Of a stretch of DNA of 64,000 bases, positions 1 to 64,000 are shown piece after piece (position 1 is the stretch's first letter; the number at the start of each line of letters is the position of its first letter). Under the pieces are notes generated by a model that was given only the letters and a program-made list of their open reading frames with translations, was not told the DNA's origin and made no database searches. The position numbers and the translations under genes are program-made. Source of the DNA: Gammaproteobacteria bacterium (GTDB lineage: Bacteria > Pseudomonadota > Gammaproteobacteria > SZUA-229); contig JAOUKV010000019.1 of NCBI GenBank assembly GCA_029882355.1, positions 1-64,000 on the forward strand, read 5' to 3'.

Positions 1-859
1 GCACTTCCTTCCAGCCTCTTATATCACCATAGGCGCCAATCTCAAAAAAGGTCACATCGAAGGGGCCTAGTCGTTCACCTATCTCGTAGAGCCCCTTAAA
101 CCAACCAGAGTCTCCGCTAATGTATAGATTATGTTTCTTTCCTCGAATCCCATAGGAGGCCCAAAGCGTTTTGTTTTTGTCAAAAACTCCTCGCTCGGAA
201 GTATGTTTGGCTGGAGCTGCGGTAATCGTTAAATCATCAATGGATTTTGTCTGCCACCAATCGAGTTCGGTTATCTTTATATGAGGGACACCCCACTCTT
301 CTAGCAACGGCCCAACTGCCAGAGGTACGATGAAGTGTCTGGTCCTGGGAATTAGCGCCTTAATTGAATCTTCATCCAGATGGTCGGAATGATTATGAGT
401 AATCAATACCACATCGATTTCTGGCAGGAGGTCTGTTGAAGCAAGCGTTTTTGAATATCGTTCTGGACTAAACCATCCATAGGAACCGGCTTGTTTTGAG
501 AACATGGGATCAGTCAGGATCACTTTGTCATCAATCTTAATAAGAAAGGTTGTGTGCCCTAGCCAGGCGAATTGTAAGTCTCGCTGCCCATCCCAGAGGG
601 AAATATTAAATGGCTCTGCAAGCAGTGGGGTATCAGGTATAGACCCTTCTGGTTTGTTGAAGAAATAATCCCAGAAGGTCACCAGACTTTTCCCCCATTC
701 AGTAGCTGGGACCCGTTCCGGATTATGGAATACTTCACCATTCCATTGAGGGCTTTCATCTATGCGTTGCTGCCGAATCAAGTCGCTTGCATTCGTAATA
801 GCACACCCAAACAAGGGGATCTGCATAAGAAGGAACACAACAAGGAATTGGTTACTCAT
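1..859 (-). CDS. Metallo-beta-lactamase-fold lipoprotein hydrolase (3' end outside window)
   Basis: The frame is open from ATG at 859 down to the window edge, so about 286 residues are visible and the C-terminus is missing. The N-terminus is a short hydrophobic signal ending in a lipobox-like LFGC (Cys19). The zinc motif HNHSDH lies at residues 155-160, a further His in AKHT near 219, and the metal-bridging Asp in SGDSG near 250. This layout matches the MBL-fold family that includes NAPE-PLD-like phospholipases and UlaG-type hydrolases; the substrate cannot be read from the sequence. It is divergent from the phospholipase A gene, which makes a membrane-lipid role possible but unproven. Confidence 0.8.
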   Translation of the reverse strand, partial: MSNQFLVVFLLMQIPLFGCAITNASDLIRQQRIDESPQWNGEVFHNPERVPATEWGKSLVTFWDYFFNKPEGSIPDTPLLAEPFNISLWDGQRDLQFAWLGHTTFLIKIDDKVILTDPMFSKQAGSYGWFSPERYSKTLASTDLLPEIDVVLITHNHSDHLDEDSIKALIPRTRHFIVPLAVGPLLEEWGVPHIKITELDWWQTKSIDDLTITAAPAKHTSERGVFDKNKTLWASYGIRGKKHNLYISGDSGWFKGLYEIGERLGPFDVTFFEIGAYGDIRGWKEV

Positions 860-1035
860 TCGGGAATCATACAAGCTGCTACTTATTAATGAAACATTAT
901 AATGAGAGACGTGACCCTGTTTTTCTTCAAGGTTAATCAGTGCCTGCTATTTTTGGCTGGGCTGGCGTAATCTCAGGAATCTTAGTCTCAACTGGAGTAT
1001 GGTTAACAATGAGAGGTACTCGCAAGGATTATGAT

Positions 1036-1923
1036 ATGACTTGTTTTAAACTATTTCTTTTAATGCTGTCTGTTTTTCTCGCCATACCTGCTTGTGTTAT
1101 CGCTGAAGAATCGGTCAGTACAACAGACAAAAATATACCCACTCCACTTGATCAGCGTATAGAAATGGAACGTGTTACACGCTTGCAACCTTTTGTCATT
1201 ACACCGCACAGACCGAATTATATTTTACCTGTTTCATATAATAGCAAACCCAATAATGCGCCTTTGGATGTGTCTCTTGATGGCGAGTTGGATAATACCG
1301 AAGTTAAATTTCAGTTAAGTATGAAATTCCCTATCCTTGATGATTTGTTTGAAGGCCATGGTTCATTGCAGTTTGCCTATACTAATCTTTCATTTTGGCA
1401 GGCCTATAACAAAAATGTATCAAGCCCATTTCGTGAAACTGTGCATGAACCTGAAATTTTTCTAATCTTCGAAAATGATTGGAGCTTGTTGGGCTTTAAA
1501 AATAGATTGATTCAACTGGGGTCTGCTCATCAGTCTAACGGTCAATCTGGCGTTCTGTCCCGGAGCTGGAATCGAGTCTACGCAGATTTTATTTTCGAGC
1601 ATGGTAATTATTATTTAAGTCTTAAGCCATGGTATCGTATAAGTGGATCCGGGGCAGATGACAATCCAGACATTGAAAAATATATGGGACATGGTGAATT
1701 TCGCGCTGCATATGCAGGAGAGAAACATACAGTAAGTATCATGCTAAGAAATAATCTAAATGATCGCAACTATGGTGCGATTGAAATCAACTGGAGTTTA
1801 CCAATGAATCGTCGTGTTAAATGGTTCATTCAGTATTTTAATGGTTATGGTGAAAGTCTTATTGACTATAACTCTCCGGTAAATCGACTAGGTATTGGTG
1901 TCGCATTTACCGATTGGTTATAG
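1036..1923 (+). CDS. pldA: Outer-membrane phospholipase A
   Basis: OMPLA is a beta-barrel that hydrolyses acyl chains of phospholipids that have reached the outer leaflet. With the start at 1036 the protein has 295 residues, begins with a signal peptide (MTCFKLFLLMLSVFLAI...) and has AAGGA 8 bases upstream. The frame is open further up to GTG 940, but that would put 32 residues before the signal. The catalytic motif HQSNG gives His165 and Ser167, with Asn179 in SWNR completing the triad. SSPFRE and the C-terminal aromatic-rich strand also fit the family. The length is normal for PldA. Confidence 0.92.
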   Translation: MTCFKLFLLMLSVFLAIPACVIAEESVSTTDKNIPTPLDQRIEMERVTRLQPFVITPHRPNYILPVSYNSKPNNAPLDVSLDGELDNTEVKFQLSMKFPILDDLFEGHGSLQFAYTNLSFWQAYNKNVSSPFRETVHEPEIFLIFENDWSLLGFKNRLIQLGSAHQSNGQSGVLSRSWNRVYADFIFEHGNYYLSLKPWYRISGSGADDNPDIEKYMGHGEFRAAYAGEKHTVSIMLRNNLNDRNYGAIEINWSLPMNRRVKWFIQYFNGYGESLIDYNSPVNRLGIGVAFTDWL

Positions 1924-1933
1924 GTCTATTTAA

Positions 1934-2620
1934 ATGAAGTGGAAAATAATGACTACTCCAGAATTGAAGCAATCATTAACATGGTTAATGCTAGCAGGCC
2001 TCATAGGGTTCCTTGTCACTGCCGTATTTTCTATGCAACTTCACTGGCATCGCTCGCTGTTCCTGGTTCCCTATATCACCATTATCGGCACGTTTCTCGG
2101 TGTTTATTTTTACAAGCAGCCCATTTCACTGAAGCAACTTCTTGGCCACTGGCGAATGGGGCTCGTTGGTACGGCAATAGCTACGCTCTTTCTCATCTGG
2201 AAGGTTCATACTTATCCAGCTTCGGCGGTTCCTGAGGGCATGCAGCTAGTTTGGGCCACTCTATGGATTGGCATCACATACGGCATCGTCGATGGATTAT
2301 TGTTAAACGTAATGCCTGTTCTGCTTGTGCAACGGCTCTGGACTGATCAAGCAAGCACTTCAAGGTCTACACTTTTAAGCCGAGGCTTGCTCGCGCTGCT
2401 AGCCAGCATTTTTGTCACCATCGCCTACCATCTTGGTTACACAGAATTTCATGGTCTTTCGATGCTCTGGGTCATTGTTGGTAATTCCATCATCACAGCA
2501 ACCTACCTCTTAACGCGCAGCCCGCTCTCAGCAATTCTGACTCATGTCATCATGCATATTGCAGCCGTGTTTCATGGTATGGAAACTGTTTTAATGCTGC
2601 CGCCGCATTATGTAATTTAA
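1934..2620 (+). CDS. Multi-pass inner-membrane protein, unknown
   Basis: This protein of about 228 residues has six or seven hydrophobic segments spread along its length and lies 10 bases behind pldA, so co-transcription is likely. The last third (ending in ...THVIMHIAAVFHG...) resembles the histidine-bearing helices of CPBP/Abi-type intramembrane proteases, but I do not see the EExxxR motif of that family, so I do not assign it. ATG 1949 (residue 6) is an equally good start. No function is claimed. Confidence 0.6.
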   Translation: MKWKIMTTPELKQSLTWLMLAGLIGFLVTAVFSMQLHWHRSLFLVPYITIIGTFLGVYFYKQPISLKQLLGHWRMGLVGTAIATLFLIWKVHTYPASAVPEGMQLVWATLWIGITYGIVDGLLLNVMPVLLVQRLWTDQASTSRSTLLSRGLLALLASIFVTIAYHLGYTEFHGLSMLWVIVGNSIITATYLLTRSPLSAILTHVIMHIAAVFHGMETVLMLPPHYVI

Positions 2621-2782
2621 TCGGGTTAGATAGTGGACTAATAAGATGTTTATACCTCTTTAAACTATTACAACCTGCCCTGAAGCTAAGGTCAAAATGA
2701 ATGAATGCTTGCAATGAGTGTGGTTATAAAGTGACAATGCTGACACATTTTAAAAGCACAGGGTTGCTGGGGAGAGTGCATA

Positions 2783-4501
2783 GTGGATACATCTATTAAA
2801 TCGGTTATCGTAGGAAATCAATCAAAGCCCTCACAGAGTCTCGTTAAGTTGAGTCTGGTTCCATTTTTTTTACTGCTCATCTCTGGCGCTTCACTGGCTT
2901 CGGCACCGGTGCAAGAACAAGTTAGAAATGCACTCGAAGATGACCTTTACCCTTTCACGACTATAGTACCCGGTTACCAACGACCAGCCACCAATCCAGC
3001 CAAAATAGCTGTCGCTGAGTTCAGGGTTAGTGATGACAAATTAGTTAACTGGAGCCAGGCCATTTCCGAAATTATCAGATACAGAATTCAGTACATACCT
3101 GATTCACGTCTGTACATGCCAGCACCATTTCAGATTTATAGCGATGCTAATATAAAAACGGGTTCTGCTCAGCCACTACTTACAAGCCGTAGTGCTTTTC
3201 AGAACCTGAATCACTCTCTCGGTATTGAAACTGTGCTTACCGGCAGTGTCGAACTTAATGGCAAGCAATTTACACTCACAACTGAACTCGTTAATCTTGA
3301 AAGTGACAATATCACTTTGCAGAAAGAATGGACTTTTACCTCCCAGCAACTGCCCGATGTATTAATAAAAATTTCTCAATGGGTTGACGATACCCTGGGT
3401 GTTAAATTAACAAAGCAACAACAGTCTTACCTCAGCAATGCAAAAACACTTAACGCGCAGGCTATTCAGGATTTCATCTCGCTCCATGCAGAACTTAAGG
3501 AATTAAAGGGTCCGCTCAGAAGAGATAAAATCAATCCGCTTCAGCAGCAATACCCGGACTTTTTAATGTTTGCTATCTACGCATTAAATAACAGGGTCTA
3601 TGCAAGAAACCTTGATGATGCTTACACGAATCTTGAGCTCTACAAAAAACTTCGCTCGCTTTTTCATGGCAACGCCGGACTGGAACTGGAATCATACCGG
3701 GCAATGGAAATAGAAACTCTGCCCAAACACAAAGTAACCGAACGCCTTAATGGACTTAAGACACTTATAAAAAACAACCCCCACGACCCCGTCTTCATGA
3801 TTGTTTATGCCGACGGGCTCATCAACAATGGAAACTCAATAGATGGTCTGGCAACACTTTTAGAGGTCATTGATCGTTGGCCCAATCATTATCGCGCATG
3901 GTGGAGCCTTGGCTGGGGCCTGAATAAACATGCATGGCAAATCAGGGGCAACTCGATGTGGCGGGACGTACCCAAGCTGGCCAAAAAACAGTTCTCCGCA
4001 CTCTCGTTACTGGCCAATCTGGCTATTGATGAAGCCCTAACACTCAACCCTAACAGCGCACAACTCTGGAACTTAAAAATAAGAACCCTTGGCGCTACCG
4101 ATGGCTACTCAGTAGAACTAATGCGGGCATTTGAAAAAGCGGCCGAGCTCTCACCCAGCACAAAACAAATCTATAGCAACGCCCTCAACTTTGCTGGTGA
4201 AAACTGGCGCGGCCCGGCAGAAGCCAGAAGACACATTATTGAACTTGCCATACAAAATAACCCAGATAAGAGCTGGCCCCAGAAATTTAAACAGCGCCAT
4301 ATTTCAGATTTTGAACTGCCAGAATTAAAGCCGGATGCAACAGAAATCGATCGACTCCTAATGGAGCTAATCAATCATCCTGATGCATGGAAATTACTCA
4401 TTATAATTATCGGCGCATTCACCTGGTTTGTTTATGTCCTGGGTAAAAAATCGGCGACGACCAAAGCGGTTAACTTTGAAAATAAACCTAATGTAGACTA
4501 A
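2783..4501 (+). CDS. Exported TolB/FlgO-like N-domain protein with TPR-type repeats and C-terminal anchor
   Basis: The GTG start has GGGGAGAG about 8 bases upstream. The 572-residue product has a hydrophobic signal or anchor near residues 20-40. A region from about 70 to 200 looks like the TolB/FlgO N-terminal fold (AKIAVAEFRVSDD..., then VLTGSVELNGK). A helical region from about 215 to 500 carries degenerate TPR-like repeats (for example EALTLNPNSAQLWNLK). One transmembrane helix lies near 533-552, followed by a short tail. Similar N-domains followed by TPRs occur in signalling proteins such as adenylate-cyclase-associated ones, but no catalytic domain is visible here. The bulk is probably periplasmic. 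Function unknown. Confidence 0.7.
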   Translation: MDTSIKSVIVGNQSKPSQSLVKLSLVPFFLLLISGASLASAPVQEQVRNALEDDLYPFTTIVPGYQRPATNPAKIAVAEFRVSDDKLVNWSQAISEIIRYRIQYIPDSRLYMPAPFQIYSDANIKTGSAQPLLTSRSAFQNLNHSLGIETVLTGSVELNGKQFTLTTELVNLESDNITLQKEWTFTSQQLPDVLIKISQWVDDTLGVKLTKQQQSYLSNAKTLNAQAIQDFISLHAELKELKGPLRRDKINPLQQQYPDFLMFAIYALNNRVYARNLDDAYTNLELYKKLRSLFHGNAGLELESYRAMEIETLPKHKVTERLNGLKTLIKNNPHDPVFMIVYADGLINNGNSIDGLATLLEVIDRWPNHYRAWWSLGWGLNKHAWQIRGNSMWRDVPKLAKKQFSALSLLANLAIDEALTLNPNSAQLWNLKIRTLGATDGYSVELMRAFEKAAELSPSTKQIYSNALNFAGENWRGPAEARRHIIELAIQNNPDKSWPQKFKQRHISDFELPELKPDATEIDRLLMELINHPDAWKLLIIIIGAFTWFVYVLGKKSATTKAVNFENKPNVD

Positions 4502-4550
4502 CTTTTGCATCAACAATAAACAAAGTTTTATAAATCGATTTTTTAATAGT

Positions 4551-4590
4551 TTGATTTATATCAAAGACAATTTTCGATTAAAAATATTAT
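4551..4590 (+). promoter_or_regulatory. FNR/ANR-type box and -10 of the sulfur globule gene
   Basis: TTGATTTATATCAA at 4551-4564 is a perfect match to the FNR consensus TTGAT-N4-ATCAA. TATTAT at 4585-4590 is a good -10, with its centre 30 bases after the box centre. That is roughly the geometry of an FNR-activated class II promoter (box near -41). The predicted start site near 4597 leaves a leader of about 43 bases before the ATG at 4640. The box match is seen directly; activation by an FNR homologue is inference. Confidence 0.7.
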
Positions 4591-4639
4591 CCTAATAGTT
4601 CTTTAGATTTTGAACCATTAATTAATACGGAGAAATATT

Positions 4640-5074
4640 ATGATCATTTTAAAGAAAATTTCGGCTGTAATTTTGGTTGCTGGTATTGCAGCTTTTACAA
4701 TGCAATCTGCCAACGCCTGGTGGGGGCCCTACAATAATGGTTATAACAATGGCTGGGGTAACAACGGCTGGGGCAACAATAACTGGGGGAATAATGGTAA
4801 CGGTTGGGGCAATGGCTGGAGCGATGGCTCAGGTGATTTTGATGGCAGCTTCAGCTTCGGCATGAGTGGCAAGAGTTCTGGCAGAGGTTATGGCAATGGA
4901 TATGGCAGCGGCTATAACGATTATTACGGCAATAATTACTACGGTAATAACTACGGTTACGCGCCCTATGGTTATCGTGCACCCTATGGTTATGCACCTT
5001 ACTGGCAGGGTCCAAACCGTATTCCACCAGCACCAACTGCGCCACCGGCTGCTGAGAAAACACCCGCCAAATAA
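4640..5074 (+). CDS. Sulfur globule family protein
   Basis: This is a 144-residue secreted structural protein of low complexity. A signal peptide ends in SANA before WWGPYNN. The mature chain has NNGWGNN repeats (residues about 30-58), a GSFSFGMSGKSSGRGYG block, tyrosine-rich YGYAPYGYRAPYGYAPY repeats, and a Pro/Ala tail. This composition and order match the Sgp envelope proteins that coat periplasmic sulfur globules in sulfur-oxidising gammaproteobacteria such as Allochromatium. RBS: ACGGAG at 4628-4633. Low-complexity composition is partly convergent, so a different extracellular structural role cannot be excluded. It appears monocistronic. Confidence 0.75.
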   Translation: MIILKKISAVILVAGIAAFTMQSANAWWGPYNNGYNNGWGNNGWGNNNWGNNGNGWGNGWSDGSGDFDGSFSFGMSGKSSGRGYGNGYGSGYNDYYGNNYYGNNYGYAPYGYRAPYGYAPYWQGPNRIPPAPTAPPAAEKTPAK

Positions 5075-5110
5075 CAGGGCTGGTACTGAGGGAGTATTGA
5101 TTTATAAATT

Positions 5111-5135
5111 GCAGTGATAACATTGTTTTTTATAC
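5111..5135 (+). terminator. Weak intrinsic terminator after the sulfur globule gene
   Basis: GCAGTG-ATAA-CATTGT can pair as a short RNA stem including G-U pairs, and is followed by a run of T (TTTTTTAT). The short stem makes this a low-confidence call. Confidence 0.4.
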
Positions 5136-5246
5136 AAATATCTGGTGCACGGATGCACTGTTCTAAAACTTCGGTTCATATCCTAAAAATATTATTTCCC
5201 TTTTATAACTCATAGCTGGATATTCATCCAGAATCCGCTTTATTGC

Positions 5247-5402
5247 TATAATCTCATCCGTGAAAAAAGAGACTTGAGCCGCCATGTATAGTGGCTGTTG
5301 CAGCTGGTGGATTGCTTGCCTGGCTGTGTGTGTTTTCTCTTCTTAAACTGAGAAGTAATTTTTCTCCCATCCTGCGTTACCACAAAATACGGATAGCTAT
5401 CA
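5247..5402 (+). promoter_or_regulatory. Promoter and long leader of adenine deaminase
   Basis: The gap 5075-5402 holds a clear TATAAT at 5247-5252, implying a leader of about 140 bases. No good -35 hexamer is visible. Inside the leader a 20-codon frame (5284-5346, Cys/Trp-rich) ends at a stop that sits within a weak hairpin, CTTCT (5339-5343) with AGAAG (5351-5355), followed by TAATTTTT. I looked for a purine-riboswitch core and did not find one. Between 5136 and 5246 I see nothing distinctive. Confidence 0.35.
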
Positions 5403-7052
5403 ATGAACAAGCACAGTGGAACCATTACCGCCAACGTGGTCGATATACTCAAAAACACCGTCTTCTATGGACGACTACAGTGGCAGGATGGAATCATTAC
5501 CGAAATAACCGAGCTGGGTGAAGAGCGTCCGGATCAGCCCTGTCTTTCACCGGGGCTGATTGATGCTCATGTTCATATCGAAAGCTCGATGCTGACTCCA
5601 GCGGAATTTGGTCGTGAAGCGGTGCGCCACGGCACCGTAGCGGTAGTGACCGATCCCCATGAGATCGCCAATGTGCTGGGACTGGCCGGAGTGCGCTACA
5701 TGCTGAATTCTGCCAAAGCATCGCCCTGTAAGATTTTTTCTGGTGCGCCTTCCTGCGTACCGGCGACGCCATTTGAAACGGCGGGTGAAAGCATTGAGCT
5801 GGATGATATTGCGGCCTTATTTGATGAGCCGGAGGTGGTTGCGCTTTCCGAGATGATGAACTTTCCCGGTGTGCTGAATGGCGATGCGCAGGTCATGGCC
5901 AAGCTGGCGCTGGCGCGTGAACGTGGCTATCCGGTGGATGGCCATGCACCGGGGCTTAAGGGCGAGGCGGCACACCGTTATGTGACAGCAGGCATCAGTA
6001 CGGATCATGAGTGTTTCACGATGGCTGAGGCCAGGGACAAGATCGCCGCGGGCATGACCATACAGATTCGTGAGGGTTCGGCGGCACGAAATTTTGAGGC
6101 GCTGCATCCGCTGATCACTGAGCATACCAATAAGGTCATGCTTTGCAGTGATGATAAACACCCGGACGATTTGCTGGCGGGGCACATCAATAAACTTGCG
6201 GCACGCGCTGTTACCCTTGGCCATGATCGCTTCGATGTGCTGCGCTGTTGCAGCCTCAATCCGATACAGCATTACCGGTTGCCGGTCGGTCGATTACAGA
6301 TTGGCGATGCCATGGATGCGGTGCTGTTTGCCGACCTGGTGCAGTTCCTGCCGCTAGAGACTTTCGTTGCTGGTGACAGGGTCGCGCAGGAGGGCAACTG
6401 TCTGGTTGAAGCTGAACGCGGTCAGGCGGTCAATGCCTTTCATGCCCAGGCGATTGATGTTGAAGCACTGGCTGTGCCCGCTAACGGGGCGAAAAAGATC
6501 CGCGTGATCGAGGCCTTTGATGGTGAATTGCTAACCGAAGAGCGCCATAGGCCTGCGCATGTGGTGGACCAGTTTATCGAACCCGATCCAGAGCAGGATG
6601 TGCTTATGCTGATGGTGCTGAATCGCTACCAAGCTGATGCGCCACCGGCGATTGGTTTTATCCATGGCTTTGGTCTCAAACGAGGCGCTATCGCCTCAAC
6701 TGTCGCGCACGACTCGCACAACCTGATTGCCATAGGTGCATCCCGTGCAGAGATTGTGTCTGCTGTGAATGCGCTGGTCGAAAGTAAGGGCGGCATTGCC
6801 TGCTGTGATGGCCAGCACGTAGAGAGCCTGCCGCTGCCGGTCGCCGGGCTGATGAGCCTGGAGCCAGCTGAAGCCGTGGCGCAACGATATGTAGAACTGG
6901 ACAGGGCAGTTAAAGCCATGGGCTCGACTCTGCGTGCCCCCTACATGACACTGTCATTCATGGCGCTGCTGGTCATCCCCGCGCTGAAGCTGAGTGATAA
7001 GGGATTGTTTGATGGCACACAATTTTGCTTTACGCCATTAGTACTGGAATGA
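5403..7052 (+). CDS. ade: Adenine deaminase
   Basis: This enzyme of the amidohydrolase superfamily converts adenine to hypoxanthine and ammonia in purine salvage. The 549-residue length is normal for the AdeC type. Visible motifs are the metal-binding DAHVHIESS near residue 50, TDPHEIANVLG near 82-92, a GHAPG motif near 180, DHECFT near 200, and the catalytic CSDDKHPDDLL near 250. The C-terminal domain typical of AdeC is present to the end. It is flanked by unrelated genes and has its own promoter. Confidence 0.93.
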   Translation: MNKHSGTITANVVDILKNTVFYGRLQWQDGIITEITELGEERPDQPCLSPGLIDAHVHIESSMLTPAEFGREAVRHGTVAVVTDPHEIANVLGLAGVRYMLNSAKASPCKIFSGAPSCVPATPFETAGESIELDDIAALFDEPEVVALSEMMNFPGVLNGDAQVMAKLALARERGYPVDGHAPGLKGEAAHRYVTAGISTDHECFTMAEARDKIAAGMTIQIREGSAARNFEALHPLITEHTNKVMLCSDDKHPDDLLAGHINKLAARAVTLGHDRFDVLRCCSLNPIQHYRLPVGRLQIGDAMDAVLFADLVQFLPLETFVAGDRVAQEGNCLVEAERGQAVNAFHAQAIDVEALAVPANGAKKIRVIEAFDGELLTEERHRPAHVVDQFIEPDPEQDVLMLMVLNRYQADAPPAIGFIHGFGLKRGAIASTVAHDSHNLIAIGASRAEIVSAVNALVESKGGIACCDGQHVESLPLPVAGLMSLEPAEAVAQRYVELDRAVKAMGSTLRAPYMTLSFMALLVIPALKLSDKGLFDGTQFCFTPLVLE

Positions 7053-7113
7053 TTGTGACCTCCAGTTAAGCTTCGCCTCACATCGTAGAAAATGTTGTTT
7101 TAAAGCGCGCCGC

Positions 7114-7212
7114 CTATGTCACTAATATTTACAGCTTCATAACTAAATCACTTCAACCTTGACGATCAAAAGCTTATTTTCACAAGAGAAATAGTTTTAT
7201 CTTATTGATTAT
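7114..7212 (+). repeat. Imperfect direct repeat, copy 1 (upstream of PEP-CTERM gene)
   Basis: This stretch of about 99 bases resembles 7377-7474 over its whole length, sharing TATGTCACTAATATTTACA, a TTGACG-GATCAAA core and TCTTATTGATT. Each copy starts with TGTCACTAATATTTACA (here 7117-7133), which has partial dyad symmetry (TGTcA...TtACA). The rest of the 545-base gap 7053-7597 is AT-rich, and I saw no gene in it. Confidence 0.75.
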
Positions 7213-7376
7213 ATTGATAATTGGAGCAAGAGTGGACTTCCCCCAGTTTGACCCTACTAATTGCGTAGATACCTCTTATCTGCATAAAAAACACACGTAA
7301 GCACCTGTTTTATCTACTTTATTTTCTCAAATATCAAAAACCCACCTGTATTAATAGCAATCTAAATCACACTGCA

Positions 7377-7474
7377 TATGTCACTAATATTTACAACTGC
7401 ATAAATAAACCGCCTCAATCTTGACGGATCAAATTTTATTTTTACAAGTACAAGCATCCTATCTTATTGATTCT
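7377..7474 (+). repeat. Imperfect direct repeat, copy 2
   Basis: This is the second copy of the repeat at 7114-7212, offset by 262 bases. The dyad-like element lies at 7379-7395. It ends about 50 bases before the -24 element of the sigma-54-type promoter. The placement suits upstream activator sites, but the role is inferred. Confidence 0.75.
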
Positions 7475-7523
7475 AATGAACTATATCGATTATTTTTTTA
7501 TCCCATCAGATTTTGTTAGCAAT

Positions 7524-7539
7524 TGGCATGCATGTTGCT
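7524..7539 (+). promoter_or_regulatory. Sigma-54 (-24/-12) promoter of the PEP-CTERM gene
   Basis: TGGCATGCATGTTGCT has GG at 7525-7526 and GC at 7537-7538 with the required 12-base phase. It differs from the TGGCAC-N5-TTGCT consensus at one position. A start near 7550 would give a leader of about 48 bases before the ATG at 7598. Confidence 0.7.
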
Positions 7540-7597
7540 CTATGTAATATAAGAATAGCTGGGCGTGGTGTCTGGTTCACAAACAAGGAGATTTGAT

Positions 7598-8344
7598 ATG
7601 AAATTATTACCAATATTATTGATATCTGTTGCTTCAGCTTATGCCGCGACTGCACACGCTTTACCAAGCCTGCAGCTGGGCGGGGACGGATCATCAGACT
7701 GGAACTACGGTGGCGGCACACCGGATACATGGGTTGTTTCTGGCACAACTAGCTTTAACCTGTTTGCCTACGCCAACTGTGAAACCGGGACGACAGGCTG
7801 CACTGATCCTAATGGTTCTTTTGCCTGGGACGCGGCTGGTGCCACAGATCGCTATGCCTACTTAACTGTGGCTACTATGCCTGATATAGGAAATGTCGAT
7901 GGATTCGATATTACAATCAATGGAGCCACCCTGGTTGACTCTGGTTATGGCACTCCGCCGATTCAGGACACTAATAGCATTGCTCCACATTCCATTTTTG
8001 ATACCTACTTCGAAATCTATGAATTTCAGTTTGATGACTTAATTAGTATTATTGGCAATACACAGCCGGGTGATACAGGTACTGGTTCTGGTTACACGGA
8101 ATCTTTTGGTATAACAATCAACTCACTGTTTGATGGTGTGTTAGGTCTCCATTTTGACTTATTTACCGTTAGTGGTGCTCAGTGGGATCCAACAGACACA
8201 TCTCCTGACAAATTCCTTGTTGAGAGCGTTGCGCCTTATTCACATGATGCCGAGTGGGTCTCTGTTCCTGAGCCAAGTGTTTTGGCTTTATTAGGCATTG
8301 GCCTGATCGGATTGAGCCTGCGTAAACGCGCAAAGAACAGTTAA
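7598..8344 (+). CDS. PEP-CTERM sorted exported protein
   Basis: This 248-residue protein has a signal peptide (start MKLLPILLISVASAYA) and a C-terminal sorting signal: VPEPS, then a hydrophobic helix (LALLGIGLIGLSL), then the basic end RKRAKNS. Such proteins are cleaved by an exosortase (EpsH/XrtA) and usually go to the surface or exopolysaccharide matrix. The body is beta-rich and Asp/Gly/Ser/Thr-rich and may be a choice-of-anchor type domain. The start at 7598 is chosen because AAGGAG lies 7 bases upstream; an in-frame GTG at 7565 would precede the signal. No exosortase gene is in the window. Confidence 0.85.
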   Translation: MKLLPILLISVASAYAATAHALPSLQLGGDGSSDWNYGGGTPDTWVVSGTTSFNLFAYANCETGTTGCTDPNGSFAWDAAGATDRYAYLTVATMPDIGNVDGFDITINGATLVDSGYGTPPIQDTNSIAPHSIFDTYFEIYEFQFDDLISIIGNTQPGDTGTGSGYTESFGITINSLFDGVLGLHFDLFTVSGAQWDPTDTSPDKFLVESVAPYSHDAEWVSVPEPSVLALLGIGLIGLSLRKRAKNS

Positions 8345-8363
8345 TCTTAATACTCATGCAATA

Positions 8364-8395
8364 TAAAAAAACCCGCCTTGAAGCGGGTTTTTTTA
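8364..8395 (+). terminator. Bidirectional intrinsic terminator
   Basis: ACCCGC-CTTGAA-GCGGGT (8371-8388) is flanked by A-run on the left and T-run on the right, so it works in either direction between the convergent PEP-CTERM gene and kelch gene. A second GC stem (CCCCCTG...CAGGGGG, 8462-8484) sits closer to the kelch stop but lacks a T-tract. Confidence 0.9.
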
Positions 8396-8491
8396 TTACC
8401 AGGGTTTATTCTGTGCCTGCAATTACACAGGCTTAGGCCAGGTATTTTGTTCTTATAAGTGCCCCCTGCCGGTTGGACAGGGGGTGCTGGC

Positions 8492-11400
8492 CTAGCGCAG
8501 ACGTTCAGCGGTATCCATGTAAGTCCCGCCATCACGGCCACCGACAATAAGCAGCGAACCATCGCTTAGCAAATTGGCGGTGTGCTCATAACGCGGTGTG
8601 GCCAGCTGGGTAATGGCGCTCCAGGTATTGCTGGCGGGGTCATAAATCTCGTCATCAGCCATCACGGCAGCACCACCACCATTACCGCCTGAGATAAGTA
8701 CACGGCCATCGGGCAATAGGGTGCTCGCGTGTGAATAACGTGCTGTCACCATACTTGCAGCACTGCTCCAGATGTCGGTGGCCGGGTCATACAGGTAAGC
8801 CGTGTTAAGTGGCGTAGTGGTATTGTCCAGCCCCCCGCTGAGCAGTAATTTTCCATCAGGTAGCAGAGTGGTTTTGGCTCCAGACATCACTGCCGGTAAA
8901 GTGCTGGTAAGAGTCCAGCTGTTGGTTTGCGGATCATAGATTTCGACAATGTCAGAATTTCCGCCCCCGGCAACGATGACCTTGCCACTGGGTAACAGGC
9001 TGACAGATCTGCCAACACGCCCAACATTGATATTGCCAGCCGGACTCCAGCTATCGGTAGCCGGGTCGTAGATCTGTGCTTCTGTGAAATAGGTACTGCC
9101 GCCATCGTAGCCAGCAATGACCAGCACACGTCCATCCGCCAGCAATACCGCGTCATGCAGATCGAGATACATGCTGCTACTGCTTACCGCAGTCCATATA
9201 TTAAGCACCGGATCGTAGATATCGGCACTGGAGTTACGGCCACCGATGGCCAGTACCCGGCCGTCCGGCAGTGTTACGGAAACATGCCGGTTCCTGTTTG
9301 CATTAAGTACAGGACCATCCGTCCAGGTATCACTGACCAGATCATAAAGTAGTGAGGTGATGCCAACACTCAGGCCGCCGGAAACGATGGCCCTACCACC
9401 AGTCAGTGAGTTGGTCGCATGCCATAACCGTGTATTAGGCAGATTGGCGGCAGAACTCCAGCCAATCAAGGCAGGATCGTATCGTTCTGTGCTGGTTTTC
9501 GCCAATAAAGTGGTGTTATCGGCCAGTCCACCGCTGATGATGACCTCGCCTGTGCTCAGTCGTGTGGCTGTGTGATGATCGCGGGCCTCTACGAGGCTGC
9601 CTGACCAGCTCCAGGTGTTGGTGCCAGGTTTGTACAGTTCCAGCGTGGCCACAGACTTCCCGTCTGTGCCCTGACCACCGGCGATAAGAATACGGCCATC
9701 GGTCAGTGCTGTGGCAGTATGAAAATTACGGGTATGACGCATATCACCCGAGCTGGTCCAGGTGTCGGCGGCGGGATCATAGATCTCGCTGCTGGCCAGA
9801 ATATCAGCATTTGCCATGCTTGATCTTCCGCCAGTGACAAGCATTTTGCCGCCAGAGATCATGGTCGCAGCATGGTAACTGCGAGCGATGCTCATACCGG
9901 CAGCATTCGACCAGGTGCCCATCGCAGGATTATAGGTTTCTGCGTGTTGCAGGTAAACATTGTTGGTAGCGACCACATTGAATCCACCTGCAACCAGCAC
10001 CTTGCCATCTATGAGTGTATTCATGGTATGCCCGGTACGTGCGCCACTCATAGAGCCCGTGGCGGCCCAGGTGCCAGCCACTGGGTTGTAGATCTCAGCA
10101 CTTGTGACGGGGGCGGTACCACCGGTCCAGCCTCCGGTGATAAGCACACTGCCGTCCTGTAACAGGGTGGCGGTATGAGATGAACGCTTGATAGTCAGAT
10201 CGCCCGTTGTGCTCCAGGTACTTGCGGCCGGATCGTAGATCTCAGCGGTAAGGGTCTGTGAGCTAACGAATTGAGTCGTGCTTCCGCCCGCCACCAGTAC
10301 CTTGCCATCACTGAGCAATGTGGCGCTGTGGAAAGCGCGCTGGGTATTCAACGAACCGGTAGGGGTCCAGGTTTTGGCGACAGGGTCATAGAGATAGGCG
10401 GCAGGTGATACAACATCTGATGAAATACCGCCGGCGACAAGGATCGTTCCATCGTTGAGCGTGACCTGACTGTGATTATAAATATCAGCTGGCAGTGCGC
10501 CAACCGCTGCGCTGAGGCCACCAGGCTGTAAGCCACAGAACACATTTACGTGAGTTATGTTGGCACCTTTGAGGGTGCTGGCCCCGTGGGTAGAGGTGCA
10601 GGACTGGTCGCTGGGCGTAGTGAGCAGTGTGACATCATAGGGCAGGCCATCAGTTACAGGGGTGGCGAAGGTGAAAACACCATTGGCGCTAATAGGTAGA
10701 TCATCACCTGCTGAATTTTGCAGCGTCAGGGTATTGCCCGATTGCAGGCCTGTTACTGTGCCGCCGACGGTGAAACTGTTGGTGGTACAGTCGATGGCAA
10801 TGCCGCTAACGTCGGCGCTGGCCACTGTACCGGTGCCGCTGGTAACGCTACAGTTTTGTGATAGTGCGGTCGGTTGTCTCAATATGCTGACGGCATAGTC
10901 ACTGCCATCGAGCAGCGAAGTATTAAAAATATAGTCGCCGTCTCCGGTGGTGATGCTGAGATCATCGCCATTGTTGTTCTGCAATACCAGTCCACTGCCC
11001 GCCAGACCGTTGACGGTAACGCCCACGGTGTAATGTGAAACACAGTTGATGTTGATGCCACTGACATCAGCACTGGTTATGGTACCGCTGCCATTGGCAC
11101 TGGTTATACTGCAGGTTTGTTGTGGTACTGAAGCGGGTTGCGTGGCAAATGAAACCGCATAATTATTGCCATCGGTGATGGCGGTAGAGAACACATAGCT
11201 GCCATCAGCCGAAATTAACAGGTCATCACCATTGTTATTTTGCAGGGTGAAATTACCGCCTGACAGGCCCGAGACATTTATACCAACGCTGTAAGTGTTA
11301 GTAATACAGGAGATATTTACATTGGTGATATTGCTGCCTGCAAGGGTGCCACCGGCGTTACTAATGCTGCAGGTCTGGGCGGGAGATCCTGGCTGGGTGA

Positions 11401-11650
11401 GCACAGAGACAGCATAGCTGTCACCATCAGTGATTGCTGTTACAAAGTTGAATGTACCATCAGCACTGATTGTTAGATTATCACCAGCATTATTTTGAAG
11501 AACCAGACCGCTACCGGTCAGGCCTGAAACACTGCCACCTATAGTATAAGTCGGAGTTGCCGGGGCACCGCCACCGCCACCACCACAGGCTGTAAGAAAT
11601 CCGATAATTAGTACAAAGAAAAAATAATTAAAAGGAAAAAATTTGTTCAT
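8492..11650 (-). CDS. Giant kelch-repeat lipoprotein with four N-terminal tandem domains
   Basis: This 1052-residue protein has a lipoprotein signal ending LTAC followed by a run of Gly. Four tandem modules of about 85 residues (about 35-375) share the pattern VxGLxGxxLxLQNNxGDxLxIS...DGxxYxVS and end in paired Cys positions. About 13 kelch-type repeats follow, each with YDPxxxxW and DGKVLVxGG, enough for two beta-propellers. It is probably an outer-membrane-anchored binding or adhesion protein; no catalytic residues identify an enzyme. RBS AGGAGT lies 6 bases before the ATG. Internal repeats make it prone to recombination and misassembly. Confidence 0.85.
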   Translation of the reverse strand: MNKFFPFNYFFFVLIIGFLTACGGGGGGAPATPTYTIGGSVSGLTGSGLVLQNNAGDNLTISADGTFNFVTAITDGDSYAVSVLTQPGSPAQTCSISNAGGTLAGSNITNVNISCITNTYSVGINVSGLSGGNFTLQNNNGDDLLISADGSYVFSTAITDGNNYAVSFATQPASVPQQTCSITSANGSGTITSADVSGININCVSHYTVGVTVNGLAGSGLVLQNNNGDDLSITTGDGDYIFNTSLLDGSDYAVSILRQPTALSQNCSVTSGTGTVASADVSGIAIDCTTNSFTVGGTVTGLQSGNTLTLQNSAGDDLPISANGVFTFATPVTDGLPYDVTLLTTPSDQSCTSTHGASTLKGANITHVNVFCGLQPGGLSAAVGALPADIYNHSQVTLNDGTILVAGGISSDVVSPAAYLYDPVAKTWTPTGSLNTQRAFHSATLLSDGKVLVAGGSTTQFVSSQTLTAEIYDPAASTWSTTGDLTIKRSSHTATLLQDGSVLITGGWTGGTAPVTSAEIYNPVAGTWAATGSMSGARTGHTMNTLIDGKVLVAGGFNVVATNNVYLQHAETYNPAMGTWSNAAGMSIARSYHAATMISGGKMLVTGGRSSMANADILASSEIYDPAADTWTSSGDMRHTRNFHTATALTDGRILIAGGQGTDGKSVATLELYKPGTNTWSWSGSLVEARDHHTATRLSTGEVIISGGLADNTTLLAKTSTERYDPALIGWSSAANLPNTRLWHATNSLTGGRAIVSGGLSVGITSLLYDLVSDTWTDGPVLNANRNRHVSVTLPDGRVLAIGGRNSSADIYDPVLNIWTAVSSSSMYLDLHDAVLLADGRVLVIAGYDGGSTYFTEAQIYDPATDSWSPAGNINVGRVGRSVSLLPSGKVIVAGGGNSDIVEIYDPQTNSWTLTSTLPAVMSGAKTTLLPDGKLLLSGGLDNTTTPLNTAYLYDPATDIWSSAASMVTARYSHASTLLPDGRVLISGGNGGGAAVMADDEIYDPASNTWSAITQLATPRYEHTANLLSDGSLLIVGGRDGGTYMDTAERLR

Positions 11651-11924
11651 ACATAACTCCTGTGATTCATAGCCTTTAAAATATTAACCCTAATTATAAA
11701 CGGGTTATCTAATATTACTACATGAACTTTTAAGGTAGAAACATGACATTAGGCAGGATGTCTGTTTCAACGGGATCAAACAAAAGCCATCAAACCCAGT
11801 TTCATTAAATGAAGGGATTGTTTGTTTTTTGTACGTTCGACCGATATCATCTGCAAATAAATTCACTCCTACCCGTCGTAACTTAATGACCCTGGATTCG
11901 CCCCTGCTTACTTCAAAAAAAATT

Positions 11925-12611
11925 ATGATCCCATCGATATTATTAGGTACGGCCAACATTCCCAATAACGGTGGCGAACTAAGGCTAACTCAGCACGAGA
12001 ATGATTTTTCTATTCATCTTAAAGGTGTACGTGGCGAGCTAATGAACAGTCGAAAGCATTGTTCCGAGCGGGCCCTGGCTGAGTTAGGTTGTGCACATAT
12101 TCCAGGCATGGAGAATGCAAAAGTGTTAGTCGGCGGCCTGGGTATGGGCTTCACTCTGGCCGCAGCCCTCGAGGCGTCATCAATGAGCTCCCAGGTGGTG
12201 GTTGCTGAACTGGTACCCGAAGTTATTGAATGGAATAAAGGCCCGTTGGGTGAATGTGCAGGCAGGCCGCTTAATGATAATAGGGTTCAGGTTCATCTCG
12301 GTGATGTGGCTGAACTTTTCATAACAAGGCAGGCTACTTATGATGCTATTTTATTAGATGTTGATAACGGCCCTGAAGGTTTTACACAAGCCGACAATAA
12401 CTATCTATATTCACTCGAAAGTTTAACGGCTATATGGCAAACACTTCGTACTGGTGGTGTGTTAGCGATATGGTCAGCCTGGCATGATGAAAAATTCAGC
12501 GCGCAACTGAAAAAAGCTCGCTTTAAGGTTGATACCAAAACCGTCAGGGCTCATAAGGGTAAGGGTAGTCGTCACACTATTTATCTGGCGAGGAAAATTA
12601 TAGTGAGCTAG
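11925..12611 (+). CDS. Spermidine-synthase-like methyltransferase-fold protein
   Basis: This protein of 228 residues has a Rossmann SAM/polyamine-synthase fold. The first glycine loop is VGGLGMGFTLAAAL, the acidic residue follows VVVAELVPEV, and LLDVDNGPEGF gives the later acidic pair. It is a stand-alone SpeE-like protein, shorter than true spermidine synthases and without their full substrate loop, so spermidine synthesis is not certain. Family alignment favours ATG 11925; the frame opens at TTG 11829 and has another ATG at 11886, and none has a clear Shine-Dalgarno. Confidence 0.7.
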   Translation: MIPSILLGTANIPNNGGELRLTQHENDFSIHLKGVRGELMNSRKHCSERALAELGCAHIPGMENAKVLVGGLGMGFTLAAALEASSMSSQVVVAELVPEVIEWNKGPLGECAGRPLNDNRVQVHLGDVAELFITRQATYDAILLDVDNGPEGFTQADNNYLYSLESLTAIWQTLRTGGVLAIWSAWHDEKFSAQLKKARFKVDTKTVRAHKGKGSRHTIYLARKIIVS

Positions 12612-12736
12612 TAAGGAGGAAATCATCCAGCGTCATAGGCAGATCATCACGACCTACGTCACAAATAAAAATACATTAGCATTCAATCCCGCCACACCTT
12701 AATATTACTATCCACTCCACCAAAGAGAGATATCAC

Positions 12737-13846
12737 ATGAAAGCCAGAGCCGCCGTTGCATGGGAAGCCCAGAAACCCCTTGAAATTGAAGAAGTCGATG
12801 TGATGGGCCCGCGAGAAGGTGAGGTGCTTTTAAAGGTGATTGCTTCTGGTGTTTGTCACACCGATGCTTTTACGCTTTCTGGTGAAGATCCTGAGGCTTC
12901 TTTTCCTGCTATTCTTGGTCATGAAGGTGGCTGTGAGGTGGTTGAACTTGGCCCGGGTGTAAAAAGTTTAGCCGTCGGTGATCACGTTATTCCTTTGTAC
13001 ATTCCTGAATGCGGTGAATGTGAATACTGTAAGTCACCAAAAACCAATCTTTGCCAGTCCATTGCTTCTACGGTGTGGACGGGTTATATGCCTGATGGTA
13101 CTCGTCGTTTCTCAAAAAATGGTAAAGATATTTTTCATTACATGGGCTGCTCCACTTTTGCTGAGTACACAGTGGTACCGGAAATTGCCCTGGCTAAAAT
13201 TAACAAGGCCGCACCACTCGATAAAGTTTGCCTGTTAGGTTGTGGTGTCACCACGGGTATTGGCGCGGTATTAAACACCGCTAAAGTTGAAGCGGGTTCT
13301 ACAGTGGCTGTCTTTGGTCTTGGCGGTATTGGTTTGTCCTGCGTGCAGGGCGCGGTAATGGCTGGCGCTGAACGTATTATTGGCATCGACATTAATCCTG
13401 ATAAATTTGAATTCGCTCGCCAGCTCGGTGCCACCGATTTTGTTAACCCCAGTGATATCGATGGTTCGTTTGTTGAATACATGCAGGACACTTTTAACGG
13501 TGGCCCGGATTATTCTTTTGAATGTATCGGCAATACCCATGTGATGCGCGATGCACTTGAATGTACCCACATGGGCTGGGGTGTTTCAACGGTCATCGGT
13601 GTTGCCGGTGCGGGTCAGTTAATTCAGACACGGCCTTTTAATCTGGTAGTAGGTCGCACCTGGAAAGGCACAGCTTTTGGTGGTGTCAAAGGCAGAACTG
13701 AATTACCGGGTTATGTTGAACGCTACATGGCCGGTAAGATTGAACTGGATAGTTTGGTGACACACACCATGCCGCTGGAAGATATCAACCGCGCCTTCGA
13801 TTTGATGCACAGTGGCGAGAGCATTCGCTCTGTGATTATTTTTTAA
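12737..13846 (+). CDS. frmA: S-(hydroxymethyl)glutathione dehydrogenase (class III alcohol dehydrogenase)
   Basis: FrmA oxidises the spontaneous glutathione-formaldehyde adduct to S-formylglutathione with NAD. The 369-residue zinc MDR enzyme shows the catalytic zinc ligands in GVCHTD near residue 38 and GHEGG near 60, structural zinc cysteines in [15 protein letters not shown] near 90-105, and the nucleotide loop GLGGIGLS near 195. The start follows AAGAGAGA. The hydrolase that completes the pathway starts 10 bases downstream, so the two form a formaldehyde-detoxification operon. No FrmR-type regulator is adjacent. Confidence 0.93.
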
Positions 13847-13856
13847 GGGCAAACTG

Positions 13857-14702
13857 ATGACACTACAATGTATAGAAAGCGTTAAGGAATTTGGCGGTTA
13901 TTTAAATCGTTACACGCACGACTCAGAATGCTGTCATTGTGAAATGACTTTTTCCGTTTATTTACCGCCGCAGGCAGCATCGGGTGATGTTCCCGCCCTG
14001 TACTGGTTATCTGGTCTCACCTGTACTGATGATAACGCACGCTCAAAGGCAGGAGCACAACGGTATGCGGCTGAACATGGAATTGCCATAATTTTTCCTG
14101 ACACCAGTCCACGCGGTGACGATGTCGCTGATGAAGTTGATCGCTATGATCTGGGCAAAGGTGCAGGTTTTTATGTCAACGCGACACAAGCACCCTGGGC
14201 AAAACATTACCAGATGTATGATTACATCACACAGGAACTACCGGCATTACTGGAAAAAAACCTGCCCCTGATCGCCGGCCTTAAATCTGTCTCTGGTCAT
14301 TCCATGGGCGGACATGGTGCTTTAATTTGTGCGCTTAAAAATCCGCATGCTTATAAATCGGTTTCCGCTTTTTCACCCATTTGTAACCCGATCAACTGTG
14401 ACTGGGGGCAAGGGTGTTTCGATGCGTATTTGGGTGAAGACGTTAATTTATGGCAAGCCTACGATGCCACTGCTCTGGTCGATGCGGGCGCAAGGGTTAC
14501 TGACATCCTGATCGATCAGGGCACAGCTGATGAATTTTATGATGAGAGACAGTTACTGCCTGAAAATTTCAAAGCCGCCTGTGAAATAGAAGGCCAGCCG
14601 CTAACGCTACGCATGCAAGAAGGTTATGATCATAGCTACCATTTTATTGCCAGCTTCATTGGTGAGCATATTGCCTATCATGCTAAGGCCTTGAAAAGGT
14701 AA
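13857..14702 (+). CDS. frmB: S-formylglutathione hydrolase
   Basis: This alpha/beta-hydrolase (esterase D family, 281 residues) hydrolyses S-formylglutathione to formate and glutathione. The nucleophile elbow GHSMGGHG lies near residue 148, the Asp of the triad is probably in DQGTADEF near 225, and the His in YDHSYHF near 258. SGLTCTDDN is the conserved oxyanion and substrate loop. It is coupled to frmA, and the formate produced would need a dehydrogenase not seen here. Confidence 0.93.
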   Translation: MTLQCIESVKEFGGYLNRYTHDSECCHCEMTFSVYLPPQAASGDVPALYWLSGLTCTDDNARSKAGAQRYAAEHGIAIIFPDTSPRGDDVADEVDRYDLGKGAGFYVNATQAPWAKHYQMYDYITQELPALLEKNLPLIAGLKSVSGHSMGGHGALICALKNPHAYKSVSAFSPICNPINCDWGQGCFDAYLGEDVNLWQAYDATALVDAGARVTDILIDQGTADEFYDERQLLPENFKAACEIEGQPLTLRMQEGYDHSYHFIASFIGEHIAYHAKALKR

Positions 14703-14754
14703 TCACTGCTATGAAAACATTTTCACAAGTACCTTAGCCACCTTCTGCATTTGC

Positions 14755-15414
14755 CTATCTCAGGGATACGGCGGTTTTTTTCTTAAGCGCATCGATACTC
14801 ATAAATATATTCACGTTATCACTGACTAATGGTAGCAGGGTGTAAAGCCCAAACTCTGAACGTTTGATGGTAGTCGAGACTTTCACAGTGATTCGTTCTG
14901 AATAATCGTTTTTAATGTTTGCATTAACCAGGGTCACATAAAAGGCCACCGGGTGTGTTGTCGCCTGAATAGTCATCTCGCCCTTTAATACTGCCTGCGA
15001 TTCGTTAAACCATTCAAAGCTACTACTAACAAAACGCATAGAAGGGAATTTTTCTACATCAAAGAAACTTTCACTTTTTAGCATCGCTCTGATAAAACCG
15101 GCGTTGGTATTCAGGCTCTCAGTATTGATCTCTACTACAGTGGGCTTATTATCAGTCGCACTATTTAGCATCACAAAGTTGCCTTTGAAATCCTGAAAAC
15201 TGCCCCAAACGTCACCGACAGGACTATCAACCCGGAACTCCAGGGTTGAGGTGTTCTGTAGTATTTCATAGCTATGCCCGTTTAAATGCAGCCCCATATC
15301 TGGCACATGACTTTCAGGCTCGTTTGCGCGACTTGTGCTCACGCCCTCTGCACCGACCAGGGCACTATTAAGCATAACTATTAGCAGCAGGAATATTCTA
15401 AACTTTAGTTTCAT
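14755..15414 (-). CDS. YceI family periplasmic lipid-binding protein
   Basis: This 219-residue protein has an N-terminal signal peptide (hydrophobic to about residue 22) and one YceI beta-barrel domain: STLEFRVDSPVGDVWGSFQDF near 57, then the FIRAMLKSESFFDVEKFPSMRF block near 107-128 and GEMTIQATTHPVAF near 145. YceI proteins bind polyisoprenoid or similar hydrophobic ligands in the periplasm. It is convergent with frmB and has no obvious operon partner. Confidence 0.85.
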   Translation of the reverse strand: MKLKFRIFLLLIVMLNSALVGAEGVSTSRANEPESHVPDMGLHLNGHSYEILQNTSTLEFRVDSPVGDVWGSFQDFKGNFVMLNSATDNKPTVVEINTESLNTNAGFIRAMLKSESFFDVEKFPSMRFVSSSFEWFNESQAVLKGEMTIQATTHPVAFYVTLVNANIKNDYSERITVKVSTTIKRSEFGLYTLLPLVSDNVNIFMSIDALKKKTAVSLR

Positions 15415-15557
15415 AATGCCATGATTCTAAGACAAATCACTATATAAGTAAACTCTTATATGCCATGGGAATATATGGATATTACAAATATGATGTACCC
15501 CCTTGGTTTGTATAACCTTACATATTTAGCTAATATTCATATTTCCTCTAACAAGAA

Positions 15558-16094
15558 ATGGATATCTATATGTCTCGTATCAGCCTTATCTTTTTTTCCT
15601 TTTTCACTTTAATTCTCACCGGTTGTGGCTCTATGCCTAATACGCCTGAGTTACTCGTTCAGAATGTTAAATCTGGCAGCATGTTCTCTGAGAAGGAGGT
15701 CTTTGAGGTAGAGCGGCCACTTTCCAAGGTTTCTAAAACTCTCAAGAAAAAATCTACTGAATGTTTCCGTCAACGTGTTGCCAATACTTCTAATACTGGC
15801 GGTACTGGTCTTCAGGTACAACGTACTTTGGTTCGGTCTTTCACGCCTAAAATAGTTATTGGAAAAAAACATACGCGTCTTACCCTGCAATCAATGATCA
15901 CTGAGGGCTCCACTGAACTGGGTGACATGCCTAAAGATGGCTGGTACATGATGGTGGTAGATGCTTACAAGATTAACAAGAATAAAACACGTGTTGAAAC
16001 TTACTTTCAGCAGCCCAGCTATCTTGGTGCCTTTTCGGCGATTAAACATTGGGCGACTGGCTCGAACATGGGCTGTCCTGATTTAACACAATGA
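15558..16094 (+). CDS. Small predicted lipoprotein, unknown
   Basis: This protein of up to 178 residues has a hydrophobic signal and a lipobox LTGC followed by GSMPN. The mature domain of about 155 residues is basic and contains CFRQRV and a C-terminal CPD, and matches no family I recognise. ATG 15570 (residue 5) is an alternative start; neither has a strong RBS. The stop overlaps the start of the next lipoprotein by 4 bases, so the two are translated as a pair. Confidence 0.65.
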   Translation: MDIYMSRISLIFFSFFTLILTGCGSMPNTPELLVQNVKSGSMFSEKEVFEVERPLSKVSKTLKKKSTECFRQRVANTSNTGGTGLQVQRTLVRSFTPKIVIGKKHTRLTLQSMITEGSTELGDMPKDGWYMMVVDAYKINKNKTRVETYFQQPSYLGAFSAIKHWATGSNMGCPDLTQ

Positions 16095-16549
16095 CAAGCA
16101 CTTTGCGCATAGCCGCTCTTTTACTTACCACTGCTGGTATGTTTGCTTGCTCGACGACACATTCATACTTGAATGTGTCGCCTGAGAACCTGAGCCTTAA
16201 ATCTGATATTCGTTCGGGAACAGCACGTATGCATGTGTACTATGTCGACAGGTCTTGCGAAATAACATATCAAGGTACAGTAGAATTAACTAAACCAAAC
16301 ATGAAGATTGGTATTCCTGTCAATTCACTTAGTTACCTAATCTTTAACTTTTCAGATTCTTCACTATTTTCAGGTAGCCACAGTGTGTCGTATGAGAGAT
16401 ATTTGAAACCCCGTTCGGGTCATCGCTATGATGTTGCTATTAGTTATGCTGACGGTATGTACGCAGCAACTATCCATGAGCAGAGTACAAAAAGTCGCGC
16501 CCGCAAAGAAATTGAAAATACCGTTCCTCGTATTTGCACCACACAGTAA
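16091..16549 (+). CDS. Small predicted lipoprotein, unknown
   Basis: This 152-residue protein begins with a hydrophobic signal and a weak lipobox (MFAC, then STTHSY). The mature part is predicted to be mostly beta-strand and has two further Cys (RSCEI and the penultimate CTTQ region). It is translationally coupled to the upstream lipoprotein, which suggests a shared envelope function. I do not recognise the family. Confidence 0.65.
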   Translation: MTSTLRIAALLLTTAGMFACSTTHSYLNVSPENLSLKSDIRSGTARMHVYYVDRSCEITYQGTVELTKPNMKIGIPVNSLSYLIFNFSDSSLFSGSHSVSYERYLKPRSGHRYDVAISYADGMYAATIHEQSTKSRARKEIENTVPRICTTQ

Positions 16550-16611
16550 TTGTCTATAGTCAGATTATTGAAAATAAGTCTGCTAATCCTTACTCTCCTA
16601 TCGAACTAGCA

Positions 16612-16722
16612 CTATGTAATATAGCCAGCTACATAGATAAGAAAATTGACACCTACCAGCACTAAAATAGCTACTCTAAAGCTATACCAGTCATCTTTCA
16701 CTTCAACTGAATGATTTTCCAT
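16612..16722 (-). CDS. 36-residue single-pass membrane protein, unannotated small gene
   Basis: The frame encodes MENHSVEVKDDWYSFR, then one strongly hydrophobic helix (residues about 16-34), and stops right after the membrane segment. AAAGGAG lies 7 bases before the ATG, one of the best ribosome sites in the window. A TATAAT and an FNR-like dyad sit upstream at class II spacing. The polar acidic N-terminus is probably cytoplasmic. Size and control recall small subunits of respiratory oxidases, but I see no sequence identity to CydX, CcoM or CcoQ that would justify a name. Confidence 0.65.
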   Translation of the reverse strand: MENHSVEVKDDWYSFRVAILVLVGVNFLIYVAGYIT

Positions 16723-16755
16723 TTTTAATCTCCTTTTAGAATTTCTCATACGATA

Positions 16756-16796
16756 ATTATATTAATATTCAAGGCAGAAAAATTGAGGTAGATCAC
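16756..16796 (-). promoter_or_regulatory. FNR/CRP-like box and -10 of the 36-residue gene
   Basis: On the minus strand GTGAT-CTAC-CTCAA (16783-16796) matches the FNR consensus at 8 of 10 specified bases; it also half-fits a CRP site. A perfect TATAAT (16756-16761) lies with its centre 31 bases downstream, similar to the spacing before the sulfur globule gene. Start site predicted near 16748. Confidence 0.5.
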
Positions 16797-16814
16797 AGTT
16801 TTGAAAAATGCAAA

Positions 16815-17669
16815 TCAAACTGGACATATCACCTCAAAAATCGAAGAATAATCCATCACATCCATTCCCTCTTTAACAGCTTTGTTTGTTATCCGTTCAA
16901 TACCTTCCAGTGCATCGGTATTTAAGCCGCCGGCTTTGGCGTCATCGATAAACAATCGAATATCCTTCAGTAAATGCTGGGTTGAAAAATTGGCGGCACC
17001 AAAATCTCGATCTAAATATTTCTGTAACTTCTTGTCGTAGGTTTTTGCGTACAATGCACTTTCACGTACGGTTTCCATAAACAGGTCAGTATCGACACCA
17101 TTTTTAATCGCATAACCCAGGCTCAGGGAAAAACCAGCAGTGAGTGATGCTATCATCTGGTTCATGGCCAGTTTGAGTGCTGCAGCTGAACCGGTTTCAC
17201 CGATGTAGCGGGGCGCTGTTCCTAATATCTGAAGTGTAGGTAGCACATTTTCAAACACGTCTTTTGATCCACCTGCCATGATGATCAACGTGCCTATTTT
17301 TGCTTCGGGCAAGCTGCCGAGTACCGGCGCTTCCAGATAATCACCACCGCGTGAGATTATCGCTTCACTTATTTCTTTTGACTGCGCTGGTGAAATAGTC
17401 GCCATCTGTAAAATGGTTTTACCTTGAAGGTCCTTCTGTTTTTCAAGCTGCAGAATATCGCTAATTGCCTCGGCATTGCTGACCATGAGAATGATGGTGT
17501 CGGATGCGCTGACCAGTTCTTCCGTCGTTTCGCAAACAATAGCACTATCGTCCAGATCGTTAATATTGTCCTGAGTACGATTAAAAACCCTGACCGCGTA
17601 ACCCTGTGACAAATAACGCTCGACGAACGCTTTGCCCATCAGGCCTATGCCGATAATACCTATATCCAC
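16815..17669 (-). CDS. Beta-hydroxyacid dehydrogenase (3-hydroxyisobutyrate dehydrogenase / GLYR family)
   Basis: This 284-residue NAD(P)-dependent oxidoreductase opens with the Rossmann loop GIIGIGLMGKAF (residues 4-15). The substrate region EAPVLGSLPEAKIGTL lies near 117-132, and the catalytic Lys is in ALKLAMNQ near 165. The family reduces short aldehydes and keto acids such as succinic semialdehyde or glyoxylate; the exact substrate is open. Like GLYR-type proteins, and unlike HIBADH, it has LGSLPEA rather than SGG in the substrate loop. Confidence 0.8.
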   Translation of the reverse strand: MDIGIIGIGLMGKAFVERYLSQGYAVRVFNRTQDNINDLDDSAIVCETTEELVSASDTIILMVSNAEAISDILQLEKQKDLQGKTILQMATISPAQSKEISEAIISRGGDYLEAPVLGSLPEAKIGTLIIMAGGSKDVFENVLPTLQILGTAPRYIGETGSAAALKLAMNQMIASLTAGFSLSLGYAIKNGVDTDLFMETVRESALYAKTYDKKLQKYLDRDFGAANFSTQHLLKDIRLFIDDAKAGGLNTDALEGIERITNKAVKEGMDVMDYSSIFEVICPV

Positions 17670-17733
17670 GTTTCACCTTCTGATACAAATTCTAAGACCA
17701 TCATTTTAGCAGGTGTCTAAATATTACAAATGG

Positions 17734-19392
17734 TCAATCTATAGTATGCCCATACAACGGTAACCCTTTCTCTGAAATCTGTCTACGTAACTCATCATTA
17801 ATAAACAGGGCGGGCACTTCCAACTCTATGGCTCGACAATGTCTTTCTATGACAGCCATGGCTTCATCGCGATTATTGTATTTGGCTTTAGTTTTAAATT
17901 TCCCCTGGGCATCGGCAACACGCCATTTCTGCTGTTGCTTTTCAAGATTAAGCCAGGGGTCTCGCGTATTGATCTGCGTTATTTCCACTTTGCAGCTAAA
18001 TGACTTCAGCAACCGATTCAGTGCTTTTGGTATGGTGCTATCATAATACTGTTTGATGGCTTGCAGATAACGCTGGTAACGCATTTCCTGTATGCTGCCC
18101 ATCGACCAGGCAATGCCAGCATATCCATTCTGGCTTGCCTGAATGAGCATGAGTTTAACGGCGAGAACAGACCATTCCTGTTTGAAAGGCGCATTGGCAA
18201 CCCTACCCCAGCTACTATTGTCGTAACCACTGCGCTTGCCGGACTGATGCCAGTCGCTTTGTACTTCTTCGATAAATAATATTTTTCTACCCGCGCAGTC
18301 TATGCGAGAAGTAGTTCGGATATGTGCGAGTATATTGTGGTCATAAAAGTGCGCGCCGAAAAAAGTGCGCTGGTGATCGGGCAGGCTGACGAACCATTCT
18401 CGATAGTCATCGCCGCCGAACAGCGTCAGGTAATCAAACTGTGTATTTGTTTTTGCGCCACTGTGTATGCCGAGATGTTCTCGTGCGTGTTCGTTAGCGG
18501 CTGTTTTAGCCTCCAGACTATTATCGTAAAACAGTCCACCGCTGTTATTGGTGATGGCTCGGCCATAGGGATCGAGCGCAAACCAGTATTTATTGAGCGC
18601 CATTGGATGGTCATTATTCAGGGTTTTTATTACGCCAACACGATAATTACAGTAGTTGTCGACGTAACGCAGCACGCAGATACATTCGAGGTCGAGCTTG
18701 AGGGCGGCGCGATAAACCACCTGATGCGGCATACATTGTGCTACTTCTCTAAAACTAAGTCCGCCATTTTCGCCCCAGATCTGTTCAATGCTGAGCTCAA
18801 TGCGCAGCTCGTTATTACCATTTTGCTGCAACTGCTGTTTACTGATGATGGACTCTGGCGCCTGTTGCTGAAGATAGCGCCTGATGCCCGACCAGTGAAT
18901 TTCTTCTTCACGAACGCCACTTTTCCTGAGATTTTCGATGGTAGACAGCCATTGTGCTGCACTGGCGCGTCGTAGCGGCAGCTCATTTAGACGCTTTTGC
19001 AGCAGGCTATACAGGTGTTTTGGGGAGGTGTAGCTTTTGACGGAAAGTTGCTGCTGGTTTTCAACGAGCCTGCGGCGTGCGGTTTCGATACGACGGCGCT
19101 GGTCGTTCTGCTGTATATAGCGAGAGAGTGCTACTTTATCTTCATCGCTCCAGTCCTGGGCATAGCGAACACTTTCAAGGGTATGGCCGGAATATTCATA
19201 ATCGAATTCTGACCAGCCACACTTTATCTGTCCGTCTTCATCAGACTTACGATAGATGATATCGACCAGCGCATACAGTTTGCGATGCTCTGAACGCAGA
19301 CCAATACCCTGTTGCTGTAATGCATGGTATTTGGATCGATCTGTTGAGATATCAACCACTCTTCCGCTGGGTAATTCCACCATTTTCCACAT
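17734..19392 (-). CDS. Orphan protein with a phage-polyvalent-type domain
   Basis: This is a 552-residue, mostly soluble protein. Residues about 370-470 contain AHIRTTSRIDCAGRKILFIE, then EEVQSDWHQ, a Gly/Lys-rich stretch, NAPFK, a VKLMLIQASQNGYAGIAW block, QEMRYQRYL and YDSTIPKALNRLLK. This order is characteristic of a domain I know from large phage and prophage polyvalent proteins. The N-terminal 340 residues are Gln/Arg-rich and unfamiliar. There is no signal peptide or membrane segment. No phage genes flank it, and base composition looks like its neighbours. Function unknown. Confidence 0.65.
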   Translation of the reverse strand: MWKMVELPSGRVVDISTDRSKYHALQQQGIGLRSEHRKLYALVDIIYRKSDEDGQIKCGWSEFDYEYSGHTLESVRYAQDWSDEDKVALSRYIQQNDQRRRIETARRRLVENQQQLSVKSYTSPKHLYSLLQKRLNELPLRRASAAQWLSTIENLRKSGVREEEIHWSGIRRYLQQQAPESIISKQQLQQNGNNELRIELSIEQIWGENGGLSFREVAQCMPHQVVYRAALKLDLECICVLRYVDNYCNYRVGVIKTLNNDHPMALNKYWFALDPYGRAITNNSGGLFYDNSLEAKTAANEHAREHLGIHSGAKTNTQFDYLTLFGGDDYREWFVSLPDHQRTFFGAHFYDHNILAHIRTTSRIDCAGRKILFIEEVQSDWHQSGKRSGYDNSSWGRVANAPFKQEWSVLAVKLMLIQASQNGYAGIAWSMGSIQEMRYQRYLQAIKQYYDSTIPKALNRLLKSFSCKVEITQINTRDPWLNLEKQQQKWRVADAQGKFKTKAKYNNRDEAMAVIERHCRAIELEVPALFINDELRRQISEKGLPLYGHTID

Positions 19393-19483
19393 TTCCTCAG
19401 TAACGGCTTTTAATCAAGCCCTTATACCTGAGTAAAATACTATGGAATTATTTTATTATCACCCAAGTAAACATAGGTGTTTG

Positions 19484-20212
19484 TTATAGCCCCCCTCTGA
19501 GCTTTAATGCTCTAAATGTTGCTCCAACCGTATATGCTGATGTTTTATAATGATTTGTCGCCAGCATCTGTACATCATCAAAACCAGCCTCTCCCATAAT
19601 TTTAATCAACTCACTACTTGTTAATGTACCCGCAATACAATCAGCCCAGGACTCATCTTCACAACAACTCGTCGAAATGTTATTTTCGTCTTTTATCATG
19701 TCACAAAAAAATAATCTGCCATTATTTTTTAAGACACGGTAAATTTCTGCAAAAACAGCTTCTTTATATAATGATAAATTTATCGCACCATTTGAAATCA
19801 CCACATCAACACAGCTATCTTCAACAGGTAGTTTTTCGTCATCGCCCTGATATACCGTTATATTTGATAGCCCAGCCAATGTCGCATGCTGCCTGGATTT
19901 CTCAACCATCGCCGGTGTAACATCAAGGCCCAGCACCTTGCCTTTTTCTCCAACTAATAAAGCTGCCACACAAAGATCAACACCAGCACCACAACCAATA
20001 TCCAGCACAGTTTCACCTGCATGCAGTTCACCCGCACTAAATGGGTTGCCGACAGCGGCACAGTAGCTCCATATTACTTCTGGAATACTATTTATCCATG
20101 CTCCCTTATAATGATGATTAAGCGCATTTTGCATACCTTTATCCCAGCCGAAATCCTTGCCAGGGTTAGTCGCAAAATCTGTATATAAATCTATAATTGA
20201 ATACCGGTTCAT
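19484..20212 (-). CDS. ArsM-like SAM methyltransferase
   Basis: This 242-residue class I methyltransferase has the SAM loop DIGCGAGVD near residue 71-79, motif II LGLDVTPAMV near 94, and ISNGAINLS near 139. The layout follows bacterial arsenite methyltransferases, including CIAGTL near 192. However, the Cys that ArsM proteins carry in ISNCVxNL is Gly142 here, while an extra CC pair lies at 183-184. Arsenite methylation is therefore doubtful and another small-molecule substrate is possible. Confidence 0.7.
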   Translation of the reverse strand: MNRYSIIDLYTDFATNPGKDFGWDKGMQNALNHHYKGAWINSIPEVIWSYCAAVGNPFSAGELHAGETVLDIGCGAGVDLCVAALLVGEKGKVLGLDVTPAMVEKSRQHATLAGLSNITVYQGDDEKLPVEDSCVDVVISNGAINLSLYKEAVFAEIYRVLKNNGRLFFCDMIKDENNISTSCCEDESWADCIAGTLTSSELIKIMGEAGFDDVQMLATNHYKTSAYTVGATFRALKLRGGL

Positions 20213-20250
20213 TTATCCGCACTACTTTTTTATAAAAAGGGGTATGCGTT

Positions 20251-21447
20251 TTAAATAGTTGCCGGCTCAAACTCAATCAAGGTATCCACATCGGCTTCAT
20301 AATCAATGCCATCAATACCAAAGCCAAACAATTTTAAAAATTCATCCTTGTAACCCTGATAATCGGTGAGTTCAAAAATGTTGTCATTATTCACCTGTGG
20401 CCAGAGTTCTTTAACTTTATTCTGCACATCATCACGTAATTCCCAGTCATCCATGCGGATACGTGCGGTGTCATCGAGCTCTGCGCCACCCTCTTTATAT
20501 AACTGAGTACGGAACATGCGATTGATTTGCTCGATACAGCCTTCATGAATATTCAGTTCTTTCATCACCTTAAAGCCCATGGCGATATATAAAGGCATCA
20601 CCGGTATAGCCGCGGAAGCCTGTGTGACCACGCTCTTGAGTACGGCAACATTGGCAGTACCGTTAATATCGGCGAGTGAACTTCGTAAATCACCTGCGGC
20701 ACGATCCATGTCCTCTTTGGCTTTACCCAGAGCGCCGTGCCAGTAAATAGGCCAGGTAATATCCGTACCGATGTAGCTGTATGAAACTGTTTTAACGCCA
20801 TCGGCTAATACGCCAGCCTCTTTCAATGCAGCCATCCACAATTCCCAGTCTTCACCACCCATGACGGTGACGGTGTTCTGTATTTCTTCTTCTGTGGCTG
20901 GTTCGATTTCAGCATCGATAATTTCATCTTTGCTAGTGTCGACCGCGGTGGCCTTGTAGGTTTCACCTATGGGCTTTAATACTGAGCGAACGACTTCACC
21001 GCCGTCGGGCATTTTGCGTACCGGTGAGGCCAGCGAGTAAACAACCAGGTCAACCTGGCCCAGATCAGCTTTAATGATTTCGATAGCTTTGGTGCGCATT
21101 TCATTGGAGAAGGCATCGCCGTTGATGCTTTTGGCGTACAGGCCTTCTGCGTGCGCGGCTTTCTCAAATGCGCCTGAGTTATACCAGCCTGCAGAACCGG
21201 GTTTTTTCTCGGTGGCGGGTTTTTCCAGAAATACGCCCAGGGTGGCCGCGCCCGAACCAAAGGCGGCGGTAATACGCGAAGCCAGGCCATAACCTGTGGA
21301 TGCGCCAATCACCAAGACTTTCTTTGGGCCATTTGCCACAGCGCCATCAGCTTTGACGCGCGCTATTTGCTGGTTAACATTGGCTTCGCAACCAGTTGGA
21401 TGGGTGGTAGTACAGATAAAACCGCGAGTTTTTGGTTTGATAATCAC
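20251..21447 (-). CDS. fabV: Trans-2-enoyl-ACP/CoA reductase, FabV type
   Basis: FabV performs the last step of the fatty-acid elongation cycle with NADH and is naturally resistant to triclosan. The 398-residue protein begins [20 protein letters not shown], has the cofactor loop [13 protein letters not shown] near residue 47, VYSLASPVR near 137, and the catalytic Tyr-x8-Lys in [10 protein letters not shown] near 235-245. The C-terminal [15 protein letters not shown] is also conserved. Confidence 0.95.
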
Positions 21448-21520
21448 GTTAGAGTTTTCCGCTTGTGTTATATGAAGTAGTTTCTTATTTTAGCAGACAC
21501 CTGAATGCCAACAAACTTGT

Positions 21521-22411
21521 CTATTCTAACCTCAATTCCGTATTACTATTAAAAACTCTGGACTGCTGTGTGACTGGATCGATAAATCGTAGTTCTTTTG
21601 CCAGTAGCTGTAGTGGCAGGGAATACATTTCACCGGCCTTTGGCAATAACATCGGATAAAACCTGTCGTTCAATAATGGCCAGCCCAATGATTGCATGTG
21701 CAGTCGCAGCTGGTGTGTTTTTCCGGTTATCGGGTTTAATTCAAATAATGCCTTATCGTCAGATTGTTCCAGACAACGAATCACGGAATGGCTGTTCGGT
21801 TCACCTTCGACCACCTTCATTAGAAAACGCGGATTGGATTGTATTATTCGATTTTGTACTACCCATTCTTTACCAACTATACCTTCTTCGTTTTTTACCC
21901 TGGCTATGGCTTGATAGGTTTTGTGTATTTTGCGCGTACTAAACAGTTTATGGTAAAGATGGCGAGTGGTCGGGTTAACTGAAAATAACACCAGGCCTGC
22001 CGTTGGCCTGTCCAGCCGGTGCAAAGCCTGTAAGTTTTGAAAGCCGGTTTTTTCTCGTAAGCGATTTTGCAGACACTCTTTAATATAAATACCCGTAGGT
22101 ATTACCGCCAGGAAATGGGGTTTGTAAGCAACCAGAATATGCTCATCCTGAAATAATATTATTTCTTCAAACGGAATGACAGGCTCGCTTTCTACTTCAC
22201 GGTAATAATAAACGCGTTGCTGTGGCTGAAAGGGCGAGTCTGCGGTAATTAATGAGCCATCGTGCCAATGCACTTTGCCATCAGCCACGCGTTGTTGCCA
22301 AACCTCAGGCCTAATATTTTGAAATTTAATAATAAGGTATTCCAGCACACTGGCAACACCGGGATTGGTCTGCGGCAAACTTACCTTTGAGGGGTGTTTT
22401 GAAATGCTCAT
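21521..22411 (-). CDS. RluA-family pseudouridine synthase
   Basis: This 296-residue enzyme isomerises uridine in rRNA or tRNA. An S4-like N-terminal segment (EVWQQRVADGKVHWHDG, near 37-53) precedes the catalytic domain with HRLDRPTAG (catalytic Asp near residue 133). HKTYQAIARV and the C-terminal GKTHQLRLHMQSLGWPLLND block are typical. Which base it modifies (RluA, TruC or another) cannot be decided from the sequence alone. Confidence 0.85.
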   Translation of the reverse strand: MSISKHPSKVSLPQTNPGVASVLEYLIIKFQNIRPEVWQQRVADGKVHWHDGSLITADSPFQPQQRVYYYREVESEPVIPFEEIILFQDEHILVAYKPHFLAVIPTGIYIKECLQNRLREKTGFQNLQALHRLDRPTAGLVLFSVNPTTRHLYHKLFSTRKIHKTYQAIARVKNEEGIVGKEWVVQNRIIQSNPRFLMKVVEGEPNSHSVIRCLEQSDDKALFELNPITGKTHQLRLHMQSLGWPLLNDRFYPMLLPKAGEMYSLPLQLLAKELRFIDPVTQQSRVFNSNTELRLE

Positions 22412-22453
22412 TCTATTAGCTGTTTTAAGGACACAAGCCAGAATTATAGCCAG

Positions 22454-23116
22454 TTAATCAACAGAACTTTTATGTCTAATAATATCACCCGACATTAAGA
22501 AAATAATATCTTCCGCAATATTAGTCGCATGATCAGCTATACGCTGAAGCTGTCGGCATACTGTTAAAACACTCAGACGTTGTTCTGTTTCCTGTGGCGA
22601 TGACTTAATGCACTCTACCTGATTACGATATATCTTTTCCGCCAGTTGACGAATATTTTGTCCCAGCACTAATACGTTATTAGCAACCTCCAGATCACTT
22701 TCAACAAAGGCCAGCATGCTCTTTTTAAGCATCATTCTTGCCTGTGCCGATAATTCAAATAACTGTTCCGGCACATCAATTTTGGGCAGATTAGTCAGCT
22801 TGATTGCCTCTTCTGCAATAATTACCGCATGATCTCCGATGCGTTCAAGATCGCTGTTTATTTTTAACACGGCAACAATCAAGCGCAGGTCGTTGGCCAC
22901 GGGTTGATGTAGCGCCAATAATTTTAAGCAGTCTTCCTCCATTTCTATTTCTGCTCTATCGACACCACTGTCTTCATCGATTACATTTTGCGCGGGCAAA
23001 TGTTCAAGTTCAGTGATAGCATGAATTGACTGTCCCACTTGCTCTTCAACTATATCTGACAGTTCAATTAGATGTTTATTAAGACGCTTCATCTCGCGTA
23101 TAAAATGTAATGACAT
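22454..23116 (-). CDS. phoU: Phosphate-transport and Pho-regulon control protein PhoU
   Basis: PhoU links the Pst transporter to the PhoR kinase and dampens Pho signalling when phosphate is plentiful. The 220-residue all-helical protein has the two expected metal-cluster regions, with MEEDCLKLLALHQPVANDLR near 58-77 and NSDLERIGDHAVIIAEE near 86-102, plus the second-half equivalent LQRIADHATNIAEDIIF. It ends the operon, 22 bases after pstB. Confidence 0.95.
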   Translation of the reverse strand: MSLHFIREMKRLNKHLIELSDIVEEQVGQSIHAITELEHLPAQNVIDEDSGVDRAEIEMEEDCLKLLALHQPVANDLRLIVAVLKINSDLERIGDHAVIIAEEAIKLTNLPKIDVPEQLFELSAQARMMLKKSMLAFVESDLEVANNVLVLGQNIRQLAEKIYRNQVECIKSSPQETEQRLSVLTVCRQLQRIADHATNIAEDIIFLMSGDIIRHKSSVD

Positions 23117-23137
23117 GTTTGTTTCCTGTTGCGGCGT

Positions 23138-23995
23138 CTAACCGAATCGTCCGGTAATGTAATCGTGTGTTCTTTTATCTACGGGGTTCTGAAATATTTG
23201 TTCTGTTTGACCGACTTCCACCAGTGAGCCCATATGAAAAAAACCGGTTCGTTGTGACACACGCGCAGCCTGCTGCATGGAGTGCGTGACAATAATAATA
23301 GTGTAGTTCTCTTTTAATTCCCACATAAGGTCTTCAACGTGATTGGTGGCGATGGGGTCAAGTGCTGAGCAAGGTTCATCCATCAATAGTACTTCTGGAT
23401 TAATCGCGATAGCACGGGCAATACATAATCGCTGCTGCTGCCCACCAGATAATCCGAGTGCTGAGTTATGTAAGCGGTCTTTTACTTCGCTAAATAATCC
23501 GGCTTTGTTCAGGCTATTTACTACAATTTCTTCAAGATCATCTTTATCTTCTGCGATGCCATGAATTCTTGGTCCATAGGCAATGTTGTCAAAAATACTT
23601 TTTGGAAAGGGGTTGGGTTTCTGAAACACCATGCCGACCTTTCTACGCAGCGATACCACGTCGATACTGGGCGCGTATATGTCCTCTTTGTTGAGCGTAA
23701 TTTGACCGGTGATTTTACATTCGTCAATGACATCATTCATACGGTTTATGCAACGTAGAAATGTTGATTTTCCGCAACCGGATGGGCCGATCAAAGCTGT
23801 GATTTGCTGTTCCTGTATATCGATGGATACATCGTGCAGCGCCTGTGTATTACCATAAAAGACATTGACGTTATCGGCACGCACGATTGTTTGCGTGCTA
23901 TTCGTCGCACTTTTTCTCGTTGTCTGTAATGACGGGATTGATGCTCGAGTTGATTCATTCATGTTGTTAGACGCTGAGGCATTGTTATTAGGCAT
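23138..23995 (-). CDS. pstB: Phosphate ABC transporter ATPase
   Basis: This 285-residue cytoplasmic ATPase of the high-affinity phosphate importer has Walker [10 protein letters not shown] near residue 75, signature [14 protein letters not shown] near 187, and Walker [13 protein letters not shown] near 208. The first 35 or so residues are an Asn/Ser/Thr-rich extension not needed for the fold; a second Met at residue 12 could be the real start. Confidence 0.96.
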
Positions 23996-24003
23996 AAGAT
24001 GTT

Positions 24004-25281
24004 CTACTTGTTGGATATTCTTGTTCGATTACGAATGACTACAGCCAGTAAATTCATCACGATTAAAAACACGATGATGACCATGATGGCTGCCGCCGTT
24101 TTTTCAACAAAACCACGTTCAGCACTTTCGGCCCATAAATAAATCTGTACCGGCAACGCGGTCGCCGGATCTGTCGGAACACCGGGGACGCTGGCAATAA
24201 AAGCGACCATGCCTATCATTAATAGAGGTGCGGTTTCACCAAGCGCCTGAGCTAAACCAATAATAGTACCGGTCAGTGTACCGGACATGGCTGCGGGCAT
24301 GACATGATGAAAAGTGACCTGTATGGGCGATGCTCCCATGGCCATTCCGGCTTCACGAATACTCGGTGGTACGGTTTTGATGGCTGATCGACAGGCAATA
24401 ATAATGGTTGGCAAGGTCATCAGGGCCAGAACAATGCCGCCCGCTAATGGCGTACTACGCGGCATGCCAAAAATATTGAGAATTACGGCCAATCCTAATA
24501 AACCAAAAATCACCGATGGCACAGCGGCAAGGTTATTGATATTGGCTTCAACCATTCGTGTCATAAAACTGTCACGTGAAAATTCTTCCAGATAAATGGC
24601 TGCAGCAACACCCAATGGAAATGAAATCATTAAACAGATTAATAAAGTATAGATCGTGCCCACAACGGCACCGCCAATTCCCGCCAGCTCAGGATAGCGC
24701 GAATCTGCCTGTGTAAAAAAATCGATGTTAAATTTTATGATTACCTGCTTATTATCAATCAGTGTCTGTAACCATTGTTTCTGATTTTCTTTCAGGCGAC
24801 TCTTGAATTGTTCTCCTGTCAACGTGGCTTTATAGTATTGGTCTGCATCTGATGACACTGGCACTGTTAAAGTAATGATGCTACCAATGCTTTCCGGTTT
24901 GAGTAAGAGCATATCTCTAACATCCAGCTCAGCACCAAGGCTAATCAATTTTGTCAGATCTCGTTTTTCTTTTCTTTTTTTCACCTCAGGGAAAAGGTCA
25001 TATAAACTTTGTTTAACCACTTTTGCGACATTGGCCTCCTGCATTTCTTCAGGACTGGCTGTGCTAGTCACACCTAACCTGTCTTCATCCAGATTTATTT
25101 CCAACGTAATCACTGTTTGTTGAAACGCGGAATATCCGGTTGAAAAAATATTGCCCAGGAGAAATAATAAAGCACTACCTGCTATCACCAGACCCAGAAT
25201 GCCATAGGCACGAAAACGGAAATCGGCCAATATGCGACTCCGATTTCTATTTTTTTGATTCAACGTATCTTCGTTATGCAT
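24004..25281 (-). CDS. pstA: Phosphate ABC transporter permease
   Basis: This 425-residue inner-membrane subunit has one TM helix near 30-50, a periplasmic insertion of about 150 residues with charged stretches, then the PstA permease core (about 205-420) with the EAA-type loop [17 protein letters not shown] near 305. The long insertion is common in gammaproteobacteria such as Pseudomonas and makes it longer than the E. coli protein. It overlaps the end of pstC by 8 bases. Confidence 0.93.
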
Positions 25282-26638
25282 ACTGTTCTCGGTATTTTCT
25301 GACTACACGCAACGCAAGAATATTAAGCAGCAGCGTAAAACAGAACAGGGTTAGGCCAAGAGCAAACGCGGACAGCGTTTTTGGACTATCAAAGGATTGG
25401 TCGCCAACTAATATGGTCACAATCTGCGCGGTAATGGTGGTCACACTTTCCAATGGGTTTGCTGTCATATTAGCGGCTAAACCTGCTGCCATGACTACAA
25501 TCATGGTTTCACCTATGGCACGAGAAAATGCCAGCAACAAAGCAGAAACAATGCCGGGCAGGGCGGAAGGCAAGACTACTTTTCTAATAGTTTCAGCTTT
25601 AGTTGCGCCCATCGCCAGAGATCCGTCACGTAGTGACTGAGGCACTGCAGAAATGACATCTTCAGATAATGACGAAACAAACGGGATTATCATAATGCCC
25701 ATAACCAAACCTGCTGCTAGTGCACTTTCTGATGATGCACTCAAGCCTGCAGCTCTACATATATCAACAATCATCGGCGCTACAGTGAGGGCGGCAAAGA
25801 AGCCATAGACCACGGTGGGAATTCCAGCGAGGATTTCCAGTGCGGGTTTTGCGTATGCTCGTAATTTCGGTTGTGCGTATTCGGCCAGATATATGGCTGA
25901 ATACAATCCCACGGGAACAGCAATCAGCATGGCAATTGAAGCTATTAATAAAGTGCCTACAAATAAAGGTATTGCACCAAATGCACCTGAACTACCGGCC
26001 TGATCGGCACGAATAGCCATTTGCGGACTCCAATGCGTGCCAAACAAAAAGTCGGTAAAAGGAACTTGCTGAAAAAATCGCAATGTTTCAAAAAGTAACG
26101 CCATAACTATGCCAGCGGTAGTCAGTACCGCAACAGCTGAACTGGCAGCTAAGACTATTTTGACGATCCGTTCTACCTGTTCTCGCGCGGGTGTACTTTC
26201 TTTAAATCGCCGGTTGACGCCTCTAAAACCCAGTAATCCGCTAACCAGCAACATCGTTAGAATAAACGTGTCGGTATTTTCTTTTGTTTGCAGATAGCTC
26301 TGCACAGCCTGTAATGTGTTGGCGTCATCCGTGTGTGTCAACAACAAACCATTGGCAATCTGTGTAATTTCAAGATATCGAAAATCCGTGTCTTTCAATA
26401 ATACCTTACTGTTTTGAGTCAGTTCAGATAAGACCGAGGGTTTTATAATCATACTATCGCTGATTAACCATAAACTGGAAATTGCCAGCATTGGCAATGC
26501 AACCCATAAGCCATGATTAAGACCATGGTAGATAGGGCGCGAATGCAAATTAGATTTTGATTTTGCTCTATGCCAACCACGTAAGCCTGACATTAATGTC
26601 AGGCTTAGCGCGACTACAAAAGTGAGTAAACTACTCAT
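25274..26638 (-). CDS. pstC: Phosphate ABC transporter permease
   Basis: This 454-residue inner-membrane partner of PstA has an extended N-terminal half with three hydrophobic segments and a periplasmic loop (about 70-120), and a permease core from about 210 onwards. The core's coupling loop is SLRDGSLAMGATKAETIRKV near 335-354. It lies 26 bases after pstS in the same direction. Confidence 0.93.
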   Translation of the reverse strand: MSSLLTFVVALSLTLMSGLRGWHRAKSKSNLHSRPIYHGLNHGLWVALPMLAISSLWLISDSMIIKPSVLSELTQNSKVLLKDTDFRYLEITQIANGLLLTHTDDANTLQAVQSYLQTKENTDTFILTMLLVSGLLGFRGVNRRFKESTPAREQVERIVKIVLAASSAVAVLTTAGIVMALLFETLRFFQQVPFTDFLFGTHWSPQMAIRADQAGSSGAFGAIPLFVGTLLIASIAMLIAVPVGLYSAIYLAEYAQPKLRAYAKPALEILAGIPTVVYGFFAALTVAPMIVDICRAAGLSASSESALAAGLVMGIMIIPFVSSLSEDVISAVPQSLRDGSLAMGATKAETIRKVVLPSALPGIVSALLLAFSRAIGETMIVVMAAGLAANMTANPLESVTTITAQIVTILVGDQSFDSPKTLSAFALGLTLFCFTLLLNILALRVVRKYREQYA

Positions 26639-26663
26639 ATTTATAATTCATTCCTGTTTATGG

Positions 26664-27656
26664 CTACATTACTATCAGCTTTTTAGCTACTTCACGTAGC
26701 TTAGTACGCTTTCCATCTTCCAGTGGTACCAAACCTGCATCGATCAGATAGCCTTCATCACCAATGGCTTTTTCATTAGTAAAGGCATTCAGGTATTCTT
26801 TCAAACCAGGAATTACACCGATGTGTGCCTTCTTTACATAAAAGAACAGGGGCCTGGCAATGGGGTATTTATAACTTTGAATACTTTCCAGTGAGATTTC
26901 TACACCTTCAATTGTTGCAGCCTGAATTTTATCGCTATTGTTTTCAAGGTAACTAAAACCGAAAATACCAAAGGCCTCTTTATTTGCTCCCAGTTTCTGT
27001 ACGATCAAAGCGTCGTTTTCACCAGCTTCCACAACAGGGCCGTCTTCACGCATAATTTTGCAGGATTTTTTATCTTTCTTTTTCACTTCAGCAGGACAAC
27101 CGCCTTTCATGACTTTATCATTCCATGCATCACGTGTACCGGATGTTGGAGGTGGAACCAGAATAGAAATTTTTGTGTCCGGTAATGACTTATCAATGTC
27201 ACTCCATTTTTCTGGTTTTGGACCGTGCTCAGCCATAGCCATCCACAGTTGCTGTCGTGTGAAATTAACAGGCTTGTTGCTAACGTCATTAGCAAAGGCT
27301 ATTCCGTCATTACCGAAGCTGACTTCGATGATATCCTTTACGCCATTTTTGCGGCAATTCTCAAGTTCTGACGATTTGATCGCACGTGATGCATTTGATA
27401 CATCAGGGTGGCTCGCACCAACACCTTTACAGAACAGTTTCATGCCGCCACCCGTTCCGGTACTTTCAACAACAGGGGTTTTAAATTTACCGCTGCCACC
27501 GAAACGCTCGGCAACCAGTGTTGAAAACGGGTATACCGTTGAAGAGCCAACGATTTGAATTTGATCACGAGCCTGTGAAACAACGGGAGTTGCCGCAAGA
27601 ACGATTACTGATAACAGGCTATTACGAATAACTTTATTTTTATTGCTTAGTTTCAT
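26664..27656 (-). CDS. pstS: Periplasmic phosphate-binding protein
   Basis: PstS captures phosphate for the Pst importer. From ATG 27656 it has 330 residues with a signal peptide ending near SQA|RD. Phosphate ligands are in IVGSSTVYPFS, ESTGTGGGMKLFCKG and PPTSGTRDAWND. The frame opens at 27695, but GGAGAG lies 6 bases before 27656 and the signal begins there. It belongs to the large proteobacterial PstS group. A Pho-box-like repeat and a hairpin precede it. Confidence 0.95.
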   Translation of the reverse strand: MKLSNKNKVIRNSLLSVIVLAATPVVSQARDQIQIVGSSTVYPFSTLVAERFGGSGKFKTPVVESTGTGGGMKLFCKGVGASHPDVSNASRAIKSSELENCRKNGVKDIIEVSFGNDGIAFANDVSNKPVNFTRQQLWMAMAEHGPKPEKWSDIDKSLPDTKISILVPPPTSGTRDAWNDKVMKGGCPAEVKKKDKKSCKIMREDGPVVEAGENDALIVQKLGANKEAFGIFGFSYLENNSDKIQAATIEGVEISLESIQSYKYPIARPLFFYVKKAHIGVIPGLKEYLNAFTNEKAIGDEGYLIDAGLVPLEDGKRTKLREVAKKLIVM

Positions 27657-27663
27657 TACTCTC

Positions 27664-27689
27664 TCCAACAAGTGGAATTTAATGTTGGA
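27664..27689 (-). promoter_or_regulatory. Hairpin covering the pstS ribosome binding site
   Basis: On the minus strand TCCAACA and TGTTGGA pair as a 7-base stem around a 12-base loop, and the GGAGAG ribosome site begins inside the right arm. The pairing could reduce pstS translation in some conditions. Only the inverted repeat is observed; its effect is inference. Confidence 0.45.
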
Positions 27690-27707
27690 GCGCATCTTGG
27701 CGGGGAA

Positions 27708-27726
27708 TTGTTAGGTTTTTGTTAGG
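27708..27726 (-). promoter_or_regulatory. Pho-box-like 11-bp repeat upstream of pstS
   Basis: On the minus strand CCTAACAA is repeated with an 11-base period (forward TTGTTAGG at 27708-27715 and 27719-27726). PhoB binds 7-bp half-sites repeated every 11 bp (consensus CTGTCAT-N4). The spacing fits exactly, and the half-site differs at two or three bases. ATTCCTAACA also occurs once upstream of phoB (forward 29901-29910). Confidence 0.55.
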
Positions 27727-27739
27727 AATCCTTGAGATG

Positions 27740-29137
27740 TTAATGAGATATGGGAAGAATGATGCTGAAACGGCATCCTACGGTTCCATTATTCTCGACT
27801 TCGACCTGACCGCCATGAATATGGACAATATGCTTGACGATGGCCAAACCTAAACCGGTGCCACCAATACGTCTGCTGCGTGATTTATCTACCCTGTAAA
27901 AACGCTCAAATAGCCTTGGAATATGCTGTTCTGGTATACCAGGACCTTCATCGCTGACGCTCAGCAGAATCTTATTACCGGTTTCTTCCACCGACAGCGT
28001 GATGGTTTTATCTTCATTGCTGTATTTAATGGCATTATCGATAAGATTGACCAGCGCCTGTGTCATCAAAGAATGATCAACCTGTATCTCGATATTGTCC
28101 TTACAGTTGATATCAATCGTTATATTTTTTGCTTCGGCACGACTTTGACAATTTTCAGCACTGAAATGTAGCAACTGGCAGGCATCCGCTTCATTTAGCG
28201 CCAAAATTTGGGTAATGGGTGCGCTCTCAAGCCGGGACAGGGTAAGCAGGTCATCGACAATTGCCGCCAATCGATCATTTTGTTTACACACTATACTAAG
28301 GAATCGCTCAAGATCAGCCGGGTCGTGCTGCGCACCATCAAGCAGCGTTTCAACATAACTTTTAATTGTAGCAATGGGGGTTTTTAACTCATGCGAAACA
28401 TTGGCAACAAAATCCTGGCGCAGATTTTCCAGCCTATCGAGCTGCTCAGCCATACGATTAAGCGCATTACCAAGCTCAGCGATCTCTTTTATATCGTACT
28501 CGGGCAGTGCATGACTGAAATCACCCTTGGCAAATAAATTGGCCTGCTCAACAATCTCTGCCAACGGCTGATTTATTTTGCGATAGATATTAACAATCAC
28601 TATTGAAATGATCGCCAGTAGAACAATGAGCAAAATCATAAACTGCCGGTACAACTCATCGAGCAACCTATCTATAGAGATCAATGAAATTGCTGTTCGT
28701 ATTGCACCTATAACTTTTTCATCTTCAGAACGTGGAATGGAAAAATAAAGCATGGAGGTTTGCAATGTAGCACTAAAGCGTGTGCTCGAGCCACGTTGAC
28801 CAGATAGAGCCTGACTAATCTCCGGTCGCTGTGCATGATTTTCCATCGTGTTTGCATCAACTTCAGAGTCGCATAATACGATGCCTTTTTTATTTATGAT
28901 GGTTACGCGAAGATCAGGATCGGATAACTGCAACATATGGCATGCGGCATCAATGTTTGAGTTTTTTATTGACTGATCAACAGTGATGGCTCTGGATTCG
29001 AGTGTACCCTGCAGGTGATCAATAAAGAAATCGCGGAAACGATCAGTTGCATACCATGCTACCGTTAACAGGGTAAGCAGAACAATGCCTGCCGAGAATC
29101 CGTAGTGTAACCAGAGTGATTGTTTTTTATCCGTCAT
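27740..29137 (-). CDS. phoR: Phosphate-regulon sensor kinase
   Basis: This is a 465-residue membrane histidine kinase. Two TM helices (about 12-32 and 165-188) enclose a periplasmic sensor region. They are followed by HAMP, the phospho-acceptor helix VSHELKTPIATIKSYVETLL (His near 252), and the ATPase with DNAIKYS, SVSDEGPGIP and GGTGLGLAIVKHI. It has an extracytoplasmic domain in place of the cytoplasmic PAS of E. coli PhoR. Its start overlaps the phoB stop by 4 bases. Confidence 0.92.
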   Translation of the reverse strand: MTDKKQSLWLHYGFSAGIVLLTLLTVAWYATDRFRDFFIDHLQGTLESRAITVDQSIKNSNIDAACHMLQLSDPDLRVTIINKKGIVLCDSEVDANTMENHAQRPEISQALSGQRGSSTRFSATLQTSMLYFSIPRSEDEKVIGAIRTAISLISIDRLLDELYRQFMILLIVLLAIISIVIVNIYRKINQPLAEIVEQANLFAKGDFSHALPEYDIKEIAELGNALNRMAEQLDRLENLRQDFVANVSHELKTPIATIKSYVETLLDGAQHDPADLERFLSIVCKQNDRLAAIVDDLLTLSRLESAPITQILALNEADACQLLHFSAENCQSRAEAKNITIDINCKDNIEIQVDHSLMTQALVNLIDNAIKYSNEDKTITLSVEETGNKILLSVSDEGPGIPEQHIPRLFERFYRVDKSRSRRIGGTGLGLAIVKHIVHIHGGQVEVENNGTVGCRFSIILPISH

Positions 29138-29823
29138 TCTTTGAAACGATAACCTACACCACGAACGGTTTCAATCAAATCAGCATGACTGCCCAGTTTT
29201 TTACGCAAGCCGGCAATCTGTACATCAATTGCTCGCTCGGTAACCACATATTTATCACCGCGGATCGCATCAACAATTTGATAGCGAGTAAAAACCCAGC
29301 CCCGGTGTGAGGCTAGAAAATGCAGAATACCAAATTCGCTTTTGGTTAAATCTATAGCTTCATTATCGATGCTCAATTGAAATTTCTTGGTATCTATCGT
29401 AAGCCCATCTATTTTCAATAAAGAAACATCAACGACATCAACTTGCTTCGATCGGCGTAATACACTACTAACTCTGGCCAATAAAATGCGTGGACTAAAA
29501 GGCTTGGTCACATAGTCATCTGCACCCAGCTCCAGTCCGCTAACAATATCTGCCTCTTCACCTTTGGCTGAAGCCATGATAATAGGGATCGCCTGTATTT
29601 CCCCATTTTGTCTAATATGCCGACAGACATCCATGCCGTTCATACCTGGAAGCATTAAATCAAGAATAATTAAATCAGGCTTTTTCGCAATGGCTTGCTC
29701 CAGTCCCTGTTCACCGGTTTCAACACCAATGGTCTGATAGCCTTCTCGCTCAAGATTATAAATGACGATATCCCTCAGGTCTTCTTCATCTTCAACTACT
29801 AGTATTGTGGGTTGATTTGCCAT
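29134..29823 (-). CDS. phoB: Phosphate-regulon response regulator
   Basis: This OmpR-family regulator of 229 residues has a receiver domain (VVEDEEDLRD near 6-15, phosphorylated Asp in LIILDLMLPG near 53, Lys in VTKPF near 105) and a C-terminal winged helix (FTRYQIVDAIRGDKY, ERAIDVQIAGLRKKLG). ATG 29823 matches family starts; an in-frame ATG at 29856 adds 11 residues and neither has a strong RBS. It heads the phoBR-pstSCAB-phoU run. Confidence 0.93.
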   Translation of the reverse strand: MANQPTILVVEDEEDLRDIVIYNLEREGYQTIGVETGEQGLEQAIAKKPDLIILDLMLPGMNGMDVCRHIRQNGEIQAIPIIMASAKGEEADIVSGLELGADDYVTKPFSPRILLARVSSVLRRSKQVDVVDVSLLKIDGLTIDTKKFQLSIDNEAIDLTKSEFGILHFLASHRGWVFTRYQIVDAIRGDKYVVTERAIDVQIAGLRKKLGSHADLIETVRGVGYRFKE

Positions 29824-29958
29824 ATTTATTTGCTTTTGAAATTCATCAATTGGCATATTTTCATACCATTTTGAATTATGACCTGCATTTATTATGATTG
29901 TGTTAGGAATTCTTCAGTAATTGATTAAATATGCATATCCTTATTTATCTAGTACAGG

Positions 29959-31302
29959 TTATTTTCCTATACAAAAATCTGAAAAAATCCTGCCCAATAA
30001 ATCATCACTACTAAACTCACCAGTAATACTAGCTAATTGATTTTGTGCCAGGCTAAGTTCTTCTGCTACCAGCTCACCTTGTTTGTGTTTTAGATTTAAA
30101 TCAGCACTTTCTAAATGCTGTTCAGCTTCTTCTATGGCTTCCATATGCCTGCGACGCGCCATGTATTTACCTTCTACACGATTCTCGTAACCCATACATT
30201 TTTTTAAATGCTGTTTTAGCAGATCTATACCTTCACCGCTTTTTGCAGAGACGAAAATATCTGTAGCATTACCTGCTAGTTCGATTATTTTTGCCACACC
30301 ATTGTTTTTATCTATCTTGTTGTGAACAAAGGTAATACCCTGATTCTTTGAAAAGCTATCAATGATCTCTCTCTCTTCATTTTTTGAATCGCCATCCATA
30401 ACGTACAACAAACGATCTGCTTTTTCTATTGCCTTCATGGCTCGACGAATACCTTCCTGTTCTACCACATCCTCGCTTTCACGCAGACCTGCAGTATCAA
30501 TAATATGGAGAGGTAGGCCATCTATCTGTATGTGTTCGCGCAATATATCTCTAGTGGTTCCAGGAACATCTGTAACGATGGCGGTTTCCTGACCTGCTAG
30601 TTGATTTAGCAAACTTGATTTGCCGGCATTTGGTTTACCCGCGATGACCACTGTCATGCCTTCTTTCAATAATCTACCCTGTTGAGCCGATAATTTAACT
30701 TGCTTTAATTTTTCTCTTACTTCAATCAAGCTATTCTCTATAACCTGATCTGCGAGGAAATCAATTTCCTCTTCAGGAAAATCTAAAGCTGCTTCAACAT
30801 GAATACGTAAACGCGTTAGTAGTTCTACCAGATTGTTTATTTCATTAGAAAACTCACCATTCAATGAATGAATGGCAGCGCGGGCAGCTTCGTGACTTTC
30901 TGCCGCTATCAAATCGGCAATCGCTTCTGCCTGTGCCAGATCGATTTTGTCATTAAGAAATGCTCGCTCGCTAAATTCTCCTGCCCTTGCGGCACGGGCA
31001 CCCAGTGATAAAACTCGCTTGAGTATAATATCTAATACAAAGGGGCCGCCGTGCGCCTGCAGCTCCAGGACATCTTCGCCGGTAAATGAATTGGGGCCTT
31101 CAAAATACAAAGCGATGCCGTTATCGATGGCGGCTTTGTTTTCATCTTGAAATACGGAGTAGTGCGCGTAACGTGGGGTTGGTTTTTTTCCAAGTAGTTG
31201 CTCGGAAATGCAAGCAGCTTTGTCACCTGAGACCCTAACGATACCCACTCCACCTTGTCCAGGTGCGGTGGCTATCGCTGCTATGGTATCTTTTTCTGAC
31301 AT
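29959..31302 (-). CDS. mnmE: tRNA U34 carboxymethylaminomethyl-modification GTPase
   Basis: MnmE works with MnmG to modify wobble uridine in several tRNAs. The 447-residue protein has the N-terminal folate-binding domain ([20 protein letters not shown] at residue 4), a helical domain, and an inserted G domain with [14 protein letters not shown] near 219, DVPGTTRD and DTAGLRES. It ends in the invariant CIGK, whose Cys is required for activity. MnmG is not in the window. Confidence 0.97.
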
Positions 31303-31330
31303 AGAACCATTCTGTTAGAATAGCTATTCT

Positions 31331-32974
31331 TTATTTTTCATTCTCAATACGTTTAGTGATGACGTATTGCTGAGTAATTGACAGTATATTATTAACCACC
31401 CAGTACAAAACCAGACCTGAAGGGAAGAAGGCAAACATCGCAGTAAATGCAAATGGCATTATCTGAAATATCTTTTGCTGCATAGGATCAACTGGAGCCG
31501 GATTCAACTTCTGCTGAATAAACATCGACACACCCATTATTACTGGTAAAACAAAATAGGGATCTTTGACTGACAGGTTATCGAGCCATAATGCAAAAGG
31601 AGCCTGTCGCATTTCTACACTTTCGAGTAGCACCCAATATAAGGAGATGAACACAGGAATTTGTACAAGTATTGGAAAACATCCACCCATCGGATTGATT
31701 TTTTCGCGCTTATACAACTCCATCATCGCCTTGCTCATGGCAGCACGGTCATCACCAAACTGCTCCTTCATTTGTTTCATGCGTGGTGCTACTTTGCGCA
31801 TTTTTGCCATCGACTTATAACTCATTTCTGACAATTTATAGAACAGTGCTTTAACCGTAATGGTTAAGAAAATAATGGCCCAGCCCCAGTTCCCAAATAT
31901 GCTATGTAACTTATCTAACCACCAAAACAAGGGTTTTGCGATGATTGTTAGTACGCCATAATCAACGGTCAGCTCAAGACCTGGCTCTATTTCTTGCAGT
32001 TTATATTGCAGTTTTGGCCCGGCGACAAATCGACTATTAAATGTACCTTGCTCATTTGGCATCAATTGTTTTGCTGCTGAGCGCGCACCTAAAGTATATC
32101 GGTCAGCCTGTGCGTTATACCGACTGAAATATAAGTTTTTACCATTATTTTCAGGGATCCATGCGGCAAGGAAATAATGTTGGATCATGGCTAACCAACC
32201 ATCTTCCATCTCACTTTTCAGGTTTTTTTCCTGAATGTCATCGAAACCAATTTTTTCATATTTAATTTCATCGTTAAAAATAACACCACCAGTGTAAGTG
32301 TGTATGAACATTGAACTGTTCTCGTCTGATGGCTGACTACGGAATAATTGCATATATTGGCTACCACTCCAGCCACTTTGACCTGCCGATACATTATGAT
32401 CGACGTTGATGGTGTAATCATTTCTGTGGAAGGTATAAAGTTTTGTTACTTTTGATCCGTCATTACCGACCCAGTGCAAAGGTACTTTAATTTCATCGAC
32501 ACCTTCAGCCAGACGATAGGTAAGCTGCTCTGCTGTATATATATCGTTATGTGTTGGTGCTGTTTTTTGATTGGCTGAAACCAGACCGGATTGGGCTATA
32601 TGAAAATTAACTTCAGCATCAGTTAATAGCTCAACTTTTACCTCTGGCTTATCCGCATCAACTGCATACTTTCTTAGAATGGCTTTACGAATATCGCCAC
32701 CCCGTGTATCAATTTCAACTTCTAATACGTCGGTGACAATTGTAATTCTTTGGCTTGTTGCCGCTGAAGTTGTTTTTTCTCTCGTGACTATTGTGCCCGG
32801 TACCGTTACGGCTGAAGGTACACCGCTTTCAATAGTACTGCTATTTTGCTGGGTACTTTCTACAGCAACAGGAGCTACCGGTTGTGGTCCATAATCTTTT
32901 TGCCATTCTGCCCACAATAAATAGGCAATGAAGAAAAGGGTGAAATAAAGCAGGGTTTTCTGATTTTCCATCAC
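31331..32974 (-). CDS. yidC: Membrane protein insertase
   Basis: YidC inserts and folds inner-membrane proteins. The 547-residue protein starts with an uncleaved TM anchor (MENQKTLLYFTLFFIAYLLW), has a large periplasmic beta domain (about 60-335), and a conserved C-terminal core of five TM helices. The core includes the cytoplasmic coiled region MRKVAPRMKQMKEQFGDD near 390 and NPMGGCFPILVQIPVFISLY near 422-441. It is co-oriented with yidD, rnpA and rpmH. Confidence 0.97.
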   Translation of the reverse strand: MMENQKTLLYFTLFFIAYLLWAEWQKDYGPQPVAPVAVESTQQNSSTIESGVPSAVTVPGTIVTREKTTSAATSQRITIVTDVLEVEIDTRGGDIRKAILRKYAVDADKPEVKVELLTDAEVNFHIAQSGLVSANQKTAPTHNDIYTAEQLTYRLAEGVDEIKVPLHWVGNDGSKVTKLYTFHRNDYTINVDHNVSAGQSGWSGSQYMQLFRSQPSDENSSMFIHTYTGGVIFNDEIKYEKIGFDDIQEKNLKSEMEDGWLAMIQHYFLAAWIPENNGKNLYFSRYNAQADRYTLGARSAAKQLMPNEQGTFNSRFVAGPKLQYKLQEIEPGLELTVDYGVLTIIAKPLFWWLDKLHSIFGNWGWAIIFLTITVKALFYKLSEMSYKSMAKMRKVAPRMKQMKEQFGDDRAAMSKAMMELYKREKINPMGGCFPILVQIPVFISLYWVLLESVEMRQAPFALWLDNLSVKDPYFVLPVIMGVSMFIQQKLNPAPVDPMQQKIFQIMPFAFTAMFAFFPSGLVLYWVVNNILSITQQYVITKRIENEK

Positions 32975-32988
32975 TAATGGTTTTCCGA

Positions 32989-33282
32989 TTATTGCCCGAT
33001 TTCCGGGTTATGTTTTATAGATTTATGATCTTTAGAGTGACCGTCTGAAACTTTACAGCCTGTAGGATTACTACTGGGAACCGGATCATAACCACCCTCA
33101 CACCAGGGATGACAACGACCAATACGATAAATCGCTAACCAACTCCCACGAAAAACACCATGACTGCGAATTGATTCAATCGCATAGCAAGAACAGGTAG
33201 GCGTATAACGGCAACTGGGCGCGAAATAAGGACTTATCGCGATTTGATAGAAACGAACTAAAGCTATTAAAATTCGGCGCAT
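32989..33282 (-). CDS. yidD: Membrane protein insertion efficiency factor
   Basis: YidD is a small membrane-associated protein that aids YidC. From ATG 33282 it has 97 residues, with the hallmark [22 protein letters not shown] and the Cys-bearing [14 protein letters not shown]. The start overlaps the end of rnpA by 16 bases; an in-frame start at 33303 would add 7 residues. The C-terminal 25 residues are polar and variable. Confidence 0.93.
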
Positions 33283-33623
33283 TTCTTTTTTAATAATCCC
33301 CAATGTCTTTCCAGGGACTCTTTCAGCTCCTGATTAGTTCCTTTGGCACCATTTTTTCCTGCCATAACAACATAATCAGCATTGTAATTTTGCTCTGATA
33401 AGCGGAAGTTTTCTCGAACGAGACGTTTGAGTCGATTTCTTCCTACTGCAAGTTTTACTCTACGTTTTGAGATTGCCATGCCCAGTCTTGGACGGCCCAG
33501 GTCGTTAGGTCTGGCTAATACCGTAAAATATTGGTCGTTTGAACGCACTGATTTCTCGAAAACTCGATCAAAATCAGCTACGTTCAACAACTTAGCGGAC
33601 TTTGGTAAGCGTGCGCGCTGCAC
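33267..33623 (-). CDS. rnpA: RNase P protein component
   Basis: RnpA supports the RNA enzyme that trims tRNA 5' ends. The 118-residue basic protein contains [20 protein letters not shown] followed by [12 protein letters not shown], the RNA-binding RNR signature. It begins with GTG, 27 bases after the rpmH stop, the usual rpmH-rnpA arrangement. Confidence 0.95.
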
Positions 33624-33650
33624 AATCGCTAAGCTCTAAGTTTTTCAGCC

Positions 33651-33785
33651 TTAAACGGTAAGTTTATGACGACCTTTAGCGCGACGTGCTTTTAATACTC
33701 TACGACCACCAACTGTGCGACTACGTGCACGGAAACCGTGCGTTCTTGCCCTTTTTAATGTGCTGGGTTGGAATGTTCTTTTCAT
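33651..33785 (-). CDS. rpmH: Ribosomal protein L34
   Basis: This 44-residue basic protein reads [20 protein letters not shown] and ends [11 protein letters not shown], the standard bL34 sequence. It is the first gene of the rpmH-rnpA-yidD-yidC-mnmE run and is divergent from dnaA. Confidence 0.97.
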
Positions 33786-33999
33786 TGCTCTAAACCTATA
33801 ACTGTTATTAATTCAGCGAACCGCGCATTTTACTGATGCCGACATACTTAGTCAAAGACTAATTCCACCATTTTTCAACAGCTTAGATATTGTTCTCTTT
33901 TATATTATCTTTTGTCTGTGGATAAGCCCTATTAACAAGTATAGAATCCACCTTCCTTTTTTATACTATTTCTTGTTTTCGTTACGGAGAACCGCTTCC
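33786..33999. promoter_or_regulatory. rpmH-dnaA intergenic region with one DnaA box
   Basis: This 214-base AT-rich divergent promoter region contains a perfect DnaA box TGTGGATAA at 33917-33925. A single box suggests autoregulation of dnaA rather than a full origin, although pseudomonads place oriC in this gap. GGAG near 33985 serves the dnaA start. Confidence 0.6.
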
Positions 34000-35361
34000 T
34001 TGACCGCGATATATTGGCCTAATTGTTTACAGCAGCTCGAGCAGAAACTCTCTGATCAGCAGTTAAATACATGGATAAGGCCGCTCCAAATTAAAGAAGA
34101 AGAAAACACTATTACTTTACTGGCGCCCAACCGCTTTGTACTTGACTGGGTAACAAAAAATTTCCAGCAACAAATCCGTGACATTCTTATCGAAATAGGA
34201 GCAATCAATGTTTCTTTAACGATTGAAGTCGGCACACAGACAAAATCAGCTAACTCAATACCTGCCTCAAACCCAATATCGGTAGCTAAAAACCTTATTT
34301 TTGAAACAAAAAAAACTACCAGCGATCACCAACATCCGATTGAACACAATCTTAATCCAGCATTCACTTTTGACAGTTTTGTTGAAGGTAAATCAAATCA
34401 GCTAGCCAAGGCTGCATCTTTACAAGTTGCGGAAAATCCTGGCCAAGCCTACAACCCACTTTTTATGTATGGTGGCGTTGGTTTAGGTAAAACCCATCTT
34501 ATACACGCCATTGGCAATAGGATGCTGCAACATAATCCACAGGCCCGTATTGCGTATCTTCATTCTGAACGCTTTGTCGGTAATATGGTTAAAGCCTTAC
34601 AGCATAATGCCATTGACTCTTTTAAACAGCATTATCGTTCTCTAGATGCCTTGTTAATTGATGACATCCAGTTCTTTGCCGGAAAAGAGCGATCACAAGA
34701 AGAATTCTTCCATACTTTCAATGCCTTACTCGAAACTGGTAGTCAGATTATTTTGACCTGTGATCGTTACCCAAAAGAAGTAGAAGGCCTTGAAGAACGA
34801 CTACGTTCAAGATTTGGCTGGGGATTACCTGTTTGTATAGAACCTCCAGAGTTGGAAACTCGTGTCGCCATTTTGCAGAAAAAAGCGGAAGAATATAATA
34901 TTGAGTTTCCAAGTGAAGTGGCCTTTTTTATTGCTAAGCGCATCCGTTCCAATATACGTGAATTGGAAGGTGCTTTTCGTCGTGTTATGGCAACAGCTAA
35001 TTTTACAAAAAAACCAATTACACTTGATTTGGCTAAAGACGCATTACGTGATCTAATTGCACTTCAGGATAGGGCGATCACCATTGAAAATATACAAAAA
35101 ACAGTCGCTGAATATTACAAAATTCGAAGTTCTGATTTATTATCCAGTCGTAGAAGTCGCTCTATAACAAGACCTCGACAACTAGCAATGGCTTTATCTA
35201 AAGAACTAACTAACCATAGCCTACCTGAAATTGGTGAAGCCTTTGGCGGAAGAGATCACACAACAATTTTACATGGTTGTCGTAAAATAGCAGAACTTAG
35301 GGACTCAGACGCGAAAATAGACGAAGATTATAAAAATTTAATGCGTATTTTAAGTAACTAA
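34000..35361 (+). CDS. dnaA: Chromosomal replication initiator
   Basis: This 453-residue AAA+ protein melts the origin and recruits the replicative helicase. Domain I is at 1-85 and a Ser/Asn-rich linker follows. The ATPase has Walker [11 protein letters not shown] near 159 and Walker [13 protein letters not shown] near 222. The DNA-binding domain ends with [15 protein letters not shown]. The TTG at 34000 is chosen because [17 protein letters not shown] aligns with DnaA N-termini; the frame opens 9 codons earlier at another TTG (33973). Confidence 0.96.
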
Positions 35362-35602
35362 TAACAACTTGTGGATAAACTGTTATCAGGCTCTTCGTAA
35401 AATGTAGACGAAAATTAACAAAAAAGTTATCCACAATTGATCTACAGGATGGGGGCAGAATACCCCCCGTATATATTGCTTTATTTCTTACCTAAAGCTT
35501 TGAATAATAAGGGGTTATTGGCTTTATCCAAGTTATTAATGGGTACTAATAATAACAATAAGTATATAAATAAAGAACTATTACTAATAAGGCATCACTA
35601 AA
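35362..35602. other. oriC: Candidate replication origin (dnaA-dnaN gap)
   Basis: This 241-base gap has two perfect DnaA boxes in opposite orientation (TGTGGATAA 35370-35378 and TTATCCACA 35427-35435). It also has degenerate matches (TTATCAGGC near 35383, TTATCCAAG near 35524) and a very AT-rich stretch at about 35530-35590 that could unwind. The layout is compatible with oriC but the number of boxes is small. Confidence 0.55.
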
Positions 35603-36703
35603 ATGAAATTTCAAATTCAAAGGGACAACTTGCTTAATTCTTTACAGCAAATAATTGGTGCTGTAGAAAAAAGGCAAACAATGCCTGCTTTATCCAATGT
35701 ACTGATTAAGGCTGATAATGATTCGTTATCACTTACAGCAACAGATTTAGAAATTGAATTTGTTACCAATTTAAATATGGTCATAGATGAACCAGGTGAG
35801 ATCACCGTACCTGCACGAAAGTTATTAGATATATGCAAGTCACTACCAACTGATTCTCAAGTGAATATCACAATTAAAAATGAAAAAGCCATGATCCAAT
35901 CTGGCCGTAGTCGTTTCTCTTTGGTTACACTACCTGCTTCAGATTTTCCCTCCTTGGATGAAATAAGCTCAAATTCCGAGTTTGAAATACCACAAAAAAC
36001 ATTAAAAGATATTATTGATAAAACATCATTTGCTATGGCACAACAGGATGTTCGTTATTATTTGAATGGTCTAATGCTGGAAGTAGGTTCCAAAATATTA
36101 AGAGCTGTAGCGACTGATGGTCATCGTTTGGCTTATTGTGAAAAAGAAACTGATTGTGAATTAGCTGATATTAAACAAGTTATTCTTCCGCGTAAGGGTG
36201 TTATTGAATTAGCGCGTTTGTTAGATACTAGCGAAGATAAGGTTAAAATAATTTTAAGTAACAATCATCTTCGTGTTGAATTAAATAATATTCGATTCAC
36301 ATCGAAATTAATTGATGGACGTTTTCCTGATTACAATCGTGTAATCCCAGATGATGGTAACCATGTAATGTCAGCTGAGCGCGAAGTTTTAAAACAAGCT
36401 TTAATTCGCGCATCAATACTTTCTAATGAAAAGTATCGTGGAATACGCTTAATTTTAGAAGAAAATTTAGTACGTCTACAGGCACATAATCCTGACCAGG
36501 AAGAGGCCGATGTCGAACTTGAAGTTAATTATAGAGGTGAAACTTTAGAAATTGGTTTTAATGTAAATTACATGATAGATGCACTAAACGCAGCTAGCTC
36601 AGAAATTGCACAACTAACATTGAGAGATTCTAATAGTAGTTGTTTGCTAACTTACCCGGATCAACCTGATTGCAAATATGTCATCATGCCGATGCGACTC
36701 TAG
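35603..36703 (+). CDS. dnaN: DNA polymerase III beta sliding clamp
   Basis: The 366-residue clamp forms a dimeric ring that tethers polymerase III to DNA. It begins MKFQIQRDNLLNSLQQIIGA, contains the three repeated clamp domains (including RAVATDGHRLAYCE near 170 and DGRFPDYNRVIP near 240), and ends in the partner-binding tail YVIMPMRL. It precedes recF by 25 bases. Confidence 0.97.
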   Translation: MKFQIQRDNLLNSLQQIIGAVEKRQTMPALSNVLIKADNDSLSLTATDLEIEFVTNLNMVIDEPGEITVPARKLLDICKSLPTDSQVNITIKNEKAMIQSGRSRFSLVTLPASDFPSLDEISSNSEFEIPQKTLKDIIDKTSFAMAQQDVRYYLNGLMLEVGSKILRAVATDGHRLAYCEKETDCELADIKQVILPRKGVIELARLLDTSEDKVKIILSNNHLRVELNNIRFTSKLIDGRFPDYNRVIPDDGNHVMSAEREVLKQALIRASILSNEKYRGIRLILEENLVRLQAHNPDQEEADVELEVNYRGETLEIGFNVNYMIDALNAASSEIAQLTLRDSNSSCLLTYPDQPDCKYVIMPMRL

Positions 36704-36728
36704 TTTTAGCTAGCAAAAAAGGACTGTT

Positions 36729-37808
36729 ATGCATTTAATGCAGTTACAGATCCAGAACTTTCGAAATCTAACTGAGATTAATTTCGAACCAGTTGATGGT
36801 GTAAATCTTATAACCGGATTAAATGCTTCAGGTAAAACCAGTTTACTCGAAGCTATTTATTACCTTAGTCACCTTCGATCATTTAGAACTCACCAGATTA
36901 GTGATTTAATTAAACACCAGTCAACCGAATTGCAATTAGTTGCAAAAATTCATACTGATTCAAATAATCAAATACCGCTAGGGATCAAGCGCAGTCGTCA
37001 TAAACTTGAAGTTCGTGCTAATCGACAACCGATTAAAAGGGTGGCTGATATTGCTACACTATTTCCCGTCCTAACTATTCATCCCGACAGTTATAAACTC
37101 ATTACAGGCAGTCCTTCAGAAAGAAGACAGTACATGGACTGGGGCGTGTTCCACGTGGAACATGATTTTTTTGGCGTATGGCAAAGATTCAAAAGAGCGC
37201 TATCACAACGTAATGCTGCATTAAAATCCAGGCAGAATGATGATTATTGTTCATTGTGGGATAAAGAGCTATTTGATATGGCTACTTATATCGATAACTT
37301 AAGAAGTAAGTATTTAAGTAATTTGCAGTCATATTTGAATAATCTAATGCTTGAATTTTTTAAGGATCAGTCTGTAGAAGTAACATACAAGCGTGGCTGG
37401 AATAATGAAGCAAGTCTTGATAGCTTGCTAAAAAGTGAATTAAATAAGGATAGGTTAAAGGGGTTTACTCAATACGGACCACATCGGGCTGAGTTAAGTA
37501 TCAAGGTAGATGGACAGTCTGCGCAAACGGGAATATCCAGGGGGCAGCAGAAAACACTGGTTGCTTTGTTGAGATTGGCCCAGGCACAGCAGTTTACAGA
37601 GAGTACAGGTAGAAATTGCATCTTACTGTACGATGACCTGGCTGCAGAATTAGATCTGCCGCACAGGAAAAAAATACTAAAAGTTTTATCCAAAATGAAG
37701 ACGCAGCTATTTTTAACTTCCATAGAAATAGATCAGGTTGATTTATCTGCATGGGATATTAAAAAAATGTTCCACGTGGAACAAGGTAAGCTGAAAGACC
37801 TGATATAA
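36729..37808 (+). CDS. recF: Recombination mediator RecF
   Basis: RecF helps load RecA at gaps. The 359-residue SMC-like ATPase has Walker A GLNASGKTSLLEA near residue 29, signature SRGQQKTLVALLRLAQ near 270-285, and Walker B LLYDDLAAELD near 299. AAAGGA lies upstream of the ATG. The coding sequence includes two perfect parS palindromes, translated as VFHVEH and MFHVEQ. Confidence 0.95.
   Translation: MHLMQLQIQNFRNLTEINFEPVDGVNLITGLNASGKTSLLEAIYYLSHLRSFRTHQISDLIKHQSTELQLVAKIHTDSNNQIPLGIKRSRHKLEVRANRQPIKRVADIATLFPVLTIHPDSYKLITGSPSERRQYMDWGVFHVEHDFFGVWQRFKRALSQRNAALKSRQNDDYCSLWDKELFDMATYIDNLRSKYLSNLQSYLNNLMLEFFKDQSVEVTYKRGWNNEASLDSLLKSELNKDRLKGFTQYGPHRAELSIKVDGQSAQTGISRGQQKTLVALLRLAQAQQFTESTGRNCILLYDDLAAELDLPHRKKILKVLSKMKTQLFLTSIEIDQVDLSAWDIKKMFHVEQGKLKDLI
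37147..37162. promoter_or_regulatory. parS: parS centromere site 1 (inside recF)
   Basis: TGTTCCACGTGGAACA is a perfect 16-bp palindrome matching the chromosomal parS consensus TGTTNCACGTGNAACA bound by ParB. It is close to oriC, as expected. parA and parB are not in the window. Confidence 0.85.
37768..37783. promoter_or_regulatory. parS: parS centromere site 2 (inside recF)
   Basis: This is an identical 16-bp palindrome, TGTTCCACGTGGAACA, 621 bases after site 1 and 26 bases before the recF stop codon ends. Two identical sites within one gene are very unlikely by chance. Confidence 0.85.
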
Positions 37809-37826
37809 TCACGACTTACTCGATAA

Positions 37827-40250
<2,424 letters not shown>

Positions 40251-40264
40251 GTCATTTAATAGCG

Positions 40265-41731
40265 ATGAAATATACCGATCTGCGGGATTTCATACAGCAG
40301 CTGGAATCACAGGGCGAACTTAAACGTATCCAGCACGAAGTTGACCCCTATCTGGAAATCACCGAAATTTGCGATAGAACTCTCAAAGCAGGGGGGCCCG
40401 CACTTCTTTTTGAAAACGTAAAAAATTCAACAGTGCCTATACTGGCTAATTTGTTTGGCACAGCCAAACGGGTTGCTATGGGAATGGGTGAAGAAAATGT
40501 AGAGGCCTTGCGTGAAGTAGGAAAACTACTTGCCTTTCTAAAAGAACCAGAACCACCGAAGGGCATGAAGGATGCCTGGGACAAATTACCGGTATTCAAA
40601 CAAGTATTGAATATGGCGCCGAAAGAAATAAAAAAAGCCCCTTGTCAGGATGTTGTTATCGAAGGTGATACGGTTGATTTGGCCAATATACCTGTGCAGA
40701 CCTGTTGGCCGGGTGATGTTGCACCTTTAATTACCTGGGGTCTGGTCATCACCAAAGGTCCGGAAAAAGAAAGGCAGAATTTAGGTATCTATCGTCAGCA
40801 GGTTATTGCCAAAAATAAAGTGATTATGCGCTGGTTGTCTCATCGTGGAGGCGCTTTAGATTTTCGCGACTGGCAGAAAAAAAATCCCGGCGAAGCTTTT
40901 CCCGTTGCGGTGGCTCTGGGTGCAGACCCGGCGACAATTTTAGCTGCGGTAACGCCAGTACCCGATAGTTTGTCTGAATATGGTTTTGCCGGGTTATTAC
41001 GTGGCAGTAAAACTGAAGTGGTTAAATGTGGTCTCAGTGAATTGCAGGTGCCCGCATCAGCAGAATACGTACTCGAAGGTTTTATTTATCCTGATGAAGA
41101 GGCAGTTGAAGGTCCATTTGGTGATCACACCGGTTACTACAACGAAGTCGAAACTTTTCCCGTCTTTACGATCGAGCGTATAACACACAGAAAAGATCCG
41201 ATTTATCACAGTACCTACACTGGTCGTCCCTCAGATGAGCCGGCGATCCTCGGTGTTGCGCTCAATGAAGTTTTTGTGCCAATTTTAAAAAAACAGTTTC
41301 CAGAAATTGTCGATTTTTATTTACCACCCGAAGGATGCTCTTATCGCATGGCCGTGGTCAGTATGAAAAAACAATATCCCGGTCACGCTAAACGGGTGAT
41401 GATGGGCGTCTGGTCATTCCTAAGACAATTCATGTACACAAAATTTATCATCGTGGTTGATGAAGATATCAATACCAGAGACTGGAATGATGTTATTTGG
41501 GCAATGACTACACGGGTGGATCCAGTGCGTGATTTCACCATGATAGAAAATACACCGATTGATTACCTTGATTTTGCTTCACCCGTTTCTGGTTTAGGCT
41601 CAAAAGTTGGTATTGATGCCACCAATAAATGGCCGGGCGAAACAGAGCGCGAATGGGGCACACCCATTGTTATGGATGAAAAAGTGAAACAACGAGTAGA
41701 TGAAATCTGGGATGAACTAAATATTTTCTGA
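40265..41731 (+). CDS. ubiD: 4-hydroxy-3-polyprenylbenzoate decarboxylase
   Basis: UbiD decarboxylates the ubiquinone precursor using prenylated FMN made by UbiX. The 488-residue protein shows [10 protein letters not shown] near 41, the cofactor-binding region NLGIYRQQV (near 173) through [15 protein letters not shown], the catalytic [11 protein letters not shown] near 280-290, and the C-terminal [16 protein letters not shown]. It follows gyrB by 14 bases, so the two may be co-transcribed. Confidence 0.96.
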
Positions 41732-41748
41732 CAAGAAGAAAGTGAAAA

Positions 41749-42009
41749 TCAGGCTGACCCCATCAGATGGTCAAGTTCATCATCCATATGTAATTCAGTG
41801 AGCTCGCTAAAACCACCAATCCATTTACCATCAATAGTGATTTGCGGCACGGTGCGAGCACCATTGGTTTTTTCGCTGAATTCTCTACGGCCTTCCATAT
41901 CGAGATCAATACGAACTTCTTCGTAGGCAATATCCCATTTTTTGAGTAGTAGTTTTGTTTTGTCACAAATGGGGCAGGTGCCGGTGCTGAAAACTTTAAG
42001 TTGAGCCAT
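41749..42009 (-). CDS. Glutaredoxin
   Basis: This 86-residue thioredoxin-fold protein has the dithiol active site CPIC (residues 13-16), the cis-Pro region ARTVPQITIDGKWIGG near 52-67, and glutathione-binding GGF. It is shaped like GrxC. It is convergent with ubiD and divergent from the iron-sulfur flavin reductase. Confidence 0.88.
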   Translation of the reverse strand: MAQLKVFSTGTCPICDKTKLLLKKWDIAYEEVRIDLDMEGRREFSEKTNGARTVPQITIDGKWIGGFSELTELHMDDELDHLMGSA

Positions 42010-42111
42010 ATTTGTTTATCCAGTGGACGTTGTTACGGTAAAGCCGTGTATTATAAGTGTTTTCTTTTATACTAAAATAAAAGTACAATGAGACGCTTTT
42101 TCATTTAGACC

Positions 42112-42130
42112 AAAATTGGACCGCAATTTT
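42112..42130. promoter_or_regulatory. Inverted repeat abutting the flavin reductase start codon
   Basis: AAAATTG-GACCG-CAATTTT is a perfect 7-bp inverted repeat ending 2 bases before the ATG at 42133, where a ribosome site would be expected; none is visible. It could be an operator or an RNA hairpin controlling translation. Confidence 0.45.
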
Positions 42131-42132
42131 AC

Positions 42133-43182
42133 ATGAGTTATCACGTTTTAGTGTCATCTTCAGGGCACGAATTTACCATAGAAAAGAACGAAACCGTACT
42201 GGATGCCGCTCTGCGTCAGGGTATCGGCTTGCCTTATGGCTGCCGTAATGGTGCCTGTGGTAAATGTGCAGGTGATTTAGTTTCCGGTCAGGTGGAATAT
42301 GAAGAAGGTGCTTTGAAGGCTGCCGCCAAAGATCTGCATGAAGAAGGTAAGGCTTTATTTTGCCAGGCTATGGCCAGGTCAGATCTTGATATAAAAGTCA
42401 CCGAGATCACAAAAAGCCAGGAAGTTGAAATAAAAACCCTGCCATGTCGTGTTGAAAGTATGGAATTGCTCACACATGACATTATGAAAGTAGAATTGAA
42501 ATTACCAGAGAATGAACGCATGCAATTTCTGGCGGGTCAGTATCTGGAGTTTATTCTGAATGACGGCAAGCGTCGCGCCTTCTCAATAGCAAATGCACCA
42601 CATGATGATGATCTGATTGAACTGCATATTCGTCACGTACCGGATGGGCATTTTGGTGATTATGTTTTCAGTGAAATGAAAGTTAAAACTTTATTCAAAA
42701 TAGAAGGGCCGTTGGGTAGTTATTATTTACGCGAAGAATCTAATCGACCGGTTATTTTGGTTGGCGGTGGTACAGGTTTTGCGCCATTGAAGGGAATGCT
42801 GGAACATGCATTTAAAATAGGTTTTGATAAACCAATTCACCTGTTCTGTGGCGTACGTGCAATGCGTGATTTGTATATGGATAAGATGGTTAAGGCATGG
42901 CTTGAGCAGCACCCTAATCTAAAATATACAGCGGTATTATCCCAACCGGAAAAAACTGATAACTGGCAGGGAAAAACAGGACATGTTAGTGACGCAGTTA
43001 TCGAAGAGTACTCAGATTTATCTGGTTTTGATATTTATTTAAGTGGTCCACCTGCAATGGTTAAATCGGGTATGGATGCTTTTTACGCCAGAGGCTTACC
43101 AGAGACTCAGATTTATTCAGATTCATTTGAATATTCTGATGATGCATTAAAATCTATGGGAATACAAAAACCAAAGTCCTAG
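42133..43182 (+). CDS. 2Fe-2S/FAD NAD(P)H oxidoreductase (CDP-6-deoxy-glucoseen reductase-like)
   Basis: This 349-residue electron-transfer protein has three parts. A plant-type ferredoxin domain carries its cluster cysteines in CRNGACGKC near 37-45 and LFCQAM near 75. An FAD domain has RAFSIANAP near 152. The NAD domain has GGGTGFAPLKGM near 213 and ends FEYSD. Such proteins often sit beside ubiD in gammaproteobacteria and are named after AscD, but they probably supply electrons to an oxygenase rather than make deoxysugars here. The final 4 bases overlap hemY on the other strand. Confidence 0.85.
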   Translation: MSYHVLVSSSGHEFTIEKNETVLDAALRQGIGLPYGCRNGACGKCAGDLVSGQVEYEEGALKAAAKDLHEEGKALFCQAMARSDLDIKVTEITKSQEVEIKTLPCRVESMELLTHDIMKVELKLPENERMQFLAGQYLEFILNDGKRRAFSIANAPHDDDLIELHIRHVPDGHFGDYVFSEMKVKTLFKIEGPLGSYYLREESNRPVILVGGGTGFAPLKGMLEHAFKIGFDKPIHLFCGVRAMRDLYMDKMVKAWLEQHPNLKYTAVLSQPEKTDNWQGKTGHVSDAVIEEYSDLSGFDIYLSGPPAMVKSGMDAFYARGLPETQIYSDSFEYSDDALKSMGIQKPKS

Positions 43183-44450
43183 ACATTATCTGACTGTACA
43201 ATTTTCAATGCTGGCTTTTCAGTATTGTGTTGTGAAGCCTCAATCTCCAGATGATGATGCTGATTTCCAGCTAAACACTCTAAGCCCTGTTGATAATAGA
43301 TTTGAGCTTGCTTTGCGTCATCCATGTGCTGCTCCAGTAGTTGCGCCAGTTTTAGATAGGTTTCTGGCATTGCCTGAATGGAAAGACTGGCTTCAAGATG
43401 GTTGCGTGCTTTACCCCATAGCTTCTTATTGAGACAGAGTTTGCCTAAAGCAAGTAATAAATGTGCATTATGCTGATGCTCCAGTAACCATGATTCAACC
43501 TCTTCAAGTTGCTGGTTATCAATAACTACATCCAGCTCTGAATAAAGTATGACGGTTGATTCAGACCAGTGAGATTTTAGGTGATCACGTAGAACTTGTT
43601 CAGCCCGGTTAAAAGCTTCTAAATCTATAAGTAAAAGTGCGTAGTACTCGACAAGATTAGTATCATCTTTTAGGGCGTCAGGTAATTTGTGCCAGACAGT
43701 CGCGAGTGATTTAAGATCTTTACAATGGGATTGATCACTTAATAATCCGCGCCATGTTTCTAACTCAAGATTATGAATTTCATCTTTAGATAAAAGCTTC
43801 TGTTTTTTAGCATCAATGAGTAAAAGTTGGAGATTTTTCCAGTCGGCAAGACGCCGGTATGTTTTAAGTAATAGTTTTATGACATAGGCGTGTTTTGGTG
43901 AAAGGTCATGAAGATGAGTTAAGTTAGCCAGCGCCTGTTCGTATTGCTGATGAGCCAGCTGAAGTTCAGCTTTAGTTAAACCGATCGCAATTTCAGCAGT
44001 GGGCGTAGCTTCATGGGCTTTACGTAGATACTCGTCGCGGCGCTCATGTTCACCTTGCTGTTGTGCAGCGCGGGCGGCAGAAAGATAGGTTAATAAAACA
44101 TTATCGCTATGCTTGAGCTGCTTGAGTAAAAGTTTTTCAGCTTCAGCAAAACGACCTTCTGCCAATTCGATTAATCCATGAGAAAGCAGGCTACGTGCTT
44201 TTTCAATTAGTCGGACTTTTCGATTGGCACCAAAGAAAATAATGACTCTGTGGATTAGTGAAAAAACCTTAAGTAAAGCCTGCAGCACCAAAACGCCTGC
44301 TAGCAGTACGCCACCGACAATCAGTAGTGTTGTCTCAAATGAGTAACCACCAAAGCCAGCGGTAAGATAGCCAACATCCTTCATAGAATACATAGTGAAG
44401 GCAGTGATAGCAGCGATAATGACAAGGATAAGCCTGATGAAGCGAGCCAT
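43179..44450 (-). CDS. hemY: HemY-type tetrapeptide-repeat membrane protein
   Basis: This 423-residue inner-membrane protein associated with heme-synthesis gene clusters has unknown mechanism and is not the Gram-positive oxidase also called HemY. Two TM helices lie near 5-25 and 42-65, followed by a cytoplasmic or periplasmic TPR-rich helical domain (for example LLTYLSAARAAQQQGEHER near 97-115). It is downstream of hemD on the same strand and convergent with the flavin reductase. Confidence 0.9.
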   Translation of the reverse strand: MARFIRLILVIIAAITAFTMYSMKDVGYLTAGFGGYSFETTLLIVGGVLLAGVLVLQALLKVFSLIHRVIIFFGANRKVRLIEKARSLLSHGLIELAEGRFAEAEKLLLKQLKHSDNVLLTYLSAARAAQQQGEHERRDEYLRKAHEATPTAEIAIGLTKAELQLAHQQYEQALANLTHLHDLSPKHAYVIKLLLKTYRRLADWKNLQLLLIDAKKQKLLSKDEIHNLELETWRGLLSDQSHCKDLKSLATVWHKLPDALKDDTNLVEYYALLLIDLEAFNRAEQVLRDHLKSHWSESTVILYSELDVVIDNQQLEEVESWLLEHQHNAHLLLALGKLCLNKKLWGKARNHLEASLSIQAMPETYLKLAQLLEQHMDDAKQAQIYYQQGLECLAGNQHHHLEIEASQHNTEKPALKIVQSDNV

Positions 44451-44514
44451 TGTTAATTATCCATTAAAAAGAAAGGGATAGGGATTATCTCAGAAAAGGT
44501 AAGTCTTTGGCTAG

Positions 44515-45273
44515 TCATACAATTAAACTGGAGATTGCCTGAATGCAGGCATCATCTGTGGCATTACTGGCCTGGATTATTTTCTTAAAACCAAGTTGTG
44601 TCGCCAATCGATGTGCACGATCACCCGGTACTATGAGTGGTAAGTTTATAAGCATTGTTTTAGATTCACTATCGGTGAGATCAAACAGATTTTGTAGTCC
44701 CTCGTTGCTGGTCACGGTTAAAACATCTATATGATTAAGCTGGTCGTGATTAAGGCTACCGAGTTGGTTTTTTTCACGACGATAAGTCTCTGCATAAGTG
44801 ATATTTGCACCGCGCTGGATAAGCGTGTTGCCAAGTAATTCCCGACCACCTTCACCGCGAAATATTATAATTTCTTTAGTTGCAACATTGGGTTGCTGGA
44901 AACTTAAATGTTGGAGTAGCGATTCAGTGGTAAATTCCGCAGGTATAATTTGAGCCTGATAACCATATTTTTTAAGCATGGTTTCTGTGCTGCTACCGAT
45001 TACTGCAAGTTTAAGGTTTTCAGGTAGTGATTTTATTTTTTCTAATGTAATTGAGACTGCTGTCGGACTGATAAAGATAGCAATGTCGAATTTTGATAAG
45101 TTGTCAGTGATGGAGCGCAGTGATAGAGAGTCATCAATAGGAGTGATTTTTATCACAGGATAAAGTATTGCCGTACCACCTGCCTTGGTAATAAGTTGCT
45201 TAAGTGAATTAGCTAGTGATTCAGGACGTGTGATTAAAACGGAAATATTTTCTAAGGGTAGTTTTGTGCTCAT
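44515..45273 (-). CDS. hemD: Uroporphyrinogen-III synthase
   Basis: HemD closes and inverts the D ring of hydroxymethylbilane to give uroporphyrinogen III. The 252-residue two-lobed protein has VLITRPESLANSL at the start, FISPTAVSITLEKI near 90, AVIGSSTETML near 110, FRGEGGRELLGNTL near 148 and DVLTVTSNEGLQNLF near 183. Sequence is poorly conserved in this family, but these positions agree. No hemC precedes it and no hemX follows it. Confidence 0.9.
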   Translation of the reverse strand: MSTKLPLENISVLITRPESLANSLKQLITKAGGTAILYPVIKITPIDDSLSLRSITDNLSKFDIAIFISPTAVSITLEKIKSLPENLKLAVIGSSTETMLKKYGYQAQIIPAEFTTESLLQHLSFQQPNVATKEIIIFRGEGGRELLGNTLIQRGANITYAETYRREKNQLGSLNHDQLNHIDVLTVTSNEGLQNLFDLTDSESKTMLINLPLIVPGDRAHRLATQLGFKKIIQASNATDDACIQAISSLIV

Positions 45274-45309
45274 GAAGGCAGGTATTTATTTTGATAACTA
45301 TAAAGGGTG

Positions 45310-46047
45310 CTAACTACTGGTTGTTTTAAGAATTTTTCTAACCATCGGAAGATGGCGGCGACTGACCTCTAACAAATCATCAATATGATTAAAGCTTAGA
45401 CAGACTTGACCTTGAGTGTTTTTCTGTAAGCCATTAATAAAGGTCTCGGAGACCAGGGCGTTACGATGTATGCGAAGGAAACGATTTTCAAATTCTATTT
45501 CGAGAGCCTTTAGAGATTCTTCAATAAGGTACTCATGATCGTCAGTACGAAGTGTTATATATTTTTGATCAGCTTTGAAATAAATAATATCTTCGATAGG
45601 AACAAGTTCCAGGGTGCCACGAATTTTTACACAAATTTTAGTGCGAGCGTTTGAGTTTTCTGCATTTTTAAGCTGGGTAATTTGTGCACGATTAAGTCGA
45701 ACTGCAGATTTTATTGCCGCATCCAGCTGTTCCTGTTTAATCGGTTTAAGTAAATAGCCAACAGCGTTGCTTTCAAAAGCGCTCAAAGCATGTTCACTAA
45801 ACGCAGTGGTGAAAACAATAGCGGGCGAACTTTCAAGATGGCTAAGATAATTAGCCGCTTCAATGCCATCCATACCCGGCATGCGAATATCCATAAAAAC
45901 CAGGTCAGGCTTATGATTTTGAGCAAGAATTAAAGCTTGTTCTCCGTTAGCGGCTTCACCAACGATAGTATGTTCATCGGAAGATGACAGCATGTGCCGT
46001 AACCGTTGTCTTGCCAGCTGTTCGTCATCAACGATTAAAATTTTCAT
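45310..46047 (-). CDS. algR: LytTR-family response regulator AlgR
   Basis: This 245-residue regulator has a receiver domain (MKILIVDDEQLARQRLRHML, phosphorylated Asp in LVFMDIRMPGMDG near 54) and a C-terminal LytTR DNA-binding domain (DIIYFKADQKYITLRT near 160, RIHRNALV near 198). ATG 46047 is preceded by GAGG; the frame opens 10 codons earlier. Its order with algZ and argH is that of Pseudomonas, where AlgR controls surface behaviour and virulence; the targets here are unknown. Confidence 0.88.
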   Translation of the reverse strand: MKILIVDDEQLARQRLRHMLSSSDEHTIVGEAANGEQALILAQNHKPDLVFMDIRMPGMDGIEAANYLSHLESSPAIVFTTAFSEHALSAFESNAVGYLLKPIKQEQLDAAIKSAVRLNRAQITQLKNAENSNARTKICVKIRGTLELVPIEDIIYFKADQKYITLRTDDHEYLIEESLKALEIEFENRFLRIHRNALVSETFINGLQKNTQGQVCLSFNHIDDLLEVSRRHLPMVRKILKTTSS

Positions 46048-46123
46048 ATTGATGCCTCGATTTATGAAAGACCACATTAAACCCTAATTGATAGCATAGC
46101 AGTATAGTAGGTAAAGTATGAGT

Positions 46124-47182
46124 CTAAATACTGTCTGTTTCCAGTGGAATTTCTAAAATTACAGTGTAAGTTGTATCGGTTTCCTTGATGACGAAAGAAC
46201 CATTTTTACCGTATACAAGATTGATTCGTTGTTCAATATTCTGTTGAGCCATATGATTGCCTTCATGTTTTGACATAGACCCACTTCCTAACGGGTTGCT
46301 AACACTAAGTTCAAGAAAGTTGTTTTTTTGTTTAACAGATATAGAGATGATTCCGCCATCGGGCAAGGGTTCTATACCGTGGTAAATGGCGTTTTCTACC
46401 AGTGGTTGCAGACACAGGGCAGGAACCTCAGTTTCTGCAAGGTTTTGATCAATATCCCAGTGGATAGTAAGGCGGTCACCCAGGCGTAAAGTTTCTATAT
46501 CAAGATAGCTTTTGGTGAGTTCAAGTTCATCACTGAGTGTATTGATATTTTGCTCACGTAAACTAGCCCGGAAAATGTCTGATAAATCTACAACTGCCTT
46601 TTCTGCCTTGTCTGGGTTAAAGGCGATGAGGCTGGCGATGGTGTTCATACTGTTGAATAAAAAATGTGGTCGGATGCGAGCACGTAAAGCTTGAATTTCA
46701 GCTTTAGAATGAGCCTGGATATGAATTTTCCATTGCTGCTGAACATAGAAGTAGCGCAATACCACGGCATAAATAACAGCGCTGATCAGCATAATACGTG
46801 CAAGAAAATAATTGCCCAGAGGAGAGCTATGCTCATCAAGTAGCAGCTGGTAATTAATGGATATGACGACAAGACTGAAACCTAAACTGATAGACATCAT
46901 AATAATAAAGCTAAAAAGGAGACCCCTTTGACTTGGTAAAGCGTTTATTAGGACGCGAGCTTTGCAGAGAACAGCAGCATTGAGCAGGCCAATCCATAAC
47001 ATCAGCATCGAAATGAAGGCAAGTTGGTTCCAGAAATTAATGGTAGCGGGCGCTGAGGTCAATACTAAAGCCAGCAACTCAACCAGTAAAATCAGCATAA
47101 AAATGACATTGACGTTACAAAAATTCGGTAATAATCCAGTATCACTGAGATCAAGGTCAATAAAAGATAAATTGTTTTTCAT
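46124..47182 (-). CDS. algZ: LytS-family sensor kinase AlgZ/FimS
   Basis: This is a membrane histidine kinase paired with AlgR. From ATG 47182 it has 352 residues with about four TM helices in the first 150, then the phospho-acceptor RARIRPHFLFNSMNTIASLI near 162-181 and an ATPase with PALCLQPLVENAIYHG. The frame opens at ATG 47230, but the N-terminus from 47182 (MKNNLSFIDL...LPNFCN) resembles FimS better. As in that group, the glycine-rich G1/G2 boxes are not obvious. Confidence 0.85.
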   Translation of the reverse strand: MKNNLSFIDLDLSDTGLLPNFCNVNVIFMLILLVELLALVLTSAPATINFWNQLAFISMLMLWIGLLNAAVLCKARVLINALPSQRGLLFSFIIMMSISLGFSLVVISINYQLLLDEHSSPLGNYFLARIMLISAVIYAVVLRYFYVQQQWKIHIQAHSKAEIQALRARIRPHFLFNSMNTIASLIAFNPDKAEKAVVDLSDIFRASLREQNINTLSDELELTKSYLDIETLRLGDRLTIHWDIDQNLAETEVPALCLQPLVENAIYHGIEPLPDGGIISISVKQKNNFLELSVSNPLGSGSMSKHEGNHMAQQNIEQRINLVYGKNGSFVIKETDTTYTVILEIPLETDSI

Positions 47183-47349
47183 GGCTACTAGGAATAGTAG
47201 AGCTGTGGCAGATTGCAAGGGAAAAGCCATGTTGATTCATAAAGTTAAGTTTGAAGGCGGATTTAGAGTTTGTATCCCTGATATAATCAGCGTTTATGAC
47301 GTTCGGATTTTATTGTCTCGGACAAAACCATTAGATAAAGAACCGTGTT

Positions 47350-48753
47350 ATGAGTAAACAAGACCAGAAAACGACAGACAAAGTGAATCAATCCTGGGGT
47401 GGGCGATTTAGCGAGTCAACGGATGCTTTTGTTCAGGCGTTTACCGCCTCCGTACAATTTGACCAGAGAATGTATCGGCAGGATATCGAGGGTTCGCGTG
47501 CTCATGCTCGTATGTTGAATAAAGTGTCTGTGCTGTCGGATGATGATTTGTCCCTGATTCTCAGTGGGCTGGATCAGGTCGAACAGGAAATCGAATCCGG
47601 TAAGTTTGAATGGTCGATTGCTCTCGAAGATGTTCACATGAATATTGAAGCACGTTTGACGGCCATTATTGGCGATGCGGGCAAACGCCTGCATACCGGT
47701 CGTTCGCGAAATGATCAGGTGGCTACCGATATCCGCCTGTATCTGCGAGAACAAATCGAATACGTTATTAATGAAGCCAAAAGATTGCAACAGGGCATGT
47801 TACTGCTGGCTGAAAAAGAAGCCGATAGCATTATGCCGGGCTTCACACATTTACAGGTGGCGCAGCCGGTAACCTTTGGCCACCACATACTGGCATGGTT
47901 TGAAATGATTGCGCGCGATGTTTCGCGTTTCGAAGATTGTCGTCAGCGCATGAATATGTGTCCGCTCGGTGCAGCTGCGCTGGCGGGAACCAGTTATCCC
48001 ATCGATAGAGAATTCACAGCGAAAGAACTTGGTTTTACAGCGCCCATGGCCAATTCACTCGATGCCGTCAGTGATCGTGATTTTGCTATCGAATTTTGTT
48101 CGGCATCGGCAATGTTGATGACGCATATGTCGCGTATGTCAGAGGAGTTGGTGATATGGTCTTCTGCGCAGTTTAATTTTATCGATCTGCCAGATCGTTT
48201 CTGTACTGGTTCATCGATCATGCCGCAGAAGAAAAATCCAGATGTGCCCGAATTGGTCAGGGGCAAGACAGGTCGAGTGAATGGCAATTTGGTTAGCCTT
48301 CTAACCTTAATGAAATCCCAGCCTTTGGCTTACAACAAAGATAATCAGGAAGATAAAGAGCCATTATTTGATACTTTGGACACAGTACTGGGTTCATTGC
48401 GCGCCTTTGCCGATATGATTCCTGCGATCAAATGCAAGCATGCAAATATGTACGCAGCGGCTAAACAGGGTTTCTCGACGGCGACCGATCTGGCCGATTA
48501 TCTGGTTAGAAAAGGCCTGCCTTTCCGTGATGCTCACGAAGTTGTCGGTAGTGCAGTGGCAGTTGGCCTTGAAAAAGAGCTGGATCTCAGTGAACTTAGT
48601 CTTGAAGAGTTACAGGGGTTTTCGGCATTGATCACTGAAGATGTTTTTGATGTGCTGACGCTGGAAGGTTCGGTTGCAGCAAGAAATCACATTGGTGGAA
48701 CCGCACCGGAGCAGGTGCGCAAGGCAGTGATCGAGGCTAGAAAACGGGTTTAG
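47350..48753 (+). CDS. argH: Argininosuccinate lyase
   Basis: ArgH splits argininosuccinate to arginine and fumarate, the last step of arginine synthesis. The 467-residue protein has WGGRFSES near residue 15, [20 protein letters not shown] near 115-134, the catalytic His in [14 protein letters not shown] near 165, and the signature [12 protein letters not shown] near 288. It is divergent from algZ; TATAAT at 47282-47287 is a likely -10. Confidence 0.96.
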
Positions 48754-48773
48754 TCAGGCAAAAAGCCCGAGTA

Positions 48774-49124
48774 TTAACCCTGACTTTTAAGTTCTTCTTC
48801 AAAAAATTCTATCACTTCACCGAGCTGTTCTTCTAATTGGGCGCTGAGTTCACTAGCCCCTTCGATGCCGCCGGCGCGACCTATCATCTCGATGCTTTCA
48901 CATACTTTGGCAAGACCTAATGCCCCCAGGCTATTGCTGGAGCTTTTCATACGATGAGAAATGCCGAAAAGTTGGTCTGGCTCGTTGTCAGCAATAGCCT
49001 TATTTAGATCGTTGAGCAGGTCGGGCATGTATTCAATAAAGGTTTTGAGTAACTCTGGAAGTACTTCTTCCATAATATCTTTCATTTCAGAATAGGCGTG
49101 GAGATCTAAGGGATTTTGTGACAT
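48774..49124 (-). CDS. Histidine phosphotransfer (HPt) protein
   Basis: This is a 116-residue all-helical, acidic protein. The phospho-accepting His is in ISHRMKSSSNSLGALGL near residue 56 (pattern HxxKSSSxxLGA). As a stand-alone HPt domain it would relay phosphate between hybrid kinases and response regulators; no hybrid kinase is in the window. Confidence 0.85.
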   Translation of the reverse strand: MSQNPLDLHAYSEMKDIMEEVLPELLKTFIEYMPDLLNDLNKAIADNEPDQLFGISHRMKSSSNSLGALGLAKVCESIEMIGRAGGIEGASELSAQLEEQLGEVIEFFEEELKSQG

Positions 49125-49152
49125 AAAAAAACTCGAAATATGAATTAAAGGA

Positions 49153-49527
49153 TTATTTGTGAAGCTTAGGGCTCATATCACCAACAACCACAGCCTCTGG
49201 TACGTGAAATTTTAAGGAGGCGGTAATATCAGCAAAGAGGCCGGGTTGGGCTTTGAAAGAAACCCACAGTGTATTTAGTTTCATATCGACGTTAACGAAC
49301 AATACTAAATGTTTGTATTGTCTTAACGCAACTTCTATTTCAGACAGTGTGGCCTGAATATAGTGTTTAGGTTTAGATTTAAGTTTAGGGATAATCATCA
49401 ACAGATCACTAACACGATTACCATCGTCATCGCGGGTTGGTGCGAGTTTCCAGAGTGGCTCTGCGGGTTTTATACCTACACTTAAAGTTAGGTCTTTATC
49501 TTTCATATCTACGGCTGTAAAAGACAA
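49153..49527 (-). CDS. Conserved-looking small protein, unknown
   Basis: This is a 124-residue soluble protein without signal or TM segment. The frame begins at TTG 49527; ATG 49506 is an alternative, and neither has a clear ribosome site. It sits between the HPt gene and the esterase gene on the same strand, 28 bases before the HPt start, so they may share a transcript. I do not recognise the family. Confidence 0.55.
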   Translation of the reverse strand: MSFTAVDMKDKDLTLSVGIKPAEPLWKLAPTRDDDGNRVSDLLMIIPKLKSKPKHYIQATLSEIEVALRQYKHLVLFVNVDMKLNTLWVSFKAQPGLFADITASLKFHVPEAVVVGDMSPKLHK

Positions 49528-49571
49528 CGATAGACCAATGTTAGCATGTGGCAGGAAGATTATATTAAGAT

Positions 49572-50231
49572 TTATGAAATAAGACGATTAATTAGCCATT
49601 GGCGAATATCCCTAATTTCTTCAGGACAAACGCTGTGTGACATAGTGTACTCATGCCATTTTACAGAATAGCCAGATTTTTCAAGACGTTGGCGGCTTAA
49701 GTTGCCAAAATGAGAGTCAACCACATCATCCTGAAGGCCATGTGCCATAAATATATCGAGAGCCTGATTGTTTTTGTTATCGAGATCGCAGCAATGCGGT
49801 AAATAGGTAGAGAGAGCCATAATACCGCCCAAAGTTGAGGCATAATTTAAGCCACAGTGAAGCGCGATGGCACCACCCTGTGAAAACCCGGCCAGAATAA
49901 TGCGCTCAGAAGGAATACCCAGCGCTTCCTGTTCATTACAAAGGGCGCGAATAGCTGCACTGGACTCATTAATACCGGCCTCATCTTCATCATTATCGAT
50001 ATTCAAGCTAGTGAGATCGTACCAACCCGGCATGTGGTAGCCCTGATTAAGGGTAATGGGGCGAACCGGCGCATGTGGAAAAATAAAACGAATTGCTATT
50101 TCGTTGGGCAACTGCAGTTGCGGCACAATACCAGCAAAATCGTTGCCATCAGCACCCAGGCCATGCAGCCAGATCACTGCTGCATCAGGGTTTTTGCCTG
50201 TTTCAAGTTGTATGGCATCAAGTTCAAGCAT
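49572..50231 (-). CDS. Alpha/beta-hydrolase carboxylesterase (EstB/YpfH-like)
   Basis: This 219-residue cytoplasmic serine esterase shows IWLHGLGADGNDF near residue 20, FPHAPVRPITLNQGYHMPGW near 51-70, the nucleophile elbow GFSQGGAIAL near 114, the Asp in HGLQDDVVD near 167, and the His in YTMSHSVCPEE near 197. The family takes short acyl esters or lysophospholipids and includes acyl-protein thioesterases. No signal peptide is present. Confidence 0.88.
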   Translation of the reverse strand: MLELDAIQLETGKNPDAAVIWLHGLGADGNDFAGIVPQLQLPNEIAIRFIFPHAPVRPITLNQGYHMPGWYDLTSLNIDNDEDEAGINESSAAIRALCNEQEALGIPSERIILAGFSQGGAIALHCGLNYASTLGGIMALSTYLPHCCDLDNKNNQALDIFMAHGLQDDVVDSHFGNLSRQRLEKSGYSVKWHEYTMSHSVCPEEIRDIRQWLINRLIS

Positions 50232-50280
50232 AAGTGGCTGCGGCTCCAGTAGGGATTAATAAAGATAAAATATCAGTTAA

Positions 50281-50340
50281 CACAGAAACATTTTCAACTA
50301 AGGCTTTCTGTGCAGGCTGAATATTGCAATAATCCAGCCT
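50281..50340. promoter_or_regulatory. Two inverted repeats upstream of lptM
   Basis: CACAGAAA (50281-50288) pairs perfectly with TTTCTGTG (50305-50312), and AGGCTG (50314-50319) with CAGCCT (50335-50340). The second encloses the palindrome TATTGCAATA (50322-50331). They fill the divergent gap between the esterase gene and lptM, so they may be operators or leader hairpins. Confidence 0.4.
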
Positions 50341-50361
50341 TTATTACAAAACTCGAAGAAT

Positions 50362-50529
50362 ATGATGATTCGTTTAATAATGTCGGTGATATTGATGCTG
50401 TTTATTTCAGCCTGTGGAAAAACAGGTGCTTTGTATTTGCCAGATGTAGAGAAGGCTGATGACGTGGTTAAGACGCCCGCTGAAAGCTCACTGATGAATA
50501 ATGAGGAGACAGATCGTGGATCACTTTAA
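50362..50529 (+). CDS. lptM: LPS-assembly lipoprotein LptM (YifL)
   Basis: This 55-residue lipoprotein has a signal (MIRLIMSVILMLFISAC) and then the family core CGKTGALYLPD after the lipobox SAC. LptM assists oxidative maturation of the LptD translocon in the outer membrane. The final codons overlap the lysA start by 14 bases, and lptM-lysA-dapF linkage is standard in gammaproteobacteria. Confidence 0.85.
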   Translation: MMIRLIMSVILMLFISACGKTGALYLPDVEKADDVVKTPAESSLMNNEETDRGSL

Positions 50530-51775
50530 ATATAGGGATGGCCGTCTGTTTGCCGAAAATGTAGATCTCAAGGCAGGCATCGCGGAATGGGGCTCACCCT
50601 GTTATGTTTACTCACGGGCAACACTTGAACGGCATTGGAAAGCTTTTGATGATGCCCTGCAAGGTCATCCTCATCTGGTGTGTTACGCAGTAAAAGCCAA
50701 TTCAAATCTTGCGGTTTTAAATGTCCTGGCCAGACTGGGCTCAGGTTTTGATATCGTTTCAGTCGGTGAGCTGGAGCGAGTATTGCTCGCTGGCGGTGCT
50801 GCCAACAAAATAGTTTTTTCTGGCGTTGGTAAAAGAAGGGATGAAATCGAGCGAGCTATGGATGTCGGCATTCGTTGTTTTAATGTTGAATCCGAAGCTG
50901 AGTTGGAAGTTATCGCCAGCATTGCCGAGAAAAAAAATATCAAAGCACCGGTATCCTTACGTGTTAATCCGGATGTAGATGCTAAAACACACCCTTACAT
51001 CTCAACTGGGCTGAAAGAAAACAAATTTGGTATTACCATTGAACAAGCACTGGATGTTTATAAAAAAGCCCAGGCCATGGATGCTATTAATGTCATCGGA
51101 ATTGATTGTCATATTGGTTCGCAACTAACCGAAGTTGCGCCTTTTGTAGACGCACTCGAACGTGTACTCGCTCTGGTCGATCGACTGGCCGAGGAGGGCA
51201 TCGTATTACAACATCTTGATTTAGGTGGTGGGCTGGGTATTTGTTATCGTGATGAGCAACCACCACAACCTGCAGAATTAGCTAAAGCATTAGCCGAGCG
51301 TTTACAGGGTCGTGATGTTGAAATCATCATAGAACCGGGGCGGGCGATTGCAGGTAATGCGGGTATTTTACTGACCGAAGTGTTATATCTGAAACACGGC
51401 GAAGAGCACAATTTTGCGATTGTCGATGCCGCAATGAATGACTTGATACGCCCCGCGCTTTATGGGGCCTGGCAGGAGATTGTGCCTGTGGCGCCAAGAG
51501 ATAACGAAGTTGCGCAGCTTTATGACGTGGTCGGCCCTATTTGCGAAACCGGCGATTTCCTGGGCAAAGGTCGTCAGCTTGCAATACAGCAGGGTGACTT
51601 TCTTGCTGTTCGCTCATCTGGAGCGTATGGTTTTGGCATGAGTTCGAACTACAACAGTCGTCCAAGGGTGGCAGAGATTATGGTTGATGATGATCACGCG
51701 CAGGTGATTCGAAAAAGGGAAACCATGGAGCAGTTATTTTCAGATGAATCAATGCTCACTGGGGACAAAAAATGA
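50516..51775 (+). CDS. lysA: Diaminopimelate decarboxylase
   Basis: LysA makes lysine from meso-diaminopimelate with PLP. From GTG 50516 (GAGGAG upstream) it has 419 residues, with the PLP lysine K60 in VCYAVKANSN, the glycine-rich LGGGLGICY near 236, EPGRAIAGNAG near 275, and the substrate Cys in GPICETGDFL near 342. An in-frame ATG at 50501 is less likely because the ribosome site would lie inside the gene. Confidence 0.96.
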   Translation: MDHFKYRDGRLFAENVDLKAGIAEWGSPCYVYSRATLERHWKAFDDALQGHPHLVCYAVKANSNLAVLNVLARLGSGFDIVSVGELERVLLAGGAANKIVFSGVGKRRDEIERAMDVGIRCFNVESEAELEVIASIAEKKNIKAPVSLRVNPDVDAKTHPYISTGLKENKFGITIEQALDVYKKAQAMDAINVIGIDCHIGSQLTEVAPFVDALERVLALVDRLAEEGIVLQHLDLGGGLGICYRDEQPPQPAELAKALAERLQGRDVEIIIEPGRAIAGNAGILLTEVLYLKHGEEHNFAIVDAAMNDLIRPALYGAWQEIVPVAPRDNEVAQLYDVVGPICETGDFLGKGRQLAIQQGDFLAVRSSGAYGFGMSSNYNSRPRVAEIMVDDDHAQVIRKRETMEQLFSDESMLTGDKK

Positions 51776-52395
51776 AAATGAATGCCGAACAGAAATTCAA
51801 AGATCAGGGCTCTTTGTTGTTTAATGAAATAGAGCTTCCTTTGACGAGCTCAGAGTGGCAACAAATCGAAAGTTTGCTCGATGACGTTGAGTACGAGCAC
51901 ATTGTCGGTGGTGATGCGGGTGAAGGTCATTCGGTATGGGTGTGCCGTTTTTATAATGATATCGATAGACCTGTGTCACTGCACCCTAGATCAGAAGAAA
52001 TTAATAATATAGTAATGAGCTCGAAGATGACTGCTTTTTACAAACAGATTTTAGGAGCTGAAGATCTCTGTATGCGTCGTTGTCAGGCAAACCTTTTGCA
52101 CAAAGGTGACTATATAGGCTTGCATGTGGATCAGGACAGTAATCCTGATTATTTCGCCACCGTGGTGTTACATTTCGATTCTGAATATCGCGGAGGTGCA
52201 TTTATAACTCGCGATCAACAACGAGGTGATCATAGCTATAGCCCTTATAAAAGGGCAGTGCTGGTCAATGACTGCTCAATTCCACACGAAGTTTCAATGG
52301 TTGAATCGGGAAAACGTAAAACACTAGCCTGTTTTTTGTCTAAAAACTTTGCAAATAGTAATCATTACAGGAAAGACTTTAGGGTTGTAAAATAA
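51772..52395 (+). CDS. 2-oxoglutarate/Fe(II)-dependent oxygenase family protein
   Basis: This 207-residue double-stranded beta-helix protein has iron ligands in HVDQD (near residue 122-126) and IPHEV near 174, and 2-oxoglutarate-binding Arg in SGKRKTLACFLS near 184. It resembles small proteobacterial dioxygenases of the hydroxylase group whose substrates are mostly unknown. It is translationally coupled to lysA (4-base overlap). Confidence 0.75.
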   Translation: MKMNAEQKFKDQGSLLFNEIELPLTSSEWQQIESLLDDVEYEHIVGGDAGEGHSVWVCRFYNDIDRPVSLHPRSEEINNIVMSSKMTAFYKQILGAEDLCMRRCQANLLHKGDYIGLHVDQDSNPDYFATVVLHFDSEYRGGAFITRDQQRGDHSYSPYKRAVLVNDCSIPHEVSMVESGKRKTLACFLSKNFANSNHYRKDFRVVK

Positions 52396-52458
52396 TTAGC
52401 TTTAAGAGTATCATCAATCTTTATAGGTATTTGTAGTAGCCAAATAGCAGGAGTACGC

Positions 52459-52650
52459 ATGAGTCGTTTAATACAATTAGTGGTAGTGGCCTTTTCATTA
52501 TTGTTTTTTATGCAAGCTCAGGCGAGCATCGATGTAACCATTGGTAGTGAATGCGCTATTTTTGCTGACGAGTCTACAAAGACCGACGACGGTAAAAAAG
52601 AGGGTGGAGATAAAAAGGAAGGAGAAGAGGAAGAGCCTGAATGTGATTAA
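52459..52650 (+). CDS. Small exported acidic two-cysteine protein, unknown
   Basis: This 63-residue protein has a clear signal peptide (cleavage after AQA) and AGGAG before the ATG. The mature peptide of about 41 residues has Cys in GSECAIF and at the end in PECD, separated by an almost purely Lys/Glu/Asp/Gly stretch. It lies between the oxygenase and a periplasmic rhodanese. Two cysteines in a tiny periplasmic protein could form a disulfide or carry sulfur; this is speculation. Confidence 0.6.
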   Translation: MSRLIQLVVVAFSLLFFMQAQASIDVTIGSECAIFADESTKTDDGKKEGGDKKEGEEEEPECD

Positions 52651-52722
52651 TATTTTTGAAGGCTCACTTGAACAGTCAATAGTAGTGTAAAACAACAAAA
52701 CCAAAAAATAGGAGAAAAAAAG

Positions 52723-53379
52723 ATGATAAGAGCAATGACGGTATCTTTAGTGGCGGCAAGCTTTGCATTTTCAGCAAGTGTATTTGCCAAAGATGAAAAT
52801 AAACCAGTGGGTATTTCAAAGGACGTAATGAGTGTTGAAGTTATTAACCATGGTACAAAAACAAAAATTACGCGTAATCAAAATAACAAGAATATGATCA
52901 AACAGGACTTTGCGAAAACATCGCGTCCCTGTCCGCCATTTTGTATTCAACCAATGGTGCTTGCCCCGGGTGTTGAAACTATCGCTGAACTTGAAGTCAT
53001 GGACTACCTGACAAAGATGGCCAACGGTGATAAAAATATTCTAGTAATTGATTCACGTACACCGGACTGGACAAAGAAAGGCACTATTCCAGGCTCAATC
53101 AACATTCCATGGACTAAATTGAATGCTTCGAAAGCGGATCCTATTTCTATAGGTGACATTATGGAAGAGAAATTTAATGTTGGTGGTGATGACGATAATC
53201 GTGATTTCTCTAAAGCAAAGACTCTGGTCATGTTCTGTAATGGTATGTGGTGTGGTCAATCACCCAATAACATTAAGAGCCTGTTGAAAATGGGTTACCC
53301 TGCCAACAAAATCAAATGGTACCGTGGTGGCATGCAGGACTGGGAAGTGCTGGGTCTGAGCACCGTATCGGGTAAATAA
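52723..53379 (+). CDS. Periplasmic rhodanese-domain protein
   Basis: This 218-residue protein starts with a signal peptide ending near VFA|KDE. The mature part has an unusual RPCPPFCIQPM segment (Cys near 67 and 71) before one rhodanese domain (about 90-215) with the active-site Cys in MFCNGMWCGQSP near 183-194. Rhodaneses transfer sulfane sulfur; a periplasmic one fits a sulfur oxidiser. An AGGAG site precedes the start and a strong terminator follows. Confidence 0.82.
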   Translation: MIRAMTVSLVAASFAFSASVFAKDENKPVGISKDVMSVEVINHGTKTKITRNQNNKNMIKQDFAKTSRPCPPFCIQPMVLAPGVETIAELEVMDYLTKMANGDKNILVIDSRTPDWTKKGTIPGSINIPWTKLNASKADPISIGDIMEEKFNVGGDDDNRDFSKAKTLVMFCNGMWCGQSPNNIKSLLKMGYPANKIKWYRGGMQDWEVLGLSTVSGK

Positions 53380-53418
53380 GTCCCAAGTCTCTGGCCAAGC
53401 CAGGTTAGACTGAATGTA

Positions 53419-53447
53419 AGGCCGATCTTAATAGATCGGCCTTTTTT
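53419..53447 (+). terminator. Intrinsic terminator after the rhodanese gene
   Basis: AGGCCGATCT-TAAT-AGATCGGCCT is a 10-base perfect stem followed by TTTTTTG. It separates the lysA-linked group from dapF. Confidence 0.93.
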
Positions 53448-53493
53448 GTTTTATAGGCTGGCGAAAAACGCAGCTCGTGGGTATGCTACGGAT

Positions 53494-54324
53494 ATGCAAA
53501 TAAACTTCACAAAAATGCAGGGCATAGGAAATGATTTTGTCGTTATTGACGCTATTAATCAGAAAATAGCTTTAACACGTGATCAGATACGCCATATTGC
53601 CAATAGACATTTTGGCGTCGGTTGTGATCAATTGCTGTTGGTCGAGAGCAGTGAAAGGCAGGATGCCGAATTTCGTTATCGTATTTTCAATGCGGATGGC
53701 GGTGAAGTAGAGCAATGCGGTAACGGCGCGCGCTGCTTTGCGCGTTTCGTCACTGAAGAAGGCTTGACTGATAGCCAGGTAATTCCAGTTGAAACAAAAT
53801 CGGGCCTGATTCAGTTAGAGCTGGAGGATGATGGTCGCGTTACTGTCGATATGGGCGAGCCAGATTTTAATCCAGCAAGCCTGCCCTTTGACGCAAAAGG
53901 TACGCCGGAATACCATGAACTGGTGGTGAATGATGAGAAATATGCTATAGGTGCTGTATCCATGGGAAATCCACACGCCGTATTGCTGGTGGATTCACTG
54001 AAAGACGCACCTGTACAAACACTGGGCGCTGCCATAGAGAGCCACCCACGTTTTCCTCAGCGGGTGAATGTTGGTTTTATGGAAATAGAAGATCGTGACA
54101 ATATCCGTTTACGGGTTTATGAACGTGGCGCAGGTGAAACCATGGCCTGTGGAACCGGCGCATGTGCGGCGGTAGCAGTAGGCATCAAAAATCGTCTGCT
54201 CGATGCGCGGGTACAGGTAGAGCTACGAGGTGGGGATTTAACAATTTATTGGCCGGGAACAGGGTCGCATCTGATGATGACGGGGCCGGCAGAAAATGTA
54301 TATAAAGGGCAAATAGAACTGTGA
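53494..54324 (+). CDS. dapF: Diaminopimelate epimerase
   Basis: DapF interconverts LL- and meso-diaminopimelate for lysine and peptidoglycan. From ATG 53494 it has 276 residues, beginning [19 protein letters not shown], with the two catalytic Cys in EQCGNGARC near 72 and [11 protein letters not shown] near 219. The frame is open 16 codons upstream into the terminator, which cannot be coding. It overlaps the DUF484 gene by 4 bases. Confidence 0.96.
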
Positions 54325-55040
54325 CAACACAAACAGAAATGTCTCAACAGACAACACAACAAGAAGAAAAATTAGCCGACGAACTGCAATTAATCAGCTT
54401 GCTCAAGGAACACGGGGATATTTTACAAAGACACCCCGAGCTTTTGGCTGAACTGGAAATTCCTCATCGGGTAGGCGGAGCCGTTTCATTGATCGAGCGT
54501 CAGGTCGGTGTTTTACGGGATAAACTGAAAATTAGCGAAAATCATCTACGCGAGTTAATGGAAATCGCAAGGGTTAATGACCGCCTGGCCAACAGCCGAC
54601 ATCGAATTGCGATTAATTTGCTGAGCGCACATGACCTGATCGACGTTACCAGTGTCGTTCTCGATGAGTTAAAAAATGAACTCAAAGCTGAGTTCGCCGA
54701 TATCAGGTTGTTTTCAGATAACGCCGAGCTGGTAGAAAAGCACCCGGGTTTGTTCGTGCCAACCCATGCACCGGAGCTGAGCCAATTTTCAACCATGCTC
54801 AAACAGAAAATCCCGGTTTGTGGTCGTAGCTCAGAAGAGCAAAATATCTTTCTGTTTGATGATAATGCTAAGGAAGTAACATCAGCAGCAGTCATTCCAC
54901 TGGTCTCAGGTGCCGAGTTAGGTTTGTTGGGCCTGGGTAGCCGAGAGGCAGATCGTTTCCAGGCTTCCATGGGTACCGAATTTTTAACACAGATGGGCGA
55001 GCTGGTGAGTGCGGCGCTAGCGGTTCATCTGGAAAAATAG
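54321..55040 (+). CDS. DUF484 GAF-like protein
   Basis: This 239-residue protein has an N-terminal helical part ([20 protein letters not shown] near 36-55, then a coiled coil) and a GAF-like C-terminal half with [20 protein letters not shown] near 187-206. It is a conserved neighbour of dapF and xerC in gammaproteobacteria; its role is unknown. It ends 3 bases before xerC. Confidence 0.9.
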
Positions 55041-55043
55041 CGG

Positions 55044-55961
55044 ATGAACAAAGCGCAGGTTTCCGGCGTGTTTGAATGGCAGACACCTTTGACGCGCTTT
55101 TTTATCTACCTGGAATCCGAGCGTAAATATTCAAAACATACTTTGTCGGCATATCGACGTGATATTCAAACCTTCAGTGTATATTGCGCTGAGAATGATC
55201 AAACCGTTTTGGCAGATATCGATGAGGCATTAATCAGACGTTTTGTCGCCTCGCAGCATCGCAAAGGCCTTTCCGGTCGGAGTTTACAAAGGCTATTATC
55301 TGCCATACGTACCCTGTTCAATTATTTGTGCCGTCACCATGGCCTGGATAATAATCCGGCAGATGGCGTACCAGCACCAAAATCACCAAAAAGACTGCCA
55401 GAAACACTGGGTGTAGATCAGCTAAATAATTTACTCACCGTATCCGATGATGACCCGTTGGCGCGTAGAGATCACGCTATGATGGAGTTGCTGTATGGCT
55501 GTGGATTACGATTATCAGAATTGACCGGTTTAAATTTGAGCGACATCGACTGGCAGCAGCAGATAGTCACCGTTACCGGTAAAGGCAATAAACAAAGGCG
55601 AATACCCTTTGGAGAAAAAGCAGCCATATCGCTAAAAATATGGCTGAAAGAAAGAGCGCAGATGCTCAGGCAGGAAGAAGCGGCCCTGTTTCTCAGTAAC
55701 AAGGGCCGGCGCATAGGCAACAGGAGCGTACAGCTACGCATTAAACAATGGATGTTGAAAAAAGGCCTCGATAGCAATGCGTATCCCCACATGTTCAGGC
55801 ATTCCTTTGCCTCACACATTCTGGAATCCTCCAGTGATTTACGCGCAGTGCAGGAATTGCTGGGTCACGCCAATCTGAGCACAACACAAATCTACACACA
55901 TCTGGATTTCCAGCATTTGGCTGGGGTTTATGACAAAGCACACCCGAGATCACGTAAGTAG
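55044..55961 (+). CDS. xerC: Site-specific tyrosine recombinase XerC
   Basis: XerC resolves chromosome dimers with XerD at dif. The 305-residue enzyme has the SAM-like N-domain (FFIYLESERKYSKHTLSAYR near 20-39) and a catalytic domain with Arg in GCGLRLSELTGL near 153, Lys in GKGNKQRRIPF, HxxR in HMFRHSFASHILE near 251, and the nucleophile Tyr in TTQIYTHLD near 287. It is the housekeeping enzyme and not a mobile integrase, judging by its operon. Confidence 0.94.
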   Translation: MNKAQVSGVFEWQTPLTRFFIYLESERKYSKHTLSAYRRDIQTFSVYCAENDQTVLADIDEALIRRFVASQHRKGLSGRSLQRLLSAIRTLFNYLCRHHGLDNNPADGVPAPKSPKRLPETLGVDQLNNLLTVSDDDPLARRDHAMMELLYGCGLRLSELTGLNLSDIDWQQQIVTVTGKGNKQRRIPFGEKAAISLKIWLKERAQMLRQEEAALFLSNKGRRIGNRSVQLRIKQWMLKKGLDSNAYPHMFRHSFASHILESSSDLRAVQELLGHANLSTTQIYTHLDFQHLAGVYDKAHPRSRK

Positions 55962-56020
55962 CCTTTCCTGTTAGTCTTTCGTGTAAAATTACCAGTCTTT
56001 AAAATTATTGGAGTTTTAGC

Positions 56021-56554
56021 GTGGAAACATTTCACGGTACAACCATCATTACAGTGCGCCGTGACGGTAAAGTCGTGGTCGGCGGTGATGGCCAGGTCAC
56101 CCTGGGCAACACGGTGATGAAAGGCAATGCCACTAAAGTACGCAAGATTTATCACGATAAAGTTATCGTCGGATTCGCCGGTGCTACTGCCGATGCGTTC
56201 ACCCTGCTGGAAAGATTTGAAGGCATGCTGGAGCGCCATAGCGGGCATTTGAAACGCGCCGCCGTCGAGCTCGCCAAAGACTGGCGTACTGACCGTATGT
56301 TACGCAAACTGGAGGCGATGCTGATCGTTGCAGATGCGGAGACCTCACTACTGGTCTCCGGTACTGGCGATGTTATCGACACAGAAAATGATTTGATAGC
56401 CATTGGATCGGGCGGGCCTTATGCACAATCTGCGGCGTGTGCTCTGTTTGAGAATACCGAAATGTCGGCTCATGATATTGTTGAAAAGAGTCTGGCTATC
56501 GCCGGTGATATCTGCATTTACACGAATCAGAATCGTACTATTGAAGAATTATAA
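56021..56554 (+). CDS. hslV: ATP-dependent protease subunit HslV
   Basis: This 177-residue proteolytic subunit of the HslUV complex starts at GTG 56021 behind TTGGAG. A six-residue propeptide (METFHG) precedes the catalytic Thr in [28 protein letters not shown] and [20 protein letters not shown] are conserved. It is 51 bases upstream of hslU. Confidence 0.96.
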
Positions 56555-56605
56555 GTTGAGCAGCAATCAGGCAGCTCGCTAAAACGAATCACAGGTTAAA
56601 TATAT

Positions 56606-57934
56606 ATGTCTGAAATGACACCCCGCGAAATTGCACAAGAGTTAGACAAGCACATCATTGGCCAGAATAAAGCCAAGCGTGCTGTGGCCATCGCGCTGCG
56701 TAATAGATGGCGGCGTATGCAGATCGAACCGGAACTACGCAACGAAATCACGCCAAAGAATATTTTGATGATAGGCCCTACCGGTGTCGGCAAAACCGAA
56801 ATCGCACGCCGTCTAGCGCATCTTGCTAATGCGCCCTTTATCAAAGTTGAAGCGACTAAATTCACTGAAGTTGGCTATGTTGGTAGAGAAGTTGATTCGA
56901 TCATTCGTGATCTTGTTGATATGTCTGTGAAAACAGCGCGTGAGCAGGAAATTAAGAATGTAAAACATCTGGCAGAGGCTGCTGCGGAAGAGCGCATTCT
57001 TGATGCCTTATTACCACCTGCGCGTAATGAATTTGGTGAGCCGGAGAAACATGAATCAGGCACTCGTCAGAAATTCAGAGAAAAACTTAGAGCGGGTGAG
57101 CTGGATGACAAAGAAATCGAAATTGAAGTTTCAGCTGCACCCGTAGGTGTGGAAATTATGGCTCCTCCGGGCATGGAAGAAATGACCAGCCAGTTACAGG
57201 GCGTTTTTCAGAACTTGTCGAGTGATCGTAAGAAGACTCAAAAAATGAGAATCGAGCAGGCCTATAAAATCCTGCTCGACGAAGAAGCATCCAAGTTGCT
57301 CAAGGAAGATGACATTAAGGCCAGGGCTGTAGAAAATGCTGAACAGAATGGTATCGTTTTTCTCGATGAGCTGGATAAAGTTGCCAAGCGCGCGGATTCA
57401 GGCGGTGGCGGTGATGTTTCACGCGAAGGGGTGCAGCGAGATTTATTGCCTCTGGTGGAGGGCTGTACCGTGAGCACTAAATACGGCATGGTCAAAACTG
57501 ACCATATCTTGTTCATTGCTTCGGGTGCCTTTCATCTTTGTAAGCCTTCAGACCTTATTCCAGAATTGCAGGGACGCTTACCGATTAGAGTGGAACTGGA
57601 TGCGCTTAATGCGGATGATTTCAAACGAATCTTGACAGAGCCGGATGCGGCACTAACCGTACAATACAAGGCGCTGTTGAAAACCGAAGGAGTGGAATTA
57701 GAATTTACTGAGGATGGCGTAAAACGTATTGCTGAAATTGCCTCCGAAGTGAATGACAAATCTGAAAATATTGGAGCGCGGCGTTTGCACACGGTGATGG
57801 AAAGATTGTTAGATGAAATTTCCTACGAAGCACCGGACAAGTCAGGTACAAAAGTTATTATTGATGCCGCCTATGTTGATAACAGCCTGGGCGAGCTGGT
57901 CAAGGATGAAGATTTAAGTCGCTACATTCTTTAA
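56606..57934 (+). CDS. hslU: HslUV protease ATPase subunit
   Basis: The AAA+ unfoldase feeds substrates to HslV. The 442-residue protein has Walker [17 protein letters not shown] near 56-71, the pore loop GYVGREVDS near 90, the variable I domain (about 110-240), Walker [12 protein letters not shown] near 249, and the C-terminal sensor-2 region with [20 protein letters not shown]. It ends DLSRYIL, the tail that inserts into HslV. Confidence 0.97.
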
Positions 57935-57954
57935 GCACACATACGAGAAAAAAC

Positions 57955-58308
57955 ATGGCAAAACCAACTGATATTAGTCTGCACCAAAAAAGCCGAATTC
58001 TTGAGCTAACTTATGATGACGGTGCAAATTATAAATTACCCTGTGAATATCTCAGAGTGTATTCACCTTCTGCCGAAGTTACCGGTCATGGCCCGGGTCA
58101 GGAAATCCTACAGCTCAATAAAGAAGAAGTTAACATCACAGCGATTGAGCCACAGGGCAACTATGCACTAAAGCTGGTGTTTGATGATAAACACGATACT
58201 GGTCTTTATACCTGGGAATACTTGCATGAGCTGGGTTCAAAATACGAAGAGAAGTGGCAGAATTATTTAGATCGTTTGAAAGAAGCCGGTCACGAACGCA
58301 AAGACTAA
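57955..58308 (+). CDS. DUF971 protein
   Basis: This 117-residue single-domain protein has the DUF971 pattern, with [20 protein letters not shown] near 19-38 and [12 protein letters not shown] near 82. The fold is shared with the N-terminal domain of gamma-butyrobetaine hydroxylase. The hslU-DUF971-ubiE order is common in gammaproteobacteria; the function is not established. Confidence 0.88.
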
Positions 58309-58319
58309 TAGAGAGCATT

Positions 58320-59066
58320 ATGTCAGGAAATAAAACACATTTTGGATTCAAACAGGTCGATGCTGATAAAAAAGCAGGCCTGGTCGCAGAAGTTTTTAGT
58401 TCGGTTGCCGGAAAGTACGACATCATGAATGATGTCATGTCTTTTGGTGTTCACCGTATCTGGAAAAAAATTGCCATGGCACATACCGGCTTAAAAAAAG
58501 GGATGCATGCACTCGATATTGCCGGCGGTACCGGCGATCTCACTATCCAGATGTCAAAGCAAGTTGGTGCAACCGGTGAAGTTATTATTTCAGACATTAA
58601 CCCGGCGATGCTGGAGCAGGGCCGACGTCGACTGATCGATAAAGGCATCGCAGGCAATGTGAAATTTGTAGAGGCCAATGCCGAAGAGCTGCCGTTTGAT
58701 GATAACGCTTTTAATTGTGTCACCATCGCTTTTGGTTTGCGCAACGTAACTGATAAAGATAAAGCATTGAAAGAAATGTACAGGGTGCTAAAACCAGGTG
58801 GTCGTTTGCTGGTGCTGGAATTTTCCAAGCCGGTAGTGCCCGGACTGGACAAAATTTATGACTTCTACTCTTTCAACATATTGCCAAAAATGGGCAGGAT
58901 AATTGCCAACGATGAAGACAGTTATCGTTATCTTGCAGAGTCAATACGCATGCACCCGGATCAGGCAACATTAAAAGCGATGATGGAAAATGCCGGTTTT
59001 GAGCGGTGTACTTATCATAATATGACGGGCGGAATTGTTGCATTACACAAAGGCTTCAAACTTTAG
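58320..59066 (+). CDS. ubiE: Ubiquinone/menaquinone C-methyltransferase
   Basis: UbiE methylates the quinone ring with SAM. From ATG 58320 it has 248 residues: [13 protein letters not shown] near residue 5, [19 protein letters not shown] near 26, SAM loop [11 protein letters not shown] near 65, and [13 protein letters not shown] near 136. The frame is open another 22 codons upstream into the preceding gene, which is not a credible start. Confidence 0.96.
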
Positions 59067-59068
59067 AA

Positions 59069-59686
59069 ATGTTACTCAATGACACAGTGAATGAAACATC
59101 GATTGTCTGGCTGGAAGCCATGATAAATCGTTATCTATCGCTCGACCCCGAAGTCACTGAAAAATTAGCTGAGCTAGAAGGTCGAGTCATTGCTGTAGAA
59201 ATAACAGGCATAAACAAAATACTGTATTTTCTGCCGCATCAAGCGGGCATGGATGTGATCGAGCATTATGAAGGTGGTGCCGATACAACGCTCAAGGGTT
59301 CGCCAGTAGCATTGTTAAAAATGAGCATGAGTAAAGATGTTGCACCACTAATGCTTAAGGGTGAAGTTGAGATTGAAGGTGATGTGCGTCTCGGACGAAG
59401 TTTCAAAAAGATTCTTACAGAAATGGATGTTGACTGGGAAGAATACATGGCCAGAATCATCGGTGATGCTTCAGCACACCACTTGGCAAAGCTGACAAAG
59501 AAATTAATAAGCTGGGGACGGCAGGCAGGTGATGATGTTGCCACAGATATTTCAGAATATCTTCAGGAAGAAAGTCGCGATGTAGTCAGCAAGCCTGAAC
59601 TGGAAATGTTTTATCAGGATGTCGACGCCCTGCGAAATCAACTTGATCGATTTCAAGCACGATTTAAAACGCTAAAAAACAGATAA
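59069..59686 (+). CDS. ubiJ: Ubiquinone biosynthesis accessory factor UbiJ (SCP2 domain)
   Basis: UbiJ binds lipid intermediates and is part of the soluble ubiquinone-synthesis complex. The 205-residue protein has an SCP2 domain (about 15-110, with GADTTLKGSPVALLKM near 70-85) and a C-terminal helical tail (LEMFYQDVDALRNQLDRFQA). It lies 2 bases after ubiE and 40 before ubiB. Confidence 0.9.
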   Translation: MLLNDTVNETSIVWLEAMINRYLSLDPEVTEKLAELEGRVIAVEITGINKILYFLPHQAGMDVIEHYEGGADTTLKGSPVALLKMSMSKDVAPLMLKGEVEIEGDVRLGRSFKKILTEMDVDWEEYMARIIGDASAHHLAKLTKKLISWGRQAGDDVATDISEYLQEESRDVVSKPELEMFYQDVDALRNQLDRFQARFKTLKNR

Positions 59687-59726
59687 AAACAACAACGCTA
59701 ACGACAGGGATCTGCCCTGAAAAATA

Positions 59727-61391
59727 ATGAGATTAATCGGACCTAAACAATTCATTCGAATGTTGCGAATCAATTATGTACTTGCGCGACACGGACTGGA
59801 TGATATTATTTTTGCGACACATCTACTGCGCCCATTTCGATTTCTTATCTACGTTTTGCCCTGGAACTGGTTTCGGCCAAATCGTGCACCGCGAGGAGAA
59901 CGCATTCGACGTGCACTAGAAGATCTAGGACCCGTCTTTATAAAATTTGGGCAGATGCTATCAACACGACGTGATCTGCTGGCCGATGATATCGCTGATG
60001 AGTTGCAATTATTACAGGACTCGGTGCCACCATTTCCCAATGCCGTTGCAAAAAAGATAGTCGAAAAAGCCTTTGGTCAGTCCTTAGAAGAATTGTTTGA
60101 TAGTTTTGAAGCCGATCCTCTTGCATCAGCTTCAATTGCACAGGTGCATGGCGCACGTTTGAAAAATGGCGATGATGTTGTGGTTAAAGTATTGCGCCCT
60201 GATATTTTGCCAGTGATAAGTCGTGATATTTCTCTGCTCTATATTATTGCTGAATGGGCGGCGCGTTATTCTTCACAGATACGCAGATTACGTCCTGTTG
60301 AAGTAGTCGCTGAATACGAAAAAACAATAATCGATGAACTTGATCTGATGCGTGAGGCAGCCAATGCCAGCCAGCTACGTAGAAATTTCGATAACTCATC
60401 GGAGTTATATGTGCCGGAAATCTATTGGGATTACACGCGCAAGAATGTCATGGTAATGGAGCGAATATACGGACTTTCAATTCGTAATATCGAATCGCTA
60501 AAAGAAAAAAATACCGACATGAAAAGGCTGGCAGAGCTGGGCGTAGAAATATTCTTTACTCAGGTGTTCACGCATAACTTTTTTCACGCTGACATGCATC
60601 CCGGAAATGTTTTTGTCGATATTGATGATCCCGCTTCACCAAAATATATTGCGGTTGATTTTGGCATCATGGGTACGCTCAATCAGATTGACAAACGGTA
60701 CCTGGCAGAAAACTTCCTGGCTTTTTTTCAACGTGATTACAATAAAGTCGCCAAGTTGCACGTCGAGTCTGGCTGGGTACCATCGGACACACGAGTGGAT
60801 GAATTTGAGTCAGCAATTAGAAGTGTCTGTGAACCTATTTTTGAGCGTCCGTTAAAAGATATTTCATTCGGACAATTATTACTTCGCTTATTCCAGACTG
60901 CTCGACGCTTTAATATGGAAGTGCAACCACAGTTGGTACTGTTACAAAAAACCCTGCTCAATATTGAAGGCCTGGGCAGGCAGCTATACCCTGATCTGGA
61001 TTTATGGACTACTGCCAAGCCATTTCTTGAACGTTGGATGAGCGAACAGGTTGGAACCAAAGCTATGCTTCGTGGTTTTAAAGACAATCTGCCCTACATA
61101 GTAGAAAAAATGCCAGAGCTACCGATGCTGATTTATGAAGCGTTGAGGAATACGGCGACCGGTGCTAATCAGGAAACACAGTTAAAGGAAATTAGAAATG
61201 CACGCTATGAAATAAAACGCGGTAGTAAGCGTAACGTGATTGCTATTGGTGGTGGTAGTTTATTGATTAGCTCATTCATTGTATTTAGTCTGGTTGAGAC
61301 TAGCTCTTTGATGTTCCTTGGTGCGCCTGTAATGTCCTTGATACTGGGCGGCCTTGGCGCTTTGCTTTTATTGTTTTCATTCCAGGATTAA
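59727..61391 (+). CDS. ubiB: Ubiquinone biosynthesis kinase-like ATPase UbiB
   Basis: UbiB is an atypical kinase-fold ATPase needed for coenzyme Q synthesis. The 554-residue protein has the family KxGQ motif in [13 protein letters not shown] near 73, an Ala-rich P-loop in [13 protein letters not shown] near 130-142, catalytic [13 protein letters not shown] near 285, and DFG in AVDFGIMG near 309. Two C-terminal TM helices (about 500-550) anchor it to the membrane. Confidence 0.95.
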
Positions 61392-61433
61392 TCGTTTTGC
61401 AGCTAACAGAGAATACACGCGGAGCTAGTTTCG

Positions 61434-63641
61434 ATGTCTGACTTCGATACAGGTTTTGTGCAAACAGACAGTGCCGATGTCTCGCATATACTAGATGGCC
61501 TGAACGAGGCCCAACGCGAAGCGGTCACTGCACCGTCTGGTCACATGTTAGTGCTGGCCGGCGCAGGTAGCGGAAAAACACGGGTATTGGTACACCGCAT
61601 CGCCTGGCTCAATCAGGTTGAAAATATTTCCGCCTACAATATTTTTGCCGTCACATTCACCAATAAAGCTGCCGCAGAAATGCGCAAACGAGTTGAACAA
61701 TTACAGGGTACACCAGCTTCCGGTATGTGGGTCGGCACCTTCCACGGATTGGCACATCGTTTATTAAGAACGCACTGGAAAGAAGCCGGTTTGCCTCAGG
61801 CTTTTCAAATTTTAGATTCCGATGATCAATATCGGATGATTCGCCGAATCCTCAAAGGTCTCGGACTGGATGAAGCCAAGTGGCCACCTAAACAGGCACA
61901 GGCATTTATCAATGCACGCAAGGACGAAGGCCAGCGCCCCACGCATATTGATACATCGCACAATCCTTTGTATGTCCAACTGGTTCGTATTTACACCGCT
62001 TATGAATCGGCCTGCGAAAAAGCGGGGGCGGTTGATTTTGCCGAACTGCTTTTGCGTACACTGGAACTGGTGCGCGATAACCAAGCATTACAGAAACATT
62101 ATCAGGATCGTTTCCGTCATATTCTGGTTGACGAGTTTCAGGACACTAATACCATTCAGTACGCTTTGATACGTACACTCGCAGGTAATAAAAATTACGT
62201 GTTTATCGTTGGAGATGATGATCAGGCGATTTACGGCTGGCGTGGTGCGAAGGTTGAAAATATACATTCGTTTCAAAAACATTTCAAAGCAACGGATATC
62301 GTCAGGTTAGAACAGAACTATCGTTCGACTACCACCATCCTGTCTGCGGCGAATGCTATCATCGATAATAATACCGGGCGCATGGGCAAAAAACTCTGGA
62401 CCGCCGGTGAAGATGGCGAGGCCATTCAATTTTACAACGCCTTCCACGAATACGACGAAGCCCGTTATGTACTCGACCACATCAAACAATGGGTAGAAGA
62501 GGGCGGCACGCGTTCAGAAATCGCCATCCTCTATCGCAGCAATGCGCAGTCACGCATATTCGAGGAAAAGTTTGTCAGCGAAGGCATTCCATACCGCGTC
62601 TATGGTGGTCTGCGTTATTTTGACCGCGCAGAAATTAAAGACGCGCTGGCTTATTTGCGCCTGATCAATAATCGAAACGACATGGCCGCTTTCGAGCGCG
62701 TGATCAATACGCCGACGCGTGGCATTGGTGATCGCACCGTAGAAAAAATAAGAGAATTGGCAAGAGACAATGAGCTGGCGCTCTGGCCCGCCGCGATGAG
62801 TTTGATCGAAGATAAGGCACTGACTGCCCGCGCAGCAAATGCGCTGGGTGTTTTTATCGAATTGATAGACAGCATGGCCACTGATACCGCCGAGTTGGAA
62901 TTATACGAACGCATCGAGCACGTCATCCACGAAAGTGGTTTGATCGATCATTACGGTAAAGAGAAAAGCGAAAAGGCTGAGCAGAAAGTAGAAAATCTTG
63001 AAGAGCTGGTCAGCGCCGGTCGTGGATATGAATTTGACGCAAGTGCAGAAGAGCTCGAAGGTATGGATGAATTGACGGCCTTTTTAACCCATGCCGCCCT
63101 GGAAGCCGGCGAAGGTCAGGCCGATGCCTGGGAAGACTGTGTACAGATGATGACATTGCACAGTGCCAAAGGACTGGAATTCCCGTTAGTATTCCTGGTC
63201 GGACTGGAAGAAGGTCTTTTCCCTAGTCAACGATCATTAGACGAAGAAGGCAAACTCGAAGAAGAGCGCCGGCTTTGTTACGTCGGTATTACTCGCGCCA
63301 GACAAAAATTGGTAATGACCTGCAGCGAGCATCGAAGATTGTACGGACAGGACTTATACCCATCACCGTCACGTTTTATAAGTGAGATTCCCGATCACCT
63401 GATACAAGAAGTGCGTGCAAAACCCATGGTGAGTCAGCCACTGTATTCACCATCGGCATCGATGGAAACAGACTCAATCAATGGATTACGTGTAGGTCAA
63501 AGAGTAATGCATGGAAAATTTGGTGAAGGCATGATTACCAATCTCGAAGGTAGCGGTGCGCACGCCAGAGTGGAAGTGAATTTTGAATATCAGGGTAGTA
63601 AGTGGTTAGTTATTAGCTATGCAAACTTACAGCCTGTCTGA
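61434..63641 (+). CDS. uvrD: DNA helicase II
   Basis: UvrD is an SF1A 3'-5' helicase in excision and mismatch repair. The 735-residue protein has Walker A LAGAGSGKTRVLVHRIAWL near 41-59, motif II VDEFQDTN near 225, motif III GDDDQAIYGWRGA near 258, motif IV EQNYRST near 288, and motifs V-VI LHSAKGLEFPLVFLVGLEEG and VGITRARQKL. A Tudor-like tail ends VEVNFEYQGSKWLVISYANL. It follows ubiB by 42 bases. Confidence 0.96.
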   Translation: MSDFDTGFVQTDSADVSHILDGLNEAQREAVTAPSGHMLVLAGAGSGKTRVLVHRIAWLNQVENISAYNIFAVTFTNKAAAEMRKRVEQLQGTPASGMWVGTFHGLAHRLLRTHWKEAGLPQAFQILDSDDQYRMIRRILKGLGLDEAKWPPKQAQAFINARKDEGQRPTHIDTSHNPLYVQLVRIYTAYESACEKAGAVDFAELLLRTLELVRDNQALQKHYQDRFRHILVDEFQDTNTIQYALIRTLAGNKNYVFIVGDDDQAIYGWRGAKVENIHSFQKHFKATDIVRLEQNYRSTTTILSAANAIIDNNTGRMGKKLWTAGEDGEAIQFYNAFHEYDEARYVLDHIKQWVEEGGTRSEIAILYRSNAQSRIFEEKFVSEGIPYRVYGGLRYFDRAEIKDALAYLRLINNRNDMAAFERVINTPTRGIGDRTVEKIRELARDNELALWPAAMSLIEDKALTARAANALGVFIELIDSMATDTAELELYERIEHVIHESGLIDHYGKEKSEKAEQKVENLEELVSAGRGYEFDASAEELEGMDELTAFLTHAALEAGEGQADAWEDCVQMMTLHSAKGLEFPLVFLVGLEEGLFPSQRSLDEEGKLEEERRLCYVGITRARQKLVMTCSEHRRLYGQDLYPSPSRFISEIPDHLIQEVRAKPMVSQPLYSPSASMETDSINGLRVGQRVMHGKFGEGMITNLEGSGAHARVEVNFEYQGSKWLVISYANLQPV

Positions 63642-63670
63642 GTAGTAATAAAAATAGAAAGGATAAAAAA

Positions 63671-64000
63671 ATGAAACGTCGTGACATTATAAAAACAATC
63701 ACCATCATCGGTTTTCTCGTTAGCTCATTGGCTACACCGGTAATCGCCACTGCGGCAGAAACCATTAAATGGAAAATGGTCACCACCTGGCCAAAGAATT
63801 TTCCAGTACTCGGTACTGGCGCAAACCAGCTTGCCAAACTAATCGGTGAAATGTCCGGCGGACGTATTAAAGTCAAGGTCTACGGTGGTGGTGAATTAGT
63901 ACCCGCGCTGGAAGTGTTCGATGCGGTATCACGCGGTACGGCGCAAATAGGACACGGTTCAGCGTACTACTGGAAAGGAAAAGTTGAAGAAGCCCAGTTT
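63671..64000 (+). CDS. TRAP transporter solute-binding protein, DctP family (3' end outside window)
   Basis: The first 110 codons are visible. GAAAGGAT lies 8 bases before the ATG. The N-terminus MKRRDIIKTITIIGF has a twin-basic start and a hydrophobic signal ending near ATAAE. The mature protein begins KWKMVTTWPKNFPVLGTGAN and continues to AQIGHGSAYYWKGK, typical of the DctP-type binding proteins that deliver carboxylates to TRAP permeases. The ligand and the permease genes lie beyond the window. Confidence 0.85.
   Translation, partial: MKRRDIIKTITIIGFLVSSLATPVIATAAETIKWKMVTTWPKNFPVLGTGANQLAKLIGEMSGGRIKVKVYGGGELVPALEVFDAVSRGTAQIGHGSAYYWKGKVEEAQF

Follow-up and report, generated by a model that had tools for sequence, protein, structure and literature searches.

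Genes for small membrane proteins frequently escape annotation, and new subunits of respiratory complexes have repeatedly come from among them. CcoM, a subunit of the cbb3 oxidase of Pseudomonas stutzeri, is a single-pass protein of 36 aa (PMC10433244; PDB 5djq chain N). The cytochrome bd small subunits CydX and AppX are likewise small, single-pass and linked to respiratory enzymes, while subunit IIa of the ba3 type (1ehk/1xme chain C) has ~34 aa, one helix and a charged N-terminus. Among stress-associated small membrane proteins, YohP of E. coli has 27 aa (PMC12719787). The gene analysed here lies in a 64,000-nucleotide stretch of DNA, referred to as the window, and encodes a protein that equals CcoM in length (36 residues) and in its single transmembrane helix, and resembles subunit IIa in its helix and charged N-terminus. 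In contrast to CcoM, whose charges lie at the C-terminus, this protein carries them at the N-terminus, and the two show no detectable alignment. Subunit IIa does not align either, and the IIa place in the genome's own ba3-like operon is occupied by a separate 53-aa ORF. CydX and AppX differ in that bd oxidase was undetected in all seven genomes of the genus. YohP, likened by description only, is shorter and differently regulated.

The 36-residue protein and the conservation of its frame

The coding sequence occupies positions 16612-16722 of the window on the minus strand, stop included, and encodes MENHSVEVKDDWYSFRVAILVLVGVNFLIYVAGYIT. The initial annotation had taken it to be too short for normal gene calling; its length of 111 nt is above the default minimum of Prodigal, a common gene finder (90 nt). 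The initial annotation had proposed a real gene whose product has one transmembrane helix behind an acidic N-terminus, and both proposals were borne out. The KD19 maximum was 2.4 in the copies of all three species that carry the gene, and AlphaFold2 modelled one helix spanning residues 3-35 (mean pLDDT 84.9). The hydrophobic part begins at about residue 17, and the R/K just ahead of the helix suggests that the N-terminus is inside; the protein is acidic and lacks a basic tail. A short conserved frame with one transmembrane helix, the hallmark of small single-pass membrane proteins, was thus found here. Searches of Pfam, NCBIfam and PDB with the protein returned nothing meaningful, the weak PDB matches being receptor helices, and the sole PHROG match (E=0.011) was discarded as a short hydrophobic stretch.

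Orthologues were found in two other species of the genus, G001 (54% identity, E=1.4e-9) and G006 (65% identity, E=3.9e-9), and both were also recovered by a scan of genome contigs. A frame broken in close relatives would have spoken against a gene; in both species it was intact, with no stops and no frameshifts. The three-species protein alignment contained 16 invariant columns out of 36, including D11, W12, G24, N26 and Y30. In the pairwise comparisons, codon differences fell mostly on third positions (16, 14 and 13, versus 6-8 at first and 4-6 at second positions), with dN/dS values of 0.18, 0.22 and 0.16. On these comparisons, the frame is under purifying selection and belongs to a genuine gene for a predicted small membrane protein, which represents an orphan family within an already established general type.

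Distribution and gene neighbourhoods

Every genome of the genus with a completeness of 97% or more, namely the own, G001 and G006, carries the gene. The remaining four of the seven are 71-89% complete, and in them neither a copy (profile search) nor a decayed remnant (genus-wide DNA search) was found. When the family and the order, which contains this family only, were searched with a profile (54 genomes each), only the three carriers matched at E<=0.01, and in an even sample of the class (369 genomes) the window's own copy was the sole match. Likewise, the contig scan matched only the G001 and G006 species, both metagenome-assembled Gammaproteobacteria, and no relatives of the protein were found in the plasmid and viral sequences searched. 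From this distribution, the gene looks restricted to the genus and is possibly patchy within it. The four genomes of genus g12 each gave weak profile matches (E ~0.03-0.05), which were rejected as an unrelated 60-residue two-helix protein (MDWMQITSALFLG...); the remaining weak matches sat within long unrelated ORFs. The 60-residue protein itself (MDWMQITSALFLGAM...PKAEKGDWMSFIIPIAAVIGFVILLIMMVQ; L016, L017, L018 and L021, around position 1501) is strongly conserved in 4/4 g12 genomes, which belong to the same family.

The genes flanking the 36-residue gene, named by eye, were different in each of the three genomes and none was conserved. In the own genome they were genes for a lipoprotein and for a reductase similar to 3-hydroxyisobutyrate dehydrogenase; in G001, dnaE and a gene of the TetR family; and in G006, a methyltransferase-like gene and a gene for a secreted protein. 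Since the neighbours differ in all three, the gene probably forms its own transcription unit, and by this comparison it travels with its promoter and not with a cluster. Elsewhere in the window, a protein encoded at 19484-20212 looks by eye like a methyltransferase and has an insert containing cysteine (STSCCEDESWADCIAG); it may resemble an arsenite methyltransferase, though a short one. Look-alikes of dnaA, dnaN, recF and gyrB stand in a row at 33973-40250 (by eye), so that the window probably spans a replication origin.

The promoter and its predicted activator

All promoter elements lie on the minus strand. The Shine-Dalgarno sequence AAGGAG (16730-16735) stands 7 nt before the ATG in a block, GGAGATTAAAAATGG, that is invariant in the three species. 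The -10 hexamer is a perfect TATAAT (16756-16761), replaced by TATACT in G001 and G006, and its distance to the ATG is identical in all three species, with the -10 and the ribosome binding site in register. A putative operator of the Crp/Fnr family, GTGATCTACCTCAA (TTGAGGTAGATCAC on the plus strand), occupies 16783-16796, in class II position: the gap to the -10 is 21 bp, and the dyad centre lies at about -40.5 from the predicted start, no more than 1 bp off the class II value (-41.5). The dyad is in register in two of the three species, with GTGATCTATTTCAA at its place in G006, and is degenerate in G001. The layout put forward in the initial annotation (a strong ribosome site, a perfect TATAAT and a dyad at class II spacing) was therefore confirmed, as was the claim that the gene has its own promoter, the -10 and leader being kept in register among differing neighbours. 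A consensus scan listed no sigma-70 -35/-10 pair at the TATAAT, as would be expected of an activator-dependent promoter.

FNR-like dyads with at most two mismatches numbered 78 in the window against 58 expected, so the dyad alone is not significant. Such a dyad combined with a perfect TATAAT at 21-23 bp, a ribosome binding site and a start codon occurred once, against 0.03 expected per 64 kb of first-order Markov sequence, a combination that was defined after it had been seen. Conservation supplies the independent and decisive test. The frame, the -10 and the leader are conserved amid different neighbourhoods, which argues for an independently transcribed gene and not a chance frame.

The assignment of the promoter to FNR, also claimed initially, is less settled than its class II dyad. 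The site is a hybrid, with one GTGA half (CRP-type) and one TTGA half (FNR-type), and in the own copy it scores 8/10 to both consensus sequences. We favour FNR as the probable activator because of the genome context: a canonical FNR, with the Cys motif CGQCNLNELC and the recognition helix ETVSR, is encoded close to the cbb3 operon, and a genome-wide count of perfect FNR dyads gave 25, versus 5 in a reversed control, a fivefold enrichment. The intergenic ones include sites before moaA and before c-type cytochromes (names by eye). It is somewhat unlikely, but the best placed of the alternatives, that the same real gene is activated instead by a CRP (Vfr-like) paralogue, in which case the signal would be the cAMP or nutrient state and not oxygen. 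The left half of the dyad, TGTGATCTA, is identical to the CRP consensus half-site, and a CRP-type regulator with the motif SREMAGRV is encoded in the genome. Across species, too, the CRP match at the dyad is kept in register at 8/10 (own), 8/10 (G006) and 7/10 (G001), whereas the FNR match is 8/10, 8/10 and, in G001, at most 6/10 anywhere, no FNR site with fewer than four mismatches being left there. Against CRP, the right half, TCAA, is FNR-type, and CRP palindromes are not enriched, with 2 perfect ones genome-wide versus 1 in the control and 27 in the window versus 34 expected. Matches to the hybrid site with at most one mismatch elsewhere in the genome formed no coherent regulon.

The same control logic had been attributed to a gene at 4640-5074 of the window, which encodes a Gly/Asn/Trp/Tyr-rich secreted protein and had been called a sulfur globule gene. 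This held only loosely: upstream, at 4551-4564, stands a perfect FNR dyad, TTGATTTATATCAA, but its spacing to the closest -10-like hexamer, TATTAT, is 20 bp. Low-oxygen control looks more convincing at this gene than at the 36-residue gene.

Candidate roles of the protein

Our best reading, held with somewhat less than even confidence, is that the protein is induced by low oxygen and serves as an accessory subunit of a membrane complex whose genes lie elsewhere. An activator of the Crp/Fnr family, most likely FNR under low oxygen, would bind the predicted dyad and recruit RNA polymerase to the promoter, which lacks a -35 box. The protein would then insert in the inner membrane, its acidic N-terminus facing the cytoplasm, and a conserved helix face (A18, G24, N26 and Y30), together with W12 as an anchor, may pack against a larger membrane protein encoded at another locus. 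Such packing is suggested by the conservation of W12 and of the polar or small residues G24 and N26 within the helix. In this way it could serve the respiratory chain as an accessory subunit or as one that modulates it. Against FNR as the driver, the dyad is imperfect (8/10), equally CRP-like and lost as an FNR site in G001; against a subunit role, the oxidases found are also present in congeners without a detected gene, genomes that are 71-89% complete. A more specific form, which we regard as rather doubtful, is a lineage-specific subunit of a respiratory complex, encoded apart from it and switched by FNR or CRP, which would represent a new small-subunit family in a denitrifying or sulfur-oxidising respiratory chain.

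Two other roles are less probable still, to a similar degree. In the first, the small protein would act on the membrane itself, by YohP-like metabolic silencing or as a type I-toxin-like peptide, and not as a subunit. Its small size and single hydrophobic helix agree with this, and under stress YohP alters the fluidity and the potential of the membrane (PMC12719787); however, the residue-level conservation, including N26 and W12, suggests a specific partner, and the protein is acidic, with no basic tail. Short of a systematic search, no sign of an antisense RNA was noticed.

The second ties the protein specifically to a terminal oxidase, as an accessory subunit of the CcoM or IIa kind, in line with the resemblance to oxidase accessory subunits noted in the initial annotation. 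CcoM offers a precedent of the same size and topology, and the genome has cbb3, aa3-like and ba3-like oxidases (types by eye). The resemblance found no support: BLASTP gave no alignment with CcoM at E<=100, PDB searches with the sequence and with the profile gave no 5djq match, and with cytochrome c oxidase subunit IIa there was neither an alignment nor a Pfam match. The gene adjoins no oxidase gene, so it is not in the position of subunit IIa before subunit II. PF01654 (cytochrome bd) was found in 0/7 genomes of the genus, with positive control searches, and no oxidase was specific to the three carriers. Moreover, the cco operon already has CcoQ (by eye), and the ba3-like operon has its own small ORF. 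These tests removed the specific support for an oxidase role, which is only a guess, and are compatible with an accessory role in some respiratory complex. The small ORF just mentioned is a 53-aa membrane ORF, MSEENNLPKPERIPFFQRM... (L096, 7365-7204, minus strand), which opens the ba3-like operon (by eye) with 7192-4915 and has an FNR-like site, TTGATATAGATCAT, upstream; it is a probable unannotated small subunit.

Finally, a chance frame with chance promoter-like elements is highly improbable even though FNR-like dyads with two mismatches are frequent by chance, a reading already refuted by the conserved frame, the third-position bias of its substitutions and the promoter spacing kept in unrelated neighbourhoods.

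Whether or not its product is a subunit, the 36-residue gene is validated as coding for a small membrane protein, has a conserved promoter and matches nothing in the family libraries that were searched. The evidence so far makes it an orphan at the level of the genus, of local importance; its assignment to a partner would show how low-oxygen respiration is tuned in an uncultured Gammaproteobacterium.
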